A DNA stretch of 35,152 nucleotides from Sulfitobacter sp. HI0040 (lineage in GTDB: Bacteria > Pseudomonadota > Alphaproteobacteria > Rhodobacterales > Rhodobacteraceae), in contig NZ_LWEX01000019.1 of assembly GCF_001634885.1 (NCBI RefSeq), positions 1 through 35,152 on the forward strand. Direction: 5' to 3'. The position numbers and the translations under genes are program-made. A model generated the notes under the pieces. The model worked only from the letters and a program-made list of their open reading frames with translations. It did not search any database and was not told the origin of the DNA. Of the stretch, positions 1-35,152 are shown one piece after another; within the stretch, counting starts at the first letter, position 1, and each line of letters opens with the position of its first letter.

Positions 1-931
1 TACCTGCAATAAGCTGCCCTCGGTCGGGCGGATCAACCTGACCTATGCGCTGACCGGCGCGGGCACCACCCGCACGGAATATACCATCGTCCGTCTGGCG
101 CAGGATGAATATTACCTCGTTTCCGCCGGGGCATGGACGGCATACGATTCCGACTATCTGCGCAAGGCGATTGCGGACAAGACGCCGGAGTTCGGCTATA
201 TCGAATGCCACGACGTGACCACGCAATGGGGTGTCTTCGCCATAGCGGGGCCCAAATCGCGCGACGTGTTGAACGAGGTTGTGAAAGACGCCGACCCATC
301 GACCGTACTGTCGAACAAGCGCTTCCCCTGGCTCACCATGCGCAACATCGAACTGGGCATGTGCCCGGTTCGCGCGATCCGGGTGGCCTACACCGGCGAG
401 TTGGGGTGGGAGCTTCATCACCCCATCGAGATGCAGAACTACCTTTTCGACCTCTTGGAAAAGGCGGGCGAAAAGCACGGCATGAAGCTGGTGGGTGCCC
501 GGGCGCAAAACTGGCTGCGGCAGGAAAAGAGCTACCGCGCCTTCGGCAACGAACTGGGCCGCGATGCCACACCGTTGGAGGCCGACTTGCCGCGTTTCGT
601 CGACATGAACAAGGATTTCCATGGCAAGCAGGCGATGGCAGACCATGGCATTCGCGCCAAATGCGTGACCCTGCTGATCGATGGCCCCGATGACGCCGAC
701 CCATGGGGGCGCGAGGTGCTCTACGCGGGCGACACGCGCACTGGCCGCCTGACCTCCGGTGGCTACTCCGTCGCTTTCGGCAAGAGCATCGGCATGGGCT
801 ACGTCAAGCCGGAGCACGCCGAGGTCGGGACCAAGCTGATGGTAAAGATGTTCGACCGGCTCTGGGACGCTGAGGTGGTCGAAGACAGCCCCTATGACCC
901 GAAGAACACGACCATCCGCCAAGACGGCTGA
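1..931 (+). CDS. Dimethylglycine/sarcosine dehydrogenase-like flavoenzyme, C-terminal part
   Basis: The open frame enters from the left edge and ends in TGA at 929-931, so only the last ~309 residues are present. They form an aminomethyltransferase (GcvT) fold followed by its C-terminal barrel. Recognisable blocks are the AIAGPKSRDVL segment, the YTGELGWELHHP folate-site segment and a glycine-rich GRLTSGGYS stretch. The family spelling is that of large (about 800 aa) FAD-dependent dimethylglycine/sarcosine dehydrogenase-like enzymes, in which an N-terminal FAD oxidase domain demethylates a methylated glycine and the GcvT part passes the one-carbon unit to tetrahydrofolate. The FAD domain would lie outside the window, so a stand-alone GcvT-family protein such as a demethylase cannot be fully excluded. 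A hairpin terminator follows. Confidence 0.8.
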   Translation, partial: TCNKLPSVGRINLTYALTGAGTTRTEYTIVRLAQDEYYLVSAGAWTAYDSDYLRKAIADKTPEFGYIECHDVTTQWGVFAIAGPKSRDVLNEVVKDADPSTVLSNKRFPWLTMRNIELGMCPVRAIRVAYTGELGWELHHPIEMQNYLFDLLEKAGEKHGMKLVGARAQNWLRQEKSYRAFGNELGRDATPLEADLPRFVDMNKDFHGKQAMADHGIRAKCVTLLIDGPDDADPWGREVLYAGDTRTGRLTSGGYSVAFGKSIGMGYVKPEHAEVGTKLMVKMFDRLWDAEVVEDSPYDPKNTTIRQDG

Positions 932-945
932 CCGCGCTCATTGAA

Positions 946-982
946 AAGGGGCGCCGCTTTCGCCGCGCCCCTTCAACCTTTT
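946..982. terminator. Bidirectional hairpin terminator between convergent genes
   Basis: A 9-bp perfect stem (AAGGGGCGC at 946-954, GCGCCCCTT at 965-973) encloses a 10-base loop and can be extended by TTGA/TCAA past a one-base bulge. CCTTTT follows on the plus strand, and a short TTTTC run follows on the minus strand. It lies between the dehydrogenase end and the GH25 gene end and could serve both. Confidence 0.7.
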
Positions 983-1044
983 ACAAATACTCAAATCTCA
1001 CGTTGGCCCCCGCGCATCGCAGCGGGGAAGGCGCGGACGGCACG

Positions 1045-1845
1045 TCAGAGGCGCCGCTGGGTAAGCCAGATGACCCAGTCGTCCGCACTGCCCGAAAACG
1101 CATTGAGGTCGATATCACCTCCCGCGCCGGGCACGATGCCGGTCGAACTGTACTGCCAGAAACGCCACGGTTTGCCGGTGTAAACCTGCTCCGGTGTCTT
1201 GGCGGTGGAGCGCAGCCAGAATTCATACCCCTCAAAGGCGGAAAGCTCGTTCTCCCGGTAGAATTTCGGAGTGGTGTAGATGATGGGCCGCTGGCCGTAA
1301 TGGGCGGTCACGAGGGTCAGGAACCTGCGCATCTCGTCCTGAACCACATCGGCGGGGGGCCGCCGGTGGGCGCAGGTCGGGGAAAAGGGGTTCCATTCCA
1401 TATCGAGCAGGGGCGGCAGGTCCCCCGGTGTCTTCGGGACATTCGCGATGAACCAGCGCGCCTGGTCCTCGGGCGAGGTGCAGAAATAGTAGAAGTGATA
1501 GGCCCCGCGCGCGACCCCGGCGGACAGCGCGCCGTTCCAGTGATCGTCGAACATCACGTCGCGGCGGTCCCCGCCTTCCGTGGCTTTGATGAAGGCGAAG
1601 TTGACCCCGGCCTCGCGGGCCGCGACCCAGTCGATGCTGTCCTGAAACCGCGCCACGTCGATGCCATGCACGGCGTAGCGTGCGGGGGTGGGTTCGGCGA
1701 ATTGCGCCGGGTTGCGATCCCCGAAAAGCGGTGGGGTCACGCTGCCCAGCCGCGGGACAGGATCGGGACCTGCCGCACAGCCCGCGAGAAGGACAGCAAG
1801 CCCAAGCGCAAGACGGCGCGGGGAAAGGATACTCGTAATACTCAT
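1045..1845 (-). CDS. GH25 lysozyme-like lipoprotein
   Basis: A 266-residue protein with a lipoprotein signal: charged start, hydrophobic stretch 11-21 and lipobox LAGC with Cys23. The rest is a glycoside hydrolase family 25 domain (N-acetylmuramidase fold). Visible GH25 marks are GIDVARFQ (Asp63), FIKATEGG, the acidic pair DME at 148-150 (catalytic region), WQYSS and the DIDLNAF block near the C terminus. It probably cleaves peptidoglycan from the periplasmic side of a membrane. The ATG at 1843-1845 overlaps the stop of the DUF938 gene in an ATGA junction, so translation is probably coupled; longer starts lie inside that gene. It is the last gene of a four-gene overlapping set. Confidence 0.88.
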   Translation of the reverse strand: MSITSILSPRRLALGLAVLLAGCAAGPDPVPRLGSVTPPLFGDRNPAQFAEPTPARYAVHGIDVARFQDSIDWVAAREAGVNFAFIKATEGGDRRDVMFDDHWNGALSAGVARGAYHFYYFCTSPEDQARWFIANVPKTPGDLPPLLDMEWNPFSPTCAHRRPPADVVQDEMRRFLTLVTAHYGQRPIIYTTPKFYRENELSAFEGYEFWLRSTAKTPEQVYTGKPWRFWQYSSTGIVPGAGGDIDLNAFSGSADDWVIWLTQRRL

Positions 1846-2498
1846 GAAGGGGGGTTCCGTGCTATGAGGGCAAGGTTGTTCGCGGGCATGTCGACCCGGT
1901 CGATGGGGCTCAACGCAGCATCGCTGAGCAGGCGCACGATGTCGAGATCGTCCTTGTAGCCGCTCGTCGGATCGGCGGTCCGAAGCTCCGCATCGAACTT
2001 GCGATCTCCTTCGCTGATCAGCGCCCCGCCACGTCTGAACGGGCCATAGACAATCAGGCTTCCCCCCGGTGCCAGAGCCCGGGCGGTTTCGGTGATGATC
2101 CTGCGGACATCCGACATCGGCAAGAGGTGAAACAGGTTGACGACAAGCACCAGCTGCTGCGGTTCGAGATCCTTGGACCACCCCGGTTGCGCCGCATCCA
2201 GCGGCAGCGCAGGCAGGATGTTGGTCAGCCCGGAGGCCGCGACATGGGCGTCGATGCTGTCGCGCCGCGCCGGGTCGATGTCGCTGGGCTGCCACTGCAG
2301 GCCGGGCAGGGCGGTGCCGAAATGAACGACGTGTTCACCGGTGCCGCTGGCAAGCTCAAGCGCCGCGCCGGCGGTGGGGCCATGTGCCAGCAGCAGTTCG
2401 GTCAGCGGCTTCGCGTTGCGTGCCGCGGCGGGGGCATACATCCGCCGGTCGCTGCCGGTCTGCGCCACGCTGGCGCTGGGCGGCAGCTTTCGGCTCAC
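1842..2498 (-). CDS. DUF938 family SAM-dependent methyltransferase
   Basis: A 218-residue protein of the DUF938 family, a class I methyltransferase-like fold of unknown substrate. The opening segment SDRRMYAPAAARN is characteristic, followed by the SAM-binding loop ELASGTGEH at about residues 48-56, an acidic SDIDP segment and the VNLFHLLP motif. I place the start at the GTG of 2496-2498, which overlaps the stop of the FAD oxidoreductase by four bases (GTGA). A longer ATG-started frame exists but lies wholly inside that upstream gene. The substrate is unknown. Tight coupling to an oxidoreductase and an aldo/keto reductase hints at small-molecule modification, but that is inference. Confidence 0.87.
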   Translation of the reverse strand: MSRKLPPSASVAQTGSDRRMYAPAAARNAKPLTELLLAHGPTAGAALELASGTGEHVVHFGTALPGLQWQPSDIDPARRDSIDAHVAASGLTNILPALPLDAAQPGWSKDLEPQQLVLVVNLFHLLPMSDVRRIITETARALAPGGSLIVYGPFRRGGALISEGDRKFDAELRTADPTSGYKDDLDIVRLLSDAALSPIDRVDMPANNLALIARNPPS

Positions 2499-3574
2499 TG
2501 TCGCAGCCGATCGGGCGTCAATTGGGCTACTATATCTGGAGGAAGCGCCGGTGTTCTGCCGAAGGTGAGTGCCGCCAGCAAGGCCGAGGCCGCGGGAGCC
2601 GTCTGGAACCCATAACCGCCTTGGCCCGCGCACCACAGAAAGGATGGCTCCGCCGGGTCGGGGCCCAGCACCAGCGTCCGGTCCGGGGCAAAACTGCGCA
2701 ATCCGGCCCAGGAGGTCAGCAACCGCGTGACCGGCGTGGTCACTACCTCTTCGTAGCGGGCCAGCCCTTCGGCAAGCACCATGTCATCGGCCCAGGCATC
2801 GTGGGGCTCTACCGGGTCTTCATCGGCGGGAGAGACCAGAAGCGCGCCCGCGTCGGGCTTGGCGTACCAGCTTTCGCCCACGCCGAAGAACATCGGCCAG
2901 GACGCCGGATCATGCCCCCCCGGTGCAGGCAGGCGCGCCATGGAACGCCGATGCGGCACAATGCCCAAGAGCGCGATACCGGCCATCGCCGCCAATGCAT
3001 CGGCCCAAGCGCCGCCCGCGTTTACCACGTGCCGCGCGGTGTAGCGGGCCGCTGTCGTGCTGACATGCCACGCCCCGTCCTGCCGGTCGATACCCGTGAC
3101 CTCTGCCCCGGTTTCCACGCGCCCCCCGTTTGCCTTCAGTTGACGGACGAAATCCTGCAGCATCCGGTCGGTGTCGATGTCATAGGCCGCTTCATGGTAG
3201 GCGGCGTCGGAGAGTTTGCCGGTATCTATCACCGGCACCAGCTTTTGCGCCTCGTCGAGGGTGATGCGCGTGACGCCCATGGTTTGCGCATCGGTGTCGA
3301 AAGCCTCCCGCTCATGGGGGCGGCCGAGGATCAGCAGCCCCCGGGGGCTGAGATAGCCGCCATTTGCTTCGAAGTGGTATTCCGCGCTGGCCCTGTTCAG
3401 GGCGATGGTGCTGGGCTTGCCGTAATTCTGTTCGAACAGCGCGGCGGAGCGACCGGATGCGTGATAGCCGAGTGCTGTTTCCCGCTCCAGCACCAGAACT
3501 TCCGCCTTTTCCGAAAGTCGGGCCGCCGCAGAGAGACCGGCGATCCCGCCGCCGATGACGATATAGTCGATCAT
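2495..3574 (-). CDS. FAD-dependent oxidoreductase (DAO family)
   Basis: A 359-residue flavoprotein of the D-amino-acid oxidase/glycerol-3-phosphate dehydrogenase superfamily. The N terminus carries the Rossmann dinucleotide motif VIGGGIAGLSAAARL (residues 6-20) and the acidic end of the second strand (LVLERE). ASGRSAALF follows, as in glycine/sarcosine oxidase-like enzymes. The C-terminal WAGLRSFAPDRTLVLG and WCAGQGGYGFQTAPA segments are the usual FAD-closing motifs. It probably oxidises a C-N or C-O bond of a small hydroxy- or amino acid. The ATG overlaps the stop of the aldo/keto reductase gene (ATGA at 3571-3574). The substrate cannot be read from the sequence. Confidence 0.88.
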   Translation of the reverse strand: MIDYIVIGGGIAGLSAAARLSEKAEVLVLERETALGYHASGRSAALFEQNYGKPSTIALNRASAEYHFEANGGYLSPRGLLILGRPHEREAFDTDAQTMGVTRITLDEAQKLVPVIDTGKLSDAAYHEAAYDIDTDRMLQDFVRQLKANGGRVETGAEVTGIDRQDGAWHVSTTAARYTARHVVNAGGAWADALAAMAGIALLGIVPHRRSMARLPAPGGHDPASWPMFFGVGESWYAKPDAGALLVSPADEDPVEPHDAWADDMVLAEGLARYEEVVTTPVTRLLTSWAGLRSFAPDRTLVLGPDPAEPSFLWCAGQGGYGFQTAPAASALLAALTFGRTPALPPDIVAQLTPDRLRQ

Positions 3575-4509
3575 TCCACTTCCTCGCTCCGGTCGGTGGC
3601 GGGGGGCGGGGGTGGCACCAGTGCGTTCAGTTGAACCAGCAAATCCGGGGGGAGTTGCATCTGCATTGCAGCAAGCGACGGAGCAAGCTGGTCGATGTCG
3701 CGGGCCGAGATGATGGGCATGGGCGCCGCTTCGTGCGCCGCCACCCAGGCAACGGCAAGTGTCGCAGGGTGGTGACCGCTTTCCCGGGCAATCTTTTGCA
3801 ACTCAATCGCGGCGTCATAAAGGGCCGTATCCGCGTAGCGGGCGGCATAGCGCGGATCCTGTTTCAGCCGACCGTCCTCACCGCGCCCGTATTTGCCTGT
3901 CAGCAAACCGCCACCCAGAGGCGAATAGGGCGCAACATCGATCCCGAGCGCTTGCGCCATTGGCAGAATCTCGACCTCCGCCTGCCGTTTGACGAGGTTG
4001 TACATGGGCTGGATGACCGAAATCGGCAGGTCGTGGCGGGCCGCGATATGCTGGGCGTGGACGACCTGCCACGCGGCGAAGTTCGACAACCCCGCGTAGC
4101 GGATGCGCCCCAGATCCTTCAGCTCCGCCAAGGCGGCCATGCTTTCCTCCAACGGGGTGTCAGGATCGAAGCGGTGCAGGTAGAGAACGTCGAGCGTATC
4201 GATCCCAAGACGCTGCCGCGAAGTGTCGACGGATGCGAAAAGCGCGTCGTGGCTGGCGGGCGGCTCATAGGCCGCCTTGGTCGCGATGATGAGCGCGTCC
4301 CGACGTTCACCGATCATCGTGCCCAGCAGCGTTTCCGCCGCGCCATCGGTATAGAGATGGGCGGTGTCGAAATGGTTTATTCCCGCTTCGACGCAGGCAT
4401 CGAACATCTCACGCGATTGCCGCGCATCGGCCCGGCCGCCGAACTGCATGGTGCCGAAGGCGAACCGGCTTGCGGCACTGCCGTCGGGGCTGGTCAAGTT
4501 GTTGTTCAT
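3571..4509 (-). CDS. Aldo/keto reductase
   Basis: A 312-residue NAD(P)H-dependent aldo/keto reductase with a TIM barrel. The catalytic tetrad is visible: Asp48 (FDTAHLYT), Tyr53, Lys78 (ATKAAYE) and His112 (LYLHRFD). The cofactor-side motifs YSPLGGGLLTGKY and PIISARDIDQL are also present. I chose the ATG at 4507-4509; a TTG 39 bases upstream would add a peptide unlike the family and would start inside a long inverted repeat. It is the first gene of the overlapping set ending with the GH25 lipoprotein. The C terminus carries a Pro-rich run (VPPPPPAT). The likely role is reduction of a carbonyl compound in the cytosol; the substrate is unknown. Confidence 0.9.
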   Translation of the reverse strand: MNNNLTSPDGSAASRFAFGTMQFGGRADARQSREMFDACVEAGINHFDTAHLYTDGAAETLLGTMIGERRDALIIATKAAYEPPASHDALFASVDTSRQRLGIDTLDVLYLHRFDPDTPLEESMAALAELKDLGRIRYAGLSNFAAWQVVHAQHIAARHDLPISVIQPMYNLVKRQAEVEILPMAQALGIDVAPYSPLGGGLLTGKYGRGEDGRLKQDPRYAARYADTALYDAAIELQKIARESGHHPATLAVAWVAAHEAAPMPIISARDIDQLAPSLAAMQMQLPPDLLVQLNALVPPPPPATDRSEEVE

Positions 4510-4513
4510 GCTG

Positions 4514-4604
4514 GGATTGGTCGCACCTTGAACAGCGTAGTGCAACAACGAAGGTCGCCAACGGACCTATCCAGAAGGATAGGTCGGGGCGGTGCGACCA
4601 ATCC
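4514..4604. repeat. 14-bp inverted repeat enclosing a 9-bp hairpin
   Basis: GGATTGGTCGCACC at 4514-4527 is matched exactly by its reverse complement GGTGCGACCAATCC at 4591-4604. Between them, GACCTATCC (4564-4572), loop AGAA and GGATAGGTC (4577-4585) form a perfect inner hairpin. The element fills the gap between the anti-sigma stop and the aldo/keto reductase start. It could be a pair of operators, a structured leader, a terminator for the sigma operon or the relic of a small mobile element. No T-run favours a classic terminator. Confidence 0.75.
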
Positions 4605-4611
4605 GCTTCCG

Positions 4612-5340
4612 TTAACCTATGCAGGGGGCAGCGGTTGTGGTGATCCCTTCCAACTGGGCGAGGACCGTTGCCGTGGTCTCCTGCCGGGTTTGCAGCTTCA
4701 GATAGGACGCGATCGCATCGAACCTTTGCTGATCCATGCCGGTGGCAACGATCATGTGGCCAACGCCATCATCCGTGGACCATGCCGCGATCTCCTCCCC
4801 GTTGGCGCGGGCCTCGCGGCTCTGATCGAATGAGCCTCGAAAATAGGAAAGTCGGCAACCATTAAGCCCGGCGTAATGGGCGATGCTGCCCTCTTCTGTC
4901 TCCTTGAAGGTAACGGGCGTCAGGTTCGCCGCGGATAGATCCGGGGTATTCACATCCGACAGCGCCGAGACGGAGCGCATGTCATTGCCCTCTACTGAGT
5001 AGGTCTGGCTGGCGAATTCCGCATGCAGATCGAAAACGCTCGGTTCAGCCAGGAACCTCGGTCCGAGCATCGCCGCTATTGCGATGGTTGCCGCCAATAT
5101 CCCGGCTGTCAGCCAGATCACCGGCCGCCGATTGTTGTTCGCGGGGGCGGCCGCCTGCACCGGCGCCGCCGGACGGAGGGAGCCGAGGCTTTTTGATATC
5201 CCGGCGATGTCGTTCAGAGCCGCATCAAGCGACGGCTCTGCCTTCAGGCGGCGCTCGACCGCGCGGCGCTCCGCCTTGCCCAGTTCACCGTCGTGATAGG
5301 CGTTGATCAGTTCCCAGTCTTTTTCGTTCAGCTCGGTCAT
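4612..5340 (-). CDS. Membrane anti-sigma factor
   Basis: A 242-residue protein with the layout of an anti-sigma factor. A short cytosolic helical domain (LINAYHDGELGKAERRAVERRL, in parts 11-32) resembles the RsiW/ChrR-like anti-sigma domain. An Ala/Pro linker, one membrane span at about 73-93 and a periplasmic domain of about 145 residues follow. The zinc-finger HxxxCxxC motif of many anti-sigma factors is absent, so this is a zinc-independent type. Its ATG overlaps the stop of the ECF sigma gene (ATGA at 5337-5340), which supports pairing with that sigma factor. The periplasmic part probably senses an envelope or oxidative signal, which is unknown here. Confidence 0.85.
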   Translation of the reverse strand: MTELNEKDWELINAYHDGELGKAERRAVERRLKAEPSLDAALNDIAGISKSLGSLRPAAPVQAAAPANNNRRPVIWLTAGILAATIAIAAMLGPRFLAEPSVFDLHAEFASQTYSVEGNDMRSVSALSDVNTPDLSAANLTPVTFKETEEGSIAHYAGLNGCRLSYFRGSFDQSREARANGEEIAAWSTDDGVGHMIVATGMDQQRFDAIASYLKLQTRQETTATVLAQLEGITTTAAPCIG

Positions 5341-5840
5341 CTGCTTTGCTTCTTCTCGTCTTCGCTCGTTCGCGATCCTTCCACCAGGATCAAAAGCGCC
5401 TTGCGCGCCCGGCTTATGCGGCTCATCACGGTTCCGTTCGCCACTTCCATCACCTTCGCGGCCTCCGCGTATTTCAGCCCCATGATATCCACGAGGAAGA
5501 GAACCTCCCGCATATCGGTTGACAGTTTTTCAAAGGCCAAACGAACCAGAACGTCCCGGGCGGCGTCGGTCGTGGCCGTCTCTTCAGATAGACGTTTCTC
5601 GGCGGCAAAATATTCCCTGCGGACACGTTTTTTCCGCAGCTCGTCGTAATGCAGGTTGCGAATGACCCGGAACATCCAGGGCCGAAGCGCATCGGGGCCA
5701 TCGGGCCTGCTCTCGCTCCTGAGCGCCCGTTCCACGGCGTCCTGCACCAGATCCTCGGCATCACTGGCAGAGGCGCAGATAGCCTTTGCATAGGCCCGAA
5801 ACTCGGGCAGCAAATGTTCGATATGCATGGGCGAAGGCAT
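5337..5840 (-). CDS. ECF-family RNA polymerase sigma factor
   Basis: A 167-residue extracytoplasmic-function sigma-70 factor. Region 2 is visible as FRAYAKAICASASDAEDLVQDAVERAL with the core-binding and -10 reading segment WMFRVIRNLHYDELRKKR. Region 4 is the helix-turn-helix around LKYAEAAKVMEVANGTVMSRISRARKAL (quoted motif broken by my reading; it spans the last third). The start at 5838-5840 (MPSPMHIEHLL) fits the family; a second ATG four codons downstream is also possible, and the longer frame to 5951 lacks homology. No convincing ribosome site precedes either ATG. Its stop overlaps the anti-sigma start, so the two are probably co-translated and autoregulated. Confidence 0.9.
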   Translation of the reverse strand: MPSPMHIEHLLPEFRAYAKAICASASDAEDLVQDAVERALRSESRPDGPDALRPWMFRVIRNLHYDELRKKRVRREYFAAEKRLSEETATTDAARDVLVRLAFEKLSTDMREVLFLVDIMGLKYAEAAKVMEVANGTVMSRISRARKALLILVEGSRTSEDEKKQSR

Positions 5841-5967
5841 GCCGAAAGATACTGAGATTTCAGGCTTCCGCAAACGGTGATCGCGGGTGAGAGAAAAGGG
5901 AGCCGGGATGTAGGTTCGGCTGTGCCATTCGCGTCTATCGACATGCGGCACAATATCACCATTCTGG

Positions 5968-6041
5968 CGATCCCGGGAGGACTCGAACCCCCAACATCCT
6001 GATTAGAAGTCAGGTGCTCTATCCAGTTGAGCTACGGGACC
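5968..6041 (-). tRNA. tRNA-Arg (anticodon UCU)
   Basis: The reverse strand folds into a full cloverleaf of 74 nt. The acceptor GGTCCCG pairs with CGGGATC, with G as discriminator. The D arm is GCTC/GAGC and the anticodon stem CCTGA/TCAGG carries the loop CTTCTAA. The T arm has TTCGAGT. The anticodon TCT reads AGA codons. No CCA is encoded. It sits 47 bases downstream of the UdgX gene on the same strand. Confidence 0.95.
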
Positions 6042-6088
6042 GTGATGCCTTGTTAGCGCCTTGCCATAGGGGACGCAACGGTTGGTGG

Positions 6089-7576
6089 TTACTGGCCCGG
6101 GCCATCTGCGGTGATTGAGGTTGCGGTGTCTGCTTCGAGTGCACTGACCATGGCGGCCACGGTGCGCAGGTCTTCGCGGAAGCGGGCCGTTTCGGCATCG
6201 CGGCTCGCGTCGGATGCCTGCCGCAGCAGAAAGGCCGGGTGCACGGTTATGAAGACCGGAATACCGGCGGTGCCCTGTTCGACCGTGCCGCGCCTGCGGG
6301 TGATATTCTTGCCGTTTCCCGTCAGCGCCAAGGCAGCCGTCGCGCCGAGGGCGATCAGGAGTTTGGGTTTCACCTGTGCGATTTCCCTGTCCAGCCACCA
6401 GCGGCAGTGATTCACCTCGCTCGTGTTCGGGCTTTGATGGATGCGCCGTTTGCCACGCGGCTGGAATTTGAAGTGTTTGACCGCATTGGTGACATAGGTC
6501 GCCTGACGGTTCAGCCCCACCTCCCGCGCTACCGCGTCGAAGGCTTGCCCCGCAGGGCCGATGAAAGGGCGACCGGCGAGGTCTTCCTTGTCGCCCGGTT
6601 GTTCGCCCACGATCATCAATGTGGCGTCTTCGGGCCCCGCGCCGGGGACCACCTGCGTCGCATTCTCATAGAGCGGGCACAGGCTGCAGCCCTTCATCTG
6701 GGCAGTGAGCGCATTCAGGCTGTCCGCCGGAGGGGTGCTTTCCGCCGATGCCTCTGGAAGCCGGTGAAGAATGCGTTCTGCGCGGAGAGGGGGAAGGGTG
6801 GGTGCGCTTTCCTGGATCTGCCGCATGCGGTTTTCCGCGTCTGCGATGAGGCCGGGGATCAGTGCCGCTTCCGGCAGGTTCTTCCAGTATTTTTTTGGCA
6901 TCTCGGCCTGCATCGCCTTGGTTTTCAGACGCGCCGGATTGAAGATGTTGGCGTAGTAGGTGCGCCACAATTCCTCGGTTTCGTCTTCGAGCGACAGGGG
7001 CGCACTGGGGATCGCTCTTTGCTCCAACACGCCATTCCTGAGAGTTGTGGTGACTTCCGGCGTCACGATGGCCCAGTCCATGTCTGAAAACCGCCGGCTG
7101 AAAAAACCCGCCACAAGTTCCTCGATCCTGTGATCCGGTTCGAACCACGACAGGAACTGTCGCCGGCCCGTATTTTCCCCCGGCACCTTTCGGAAACGCA
7201 CGAAAGCTTTCATCTTGTGCATGTCGCGGCGGATGTTCTTGGCGATTTCTTCGGCCCGCTGAACATCCGCATCGGCACGGTTGGATAGCAGCCGGGGTTC
7301 CGACGAAAGGCGAAGCAGCAGCCGGTAGAGCAGGAAAAAAACACCGGGTTCACGGCTCGCACAGACTTGGCGCGCGAGATCGGGGAAGGACTTGGGTACG
7401 TTCAGCACTGCATCTGGTCGCGGTGTCGGCGGCGCGGCCCCGCCGAAAAGACCGGGCGCCTCGCCTTCAAGGGTCCACTCCACCTCCTCAGCACGCGCAC
7501 CGCCCAGGGCGAGGGTGCGGGCATGGTTGCGCCAGGCATCGAAGGTTCCGAGGCGCGGCAGCTCGACCCGGTACAT
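6089..7576 (-). CDS. DUF4130 - UdgX-type uracil-DNA glycosylase fusion
   Basis: A 495-residue two-domain protein. Residues 1 to about 260 are a DUF4130-type domain (the 'radical SAM-linked' DNA metabolism family). Residues about 285-480 are a family 4-like uracil-DNA glycosylase of the UdgX branch. In the glycosylase I see the CSLC pair (297, 300) and Cys391 as likely iron-sulfur ligands, motif GEQPGDKED (324-332), the UdgX signature KRRIH with His380, and HPAFLLR (446-452). UdgX enzymes are known to excise uracil and remain covalently joined to the DNA through the signature histidine. The gene overlaps its radical SAM partner by one base (TGATG). The pairing is a known repair cassette; here it sits behind an SOS box. 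Confidence 0.93.
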   Translation of the reverse strand: MYRVELPRLGTFDAWRNHARTLALGGARAEEVEWTLEGEAPGLFGGAAPPTPRPDAVLNVPKSFPDLARQVCASREPGVFFLLYRLLLRLSSEPRLLSNRADADVQRAEEIAKNIRRDMHKMKAFVRFRKVPGENTGRRQFLSWFEPDHRIEELVAGFFSRRFSDMDWAIVTPEVTTTLRNGVLEQRAIPSAPLSLEDETEELWRTYYANIFNPARLKTKAMQAEMPKKYWKNLPEAALIPGLIADAENRMRQIQESAPTLPPLRAERILHRLPEASAESTPPADSLNALTAQMKGCSLCPLYENATQVVPGAGPEDATLMIVGEQPGDKEDLAGRPFIGPAGQAFDAVAREVGLNRQATYVTNAVKHFKFQPRGKRRIHQSPNTSEVNHCRWWLDREIAQVKPKLLIALGATAALALTGNGKNITRRRGTVEQGTAGIPVFITVHPAFLLRQASDASRDAETARFREDLRTVAAMVSALEADTATSITADGPGQ

Positions 7577-8802
7577 CAGAAAAGCTGAAGCTGTTCAGGC
7601 GGCGGGGCGAAACGTGCCCGGAGGTTCGCGGTATCCGTCAGCCTGCCGGGGTGCCAGTCACGCGTGCTGATGAAGGGTTTGGCTTTCTTGACCAAGGCAC
7701 CCAGCCGCCGCAGGTCATCATATCCCAGCGAGCCGCTCCGACGGGCGGCGAGGATACGGGAAACCGATTTCGTGCCGAGGCCCGGCACCCGCAGCAGCAG
7801 ATCACGGGAGGCGGTGTTCACATCGACGGGAAAGCTCCCCCGGTTGGCGAGCGCCCACGCCAGTTTCGGGTCGATATCCAGATCGAGCATGCCCGAACCG
7901 GCGTCCGGGGCGATTTCAGCAGCGTCGAAGCCGTAGAACCGCAAAAGCCAATCCGCCTGATAGAGCCTGTGTTCCCGCGCGAGGGGCGGCTTGATCAGCG
8001 GCAGTTTCGCCGTGCTGTCGGGGATGGGCGAAAACGCGGAATAATACACCCGCTTCAGCTTGTAGGACGAATAGAGGCGGATAGAGCTTTGCAAAATGGT
8101 TCGGTCGTCGGCCCCGTCGGCGCCCACGATCAACTGGGTCGACTGCCCGGCGGGGGCGAATTTCGGGGCGCGCTTTCCGGTGTGGGATGTCTCTTTCGCC
8201 TCTTCCTTGCGCAGGCGGACATTGCTCATGGCGCGGCGGATCTCATCCGGGTTCTTTTCAGGCGCATAGGTCTTGATGCCTGCATCCGTCGGCAATTCGA
8301 TGTTCATCGACAGCCGGTCGGCCAGCAGGCCTGCTTCCTCGATCAATTCGGGGGATGCGTCGGGGATGGTCTTGAGGTGGATGTAGCCGCGGAAATTATG
8401 CGTCTGACGCAGCTCCCGCGCGATGCGCACCATGTCCGACATCGTCTGGTCCGGCGATCGGATGATGCCAGAGGACAGAAACAGCCCCTCGATATAGTTG
8501 CGGCGATAGAATTCGGTGGTGAGATGGACGACTTCCTCCACCGAGAAGCGGGCGCGTTCGACGTTGGATGACACCCTGTTCACGCAATAGGCGCAATCAT
8601 AGATGCAGAAGTTCGTCATCAGGATTTTCAGCAGACTGATGCAGCGACCGTCCGGCGCATAGGCGTGGCAGATGCCTGAGCCTTCGGTGCTACCGAGGCC
8701 CTTGCCATCTGCGCTATTGCGTTTCGTCGTGCCGGATGATGCGCAGCTTGCGTCATACTTTGCGGCATCGCTCAACAGGGCGAGCTTTTGTTGAAGGTTC
8801 AT
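7576..8802 (-). CDS. Putative DNA modification/repair radical SAM protein with HhH domain
   Basis: A 408-residue radical SAM enzyme distantly related to spore photoproduct lyase and usually paired with UdgX. The opening LALLSDAAKYDASCASSG is typical of the family. The [4Fe-4S] SAM motif is CIYDCAYC (Cys66, Cys70, Cys73). The C-terminal third has a helix-hairpin-helix DNA-binding segment (VNTASRDLLLRVPGLGTKSV) and ends in EQLQLF. The likely role is repair of an as yet unidentified DNA lesion. I chose the ATG at 8800-8802 because MNLQQKLALLSDAAKYD matches family starts; another ATG three codons upstream (8811) is only two bases from the LexA box. Its stop overlaps the UdgX start. Confidence 0.92.
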   Translation of the reverse strand: MNLQQKLALLSDAAKYDASCASSGTTKRNSADGKGLGSTEGSGICHAYAPDGRCISLLKILMTNFCIYDCAYCVNRVSSNVERARFSVEEVVHLTTEFYRRNYIEGLFLSSGIIRSPDQTMSDMVRIARELRQTHNFRGYIHLKTIPDASPELIEEAGLLADRLSMNIELPTDAGIKTYAPEKNPDEIRRAMSNVRLRKEEAKETSHTGKRAPKFAPAGQSTQLIVGADGADDRTILQSSIRLYSSYKLKRVYYSAFSPIPDSTAKLPLIKPPLAREHRLYQADWLLRFYGFDAAEIAPDAGSGMLDLDIDPKLAWALANRGSFPVDVNTASRDLLLRVPGLGTKSVSRILAARRSGSLGYDDLRRLGALVKKAKPFISTRDWHPGRLTDTANLRARFAPPPEQLQLF

Positions 8803-8813
8803 TTTTCCCATGT

Positions 8814-8828
8814 GTTCATGATATGTTC
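8814..8828. promoter_or_regulatory. LexA (SOS) box GTTC-N7-GTTC
   Basis: GTTCATGATATGTTC is an exact match to the alphaproteobacterial LexA site GTTC-N7-GTTC. On the coding strand of the repair cassette it reads GAAC-N7-GAAC. It lies 11 bases upstream of the radical SAM start (8802), where a bound repressor would cover the promoter. The next gene on the other side (creA) starts 118 bases away, so it is less likely to be the target. Confidence 0.85.
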
Positions 8829-8946
8829 ACGAGTAGGCCTCGGCAACTCAGTCAGTTTGTCACAGTTTAAGTTTCTGCCGATTGTTGTACGCCCGGTTAA
8901 GCAGTGGGCGCGGGGAACCGGAAAGTGCAGGGCTGCGTTCAGCAAT

Positions 8947-9420
8947 ATGAATATATCACGCCCCCTCCGCCTCGCCGCTGTCTGTACCCTGATCTCCGCT
9001 TCTTTCGCTCATGCCGAAGAAGTCGGGAAAGTCGATGTCGACTGGTTGGGCAATGACATCGTGGTGGAGGCTGTTTCCGACCCCAAGGTCGAAGGTGTGA
9101 CATGCCATCTGAGCTATTTTGAGCGGGGGCTGATCGACCGCCTGCAAAAGGGCAACTGGTTCGAGGATCCGTCGAACTCCTCCATCGCCTGCCGTCAGAC
9201 AGGGCCCATCACGATCGGCGATATCGATCGCGGGGAGGAGGGGGAGGACGTGTTCAGCGAAAGACGTTCGATTATCTTCAAGACGCTTCGGGTCAAGCGG
9301 ATTTTTGACGAGACGAACCAGACGCTGATCTACATCAGCCACGCGCGGGACGTGCAAAACGGTTCCGCCAAGATGTCGATGTCTACCGTGCCGCTCTTCG
9401 GTTCCGGTGCAACGGAATAG
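8947..9420 (+). CDS. creA: CreA family periplasmic protein
   Basis: A 157-residue protein with a Sec signal peptide (hydrophobic 6-21, Ala-His-Ala cleavage region). The mature part is the CreA family. Its signature stretches are VDWLGNDIVVEAVSDPKVEGVTC (in parts), GNWFEDPSNSSIACRQTGPI and the C-terminal SAKMSMSTVPL. The function of CreA is not established; it is a conserved secreted or periplasmic protein of proteobacteria. The ATG at 8947 puts the signal peptide at the N terminus; the longer in-frame extension upstream crosses the SOS-box region and looks non-coding. A hairpin terminator follows about 110 bases downstream. Confidence 0.9.
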   Translation: MNISRPLRLAAVCTLISASFAHAEEVGKVDVDWLGNDIVVEAVSDPKVEGVTCHLSYFERGLIDRLQKGNWFEDPSNSSIACRQTGPITIGDIDRGEEGEDVFSERRSIIFKTLRVKRIFDETNQTLIYISHARDVQNGSAKMSMSTVPLFGSGATE

Positions 9421-9529
9421 CTTTCCCTAAGTCATTTTTGCTGCGGGCGATCCTGCCTTTTTCAGCGCGGTCGAAAGGCCGCGAACCCGCCGCAGGCGGA
9501 AGGCCGCACAACCCTGCTTTGGCCCTTCA

Positions 9530-9551
9530 CCTCGCCTTGCGCGGGGTTTTT
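9530..9551 (+). terminator. Rho-independent terminator after creA
   Basis: The 6-bp stem CCTCGC (9530-9535) and GCGGGG (9541-9546), with one G-U pair and a 5-base loop, is followed by five T residues (9547-9551). It lies between creA and the lytic transglycosylase gene. Confidence 0.65.
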
Positions 9552-9588
9552 CATGCGTTACCATGGCGAAAAATCAGAAGGCAGACCG

Positions 9589-10758
9589 ATGGGACGGCAG
9601 TACATGACATCTTCGCGCAGGACGTTTCTCTTGGGGGCGGCGGCCCTTGGGCTGGGGGCCTGTTCTTCCGCGTCCGCAGTGGGCTCCGGGCCTGCCTTGA
9701 CACCGCCTGCGGGCCTTCCCGACGATCTGCGTCCCGTGCCCAACGCGGCTTACGACGCCTGGGTTGCGGCCTTCAGAACACGGGCCGCGGGGCAGGGGAT
9801 CTCGGCTGAAACGCTTTCGCGCGCCTTCGCGGGCACGGGGTATCTGCCCGGTGTCGTCCGGCGGGACCGTAACCAGACAGAATTCACCCGGACGCTCGAA
9901 GACTACCTCGCCATCGCTGCATCGGACGAACGGGTCACGAAGGGCCGCGCGGCTTTCGCGCGCCACCGGAACACGCTGGCGGCAATCGAAGGCCGCTATG
10001 GCGTCGCGCCCGAAATCGTCACGGCGATCTGGGGGTTGGAAAGTTATTACGGAGAGCGGCGCGGGGATGTGCCTGTCATCTCGGCAACCTCCACGCTGGC
10101 GTTCGATGGCCGGCGGGGCGCGTTCTTTGAAAAACAGCTGATTGCCGCGCTGAAGATCCTTCAGAACGGCGATGTAAGCGCGCAGAACCTGACCGGCAGC
10201 TGGGCGGGCGCCATGGGGCACACCCAGTTCATCCCCACATCCTATCAGGCCTTCGCGGTGGATTTCGGCGGCGACGGGCGGCGGGATATCTGGTCGGAAG
10301 ACCCCACCGATGCGCTTGCCTCCACCGCGGCCTACCTGTCGCGCAACGGCTGGACGCAGGGTCGCCGCTGGGGCGGCGAAGTGGGCACGATCCCTGCCGG
10401 GGCCGGGTCGGTGATCCAGCCGCAGGCAGGCGGGCCGAGCTTTGTGGTGACGTCGAATTTCGGTGCGATAAAGCGCTACAACAACTCCGATAAATACGCG
10501 ATCGGCGTGGGGCATCTGGCAGATCGGATCGCCGGTGCCGGGCCGCTCACCGGGCGCTTTCCCCCCGATGCGGCAGGGATGACGATCGATGACCGGCGCG
10601 CGTTGCAACAGCGCCTGACCGCGCGTGGCTTCGATACCGACGGGACAGACGGGGTGATCGGCCCCAACAGTCGCAAGGCGATCAGCGCCTATCAGGCCAG
10701 CATCGGTCTGCCGGCCACGGGCGAGCCGTCGATGGAGCTACTGCGCAGTCTGAACTGA
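9589..10758 (+). CDS. MltB-type lytic murein transglycosylase, lipoprotein
   Basis: A 389-residue peptidoglycan-cleaving enzyme. The N terminus combines a twin-arginine-like [15 protein letters not shown] stretch with a lipobox LGAC (Cys25). The transglycosylase domain follows with catalytic Glu151 in [10 protein letters not shown] and the [16 protein letters not shown] and [11 protein letters not shown] motifs. Residues about 333-389 form a peptidoglycan-binding domain type 1 ([14 protein letters not shown]...GPNSRKAI). It would cut the glycan strand to give 1,6-anhydro ends during wall turnover. I prefer the ATG at 9589 because AGAAGG lies seven bases before it; the next in-frame ATG is 9604. 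Confidence 0.92.
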
Positions 10759-10864
10759 CGCGCCGCCTGCAGGTTCCGTAGAGGCATCTTTTCCTTCTCG
10801 CAGGTGCGTATTGGCGCCGGGTGGGCTAGACTGTCGGTCGATCCGTCAGCCGAGGAGTATGCCC

Positions 10865-11329
10865 ATGCAGGCCACCTTTACCGTCAACGGCACCGAGCGC
10901 CAGATCGATGTGCCGGAGGATATGCCCCTGTTGTGGGTCCTGCGGGACGAGCTGAAACTGACCGGAACGAAATACGGTTGCGGCATTGCGCAGTGCGGGG
11001 CCTGCACCGTGCATCTGGATGGCCTTGCGGTGCGCGCCTGTCAGGTCGCGGCACGCGAACTGGACGGGGCAGAGATCACCACCATCGAAGGGCTGGGCAC
11101 CCCCGCGGCTCCGCATCCGGTGCAGGCCGCATGGATCGAGCATGAGGTCGCACAATGCGGCTATTGCCAGAGCGGCCAGATCATGCAGGCCGCATCGTTT
11201 CTGGACCTGAACCCCGCCCCGACCGACGAAGAGATCGATGCCGCCATGTCCGGCAACCTTTGCCGATGCGGCACCTACAGCCGGATCCGCGCTGCCGTGC
11301 ATACCGCCGCTACCAAGATGGGGAGCTGA
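10865..11329 (+). CDS. Molybdenum hydroxylase small subunit, two [2Fe-2S] clusters (IorA type)
   Basis: A 154-residue iron-sulfur subunit of the xanthine dehydrogenase family, close to isoquinoline 1-oxidoreductase alpha. The N-terminal plant-type ferredoxin domain binds one cluster through Cys39, Cys44, Cys47 and Cys59 ([12 protein letters not shown]). The C-terminal helical domain binds the second through Cys98, Cys101, Cys133 and Cys135 ([19 protein letters not shown]). It has no signal peptide and would be exported as a complex with the Tat-signal large subunit. AGGAG at 10853-10857 sits seven bases before the ATG at 10865; the earlier ATG at 10859 is too close to it. It is the first gene of the hydroxylase cluster. 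Confidence 0.93.
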
Positions 11330-11331
11330 GG

Positions 11332-13572
11332 ATGGAAAGATTGCGTCGCTATTCCCGCCGCGCCTTTCTGGTGAGTTCGGCTGCCGTTGCCGGGGGCGTG
11401 GCCTTTGGCGTTTATGCGGTGAACAGCCCGCCCGACAATCCGCTGCTGGCGGACCGGGGGGAGGGCGAGGCCGTGTTCAACCCGTGGGTCCGTATCGACG
11501 GGTCGGGCATCACGCTGATCACGCCGCACATCGATCTGGGCCAGGGGGCGATCCACGCCCAGGCCGTGTTGATCGCCGAGGAGATGGATCTCGAAATTGG
11601 CCAGTTCGCCACTTCTTTCGGCCAGCCCAGCAAGGCCTATTGGAACACCGCCATGGGGGCCGAGGGCGTGCCGTTCATGGCGACGGATCAAAGCTTTGCC
11701 GCGGAGTCCGCCCGCGCTGTTCTGGGCGGACTTACCAAGCTGATCGGATTGCAGGGAACCGGCGGCTCAACCACCATGCCGGACAGTTTCGACAAGCTGC
11801 GCAAGGCAGGTGCCACCGCGCGCGAAACGCTGAAACTGGCGGCCGCAGAGCGCACCGGCATCCCGCGCGAGGAGTTGAAGACGCAGGCGGGCGCCGTTCT
11901 GCTGCCCGACGGCAGCCGTATCGCCTATACCGATCTGGCGGCGGATGCGGCGATGCTCGATCCGGTGCAGGATGTGCCGCTGCGCGATCCTTCCGCCTGG
12001 CGCCTTATCGGCAAGCCCATGAAGCGTATCGACATCGTGGCCAAATCCACCGGGACGCTTGCCTATGGGATCGACCTCGAAAAGCCGGGGATGGTACATG
12101 CCACCGTGCGGACGAACCCGCGTCAGGGTGGCGGATTGCAGGGTTTCGACGACAGCGAGGCCCGCGCGGTTCCCGGTGTGCGCGACGTGCTGGAGATCAC
12201 CGGCGGCATTGCCGTGCTCGCGGACAACACATGGGCCGCTTTCAAAGGGGCGGGAGCGGTGAAATACGACTGGGGTCCCGCGCCCTATCCGGCGGAGCAG
12301 GCTAACCACTGGCAAGCGCTGGAGGCATCCTTTACCGACGATTTGCTCGACAGCACATGGCGGGATGACGGGGACGTCGAAGCCGCGATGGAGGGCGCGG
12401 AAGTCGTGACGGCGGAATACCGGTCGCCCTATGTCGCCCATGCGCCGCTGGAACCGCTCAACGCGATCGTTCTGGTTGAAGACGACCTGGTGGAGATCTG
12501 GGCAGGCCATCAGCTGCCCCGGCAATTGCAGATCCTCGTGGGGGCGATCACGGGGCATGACCCGGAGCAGGTCATTTTCCACAACCAGTTCACCGGGGGC
12601 AGTTTTGGCCACCGGCTGGAGTTCGAATTCATCAAGCAAACCGCCGAAATCGCCAATCAGGTTCGGGGAACGCCGGTCAAAATGACCTACACCCGCGAAG
12701 AGGATTTCGCCCACGATTTTCCGCGCCATATCGCGATAGGCCGGGGGCGGGGGTTCGTGGCGGACGGAAAGGTTCAGGCGATGGATCTCTCGGTCGCGGC
12801 GCCTTCCGTGCTGGCTTCGCAGATGCAGCGTGCGGGCATCCCCGTGCCGGGGCCGGACATCCAGATCGCGGCGGGTGCATGGAATAATCCCTATCATCTG
12901 CCGAACTACAGGATGCGCAGCTATCGCGCCGCAGAACTGGCCCCCGTGTCATCCTGGCGTTCGGTAGGGTCGGTGGGCGCCGGCTTTGCCTTTGACAGCT
13001 TCCTCGATGAGTTGATCCACGCCGCCGGTGCCGACCCGATGGAGGAACGTATCCGGCTCATGGAGCATGACGTATCGCGCAAGGTGCTGGAGGCGGTTGC
13101 CGAAATGTCGGACTGGGGCAGCCCGCTGCCGCCGGGTAAAGGGCGGGGCGTGGCCTTTGTCGAAAGCTTCGCGGCCCCCGTGGCCGAGGTGGTGGAAGTG
13201 AGCGCGACCGAACGCGGCATCCGCATCGACAAGGTCTGGGTGGCCTGCGATGTCGGTACTATCGTCGATCCGGTGAACTTCGAGAACCTCGTGCAGGGGG
13301 GTGTCGTCTTCGGTCTTGGCCATGCGATCAATGCGCAGATTACCTACGCCGACGGTATGGCCGAGCAGACGAACTATCACGCCCACGAAGGCATGCGGCT
13401 CTATCAGTGCCCCGAGATCTTTGTGCGGGGCCTCGAGAATGGTGAGCAGGTCCGCGGTATCGGTGAGCCGCCGGTGCCGCCCGCCGCACCCGCGCTGGCG
13501 AATGCGATCTTTGCGGCGACCGGGCAGCGCATCCGCGAAATGCCTTTCGACAAGCATATCGATTTCATATGA
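11332..13572 (+). CDS. Molybdopterin-binding aldehyde oxidase/hydroxylase large subunit (IorB type)
   Basis: A 746-residue molybdenum-cofactor subunit of the isoquinoline 1-oxidoreductase beta / aldehyde dehydrogenase type. The start MERLRRYSRRAFLVSS with the hydrophobic run after it is a twin-arginine signal, so the folded enzyme acts in the periplasm. Further along are HIDLGQGAIHAQ, FTGGSFGHRLE, the WRSVGSVGAGFAFDSF stretch and the catalytic glutamate Glu712 in GIGEPPVPPAAPA. This subset lacks an FAD subunit and typically passes electrons to a cytochrome. The ATG at 11332 follows the small-subunit stop by two bases and has GGAGCTGAGG before it. Substrate unknown: probably an aldehyde or N-heterocycle. 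Confidence 0.93.
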   Translation: MERLRRYSRRAFLVSSAAVAGGVAFGVYAVNSPPDNPLLADRGEGEAVFNPWVRIDGSGITLITPHIDLGQGAIHAQAVLIAEEMDLEIGQFATSFGQPSKAYWNTAMGAEGVPFMATDQSFAAESARAVLGGLTKLIGLQGTGGSTTMPDSFDKLRKAGATARETLKLAAAERTGIPREELKTQAGAVLLPDGSRIAYTDLAADAAMLDPVQDVPLRDPSAWRLIGKPMKRIDIVAKSTGTLAYGIDLEKPGMVHATVRTNPRQGGGLQGFDDSEARAVPGVRDVLEITGGIAVLADNTWAAFKGAGAVKYDWGPAPYPAEQANHWQALEASFTDDLLDSTWRDDGDVEAAMEGAEVVTAEYRSPYVAHAPLEPLNAIVLVEDDLVEIWAGHQLPRQLQILVGAITGHDPEQVIFHNQFTGGSFGHRLEFEFIKQTAEIANQVRGTPVKMTYTREEDFAHDFPRHIAIGRGRGFVADGKVQAMDLSVAAPSVLASQMQRAGIPVPGPDIQIAAGAWNNPYHLPNYRMRSYRAAELAPVSSWRSVGSVGAGFAFDSFLDELIHAAGADPMEERIRLMEHDVSRKVLEAVAEMSDWGSPLPPGKGRGVAFVESFAAPVAEVVEVSATERGIRIDKVWVACDVGTIVDPVNFENLVQGGVVFGLGHAINAQITYADGMAEQTNYHAHEGMRLYQCPEIFVRGLENGEQVRGIGEPPVPPAAPALANAIFAATGQRIREMPFDKHIDFI

Positions 13573-14240
13573 GGTATCGTGCGGTAAATAGGTCCCTGAC
13601 CAAGGCCGCCGCGCTGGCGGGTATGCTGGCGGCGGGCGCGGTCCTGGCAAAAGGCGCGGAGGTGCTGATCGAGCCGCCCGCGGCCGGTTCGGTCTCTGTC
13701 GAAGAGGGGCGCGCGGCCTTTGACCGGATGTATGATGTTGTCACCCACCCGCGCTGCGCCAATTGTCACGTGGGGGCCGAGAATGTCCCGATGTGGTATG
13801 GCGGCGCGGAGGGGCCGGCGCAGCCGCATGGTATGAATATCAACGCCGGGGAAAGCCGCATCGGGGCGGAGACTTTGCCCTGCGCGACATGCCACAGGGT
13901 GAATGAAACGCTGGACAACGACCCCCATGCGCCGCCCCAGGCCGGGCTGGAATGGCGGCTCGCCCCGGTTGAATTCGAATGGTTCGGTAAATCCCCGGCC
14001 GAAATCTGTGCCCAGCTTTCCGATCCCGACCGGAACGGCGGGCGGGACGCCCTTGGCCTTGCGGAACATCTGGTGGAGGATGCCGGGCACCGGGGCTTCG
14101 TGCTTTGGGGCTGGCAACCCGGCGGCGGGCGGGAACCCGCCCCCTACAGCCTGCAGCAACATGTGAACGACGTGCTGGCATGGGGCGCGGCGGGACAGCC
14201 CTGCCCGGACGGGACAACAGGACAGGATGCATCGCAATGA
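13569..14240 (+). CDS. Periplasmic di-heme c-type cytochrome partner
   Basis: A 223-residue protein with an N-terminal hydrophobic export segment (about 12-27) and two CxxCH heme-attachment motifs, CANCH (63-67) and CATCH (105-109). Its start overlaps the stop of the large hydroxylase subunit (ATGA), so it is probably the electron acceptor of that enzyme, passing electrons on to the respiratory chain. Between the hemes is a Met- and His-containing stretch (NVPMWYGG, QPHGMNINAG) that could supply axial ligands. I do not recognise a named family beyond cytochrome-like proteins found next to IorAB genes. The C-terminal part (from about 150) has no motif I know. Confidence 0.85.
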   Translation: MRYRAVNRSLTKAAALAGMLAAGAVLAKGAEVLIEPPAAGSVSVEEGRAAFDRMYDVVTHPRCANCHVGAENVPMWYGGAEGPAQPHGMNINAGESRIGAETLPCATCHRVNETLDNDPHAPPQAGLEWRLAPVEFEWFGKSPAEICAQLSDPDRNGGRDALGLAEHLVEDAGHRGFVLWGWQPGGGREPAPYSLQQHVNDVLAWGAAGQPCPDGTTGQDASQ

Positions 14241-14584
14241 CCCGAAGACAAAGACAGTTCCAAGCCGGTGCCCTTCTGCTGTTCGCGGCAGCGGCGGGCT
14301 ATCTTCTGCTCCTCCTCATGGCTTTTTCCGGCTGGGCGATCTTCGCGATTGCTATGTCAGCCGCGCATTTCGCGCTGGGCCTTGGCGTCATGCGCGGCTG
14401 GCGCATCGCGGGCTATGGCGCTTTCGTGATCGCGCTGCTGGGCGCGGTGGTGACTTTCGGCGCGGCCCTGCCCGAAAGCGGGCTGCTGCGCCTTCTGTTC
14501 TGGATATTGCTGGGGGTCGAGGTCGTCACCGCGGCGCTGCTGCTGGGTCTGCTGTGGAACAACCCCCGGGCCGATTCAGTCTGA
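14237..14584 (+). CDS. Small multi-pass membrane protein of unknown function
   Basis: A 115-residue hydrophobic protein with about four membrane segments (roughly 9-29, 31-50, 58-77 and 84-106) and a positively charged N terminus (MTRRQRQF). The ATG overlaps the stop of the cytochrome gene (ATGA at 14237-14240), so it is translated with the hydroxylase cluster. It may anchor or accept electrons from the periplasmic enzyme, but no heme or metal ligand motif is evident. I do not recognise a family. The next gene starts three bases downstream. Confidence 0.7.
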   Translation: MTRRQRQFQAGALLLFAAAAGYLLLLLMAFSGWAIFAIAMSAAHFALGLGVMRGWRIAGYGAFVIALLGAVVTFGAALPESGLLRLLFWILLGVEVVTAALLLGLLWNNPRADSV

Positions 14585-14587
14585 GCC

Positions 14588-15259
14588 ATGTTTCAGCGCT
14601 ACGCGGTCTATTTTACACCTGACGGCGAACTGGGCGCGGCGGGTGCCGCATGGCTTGGCCGGGACATTTTCAAAGGTGAGCCTGTCGCGCAGCCGGACCT
14701 TGACGGTCTCGACCTTCCTCGGCTGACGGAAAGACCCCGCCGCTACGGCTTCCACGCAACCATCGTGCCGCCGTTCCGGTTGCACCCCGATACGAGCGAA
14801 GCCGATTTGGGCCGCGCACTGGACGACCTGCGGGGCGAACTCAGTGCGATGCCACTATCCGGGCTACAAGTAACCTCTCTGGGGCGGTTTCTCGCACTCA
14901 CCCTGCCGCGTGACGCGGCAACCACACCCAATGCATTGGCTGCCCGCGCGGTGGAGGCGTTTCACCCCCTGCGCACCCCGCTCGATCAGGCAGAGATCGA
15001 CCGCCGCATGCGGCCCCATCTGACCAAGCGACAAGCCGCGAATCTGCGCCACTACGGCTACCCCCACGTGATGGAGGATTTCCGTTTCCACATGACCCTG
15101 ACCGACCGCTTGGACGAGCCCCGGATCGCGACCCGCGCCGCGGAAAGCTGGTTCGGAGGGGTTCTTGCCACCCCCCTTCAGCTTTCGCATCTATCGTTAG
15201 TGGGGGAGGATACCGAGGGTCTCTTCCGCGTGCTGCAACAGGTCCCGTTGAGGGGATGA
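14588..15259 (+). CDS. DUF1045 protein, 2H phosphoesterase-like
   Basis: A 223-residue protein of the DUF1045 family. It has the two H-x-T motifs of 2H phosphoesterases: HATI (His56, Thr58) and HMTL (His168, Thr170). DUF1045 proteins are usually linked to phosphonate degradation (phn operons), where a role with cyclic phosphate or related intermediates is suspected. No phn gene is visible here. The gene follows the membrane protein gene by three bases and ends just before a convergent tRNA-Thr. The opening FQRYAVYFTPDGELG is typical of the family. The activity is unproven. Confidence 0.87.
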   Translation: MFQRYAVYFTPDGELGAAGAAWLGRDIFKGEPVAQPDLDGLDLPRLTERPRRYGFHATIVPPFRLHPDTSEADLGRALDDLRGELSAMPLSGLQVTSLGRFLALTLPRDAATTPNALAARAVEAFHPLRTPLDQAEIDRRMRPHLTKRQAANLRHYGYPHVMEDFRFHMTLTDRLDEPRIATRAAESWFGGVLATPLQLSHLSLVGEDTEGLFRVLQQVPLRG

Positions 15260-15296
15260 CGCCGGCAGGCGGTGCAAGGTGGGATGGAGGAGATGG

Positions 15297-15368
15297 TGCT
15301 GTGAGAGAGGATTGAACTCTCGACCTCACCCTTACCAAGGGTGTGCTCTACCACTGAGCTACCACAGC
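15297..15368 (-). tRNA. tRNA-Thr (anticodon GGU)
   Basis: The reverse strand folds as a 72-nt cloverleaf. The acceptor GCTGTGG pairs with TCACAGC, with A as discriminator. The D arm is GCTC/GAGC, and the anticodon stem CACCC/GGGTG has the loop TTGGTAA. The T stem is GAGAG/CTCTC with TTCAATC. GGT reads ACC/ACU codons. No CCA is encoded. Confidence 0.95.
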
Positions 15369-15452
15369 ATCGTGGGCGGCTGATTAGACGCATTCGGCTA
15401 TCGGCGCAACCCTTATCTGGACGCCTGTCGCGGCCTGCGCTAGACAATTCCC

Positions 15453-15650
15453 ATGGCAGAGGATACGGCCCCCAGAAAGACCCCGCGAAAGCCTTCGGCC
15501 CGCGAAGATCGGCTGAAGGCGGCGCTGAAGGCGAACATGGCGCGGCGCAAGGCACAGGCGCGCAAACGGGCCGCCCAGGACGATGGCGCGGGGGCATCCG
15601 GGCCGCAGCAGACAGGCACCGGTCCAGAGGACCGAAAACAGGAAGACTGA
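15453..15650 (+). CDS. Small basic hypothetical protein upstream of murA
   Basis: A 65-residue, very basic and probably largely unstructured protein. It is rich in Lys, Arg and Ala in its first 40 residues ([20 protein letters not shown]) and acidic at the end. It begins with ATG at 15453 and stops five bases before murA, so it is probably co-transcribed with it. The low sequence complexity limits homology reasoning. I believe it is real because of its position, codon use and lack of a competing frame, but the function is unknown; nucleic-acid or membrane association is possible. Confidence 0.6.
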
Positions 15651-15655
15651 ACGCG

Positions 15656-16927
15656 ATGGATTCTATTCTGGTCAGGGGCAATGGCGCCCTTTCGGGCGAA
15701 ATTCCCATTGCCGGTGCCAAAAACGCCTGCCTCGCGCTGATGCCGGCCACATTACTCAGTGAAGAGCCGCTGACGCTGACCAATGCGCCCCGTCTCAGCG
15801 ACATTCGTACCATGACGGAACTGCTCTCATCGCTCGGGGCGGAGGTCACCTCGCTGCAAGATGGCAAGGTGCTGGCCATGGCGAGCCACGGGCCCATCAA
15901 TACCCGTGCCGAATATGACATCGTGCGCAAGATGCGGGCCTCCAACCTCGTTCTGGGCCCGCTCCTTGCCCGCGAAGGCCATGCCGAGGTTTCGCTGCCC
16001 GGCGGCTGCGCCATCGGCGCGCGGCCCATGGACATCCATACCAACGGGCTGGAAGCGATGGGTGCGGAGATCGAACTGCGCGATGGTTATCTGCATGCCA
16101 AGGCCAAGGGCGGCAAGCTGAAAGGCGCGGTCATAGATTTCCCCTTCGCCTCGGTGGGTGCGACAGAGAATATCCTGATGGCCGCCACGCTGGCCCAAGG
16201 CACCACCGTGATCAACAACGCCGCGCGTGAGCCTGAAATCGTCGATCTCGCAAATTGTCTGCGGGCCATGGGGGCGCAGATTGAGGGCGACGGCAGCTCT
16301 TCGATCACCATCGAAGGGGTGGACCGGCTGCACGGGGCTACCCACCGCGTCGTTTCGGATCGGATAGAACTGGGGACGTATATGCTGGCCCCCGCCATCT
16401 GCGGCGGAGAGGTGGAATTGCTGGGCGGGCGGATCGATCTGCTGCAGGCCTTCTGCGAAAAGCTGGACGCGGCCGGGATCGAGGTTTCCGAAACCGACCG
16501 CGGTCTGAAAGTGGCGCGGCGCAATGGCCGCATTTCCGCGATCGATGTCACCACAGCGCCTTTTCCCGGGTTCCCGACGGATTTGCAGGCACAGATGATG
16601 GCGCTTCTCTGCACCGCGGAGGGCACATCGAAGCTCGAAGAAAAGATCTTCGAAAATCGCTTCATGCATGCGCCGGAACTGATCCGCATGGGCGCGCGTA
16701 TCGACGTGCACGGGGGCCATGCCACGGTGCGTGGGGTCGAAAAGCTTCGCGGTGCCCCCGTCATGGCGACGGACCTGCGCGCCTCCGTTTCGCTCATCCT
16801 CGCCGGTCTGGCGGCGGAGGGTGAGACACGGGTCAGCCGGGTCTATCATCTGGACCGTGGATATGAACGCGTGGTCGACAAGCTTTCGGCAGTCGGCGCG
16901 CAGATTGAACGGATATCTGAAAGATGA
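15656..16927 (+). CDS. murA: UDP-N-acetylglucosamine 1-carboxyvinyltransferase
   Basis: A 423-residue enolpyruvyl transferase of full family length. It catalyses the first committed step of peptidoglycan synthesis, adding enolpyruvate from PEP to UDP-GlcNAc in the cytosol. Visible marks are the N-terminal [14 protein letters not shown] (Lys22-Asn23), the catalytic loop cysteine Cys118 in [24 protein letters not shown], and the C-terminal [14 protein letters not shown]. Retention of Cys118 predicts the usual fosfomycin-reactive form. The ATG at 15656 follows the small basic gene by five bases. Its stop overlaps the DUF2948 start (ATGA at 16924-16927). Confidence 0.97.
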
Positions 16928-17394
16928 CCGAAGACGCACGTTTCGAAGACGGCCGTGAAGCGCCGGTAAACCTCGGCGCGCTCGATACGGAAGACCTCGC
17001 GGTGATTTCGGCGCTGGCACAGGACGCGGTTTTTCCCGCTTCCGAAATGCGCTGGCAGCGGCGCGAAGGCCGCTTTGCCGTCTTGCTCAACCGGGTCCGG
17101 TGGGAAGATTCGGGGCAGGGGCGGCATGCCCCCGAACGGGTGCAATCCCTGCTGGTCGCCGAAACCGTCCGCGGCGTCGCAAGCCAGGGCGTTCCCAAGG
17201 GCGATGCGGATGTCATCCTGTCCCTGCTCTCCGTCACCTTCGAGCCGACCGATGCGCCTTCGGGCCATCTTATCTTTACGCTGGCCGGGGACGGCGCAAT
17301 CCGGGTTGAGGTCGAGGCGCTGGATGTCTCCCTCAAGGACGTTACCCGGCCCTACCTCGCGCCCTCGGGCAAAATGCCGCGGCATCAGGACTGA
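16924..17394 (+). CDS. DUF2948 family protein
   Basis: A 156-residue conserved alphaproteobacterial protein of unknown function. Characteristic stretches are [38 protein letters not shown] and the C-terminal [19 protein letters not shown] (each given in part). No signal peptide or membrane segment is seen, so it is cytosolic. The start overlaps the murA stop, and hisD follows 93 bases later across an intergenic repeat. DUF2948 genes regularly sit between murA and hisD in Rhodobacteraceae, which supports the call but not a role. Confidence 0.88.
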
Positions 17395-17432
17395 CCTTTC
17401 TTCTCATGATCTGAAATACTTCCGCCGGAGGC
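17395..17432 (-). repeat. Rhodobacteraceae-type intergenic repeat motif
   Basis: Read on the minus strand, this 38-bp stretch begins GCCTCCGGCGGAAGTATTTC and ends in GAGAAGAAAGG. It resembles an element (GC-rich hairpin CCTCCGGCGG, then AGTATTT, then a purine-rich tail) that I know as very frequent between genes in Rhodobacter-Roseobacter genomes. Its role is not established; terminator or REP-like are options. Only this copy was found in the window. Confidence 0.5.
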
Positions 17433-17487
17433 ATCCCGGCCTCTCCGACCGCGCCGCCCCGCGTTTCTGCCCGATACAGGATCGATC

Positions 17488-18789
17488 ATGCCCCAGTTTC
17501 TGGATCACGCCCAAGCCGATTTCGAAACGGCGTTCACAGCCCTGCTGGGCGCCAAGCGCGAAGATGCGCCTGATGTGGATGAAGCCGTTGCGAAAATCAT
17601 CGCCGATGTCCGTGCGCGGGGGGACGACGCGGTTGTCGAACTGACGAACCGGTTCGACCGTGTTTCGCTGGGCCCAAACGATCTGTGTGTCGGCGAAGAA
17701 GAGATCGAAGCGGCGATCAAGCACGTGCCCGCAGCCGAACGCGACGCATTGGAAAGCGCCGCGGCGCGTATCCGCGCCTATCACAGTCGTCAATTGCCCG
17801 AAGATGCCACCTGGACCGACGAGGCGGGCGCGACGCTGGGCTGGCGATGGACGCCGGTTTCCGCGGCGGGGCTTTACGTGCCGGGGGGGCTGGCATCCTA
17901 TCCGTCCTCGGTTCTGATGAACGCGATACCGGCGAAGGTGGCCGGGGTGCCGCGCCTTGCCATGACGGTGCCCGCGCCGGACGGTGTACTCAACCCGCTT
18001 GTGCTCGCCGCCGCCCGGGCCGCCGGTGTCGATGAGGTTTACCGGGTCGGCGGCGCGCAGGCCATCGCGGCACTGGCCTATGGCACCGACACCATCGCCC
18101 CGGTGGACAAGATTACCGGCCCCGGCAACGCCTTTGTCGCGGCGGCCAAGCGCCGGGTCTTCGGCAAGGTGGGCATCGACATGATCGCCGGCCCGTCCGA
18201 GATTCTGGTCATCGCCGATGCGGATAACGACCCGGAATGGATCGCGCTCGACCTGCTGAGCCAGGCGGAGCATGACGAAAGCGCCCAATCGCTGCTGATC
18301 ACCACCGACGCGGCCTTTGGACGCGCGGTGAGCGAGGCGGTGGACCGGCTCCTTGAAACGCTCGAAAGGCGCGCCATCGCCGGGGCGAGTTGGCGTGACT
18401 TCGGCGCGATTATCACCGTGCCGGACCTCGATGTCGCGGCGGAGCTGTCGAACCGTATCGCGCCAGAGCACCTCGAACTCTGCGTGGCCGATCCCGACGC
18501 GCTTTGCGCGCGGATCACCCATGCCGGTGCCATTTTCCTCGGGCAGTGGACGCCCGAGGCCATCGGCGACTACGTGGGCGGGCCGAACCACGTGCTGCCC
18601 ACGGCGCGCTCCGCCCGGTTCTCCTCCGGTCTTTCGGTGCTCGATTTCATGAAGCGGACGACGATTGCCCAGATGACGCCCGAAGCCCTGCGCGCAATCG
18701 GCCCCGCCGCCGAAACGCTGGCCGCTTCGGAAAGCCTTCAGGCGCACGGGCTTTCGGTGACTGCGCGCCTGCGCAAGCTCAACGATTAG
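17488..18789 (+). CDS. hisD: Histidinol dehydrogenase
   Basis: A 433-residue, full-length zinc enzyme catalysing the last two steps of histidine synthesis (histidinol to histidine with two NAD+). The active-site residues known from the E. coli enzyme are all present: Gln259 and His262 (LSQAEHDESAQS), Glu327-His328 (APEHLEL), Asp361 (DYVGGPNHVLPT) and the C-terminal His420 (QAHGLSV). The NAD-binding and hinge segments YVPGGLASYPSSVLMN and GPGNAFVAAAKRRVFG are intact. The ATG at 17488 follows a short GGATCG-type ribosome site. hisD stands apart from other his genes here, as in many alphaproteobacteria. Confidence 0.97.
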   Translation: MPQFLDHAQADFETAFTALLGAKREDAPDVDEAVAKIIADVRARGDDAVVELTNRFDRVSLGPNDLCVGEEEIEAAIKHVPAAERDALESAAARIRAYHSRQLPEDATWTDEAGATLGWRWTPVSAAGLYVPGGLASYPSSVLMNAIPAKVAGVPRLAMTVPAPDGVLNPLVLAAARAAGVDEVYRVGGAQAIAALAYGTDTIAPVDKITGPGNAFVAAAKRRVFGKVGIDMIAGPSEILVIADADNDPEWIALDLLSQAEHDESAQSLLITTDAAFGRAVSEAVDRLLETLERRAIAGASWRDFGAIITVPDLDVAAELSNRIAPEHLELCVADPDALCARITHAGAIFLGQWTPEAIGDYVGGPNHVLPTARSARFSSGLSVLDFMKRTTIAQMTPEALRAIGPAAETLAASESLQAHGLSVTARLRKLND

Positions 18790-18802
18790 TGCACACCACG
18801 TT

Positions 18803-18817
18803 ATCGCGCTGCGCGAT
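18803..18817. terminator. Possible hairpin after hisD
   Basis: ATCGCG (18803-18808) and CGCGAT (18812-18817) form a perfect 6-bp stem with a CTG loop, 14 bases after the hisD stop. There is no T-run, so termination is uncertain and it may only slow transcription before the UPF0262 gene. Confidence 0.3.
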
Positions 18818-18875
18818 TGCCTGCGGGCGGGGGAGGCACTAGGTAGGGCCTGTCCGAACCAAGCGAGTCCCTGCC

Positions 18876-19355
18876 ATGTCGCGTATCAGCCATATCGTCA
18901 TCGACGACGCGAACCTGCCGCCCCCCACTGCGGAGATCGAACAGGAGCGCAAGGTCGCCATGTACGATCTTCTCGAAGACAACTCCTTCGTCCTGCCCGA
19001 ACGGGCGGAACGCCCGGTTCCCGAGGGGCCGTATCATCTGGGCCTGTCGATCCGTGACAAGCGGCTGGTTTTCGATGTGAATACCGAACAGGCCGAAAAG
19101 GCGGCGGAGTTCCATCTGTCTCTCGGGCCGTTCCGCCAGGTGGTGAAAGACTACTTCCAGATCTGCGAAAGCTATTTCGAAGCCGTGAAGAAACTGCCGC
19201 CTTCCCAGATCGAAACGATCGACATGGCCCGGCGCGGTATCCACAATGAAGGCAGCCGCGTCCTTCAGGAACGGCTCGAAGGCAAGGTCGAGATCGACGC
19301 CGACACCGCGCGGCGGCTCTTCACCCTGATCTGCGTTCTGCATTTCGGCGGCTGA
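18876..19355 (+). CDS. UPF0262 family protein
   Basis: A 159-residue protein of the UPF0262 family, conserved in alphaproteobacteria and without a known function. Typical segments are ISHIVIDDANL near the start, LPPSQIETIDMARRGIHNEG in the centre and the C-terminal RRLFTLICVLHFGG. It is predicted cytosolic, mostly helical and mixed in charge. The stop is followed directly by the ATG of the LMW phosphatase gene, with no gap, so the two are probably made together. The hisD - UPF0262 - phosphatase order is conserved in related genomes. Confidence 0.9.
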   Translation: MSRISHIVIDDANLPPPTAEIEQERKVAMYDLLEDNSFVLPERAERPVPEGPYHLGLSIRDKRLVFDVNTEQAEKAAEFHLSLGPFRQVVKDYFQICESYFEAVKKLPPSQIETIDMARRGIHNEGSRVLQERLEGKVEIDADTARRLFTLICVLHFGG

Positions 19356-19814
19356 ATGGCAGAGGCGCTCCCCCAGTCGGTGCTGTTTTGCTGCGACCAC
19401 AACGCGGTGCGCTCCCCCATGGCCGAGGGAATCATGAAGAAGTTCTACGGCACCGACACCTATGTGCAGTCCGTAGGCGTCCACAACGATCTGGAGATCG
19501 ACGGCTTTTCCGTCGCAGTCTGTGCCGAACTGGATGTGGAGCTGTCGCGTCACCGTTCGCGCAGCTTCGACGAGATGGAGCAATGGGGCGACGATTTGTC
19601 GTCCTTCGACCTCGTCATCGCGCTATCGCCGGCAAGCCGCCACCGCGCGCTGGAACTGACCCGCTATTTTCATCTGGATGTGGAATATTGGCCGATTCTG
19701 GATCCTACCGGGCTAGGGGAGGGGCGGGAGGCCAAACTTACCCAGTTCCGCGCCGCCCGCGACCAGATCACCCGCCACCTGATTGACCGCTTCGGCCCGC
19801 CGCCGGGCCGCTGA
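19356..19814 (+). CDS. Low-molecular-weight protein tyrosine phosphatase family protein
   Basis: A 152-residue phosphatase. The P-loop CX5R is CDHNAVRS with Cys13 and Arg19, close to the usual N-terminal position. The general-acid loop is ILDPTG with Asp116. Family members dephosphorylate tyrosine in proteins or act as arsenate reductases. The P-loop here has an unusual Asp-His-Asn sequence after Cys13 (instead of the common Cys-x-Gly-Asn), so the physiological substrate may differ. It starts right after the UPF0262 stop and ends before a convergent lipoprotein gene. Confidence 0.87.
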   Translation: MAEALPQSVLFCCDHNAVRSPMAEGIMKKFYGTDTYVQSVGVHNDLEIDGFSVAVCAELDVELSRHRSRSFDEMEQWGDDLSSFDLVIALSPASRHRALELTRYFHLDVEYWPILDPTGLGEGREAKLTQFRAARDQITRHLIDRFGPPPGR

Positions 19815-19828
19815 CCTGAAGGGTGGAG

Positions 19829-19845
19829 GGCCCCGGGGAGGGGCC
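19829..19845. terminator. Possible hairpin between convergent genes
   Basis: GGCCCC (19829-19834) and GGGGCC (19840-19845) form a 6-bp GC stem with a GGGGA loop between the phosphatase gene and the convergent lipoprotein gene. No T-run follows on either strand, so its strength is uncertain. Confidence 0.4.
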
Positions 19846-19877
19846 AGCCCAGTGCAGCCGAATACTGGCTCAGCGCG

Positions 19878-20240
19878 TCAGGTGTTGTCGCAGGCCGCTG
19901 CCGCATCCTGCCCAAAGGCTTTCCACGTCAGCCAGAAGCGTTCGTCCTTCGGCCGGCTCGACTGCCGTAATTCCTGCGCCTGATGCGGGTCCTTGAAGAA
20001 TTTTGCGCCCCAGCGCTGATCGCTCCACGACATTGTCTGGTTCGCAATTGCCTGGATACAGCCGCAGCGCGCATAGGTCGCATTCTTGCGGTCTTGTGCC
20101 ACGCAGGCCTTCTGGATCGGCCCTTCCGCGAACAGAACGGGTGCCGGCCTGTACGCGCCATTGCTGCTGGAATACCGGGTGCCCCCGCCACAGGCGGCGA
20201 GCGCTGTAAGCGCCATCAGCGCTACACATGTACGTAACAT
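19878..20240 (-). CDS. Small periplasmic lipoprotein of unknown function
   Basis: A 120-residue protein with a clear lipoprotein signal: MLRTCVALMALTALAAC, with the lipobox cysteine at 17. The mature part contains NGAYRPAPVLFA, KACVAQDRKNATYARCGC, DQRWGAKFFKDP and KDERFWLTWKAFG, with several cysteines that could form disulfides. Homologues in Roseobacters are sometimes labelled 'arginine transporter', but nothing in this sequence resembles a transporter, so I would not use that name. The ATG at 20238-20240 is preferred because it gives the signal peptide directly; a longer frame lacks one. Confidence 0.8.
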   Translation of the reverse strand: MLRTCVALMALTALAACGGGTRYSSSNGAYRPAPVLFAEGPIQKACVAQDRKNATYARCGCIQAIANQTMSWSDQRWGAKFFKDPHQAQELRQSSRPKDERFWLTWKAFGQDAAAACDNT

Positions 20241-20449
20241 CTTTATGCCCCAATCACGATGGACCATGGGTTTGCCCCTTGGCGGTCCGGTTCTGCTCTG
20301 TCGGCAGTATGCCGTAAACCGGCGCGTCGCGCAATTCACGATTGCTTCGCTTAGCTGGGTCGGCGCCCCGGTGTGGCGCAGGCGGCCCGGCCCCCGGCGG
20401 CGCAGCGTTCCAGCTTGACCACTGCCCGATTCCGCCGCATATCCACGCC

Positions 20450-22252
<1,803 letters not shown>

Positions 22253-22264
22253 TAGAAATCGACA

Positions 22265-22290
22265 GGGCGCGAACCGGCAGGCCCGCGCCC
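22265..22290. terminator. Terminator hairpin between lepA and the DUF3072 gene
   Basis: GGGCGCG (22265-22271) and CGCGCCC (22284-22290) form a 7-bp stem with a 12-base loop just after the lepA stop. A TTTT stretch lies about ten bases further on. It sits between convergent genes and may act on both. Confidence 0.55.
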
Positions 22291-22311
22291 CGTCATATCG
22301 TTTTGCCCCGC

Positions 22312-22518
22312 TCAGCGGTTGGATTTGTCCTGTAGCTGATCGATCTTTTCCGATGCCGCCGCCTTGGTCAGGCTGTCATCGAATTCCTCGCCGGTCTCCT
22401 CACACAGGGTTTTAAGGTAGCTGGCCTGTGCGCCGGTCATCGGCTCATCGCCAGTTACCCAGTCTTCGGGGTCCTTTTCGGCGTTTCCAGTCGGGTTGCT
22501 CTTTGGATTGTCGGTCAT
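22312..22518 (-). CDS. DUF3072 small acidic protein
   Basis: A 68-residue acidic protein matching the DUF3072 family. The C-terminal half has the characteristic MTGAQASYLKTLCEETGEEFDDSLTKAAAS stretch (broken here; residues about 27-56) followed by EKIDQLQD. The N-terminal third is polar and probably unstructured. GAGGTG lies seven bases before the ATG at 22516-22518, so I use that start and not one seven codons upstream. Function unknown. It follows the next small membrane protein gene by 55 bases on the same strand. Confidence 0.85.
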   Translation of the reverse strand: MTDNPKSNPTGNAEKDPEDWVTGDEPMTGAQASYLKTLCEETGEEFDDSLTKAAASEKIDQLQDKSNR

Positions 22519-22573
22519 TTTGTTCACCTCTTGTTCCAAAGGTTAACGCTGGCCCTGCCCCCGAAGTTCCCGC

Positions 22574-22930
22574 CTATGCAGCTGTCCGTTTAGTAATCAG
22601 CACATAGACGATGACCGCAGTGATCGCATAGACCGCGTTGACGATCAGAACCATCGTCCAGCCCGCCGGTACGGCGAAGATCGTCTTTGCAAGAATAGAG
22701 GGCACGATCGCGAGCGTCAGGAAACCGGTGAGCCAGGCCGCTGCACCCTCCATCCGGGCGAAAATTGGGATCAGCAGCAAAGCGACCAGTATCGCCACAG
22801 CCTCCCGCCCGAAGCTGAAGATAAGGTCGAGCAACGGTGCCCCCAGGGCGGCTGAAACAGCGATGGAGTTCGCGATAGTACCGGCGATGCCGGCAAGAAT
22901 TGCGGCGATGATATTGCGTGAGTTAAACAT
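22574..22930 (-). CDS. Small four-helix membrane protein, unknown function
   Basis: A 118-residue hydrophobic protein with about four membrane segments (near 5-24, 36-55, 62-82 and 90-112). It has a short polar start (MFNSRN) and a basic end (TKRTAA). I chose the ATG at 22928-22930, which has AAGGAT before it; the longer frame adds nine codons without support. The ribosome site lies inside a nested inverted repeat (22931-22982). No family was recognised. The DUF3072 gene follows. Base composition is a little more AT-rich upstream than in its neighbours. Confidence 0.7.
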   Translation of the reverse strand: MFNSRNIIAAILAGIAGTIANSIAVSAALGAPLLDLIFSFGREAVAILVALLLIPIFARMEGAAAWLTGFLTLAIVPSILAKTIFAVPAGWTMVLIVNAVYAITAVIVYVLITKRTAA

Positions 22931-22982
22931 GAAAATATCCTTTTGATAACGCCCCAAAACCTAGCGTTTTCAGCATATTTTC
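22931..22982 (-). promoter_or_regulatory. Nested inverted repeat covering the ribosome site of the small membrane protein gene
   Basis: On the minus strand GAAAATAT and ATATTTTC (22975-22982 and 22931-22938) form an 8-bp AT-rich outer stem whose 3' arm abuts the ATG. The ribosome site AAAGG lies just inside. An inner AACGC/GCGTT stem (22964-22968, 22948-22952) is nested. In RNA this could hide the ribosome site. It may also act as a weak terminator for the glycan cluster ending at 22992. Confidence 0.4.
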
Positions 22983-22991
22983 AATACCCTA

Positions 22992-23468
22992 TTACGCACG
23001 GTAGAAAAAATAGCGCCCCCGCGCGATGTCGTCTGGCCCCGTCTCGAGGCTGAAGCCCTCGAGCCTCTGTTGCGTTACAATCAACCCGCCCGGAACCATC
23101 ACGGATCTGATCGCCGGGCTGAGGCGCCGCGCCTCTGCATCGTCCACTTCGTCGACACCCACCCCGAAATCGTAATGCGCCAGTGCCAGACGCACCCCGC
23201 CCGAAACCATTCGCGCCAACATCGCTTCCGCTTCACCCTTTAGAAAATACTCATCGGGCGGAACAGATGAAGGATGGGCATTCATTTCGCGGTCGATCAC
23301 CCAGATGAAGCGGTTCGGCAGCTTCTCCCGCAGGTGGTGATAGCTGCGGCCGTTGCCGAGGCCCAGTTCCAGCACGTCTCCCGGCAGATCGGCGATCACC
23401 TCCACCGCCCAGTTGAGCCCGCTGATTTGCGCGCCGATGCGGCGATACATGGATTCAAGGCGGCTCAT
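22992..23468 (-). CDS. Class I SAM-dependent methyltransferase of the glycan cluster
   Basis: A 158-residue, small class I methyltransferase-like protein. The SAM-binding loop is VLELGLGNGRSYHHL (32-46), followed by an acidic strand end (WVIDRE) and an ALAHYDFGVG segment at the usual position of the third motif. It is shorter than typical methyltransferases. The substrate is unknown; its place as the last gene of the glycosyltransferase cluster suggests it methylates a sugar or the glycan, as an inference. The ATG overlaps the stop of the deacetylase gene (ATGA at 23465-23468). Confidence 0.85.
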   Translation of the reverse strand: MSRLESMYRRIGAQISGLNWAVEVIADLPGDVLELGLGNGRSYHHLREKLPNRFIWVIDREMNAHPSSVPPDEYFLKGEAEAMLARMVSGGVRLALAHYDFGVGVDEVDDAEARRLSPAIRSVMVPGGLIVTQQRLEGFSLETGPDDIARGRYFFYRA

Positions 23469-24226
23469 GGCAAGGTCTCCCTCTCGCGGGACAGATCGCA
23501 GGGCAGGGCGCCCCCGTCCAGCATATGTTTCAGAAAGTCTTCGGCGAAGCGCCAGATCTCGCTGTCGTGCACGATATGATGGGTCAGCAGGCCGAAGGGT
23601 TCCGCCGGATCGGCGCGCCCCTGCCGCCGGTCCTGCAACTGGCGGACCGTTTGCGCGATCAGTGTCTCGGGCGCGATCAGGCCCCCGCCATTATGCCAGT
23701 CAATGGGATCGAGATGGGTGTTGATCTGTACCAGCCCCGGTGCGGCCAACCGCTGCGACCGGGGGGCGAAGGTCGACAGGCCGGTGAACCCCAGCGCAGG
23801 CAGCGCCTGCACCGTTTCAGGAGCCACGCGGTTCCATGGCGGCACGAAGATCGGCAAAAGCCGCTCGCCAAAGGAATTGCGCAGGATCTTCAGCCCTTCG
23901 CGCGCGCGCTCCGCACTGTCCGGGTGGGGCTCGCCGAATTCCGATTTCTTCTGACCCACCGGTGCCCGGTTCTCATGGGCGTAACCATGGACCAGCGGGA
24001 TCGCATAGGGCCGCTGCGCGCAAAATCGGACGAGCGATGGCTCGAGCCGCGCGGGCACGACCGCAATATGCACTGGCACCCCCGTGCGCCGGGACATGCG
24101 CCCCAGTTTGCGCAGGCGGGGGCCCGAACGGGTGGCGTCGTCATCCCGCCACCAGATCGGCAGGGTGAGGCCTGCCGCGCGATAAGCGGTCAGTTCGGCG
24201 ATGAGTGGCTGCCAGTCGGTTTTCAT
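23465..24226 (-). CDS. Polysaccharide deacetylase-fold protein
   Basis: A 253-residue protein of the NodB-like polysaccharide deacetylase superfamily. The metal-site motifs are visible: the acidic run WWRDDDAT (Asp28-30) and HGYAHENR with His80 and His84. FVPPWNR is the next NodB-like motif, and HHIVHD lies near the C terminus. There is no signal peptide or membrane segment, so it is probably cytosolic and acts on a lipid- or nucleotide-linked precursor, unlike secreted chitin or peptidoglycan deacetylases. It overlaps both neighbours by four bases, which places it firmly in the glycan pathway. Confidence 0.87.
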   Translation of the reverse strand: MKTDWQPLIAELTAYRAAGLTLPIWWRDDDATRSGPRLRKLGRMSRRTGVPVHIAVVPARLEPSLVRFCAQRPYAIPLVHGYAHENRAPVGQKKSEFGEPHPDSAERAREGLKILRNSFGERLLPIFVPPWNRVAPETVQALPALGFTGLSTFAPRSQRLAAPGLVQINTHLDPIDWHNGGGLIAPETLIAQTVRQLQDRRQGRADPAEPFGLLTHHIVHDSEIWRFAEDFLKHMLDGGALPCDLSRERETLP

Positions 24227-25362
24227 CGCTGCCCCTCTGCCAGCCGCGCAAGAAGGCGTGCCGTTTCGCTCGCCCCGTTCATTCCTGTTCGGCTGGGCGG
24301 GCGACGGGGGGCCTTTTGCAACTCATCGAGGCGGTTCAGGAGGGAGGCGGCGGAGAGTTCGGCGCTTCTGCAGGTCACGATCCCCGGCAGGCGTGAAAGC
24401 GCATTTGCGCGGAGTGTCTGTTCGACTTCACCCCCTTCGTCAAAAGGGACGAAGACAGCCGGGCAACCCGTCTGCAGAATATCCAGCGCGGTGTTGTATC
24501 CACAGAGCGAGATTGACGCTTCGGCCAGGCAAAGCAAATTGCGGAAGTCTGGCCGCGCCGGTTCTACCAGCGCATTTTCGGGCAGGTCTTTCAGCTTCGC
24601 GATAGTCTCAGTCGCCTGCGCCCCGCCGATCAGGATGCGCCAGCGTCGCTCTGGGTTTTGTCGGGCTGCGGCGAGGGCTGCCGCGAAAAGGGGGCCGCCC
24701 ACCCCGACGCCGCCCCCGGCGCTGACGATCACCTCCCCCCGGCCTGTCGTGGTCTCGGGTACCGTCGGGGGCGCGGGAGCCACGAACCCGGTGTAATGAA
24801 GCCGATCGCGGATGACCTTCGTGACGGGCCAGCTTTGTTCCAGCTTCACTACGTCCGGGTCGGCGTGCACCAGCACCGCGTCGTAATGCGCCGCAACCAT
24901 ATCGCTGGCAAATCGCGCCTTGGCCTCTTTCGATGGCGGGGCGAGAATATCCCGCAGGGATACGGCGACGAAGGGCCGCCGGGGCAGACCCGCCGCCGCC
25001 TTCAGAAGCTGTGTGAACTCTGCTCGCAGAACCCGCCGCCCGAAGGGGAAAAGCTCCGTCAGCAGCACATCCGGCTCCTCCTGCCGTAGCAGCTTGGCGA
25101 GCAGATCGGCGCGGCTTACCATGTAATCCGCGCGCACCGGCTTGCCGTCGGCATCCAGCAGGCGTGCGAAATCCGTTCCGTCGGAGCGGACGGGGGGCAG
25201 CTGCGTCAGCGTGATCTCGCCCCTGTCCAGCAATGGGGCAGGGAGACCGCCGGAGACGATATGCACCTTTTGCCCCGCCTTCAGGATCGCTCGCCCCAGG
25301 GTCAGCGCCCGTGCCAGATGGCCGGAGCCCAGCAGATGGGTGGCAACGATCATCACCTTCAT
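24223..25362 (-). CDS. MurG-like glycosyltransferase (GT28-type)
   Basis: A 379-residue glycosyltransferase of the MurG/GT28-like GT-B group. The N terminus has VMIVATHLLGSGHLARALTL, with the GSGHL motif of this group. The C-terminal donor-binding half has GGGVGVGGP, ILIGG and CGYNTALDILQTG (Cys287), which resembles the GGYNT loop of UDP-sugar enzymes. No membrane span is predicted. I chose the ATG at 25360-25362, which overlaps the histidine phosphatase stop (ATGA); longer starts lie inside that gene. The sugar donor and acceptor are unknown. Confidence 0.87.
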   Translation of the reverse strand: MKVMIVATHLLGSGHLARALTLGRAILKAGQKVHIVSGGLPAPLLDRGEITLTQLPPVRSDGTDFARLLDADGKPVRADYMVSRADLLAKLLRQEEPDVLLTELFPFGRRVLRAEFTQLLKAAAGLPRRPFVAVSLRDILAPPSKEAKARFASDMVAAHYDAVLVHADPDVVKLEQSWPVTKVIRDRLHYTGFVAPAPPTVPETTTGRGEVIVSAGGGVGVGGPLFAAALAAARQNPERRWRILIGGAQATETIAKLKDLPENALVEPARPDFRNLLCLAEASISLCGYNTALDILQTGCPAVFVPFDEGGEVEQTLRANALSRLPGIVTCRSAELSAASLLNRLDELQKAPRRPPSRTGMNGASETARLLARLAEGQR

Positions 25363-25943
25363 GATGCTTGCCTTTCCAGACGCGGGACCGCTTCTTCCAA
25401 CTGCCAGTCCCCCTTGTGGATGCGCAGGATATAGAGCCTGTCCCGCTTGATGCGAAAGGGCGGTGGGCCGTCGAACTGCCAGGCGGTCGCGCAGGCCAGC
25501 AATACCCGCATCGTTCCGATGTGGCAGACAGCCAGCGTATCGCTTTTCAGGCTTTCCGCCCATGGAACAAGGCGATCACGCAGCGTGGCAGGGCTTTCCC
25601 CGCCGGGCGGTGTGAAATTCCACCCCCAGCTTTCCAGATCCCGGTAGCCGCTTTCCGGGTCGGCGCGCAGTGCGGTGCCTTGGCCGCCCTCCCACGCGCC
25701 CCAGTCCATTTCCAGAAGGGCCGGTTCGGTCCGGGGCGCGCGCGCCGTGAGGATTTCGGCAGTTCGCACTGCGCGCGACAGGGGGCTTGAGACAAGATCG
25801 GCCTCATCCCATGGAGCCGGTAAGCGGAGGCTCTTCAGGTGGGCTTCGGCTTCGGGGTCGAGCGGTATGTCCGTTCGCCCCTGAATCCGTCCCTCGCGGT
25901 TCCATGAGGTATGCCCGTGGCGGAGCAACGCGAGACGGATCAT
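25359..25943 (-). CDS. Histidine phosphatase family protein
   Basis: A 194-residue phosphoglycerate mutase-like phosphatase. The phospho-acceptor motif is LLRHGHTSWN (Arg8, His9, Gly10), followed by the second histidine in VCHIGTMR (His141) and the acidic EMDWGAWEG segment. Family members dephosphorylate sugar phosphates or other small phosphates in the cytosol. Placed between glycosyltransferase genes with four-base overlaps on both sides, it probably removes phosphate from a sugar intermediate of the same pathway, which is inference. The start overlaps the stop of the GT4 gene (ATGA at 25940-25943). Confidence 0.9.
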   Translation of the reverse strand: MIRLALLRHGHTSWNREGRIQGRTDIPLDPEAEAHLKSLRLPAPWDEADLVSSPLSRAVRTAEILTARAPRTEPALLEMDWGAWEGGQGTALRADPESGYRDLESWGWNFTPPGGESPATLRDRLVPWAESLKSDTLAVCHIGTMRVLLACATAWQFDGPPPFRIKRDRLYILRIHKGDWQLEEAVPRLERQAS

Positions 25944-27013
25944 GGTGCCACCCCCGCCCGGTGCAATCCGTCAAGCAGGGTTCGGGCTGCGACCGGGCGC
26001 AGGTGATGCCGGGCAATATGGCGTGCAGCCTCTGTGCCCGCGTCATGCCGCGCCTTTGTATCACTCAGCAGGTGTCGCAGCCGTGCGGCAAGACCTGGGG
26101 CGCCAGCCTCCGGGCTGGGATAAGTTCCGGGGGCCAGCACGTCCCGTACGCCGGGCCTGTCCTGTGCGACGACCGGAAGACCCACCGCCTGCGCTTCCAG
26201 ATAGACCATGCCGAAGGCTTCGTTCACGCCCGGCCAGATTAAAAGGGCGGCGTCCGAATAAGCCGCCTGCAAAGCCGTGCCGTCCAATGCGCCCAGAAAC
26301 CGCACGGCATCCCCGAACGGGGCCATGAACCGTTCGACCTGCGGGCGGGCGGGGCCATCCCCCGCGATGTCCAGCCGCCAGCCCGGCTGCAGCTGCTGCA
26401 GCGCTGCGGCGATAAGGTCGTATGACGCCAGCTTGTCGCCCTGACGCATCATGCCCACCGCCAGCATCGGCCCGCTGAGCGCGGAGGGCCGGGGCAACTC
26501 ATCCCGGTCGAGAAAGGGGTGCAGATGCAGGATATGCTGCTGTGGTGGGGCGTCGCGCAGCAGTGCTTCGGCGTCGCGGCGGGTGAAGTGGAAAATCGCC
26601 TGAGCACTGTCCGTGGCATCTTCGGCGCAGCGAGCAAATGCGGCCCAGGGGCCAGCGAGCCGTTTCCGCGCGCGTGTGGATTCGATCTGCACATAAGGAA
26701 TACCGAGCGTGCGGGCCACGCCGGGGCCGAGCAGGTCCGGCGCCTTGTAGTAATTGTGGTAGGTCAGCCAGCCCTGCCACCCCGCTGCGCGCCCTGTCTT
26801 GATCAGGCGGGAGGCTTCCGTTTTCACGGTCTCCATGATCCGGGTCTGTTCGGCAGCGTCGCCCGCGCCATCCCGGCTGCGCAGGCGGCTGACCAGTTCC
26901 ACCTCGACCCCGGCGTATTCGAGAGCGGAGAGAATTCCCCGCGCCATCGTCCTGTCGCCCGAGGGCATCGGGTCGTCCGGCGTTTTCATCGGCGCGTAGA
27001 ATGCCAGCTTCAT
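25940..27013 (-). CDS. Glycosyltransferase family 4 protein
   Basis: A 357-residue GT-B glycosyltransferase. The E-x7-E retaining motif is EAFGMVYLEA (Glu265 and Glu273). Nearby, LDIAGDGPARPQVERF is the usual donor-site strand and loop, and FLGALDGTALQAAYSDAALLIWP precedes the motif (in part). The N-terminal acceptor domain is MKLAFYAPMKTPDDPMPSGDR (in part), as in Roseobacter homologues. No membrane segment is present. The ATG overlaps the stop of the upstream glycosyltransferase (ATGA at 27010-27013). Its sugar specificity cannot be inferred. Confidence 0.88.
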   Translation of the reverse strand: MKLAFYAPMKTPDDPMPSGDRTMARGILSALEYAGVEVELVSRLRSRDGAGDAAEQTRIMETVKTEASRLIKTGRAAGWQGWLTYHNYYKAPDLLGPGVARTLGIPYVQIESTRARKRLAGPWAAFARCAEDATDSAQAIFHFTRRDAEALLRDAPPQQHILHLHPFLDRDELPRPSALSGPMLAVGMMRQGDKLASYDLIAAALQQLQPGWRLDIAGDGPARPQVERFMAPFGDAVRFLGALDGTALQAAYSDAALLIWPGVNEAFGMVYLEAQAVGLPVVAQDRPGVRDVLAPGTYPSPEAGAPGLAARLRHLLSDTKARHDAGTEAARHIARHHLRPVAARTLLDGLHRAGVAP

Positions 27014-28251
27014 GCGGGCCGACGCGCCATCATTGCCCCCAGCCGTTCGCGCAGATGTGCAATGCCGGGCGCCATGACAAAGGAACGGGTCAGCCGCTCA
27101 TGGGCGTTGGCCGCCAGTCTCGGCCCAAGCGCGGGATCGGCGGCGAAGGTCTCTATCGTCCTTGCCAGCGTATCCGGGCTGTCGGGTCGCAGCAGGCCGT
27201 GCACGCCATCCTCGATGAACTCGGGGATGGCGGAGACGGGTGTCGACAGGATCGGCAGCTTTTGGCTCGCGGCCTCCATCAGCACGTTGGGCAGGCCGTC
27301 CCTGTCGCCGTCTTCGGCAATGCGGGAGGGGAGGACGAAAAGATCGGCCTGCCGCATGGCGGCGATCACTTCGGGCTGGTCGCGGGGGCCGTGCCATTCG
27401 ATCCGGTTCGCCACGCCCTTCAGACGGGCACGCTCTTTCAACGTTTCGTCCAAGGGGCCGCCGCCGATATGCACCCAGTGCCAGTCAAGGTCCGGGGAAA
27501 GCAGGGCGAAGGCATCGATCAGATTGTCGAAGCCTTTCTTTTCCACCAGCCGTCCGACGGACATCAGCCGCAGGGGGCTTCCTGCCCTGCGCGGCTTTCG
27601 TTCTGGCGGGGCGGGGAAGCGGGACAGGTCCAGCCCGTGGTAGACCAGATCGACCGGCGTACCGCCCGAAAGCCCGCGCAGGTGCCGGGCCCCGAAGGCG
27701 GTACAGGTGGCCCCGAAGACCGCGCCATGTTCTGCGGATGTGAGCTTTTCTCGCAACTCCCATTCCGGCGATGTCCAGATGTCCTTTGCATGGGCTGAAA
27801 AGGCCCAAGGCAGCCCCCGCAGGATCGCCGCATAGCGGGCGACGGATGCCGGCGTATGCAGGAAATGGGCATAGAGGCCCGCGATATCTTCGCCAAGCTC
27901 ATGGGCGAGCACGCAGGCCTGACCGAAGCGGCGGCGGCGATTGGCCGTGTCGTCGCGGGCCAGATCGGCCTCGAATGCGACCCGGGCCGCGTCATGCCCG
28001 GGCAGGGCGGTCACCGCTTCGCGTGCTCTTGCCACGCGGTCCGGTTCATCGCGCAGATACTCCGGCAGATAGTTCACCCGCGCCTGCAACCTGTCGTGCA
28101 GGGGGTGCGTCTTGGTATCGGTCGGATGGCGCAGCGACCACAGATCGAGGGAGAGGCCAGCCTCTTCCAGCGCCAACAGTTCCTGCGCGATGAAGGTTTC
28201 GGACAGGCGCGGCCAGCCCTTTACTACCACGGCAAGGCGCGTCTTGTTCAC
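27010..28251 (-). CDS. Glycosyltransferase family 4 protein (long form)
   Basis: A 413-residue GT-B enzyme. The N-terminal start VVVKGWPRLSETFIAQELLALE is that of exopolysaccharide-type glycosyltransferases. Donor-site features are LMSVGRLVEKKGFDNLIDAF and the DGLPNVLMEA segment (Asp318 to Glu326), in which Asp replaces the first Glu of the common E-x7-E pair. A likely GTG start at 28249-28251 overlaps the stop of the preceding gene (GTGA), giving the VNKTRLAVVVKG opening; longer frames overlap that gene out of frame. It is the second gene of the cluster. Specificity unknown. Confidence 0.87.
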   Translation of the reverse strand: MNKTRLAVVVKGWPRLSETFIAQELLALEEAGLSLDLWSLRHPTDTKTHPLHDRLQARVNYLPEYLRDEPDRVARAREAVTALPGHDAARVAFEADLARDDTANRRRRFGQACVLAHELGEDIAGLYAHFLHTPASVARYAAILRGLPWAFSAHAKDIWTSPEWELREKLTSAEHGAVFGATCTAFGARHLRGLSGGTPVDLVYHGLDLSRFPAPPERKPRRAGSPLRLMSVGRLVEKKGFDNLIDAFALLSPDLDWHWVHIGGGPLDETLKERARLKGVANRIEWHGPRDQPEVIAAMRQADLFVLPSRIAEDGDRDGLPNVLMEAASQKLPILSTPVSAIPEFIEDGVHGLLRPDSPDTLARTIETFAADPALGPRLAANAHERLTRSFVMAPGIAHLRERLGAMMARRPA

Positions 28252-29456
28252 GACAGGGTTCCGTTCATGAGCGCTTCGGCCCGCGCTGTGACCGCATCCA
28301 GCCCGTCGAGAAGCCCGTTTGCCCCCGCTTCGGAAGGCAGGCGCTGTTCCGGCAGGGCCCGTATGGCCGCGATCATCGAGGCTGGTGTAAGCCCGTCGCG
28401 GGTTTCGTCCAGCATCCGCACCAGACCCAGCTGCTCGGCCCGGCTCGCCCTTATCCATTGTTCCAGACGGGGCACGGTACGCGGGACGATCACCGCACGC
28501 TTGTCGAAGGAAAGCACCTCGCAGAAGGTGTTGTACCCTCCCATGCAAACGACACCCTCCGCCCCGGCGAACAGTGCTTCCATGCGGCTGTCGAACCCGA
28601 CGGAGCGGACGCGCCCGCCGAGCCTGTCCACGCGTGCATCGAATTCCTCTCTCACCTCGCCTGACAGGAATGGGCCGTAGACGAGCAGCGCATCGGGCGA
28701 CAGGGTCAGGTCCTGTTCATAGGCGTCAAGCACGAGCGACACCATCGCGGCACCATCACCGCCGCCCCCGGGGGTCACGAGGACATAGGGGCTGTCGGGC
28801 ACTTCGCCTGTGTCGACCTCTTGCCGGCGCAGGTAGCCCGTCCAATGCATCCGCGCCCGCGTCTCGGGGGCCAACGGCAGGCCTTCGGTCGGGTCATGCA
28901 CGTCCCGTACGCCATAGACCCAAAGTTCATCGTAAAGTTTGTCGGCTGCCGTCACCGCCCCTTTGCGGTGCCATTCCGCGGCCAGAACCTCCGGCTCATC
29001 CAGCACGTCCCGTAGGCCCAGCACCGTCCGTGTCCGCCCGCGGATGCGCAGCCATTCCAGCGTGGGGAGCAACTCCCCCCGAAAGCCGGTGGGTTCCTTG
29101 TCGACGATCAGCAGATCGGGTTCGTATTGTTCGATAGCGGTCTGGATCAGCCCCGCCCGCAGCGATGTGGTATCGTCGATATCAAGGCCGAGCGTCTGGC
29201 TGACATAGCTGCCATCGGTCAGTTTCGTGACGCCCGGAAGGCGGATGTGATCGACGCGCTCGGGAAAGGTGAACCGCCCGGCCACCGGGGAGCCCGTCAG
29301 GATGATAGCGGATGTCGTGTCATCCTGCGCGGTCAGAGCCGTGGCGAGGGTGCGGGACCGGCGCAGATGCCCAAGACCGAACGTATCGTGGCTGTAGAAC
29401 ATGACCCTGCGGCGTGCCGAGCCGTCCGTTCCCTGCCTCGACCCCCATCGTCCCAT
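28248..29456 (-). CDS. MurG-like glycosyltransferase, first gene of the glycan cluster
   Basis: A 402-residue GT-B protein. The opening RRRVMFYSHDTFGLGHLRRS carries the GLGHLRR loop (29-33). The C-terminal half has VTPGGGGDG and the MGGYNTFCEV loop (305-314), paralogous to CGYNT in the fifth gene. AAGGA lies seven bases before the ATG at 29454-29456, which I use; the TTG seven codons upstream is weaker. The next six genes follow with four-base overlaps, so this promoter probably drives the whole set. The adjacent gene (mechanosensitive channel) is divergent, leaving 192 bases between. Donor and acceptor unknown. Confidence 0.87.
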   Translation of the reverse strand: MGRWGSRQGTDGSARRRVMFYSHDTFGLGHLRRSRTLATALTAQDDTTSAIILTGSPVAGRFTFPERVDHIRLPGVTKLTDGSYVSQTLGLDIDDTTSLRAGLIQTAIEQYEPDLLIVDKEPTGFRGELLPTLEWLRIRGRTRTVLGLRDVLDEPEVLAAEWHRKGAVTAADKLYDELWVYGVRDVHDPTEGLPLAPETRARMHWTGYLRRQEVDTGEVPDSPYVLVTPGGGGDGAAMVSLVLDAYEQDLTLSPDALLVYGPFLSGEVREEFDARVDRLGGRVRSVGFDSRMEALFAGAEGVVCMGGYNTFCEVLSFDKRAVIVPRTVPRLEQWIRASRAEQLGLVRMLDETRDGLTPASMIAAIRALPEQRLPSEAGANGLLDGLDAVTARAEALMNGTLS

Positions 29457-29648
29457 CTGCCGGTCCTTTTCGTGCAACTATGTGGTGTTTGGCCGGGGCC
29501 GGCGCGCGGGATTTTTCCCGTTGATTTCTGTTTAATGGGTTCGGGCCCTCGGGGCAAACCTCCAATCGCCGGGTGCGGGAAAACAGGCTCCAATTGCAAT
29601 GTGGCAGGGGGTGACTTAGCCTGACGCAACATTTTGTAGCGGGGCCTC

Positions 29649-32075
29649 ATGCGCATCATCTATTTTCTTTGCGTAGCAGTCGCCCTTTTTCTGGGTCTTT
29701 CGGTGCAGTCGGCCAAGGCGCAGGGGCTGACCGCACTGCTGCCGGGGGCCTCGACTTCGACGGAAGAAACCGCTGATGCACCCCCCCCCGCCACCATAGA
29801 AGAAGTCATGCGCGAAGCTGCCCGCAACGGGATCGGCATTCTGGTCATCGATGCCGAGGGCAACCTGCGGCCCCCCGCCACCCCGCCCGAGGGGGCGGTG
29901 CCGCTGGATGAGGTGGTACAGGAACACTCCGCCCTCATGAACCTGCAGGACAGGGCGACCCGGTTCCGGGCGGCCCTGTTGGAGCGGCTGGTGGACCTGC
30001 CCAACGCTTTCAACGAAGTGCTCTATATCCTGCGTGCCGCATCGCCTGATGGCACGCTCTGGGTTTTCGCCAAGACATTGCTCCTGAGCCTGTTGATGCT
30101 TTCCATCGGGGTGATCGCGGAACGGGAGATCTTTGCCAAGCGCATTGCGCGCAAACGTGTGCTCGCCCGGGTGAAAGAGAATCCGCAGGGTTATTCGGAG
30201 AAAATGCCCTTTCTGCTTTACCGGTTCATGCTCAGTGTTGTGGGGATCATCGTTTCCATGGTTGTGGCCTATATCGTCGGCTACAGCATTTTCGGCACGC
30301 TCGAGGATACGGCGATCCAGTTCACCGTCACGCTGATCAACATCGGCTATTTCATCTGCCGCTTCGTCGCGAGCCTGTGGCGCATGATCCTGTCGCCCTA
30401 CCTGTCGCAATACCGGATCCCGGCGCTCAGTGACCGCGACGCGACGCGACTGCACCGGTGGCTTTGGATGCTGGCCACCTTCGACGTCTGCGCGATCCTG
30501 TTCGGGATCTGGATCGGTGAGCTGGGCCTGAACTACGATGTCTACGCCTTCCTCGCCTCCATGCTGTCGGCGGGGATCGTGCTGATGAACATCTTGCTGG
30601 TACTGGTCAACCGCCGGGCAATTTCGGGGGCCTTGCAGAACGGTAGGCCAATGGAAGAGTGCAGCCTGGTGACCCGGACGCTGGTGCGCATCTGGGCGCC
30701 GACGGTGATCATCTACGTCCTGTTCGCGTGGGTGGAGCTGACCTACGACCTGGTGCTGGCGAACCCCAGTTCCATACCGCTCATCGCCGGGGCCTATGGC
30801 ATCCTTGTTTCGATCATCGTCGTCTACGGCGGCATTAGCTATGTGATCGAACGGTATTTTTCCCGCGCCCGGACGCTGCGGCGGCTCAATGCGCAGCGCG
30901 AAGAGGCGCTGGCCCGCAAGGCTGAAGAGCAAGGCCTTGCCGACGCTGCATCGGGTCCCCCGCCCGAAGGAGCGGCGCCCGACCCGCAGGCGGCCCGCCT
31001 GTCACAGGGCCAGCGACATTCCCTGAACAGTTTCGAGGCGCTGGCCCGGCGGGTGGCCGGTATCCTTGCCTTTGTCGCGGGGGCCTATGCCTTCTTCTAT
31101 ATCTGGGACAACGAAAGCGCCCGCATGGCCGAAAGCTACGCGGACCGGCTGCTCGATATCCTCGTGATCGTGTTCATCGGCTACGTTGTCTACCATGCTT
31201 TCCGCATCTGGATCGACAGCAAGATCGAGGAAGAGATCGGCGACCTTGAGGAACCGGAGCCGGGGGACGAGGGGGGCGGCTCCTCCGCGACCCGTCTGGC
31301 GACATTGCTGCCGTTGTTTCGCAACGTGGTGCTGATCGTGGTGGTGGTGACCATCCTGCTCATCGTGCTGATGGAAATCGGGGTCAATGTGGGCCCGCTC
31401 TTCGCCGGGGCAGGTATCGTGGGCATCGCCATCGGCTTTGGCAGCCAAGCACTCGTGCGCGACATCTTCGCCGGTGCGTTCTTTCTGTTCGACGATGCTT
31501 TCCGCAAGGGCGAATACCTCGATGTGGGCGGGGTGAAGGGAACGGTGGAAAAGATCTCCGTCCGGTCTTTCCAGTTGCGTCACCATCTGGGCTATCTGCA
31601 CACGATTCCGTTTGGTGAACTGCAGGTTATGACCAACTTTTCACGCGACTGGGTCATGATGAAGCTGCCCCTGCGCGTCACCTATGACACCGACGTTGAA
31701 AAGGTGCGCAAGCTGATCAAGAAGCTCGGGCAGGAATTGCTGGACGATCCGGTGATCGGAGAGAATTTCATCCAGCCGCTCAAGTCACAGGGTGTGATCG
31801 AAATGCAGGACAGCGCCATGATCATCCGTGTAAAGTTCATGACCAAACCCGGCGATCAATGGCTGGTGCGCAAGCGTGTATACGAAGAGATCCGCGCCCT
31901 GTTCGAGCGCGAGGGCATCCGTTTCGCGCATCGCGAAGTCACGGTGCGGCTGGCGGACGGCAAACTGGAAGAGCTGAGCGAAGAGCAAAAGCGCGCGGTG
32001 ACGGCTGCGGCGCAGGCATCATTTGAACAGGAGGAAGCGGAAGAGCCGGAAGGCCCGGTGGGGGATGACCGCTGA
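29649..32075 (+). CDS. Large MscS-family mechanosensitive channel
   Basis: An 808-residue membrane protein with a signal peptide (cleavage after QSAKAQ, about residue 25). A periplasmic N-terminal part to about 120 and several membrane helices (near 135-155, 190-215, 225-245, 275-320, 350-400 and 480-530) come next, with a polar loop at about 415-455. The MscS core is near 560-760: the pore helix GIAIGFGSQALVRDIFAGAFFLF and the beta domain GEYLDVGGVKGTVEKISVRS (the first given in part). It would release ions under membrane tension. A coiled-coil, acidic tail ends the protein. Similar long MscS proteins occur in alphaproteobacteria. Confidence 0.92.
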   Translation: MRIIYFLCVAVALFLGLSVQSAKAQGLTALLPGASTSTEETADAPPPATIEEVMREAARNGIGILVIDAEGNLRPPATPPEGAVPLDEVVQEHSALMNLQDRATRFRAALLERLVDLPNAFNEVLYILRAASPDGTLWVFAKTLLLSLLMLSIGVIAEREIFAKRIARKRVLARVKENPQGYSEKMPFLLYRFMLSVVGIIVSMVVAYIVGYSIFGTLEDTAIQFTVTLINIGYFICRFVASLWRMILSPYLSQYRIPALSDRDATRLHRWLWMLATFDVCAILFGIWIGELGLNYDVYAFLASMLSAGIVLMNILLVLVNRRAISGALQNGRPMEECSLVTRTLVRIWAPTVIIYVLFAWVELTYDLVLANPSSIPLIAGAYGILVSIIVVYGGISYVIERYFSRARTLRRLNAQREEALARKAEEQGLADAASGPPPEGAAPDPQAARLSQGQRHSLNSFEALARRVAGILAFVAGAYAFFYIWDNESARMAESYADRLLDILVIVFIGYVVYHAFRIWIDSKIEEEIGDLEEPEPGDEGGGSSATRLATLLPLFRNVVLIVVVVTILLIVLMEIGVNVGPLFAGAGIVGIAIGFGSQALVRDIFAGAFFLFDDAFRKGEYLDVGGVKGTVEKISVRSFQLRHHLGYLHTIPFGELQVMTNFSRDWVMMKLPLRVTYDTDVEKVRKLIKKLGQELLDDPVIGENFIQPLKSQGVIEMQDSAMIIRVKFMTKPGDQWLVRKRVYEEIRALFEREGIRFAHREVTVRLADGKLEELSEEQKRAVTAAAQASFEQEEAEEPEGPVGDDR

Positions 32076-32143
32076 CGCGGTTGAAGGGCGGGGGGGCAGA
32101 GCTATCTGCGGAGCAGGTTATTTCACAGCAAGGAGACAGTCGC

Positions 32144-32920
32144 ATGTCTATTTCCCGCCGCCAGTTCTTCGTCACCTCCGCCGCCGCCGGTGGCGTCGTG
32201 ACGCTTCTGCCTTATGCAGCCCTTGCCGCCGCACATACCGGCAACACGTTCGAGACCGATGCCGGCGAGGTCACGGTTCATCCCGTCGATCATGCGTCTT
32301 TCGTGATGGAAACTCCGAAGGGCACGATCCATGTGGACCCGGTGGGCGACGCGGAAAACTACGCCGATTTTCCGAAACCCGATCTGATCCTGATCACCCA
32401 CGAGCACGGCGATCACTACAATGCCGATACGCTGAACGCGCTGATCGGAGAGGATACGCAGCTTCTGACCAACCCGGCGGTCTTTGCCATGCTGCCCGAA
32501 GACCTGAAGGCCAAGGCCACAGAGGTCGCCAACGGCGGTACCCATACATGGAACGATCTGATGATCGAGGCGATCCCAGCCTACAACATCACCGAAGACC
32601 GCAAGAAGTTTCACCCCGAAGGCCGGGACAACGGATACGTGCTGAATTTCGAGGGCTTCCGGGTCTATGTGTCGGGCGATACCGAAGACACGCCCGAAAT
32701 GCGCGACCTCAGCAATATCGACCTTGCCTTCGTCTGCATGAACCTGCCGTTCACCATGGATGCCCGGGCGGCGGCTTCCGCAGTGGCGGAGTTCAAACCT
32801 ACTTACGTCTACCCCTACCATTATCGCGGTCGCGACGGCGGCACCCAGAACCCCGAAGAGTTCGCCAAGATGGTCGGCACGGATGTCGAGGTGAAATTTG
32901 GCGATTGGTACGACGAATGA
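32144..32920 (+). CDS. MBL-fold metallo-hydrolase (UlaG-like) with Tat signal
   Basis: A 258-residue metallo-beta-lactamase-fold protein. The start MSISRRQFFVTSAAAGG is a twin-arginine signal with a hydrophobic stretch to about 30, so export to the periplasm is expected. The metal motif is THEHGDH (His86, His88, Asp90, His91), with Asp179 in VSGDTED and His226 in YPYHYRG. The UlaG-like family includes L-ascorbate-6-P lactonases and many proteins of unknown substrate, most of them cytosolic. AAGGAG precedes the ATG at 32144. A GC hairpin follows. Substrate unknown. Confidence 0.88.
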   Translation: MSISRRQFFVTSAAAGGVVTLLPYAALAAAHTGNTFETDAGEVTVHPVDHASFVMETPKGTIHVDPVGDAENYADFPKPDLILITHEHGDHYNADTLNALIGEDTQLLTNPAVFAMLPEDLKAKATEVANGGTHTWNDLMIEAIPAYNITEDRKKFHPEGRDNGYVLNFEGFRVYVSGDTEDTPEMRDLSNIDLAFVCMNLPFTMDARAAASAVAEFKPTYVYPYHYRGRDGGTQNPEEFAKMVGTDVEVKFGDWYDE

Positions 32921-32924
32921 GGTA

Positions 32925-32941
32925 GGGCAGGGGGGCTGCCC
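32925..32941. terminator. Hairpin between convergent genes
   Basis: GGGCAG (32925-32930) and CTGCCC (32936-32941) form a 6-bp stem with a GGGGG loop just after the MBL gene. A short T-run (TTTT) comes about ten bases later. It separates the plus-strand gene from the convergent permease gene. Confidence 0.5.
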
Positions 32942-32983
32942 CCACCGGGATTTTAACCCATTTGGAACCCGAACTGCGCTCTT

Positions 32984-34138
32984 TCAGGACTTATAGGGGT
33001 CGAGCGAGCTGCGAAGACCATCGCCTAGGAAATTGAAGGCGAGGACCACGACGATGATGGGGAGCATCGGAATGGCTGTCCACCAGTAGATCTCGATACT
33101 TGCGAGGTTCTGCGCGTCGTTCAGCATCACGCCCCAGCTGACCGCGGGGGCCCGCAGGCCGAGGCCCAGGAAAGATAGCGCCGTTTCGCCGAGGATCATC
33201 GCGGGGATCGACAATGTGGCACTGGCGATCAGGTGCGACATGAAGTTGGGCAGCATGTGTCGGCGGATCACCCGGCCCGGGCGCGCGCCCATCATTTCCG
33301 CGGCGCGCACGTATTCCTCCTCTCGCAGGCTCAGGAACTTGGCACGTACCGCGCGGGCCAGGCCCGGCCAATCGAGCACGCCGAGGATCACGGATATGAT
33401 GAAAAAGACCGCGACCGGCCCCCAGTTTGACGGGACCGCCGCCGAAAGGGCCAGCCACAGGGGGAGTTCGGGCAGCGAGCGCAGGATTTCGATGGCGCGG
33501 TTCACGATCCAGTCCGTCTTGCCGCCGAAATAGCCGGCGATCGCGCCGAAGAAGATCCCGAGTGCGAAAGAGACGGTGATACCGATGATCCCCACCGTCA
33601 GCGACAGTTGCGCGCCGTAGAGTATGCGGCTGAAGACATCGCGGCCCAACCTGTCCGACCCCCAGAGGAACACGGTCGCGCCCTCTGGCGCGCAAAACAG
33701 GTGGGTGGTGCTGGGTAGAAGTCCGAAGAGCCGGTATTCGGCCCCTTCGCAGAAGAATTCCAGCGGCAGCGGTCGGCTCTCGTCTGTTTCATAGACCCAG
33801 CGATAGTTGACCAGGTCCGCGGTGCCGATGGTGGGGTAGACATGCGGTCCGACGAACTCGCCGTCGTGCCAGAACTCGATCGATTGCGGCGGTGCATAGA
33901 GGTGGTCGGCATTGCGCTCGTTCGCACCGTAGGGTGCGATGAAACCGGCAATGGGGAGCATGAGGTAACACAAAAGCAGGAACGCGCCGGAAAGGAGCGC
34001 CAGCCGGTGGCGGCGAAACTTCCGCCACATCAGCCGGGTCACGGAGGCATCGAGCCGTGGATCGGGCGGGGCGGCGGCGTCGGGCGTATCGGTCCATGGT
34101 GTCGTATCGACGAAGCGGTTCGAGGGCTGCGTGCTCAT
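32984..34138 (-). CDS. ABC importer permease, DppC/OppC family
   Basis: A 384-residue inner-membrane permease of the peptide/oligosaccharide type. It has an N-terminal cytosolic stretch, a membrane helix at about 47-69, then an extended periplasmic insert (about 70-160) as in YejE-like permeases, and five further helices. The ATPase-contact EAA loop is AAEMMGARPGRVIRRHMLPN. The C terminus is LGDGLRSSLDPYKS. It pairs with the upstream DppB-type permease, whose stop overlaps its ATG (ATGA at 34135-34138). The ATP-binding and solute-binding genes are outside the window, so the transported substrate is unknown. Confidence 0.9.
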   Translation of the reverse strand: MSTQPSNRFVDTTPWTDTPDAAAPPDPRLDASVTRLMWRKFRRHRLALLSGAFLLLCYLMLPIAGFIAPYGANERNADHLYAPPQSIEFWHDGEFVGPHVYPTIGTADLVNYRWVYETDESRPLPLEFFCEGAEYRLFGLLPSTTHLFCAPEGATVFLWGSDRLGRDVFSRILYGAQLSLTVGIIGITVSFALGIFFGAIAGYFGGKTDWIVNRAIEILRSLPELPLWLALSAAVPSNWGPVAVFFIISVILGVLDWPGLARAVRAKFLSLREEEYVRAAEMMGARPGRVIRRHMLPNFMSHLIASATLSIPAMILGETALSFLGLGLRAPAVSWGVMLNDAQNLASIEIYWWTAIPMLPIIVVVLAFNFLGDGLRSSLDPYKS

Positions 34139-35152
34139 CCCGCGCGGTCTCCGTAACGGATGCGCGGGTCGAGCAATACCAGCAGCAGGTCGGAGATCAT
34201 CGTGCCGATCAGCGTGAGAAGCGCGACGAACATCAGCACAAAGGCGGCGAGGAACTGATCCTGCGATTTGAGCGCCGCGAGCAGATAGGGCCCGATGGTC
34301 TGGAGGCCCAGCACGACCGAGACAAGAACGGAGCCCGACACCATGGCGGGAAGCAGGTTCCCGATATCGGCGACGAAAGGGTTGAACGCCATCCGCAGGG
34401 GATATTTCGTCAACATTCGGGCGGGTGACATACCTTTTGCCAGCGCGGTTTCCACATAGGGTTTGCCCAGTTCATCGAGCATGTTCGCGCGCAGACGCTG
34501 CATCATGGCGGCGGAACCCGCCGTGCCGATGACGAAGGTGGGCACGATAAGATGCAGCAGGATCGACCGGACCTTTCCCCACGACATCGGCTCCCCTTCG
34601 TAGTGGGGGGCCATCAGCCCGCCGATGGGCAGGTCGAAGTATTTGTGCCCGTAGTAAAACAGGATCAGCGCCAGCAGGAAGTTCGGGGTCGCAAGACCGA
34701 GGTATCCGACGAAACCGGCAGTATAATCGACCCAGCTTTCGGATCTTGCCGCAGCCAGCACGCCAAGCGGCAGGGCCACGGCATAGACGAAGAGGACCGC
34801 CGCCAGATTGACAAGTACGGTAAGCCAAAGGGCATCGCCCACGATTTCGCCAACGGGCCGGTCGAATTCGAATGACCAGCCGAAGTTCCCCTGAAGCAGC
34901 CCTGAAAACCCCTGCGGCCCCGGGGCGAAGCCGACCCATATGAGGTATTGGCGCCAGATCGGCTGATCCAGCGCATATTCGTGGCGCAGGAATTCGGCCT
35001 TGGCCACGCCCTCGGCCTGCCCGGTGGCGCGCAGTTCGGCGATCTGGTTCGACAGGTAATCGCCGGGGGGCAGGTTGATGATGACGAAGACCAGAACCGA
35101 GACCACGCAAAGCGTCAGCAGCATGGTGACGAACCGGTAGGCTGCATATCTG
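34135..35152 (-). CDS. ABC importer permease, DppB/OppB family (5' end outside the window)
   Basis: At least 339 residues of a DppB-type permease. The open frame runs off the right edge. The last in-frame ATG in the window (35122-35124) is probably internal, because the codons upstream of it read RYAAYRFVTM, which looks like a typical permease N terminus. Visible features are the long periplasmic loop LPPGDYLSNQIAELRATG, the EAA loop ETALAKGMSPARMLTKYPLRMAFNP and the C-terminal LLVLLDPRIRYGDRAG, with about six membrane helices. It forms the transmembrane heterodimer with the following permease. The ATG of the partner overlaps its stop. Confidence 0.9.
   Translation of the reverse strand, partial: RYAAYRFVTMLLTLCVVSVLVFVIINLPPGDYLSNQIAELRATGQAEGVAKAEFLRHEYALDQPIWRQYLIWVGFAPGPQGFSGLLQGNFGWSFEFDRPVGEIVGDALWLTVLVNLAAVLFVYAVALPLGVLAAARSESWVDYTAGFVGYLGLATPNFLLALILFYYGHKYFDLPIGGLMAPHYEGEPMSWGKVRSILLHLIVPTFVIGTAGSAAMMQRLRANMLDELGKPYVETALAKGMSPARMLTKYPLRMAFNPFVADIGNLLPAMVSGSVLVSVVLGLQTIGPYLLAALKSQDQFLAAFVLMFVALLTLIGTMISDLLLVLLDPRIRYGDRAG

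Follow-up and report, generated by a model that had tools for sequence, protein, structure and literature searches.

What a radical SAM gene with a helix-hairpin-helix (HhH) motif does beside a gene for a uracil-DNA glycosylase-type protein, and whether DNA damage calls up the two together, is the question raised by a locus of Sulfitobacter sp. HI0040, examined here in a window of 35,152 nucleotides (the whole stretch analysed). The earlier note had proposed an SOS-induced lesion-processing pair made up of the radical SAM enzyme and UdgX. We favor, at a probability of roughly 0.7 and from comparative sequence evidence, a LexA-repressed, damage-inducible two-gene operon that would supply a DNA-directed radical SAM enzyme and a DUF4130 partner. 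Outlines of the pairing and of its SOS control have already been published (in passages of PMC8565304 and PMC3765255 and in the NCBIfam names); new here are the breadth, the promoter-operator layout, the optional UdgX, and the invariant N-terminal Cys triad.

The two genes and their products

Both products are what the earlier note took them to be, with NCBIfam scores over the cut-offs and Pfam domains in agreement (Table 1); the fusion protein scores 183.8 bits against TIGR03915 (cut-off 112.25) and 310.9 bits against TIGR03914 (cut-off 189.95). The stop of the radical SAM gene does overlap the start of its partner, base 7576 being common to the stop and the ATG (1 nt). Pfam Radical_SAM covers aa 64-199 of the 411-aa protein, and the HhH region gave weak ComEA/RuvA matches in a PDB sequence search. 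The nearest folds to the radical SAM model are HydE, HydG, MgmA, TsrM, MiaB, biotin synthase, and lipoyl synthase (85 matches at E<=0.001, 50 of them listed, with query TM-scores of only 0.33-0.44), and several enzymes of these types carry an auxiliary cluster. The second invariant Cys triad of the protein probably binds such a cluster; its region of the predicted structure is of low confidence (pLDDT near 40), so the model itself shows none.

The partner model (mean pLDDT 88.7, pTM 0.59) drew mostly uracil-DNA glycosylase-type structures, and nothing recognisable for the DUF4130 fold appeared among its 50 listed matches. Its UdgX part contains the KRRIH loop, the motif A GEQPG, and HPAFLLR, the first two as in Mycobacterium smegmatis UdgX, and the KRRIH histidine is the residue that cross-links to AP-DNA, according to the relevant passages of PMC10359453. 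This histidine is kept in nearly all aligned copies. Alignment A2 (n = 33) takes the window's copy and, from a set of 36 representatives, all but the four longest (L199, L204, L223, and L233), 32 in number; 5 of 177 candidate partner ORFs had been set aside as dissimilar to the reference copy. M. smegmatis UdgX (PDB 6ail, 6iod) shares the UDG-fold domain, with ~45% identity in the model comparison and a sequence match, but it is a chain of ~205-230 aa, whereas here UdgX forms the C-terminal part of a fusion with DUF4130, encoded in an SOS-type operon.

Table 1. Features of the locus, in window coordinates
Feature	Positions	Strand	Basis
DUF4130-UdgX fusion gene, 495 aa	6089..7576	-	TIGR03915 and TIGR03914; Pfam DUF4130, UDG
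UDG-fold UdgX domain (aa 311-471)	6164..6646	-	Pfam UDG; PDB UdgX 6iod, E 7.8e-48
KRRIH	6437..6451	-	Sequence and alignment; holds UdgX cross-linking histidine
DUF4130 domain (aa 80-236)	6869..7339	-	Pfam, 139 bits; TIGR03915
Radical SAM/HhH gene, TIGR03916, 411 aa	7576..8811	-	NCBIfam, 578 bits (cut-off 343.5)
Helix-hairpin-helix (aa 329-359)	7735..7827	-	Pfam HHH_3, 26.9 bits (cut-off 27)
CX3CX2C (C69, C73, C76), radical SAM [4Fe-4S] site	8584..8607	-	Invariant in 45-sequence alignment
N-terminal Cys triad C23, C48, C57	8641..8745	-	Invariant in 45-sequence alignment; candidate auxiliary metal/Fe-S site
LexA operator (SOS box), GAAC-N7-GAAC in gene direction	8814..8828	.	Exact match; conserved in alphaproteobacterial loci
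Probable -10 element TATCAT	8818..8823	-	Within box N7; ends 6 nt before ATG
Probable -35 element TTGCCG	8841..8846	-	Sequence; 17 nt before -10

The SOS box and its promoter context

An exact GTTC-N7-GTTC had been claimed for this locus and is there (GTTCATGATATGTTC on the + strand, GAACATATCATGAAC in the gene direction), although the claimed gap of 11 bases to the gene needs correction: the true gap is 2 nt to the first ATG (8811), and 11 is the distance to the second ATG (8802). The site is no evidence by itself, since the count of exact boxes in the window is not significant (2 versus 1.14 expected; 30 of 100 shuffles reach 2). The whole genome holds 128 exact sites versus 68 for the reversed control. 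Its significance derives from its position and conservation, and it is conservation, not the window alone, that rules out a chance match. A search of relatives, which the earlier note had proposed, found an exact box, in one direction or the other, at 167 of the 170 alphaproteobacterial loci, a count that includes the window's copy (50 shuffles: mean 1.18, maximum 4), and within 300 bp upstream in 80/80 closest homologues (the best 80 of at least 569), where control words of other spacings or scrambled letters occur in 0-6 of 80. Upstreams with a gene-direction box are distinct in 146 of 149 cases, and some species may occur both among the 80 named loci and among the other genomes. Copies over the cut-off came from 26 of 149 family genomes (excluding a second G147 fragment, L138, and a weak second match in G051, L139) and, in the other genome sets, from 84 of 398 (15 weaker unused) and 18 of 289 (13 weaker unused). 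In the window's own genome, an exact box also lies upstream of recA (568 bits) and of a fragment of lexA that lies at the edge of a contig, covers positions 4-97 only, and scores 66.7 bits where the cut-off is 110.95.

The exact box is absent at G345, G498, and G761. The L134 box has one mismatch; L137, a frameshifted copy below the cut-off in a genome 73% complete, has no box and was counted as a miss and omitted from alignment A1. In f184, a group of three genomes from one genus, lexA is preceded by a different palindrome that was not found before the radical SAM operon, and the copies themselves are preceded by a TCTCAT-N3-ATGAGA palindrome that occurs at one place per genome, at this operon, in 3/3 genomes. 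Considered as an alternative regulon box, the latter was rejected, as the three operon upstreams share no 7- or 8-mer with the three lexA upstreams. f184 is a true exception to the conservation of the box.

Outside Alphaproteobacteria, the exact box was found in none of 29 loci from other Pseudomonadota classes (genomes of the same phylum but a different class). CTG-N10-CAG is the LexA core of Gamma- and Betaproteobacteria, and it was present in 24 of these loci (shuffle mean 1.18, maximum 3), 19 of the 29 carrying an exact CTGT-N8-ACAG (shuffle mean 0.04, maximum 1). That one type of box is replaced by the other indicates that LexA control of this gene outlived at least one change in LexA motif, and the SOS control put forward in the earlier note is thus strongly supported by comparative evidence. 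Lack of conservation of the box, which that note had named as a refutation, is the opposite of what was observed. Among scattered copies, one from Caballeronia carries CTGTATAAAAATACAG; in a plasmid copy from Clostridia, two GAAC-N4-GTTC sites lie ahead of a small ORF, which itself precedes the radical SAM gene; the Parabacteroides copy has only a chance-grade GGA-N5-TCC at -211; and none of the tried motifs was found at the Acetoanaerobium, Acinetobacter, and Gemmatirosa copies.

Many alphaproteobacterial boxes appear to overlie the -10 of a promoter that apparently starts at the ATG, i.e., of the leaderless type. In the aligned-upstream profile, a TATMRT-like hexamer lies within the box and TTG precedes it by 17 nt, with TTG at the -35 offset in 63 of 146 distinct upstreams, and TANNNT stands at the exact 6-nt spacing in only 45 of 93 loci sharing the window's layout. 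In a further 27 loci the gene starts 5-7 nt past the box and this layout does not fit at all (19 TANNNT matches lie at 9-11 nt there), so a short leader is possible in them. The overlap with an apparent -10, and the fairly frequent occurrence of the site in this genome, would also fit a box conserved merely as part of a -10 promoter region, without LexA. We find this scarcely credible: both GAAC halves are conserved outside the -10, the CTGT-N8-ACAG type takes the operator's place in other classes, and some loci have the operator displaced by roughly one 11-bp repeat and others have it inverted, with a -10-like hexamer kept 6-7 nt before the start in 7 of 10 and 6 of 17, respectively.

The constant partner and competing explanations

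The pairing of the radical SAM enzyme with UdgX as a functional unit, one in which the enzyme would make or release the UdgX-DNA adduct, is unsupported as stated. A UDG region does follow DUF4130 at 147 of 170 alphaproteobacterial and 11 of 29 other loci, and its near-invariant cross-linking histidine speaks for the same unit. However, a complete partner consisting of DUF4130 without UdgX is found at 16 of the 170 and 18 of the 29 (of the remaining alphaproteobacterial loci, 3 have no detected partner, and in 4 the partner is incomplete or unclear). Of the 34 loci with DUF4130 alone, 31 keep a LexA box. Nor is UdgX supplied from elsewhere over its family cut-off in more than 2 of 26 searched genomes with such a partner, although 15 of the other 24 have a weaker UDG-type match. 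We therefore consider a radical SAM-UdgX unit unlikely; as judged from these loci, DUF4130 is the constant partner and UdgX an optional C-terminal domain. The linked NCBIfam set TIGR03916/TIGR03915/TIGR03914 has the same family content, of which the window copy is the fused DUF4130-UdgX form; the families are named putative DNA modification/repair radical SAM protein, TIGR03915 family putative DNA repair protein, and UdgX family uracil-DNA binding protein, and annotated plasmid records give the radical SAM gene followed by TIGR03915. COG4277 is presumably this radical SAM/HhH family. A passage of PMC8565304 describes an SOS-regulated, two-gene COG1573-COG4277 "UDG base excision repair" system in Bacteroidetes, in which a UDG gene and a second gene are likewise under LexA; by its account, the system has been reported in Verrucomicrobia and Alphaproteobacteria as well. 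That passage reads it as a uracil glycosylase system, whereas here DUF4130, not UDG, is the constant partner; DUF4130 and TIGR03915 are absent from the main text of that paper.

A radical SAM enzyme tied to DNA repair also recalls SplB, and direct reversal of a UV thymine lesion by an SplB-like photoproduct lyase would agree with the HhH motif and regulation that tie our enzyme to DNA. The cysteine pattern of spore photoproduct lyase is unlike six invariant cysteines with an N-terminal triad; the window's protein differs from SplB in this pattern and in its HhH motif, and neither the 50 fold matches listed (of 85 at E<=0.001) nor the 23 weak matches from the PDB sequence search include a spore photoproduct lyase. 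In some bacteria SplB too is under SOS control, as a passage of PMC8565304 states, and a passage of Aravind et al. counts in favor of a lyase, which we nevertheless hold to be improbable. More doubtful still is a module of anti-phage defence or of a mobile element in place of housekeeping repair: the patchy distribution (the 26 of 149 family genomes), copies in 158 plasmid records, Phaeobacter inhibens being one of the species with plasmid-borne copies, and in 10 "phage" records, and one viral-contig copy with the alphaproteobacterial box would suit it, but PADLOC gave no match for either protein at E<=0.01, and LexA-type boxes are conserved across classes.

A probable damage-inducible radical SAM-DUF4130 operon

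For the LexA-repressed operon that we prefer, LexA would occupy the GAAC-N7-GAAC operator and, because this overlies the -10, would directly block RNA polymerase. DNA damage leads RecA to trigger LexA cleavage, after which both proteins would be expressed, and made together owing to the overlap of start and stop, from a transcript that may begin at the ATG itself. The first would be a DNA-directed radical SAM enzyme, with a predicted [4Fe-4S]-SAM barrel, an HhH motif, and the Cys triad, expected to act on a damaged base or nucleotide by a radical mechanism; action on a base lesion, as the earlier note had it, is plausible. DUF4130 probably serves lesion recognition or completion of the reaction. 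UdgX cross-links covalently to the AP site after uracil removal, and in this lineage the UdgX part would accordingly remove uracil and cap the resulting AP site. More tentatively, and at somewhat less than even odds, radical SAM/DUF4130 may be a core enzyme of SOS repair whose radical chemistry, involving an auxiliary cluster, reverses or rewrites a DNA lesion by a mechanism distinct from that of spore photoproduct lyase, UdgX being a later add-on that caps uracil/AP sites at the same lesions.

The retention of SOS control despite a changed LexA motif argues that the operon is very probably a true damage-response system. SOS regulons reveal which proteins cells call up after DNA damage, and the correction from UdgX to a radical SAM-DUF4130 pair, with UdgX optional, directs biochemistry to the right pair.

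The operon and its SOS-type box

The earlier note had described a GTTC-N7-GTTC box (hereafter the alpha box; GAAC-N7-GAAC in the gene's direction) before a two-gene operon, and both box and gene arrangement were confirmed, base 7576 being common to the two open reading frames (ORFs). The box does lie upstream of the radical SAM gene, ending two bases before the first ATG (8811); the 11 bases previously reported is the distance to the second ATG.

Features of the operon and its surroundings
Feature	Position	Strand	Remarks
Radical SAM/HhH ORF, 411 aa	7576-8811	minus	TIGR03916, 578 bits (cut-off 343.5)
DUF4130-UdgX ORF, 495 aa	6089-7576	minus	TIGR03915, 183.8 bits (cut-off 112.25); TIGR03914, 310.9 (cut-off 189.95)
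SOS-type box GAACATATCATGAAC (gene's direction)	8828-8814	minus	exact match
Putative promoter	TTGCCG 8846-8841, 17 nt, TATCAT 8823-8818, 6 nt, ATG	minus	matches the aligned layout
tRNA-Arg (tct)	5965-6041	minus	directly downstream of the operon
131-aa ORF	6003-6398		overlaps the tRNA; looks like an artefact
Candidate ECF sigma factor / anti-sigma partner	5337-5951 / 4612-5340	minus	judged by eye
Other exact GTTC-N7-GTTC	22522-22536		flanked on both sides by the 3' ends of ORFs (≥150 aa); likely a chance match

The window holds two exact boxes against 1.14 expected, a count that alone proves nothing. Genome-wide, the 128 exact sites, against 68 for the reversed control, are consistent with a functioning alpha-type SOS regulon above a high level of background sites, and an exact box precedes both recA and a contig-edge lexA fragment.

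Conservation of the box and change of motif

Named genomes yielded at least 569 relatives, of which the 80 closest were kept (Rhodobacterales and Rhizobiales, going by record titles and general taxonomy); all 80 had an exact box within 300 bp upstream, as against 0–6 for control words with other spacings or scrambled sequence. Adding 27 same-family loci, including the window's own, gave 107 loci, with the box in the gene's direction in 101 and inverted in 4; locus L134 had the box with one mismatch, and L137, frameshifted and from a 73%-complete genome, had no box. Sampling the class and the phylum evenly supplied 92 further loci, and the box was present in 8/8 of the family and 54/55 of other Alphaproteobacteria, and in none of 29 from other classes of Pseudomonadota. 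Of these same 29, 24 carried CTG-N10-CAG near the start codon, 19 of them as exact CTGT-N8-ACAG, the gamma/beta LexA core. In the pooled alphaproteobacterial loci the alpha box was found in 167 of 170 (50 shuffles: mean 1.18, maximum 4) and the exact gamma-type box in one. The radical SAM gene thus carries the LexA-type motif of its group; a review (PMC9578287) gives a form close to CTGT-N8-ACAG for E. coli and GTTC-N7-GTTC for Caulobacter.

Three genomes, G345, G498 and G761, had no exact box at the operon. In G761 the lexA match is preceded by a gamma-like box that has one mismatch, and visual inspection of the operon showed at best a version with two. In three genomes of one genus (f184), TTAGTAGTAATACTACTAA precedes lexA, and nothing resembling it was seen before their operons (L200, L201, L205). 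These operons have a palindrome with core TCTCAT-N3-ATGAGA, which occurs once per genome.

The radical SAM gene was also found in 158 plasmid records (58 from Phaeobacter, 15 from Paracoccus, 11 from Azospirillum and 10 from Leisingera) and in 10 phage-labelled records, which include two of 240 kb from Acinetobacter. On a viral contig, a copy with 61% identity is likewise preceded by an exact alpha box (L253:2984-2998), ending 2 nt before the start. A clostridial plasmid copy has two GAAC-N4-GTTC sites and a Caballeronia plasmid copy a gamma-type box; among the motifs tried, no convincing box was found for four other distant copies, from Acetoanaerobium, Acinetobacter, Parabacteroides and Gemmatirosa.

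Proposed promoter and operator layout

When 98 distinct upstreams were aligned on the box, information lay mainly in the box, a TTG 18 bases before it, a TATMRT-like hexamer within its N7, and the start-codon region. Among 146 distinct alphaproteobacterial upstreams, 63 had TTG at −18 and 25 had it at −16. In 93/149 loci the box was followed after 2–3 nt by the first start codon in frame; 62 of these 93 had TTG at −18, and in 45 exactly 6 nt separated a TANNNT from that start codon. This −35/−10-like spacing, with a −10-like hexamer 6 nt before the ATG, suggests a leaderless message with LexA bound on the −10. The operator might be kept merely as part of that −10, an explanation we rejected because in some loci the box is shifted or inverted while the hexamer stays: TANNNT lay 6–7 nt before the start in 6/17 loci with an inverted box and in 7 of the 10 whose box is displaced upstream by roughly one 11-bp repeat (five from Paracoccus, L062, L075, L084, L085 and L095; the others L127, L131, L142, L178 and L213). 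Against leaderless messages as a general rule stand 27 loci (the 20 named being Rhizobium-type) with the start 5–7 nt after the box and 19 TANNNT matches at 9–11 nt, where a short leader is possible.

Partner, enzyme and prior reports

The proposal of an SOS-induced radical SAM and UdgX pair holds in part: the SOS-type box is kept across relatives, but UdgX is not a fixed partner, the second ORF being DUF4130-only in 34 loci. A complete ORF of this kind occurs in 16/170 alphaproteobacterial and 18/29 other-class loci, with a LexA box kept in 15/16 and 16/18, respectively, and TIGR03915 alone was matched in 9/9 partners tested against NCBIfam, including one Clostridia and one Acinetobacter record. 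For 26 of these 34 loci the genome was searched for UdgX elsewhere: 2 had a match over cut-off, 15 weaker UDG-type matches only, and 9 none. As judged from these sequences, the constant partner of the radical SAM enzyme is DUF4130, and UdgX is optional. Partners that do carry UdgX retain the KRRxH histidine that forms the cross-link: one set of 97 aligned copies has it in all 96 that were displayed, and a second set in 60/61 (one gapped). UdgX excises uracil and then attaches covalently, according to PMC10359453, whose authors suggest a shielding of AP sites and call its precise physiological role largely unknown.

In the radical SAM protein, two cysteine triads, C69/C73/C76 and C23/C48/C57, did not vary across 45 diverse sequences. 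Its structural model (pLDDT 83.8 on average but about 40 at residues 21–50) matched HydE, HydG, MgmA, TsrM, MiaB, biotin synthase and lipoyl synthase; the 50 fold matches listed had query TM-scores of 0.33–0.44 and did not include spore photoproduct lyase; the C-terminal part had weak PDB sequence matches, including the HhH proteins ComEA and RuvA. We infer a DNA-directed radical SAM enzyme, probably with an auxiliary cluster.

The radical SAM–UDG link and its SOS control are already known in outline, since PMC8565304 reports a two-gene COG1573-COG4277 system as SOS-regulated in Bacteroidetes and cites two papers for the same in Verrucomicrobia and Alphaproteobacteria. It was the only match to a literature search for COG4277; searches for TIGR03915 and for UdgX with radical SAM returned no paper. 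Among the literature matches listed and in the text consulted, nothing described UdgX as optional, an operator lying over the promoter, or a switch of LexA motif at this operon. What these findings on the operon add to the known link and its SOS control is modest.
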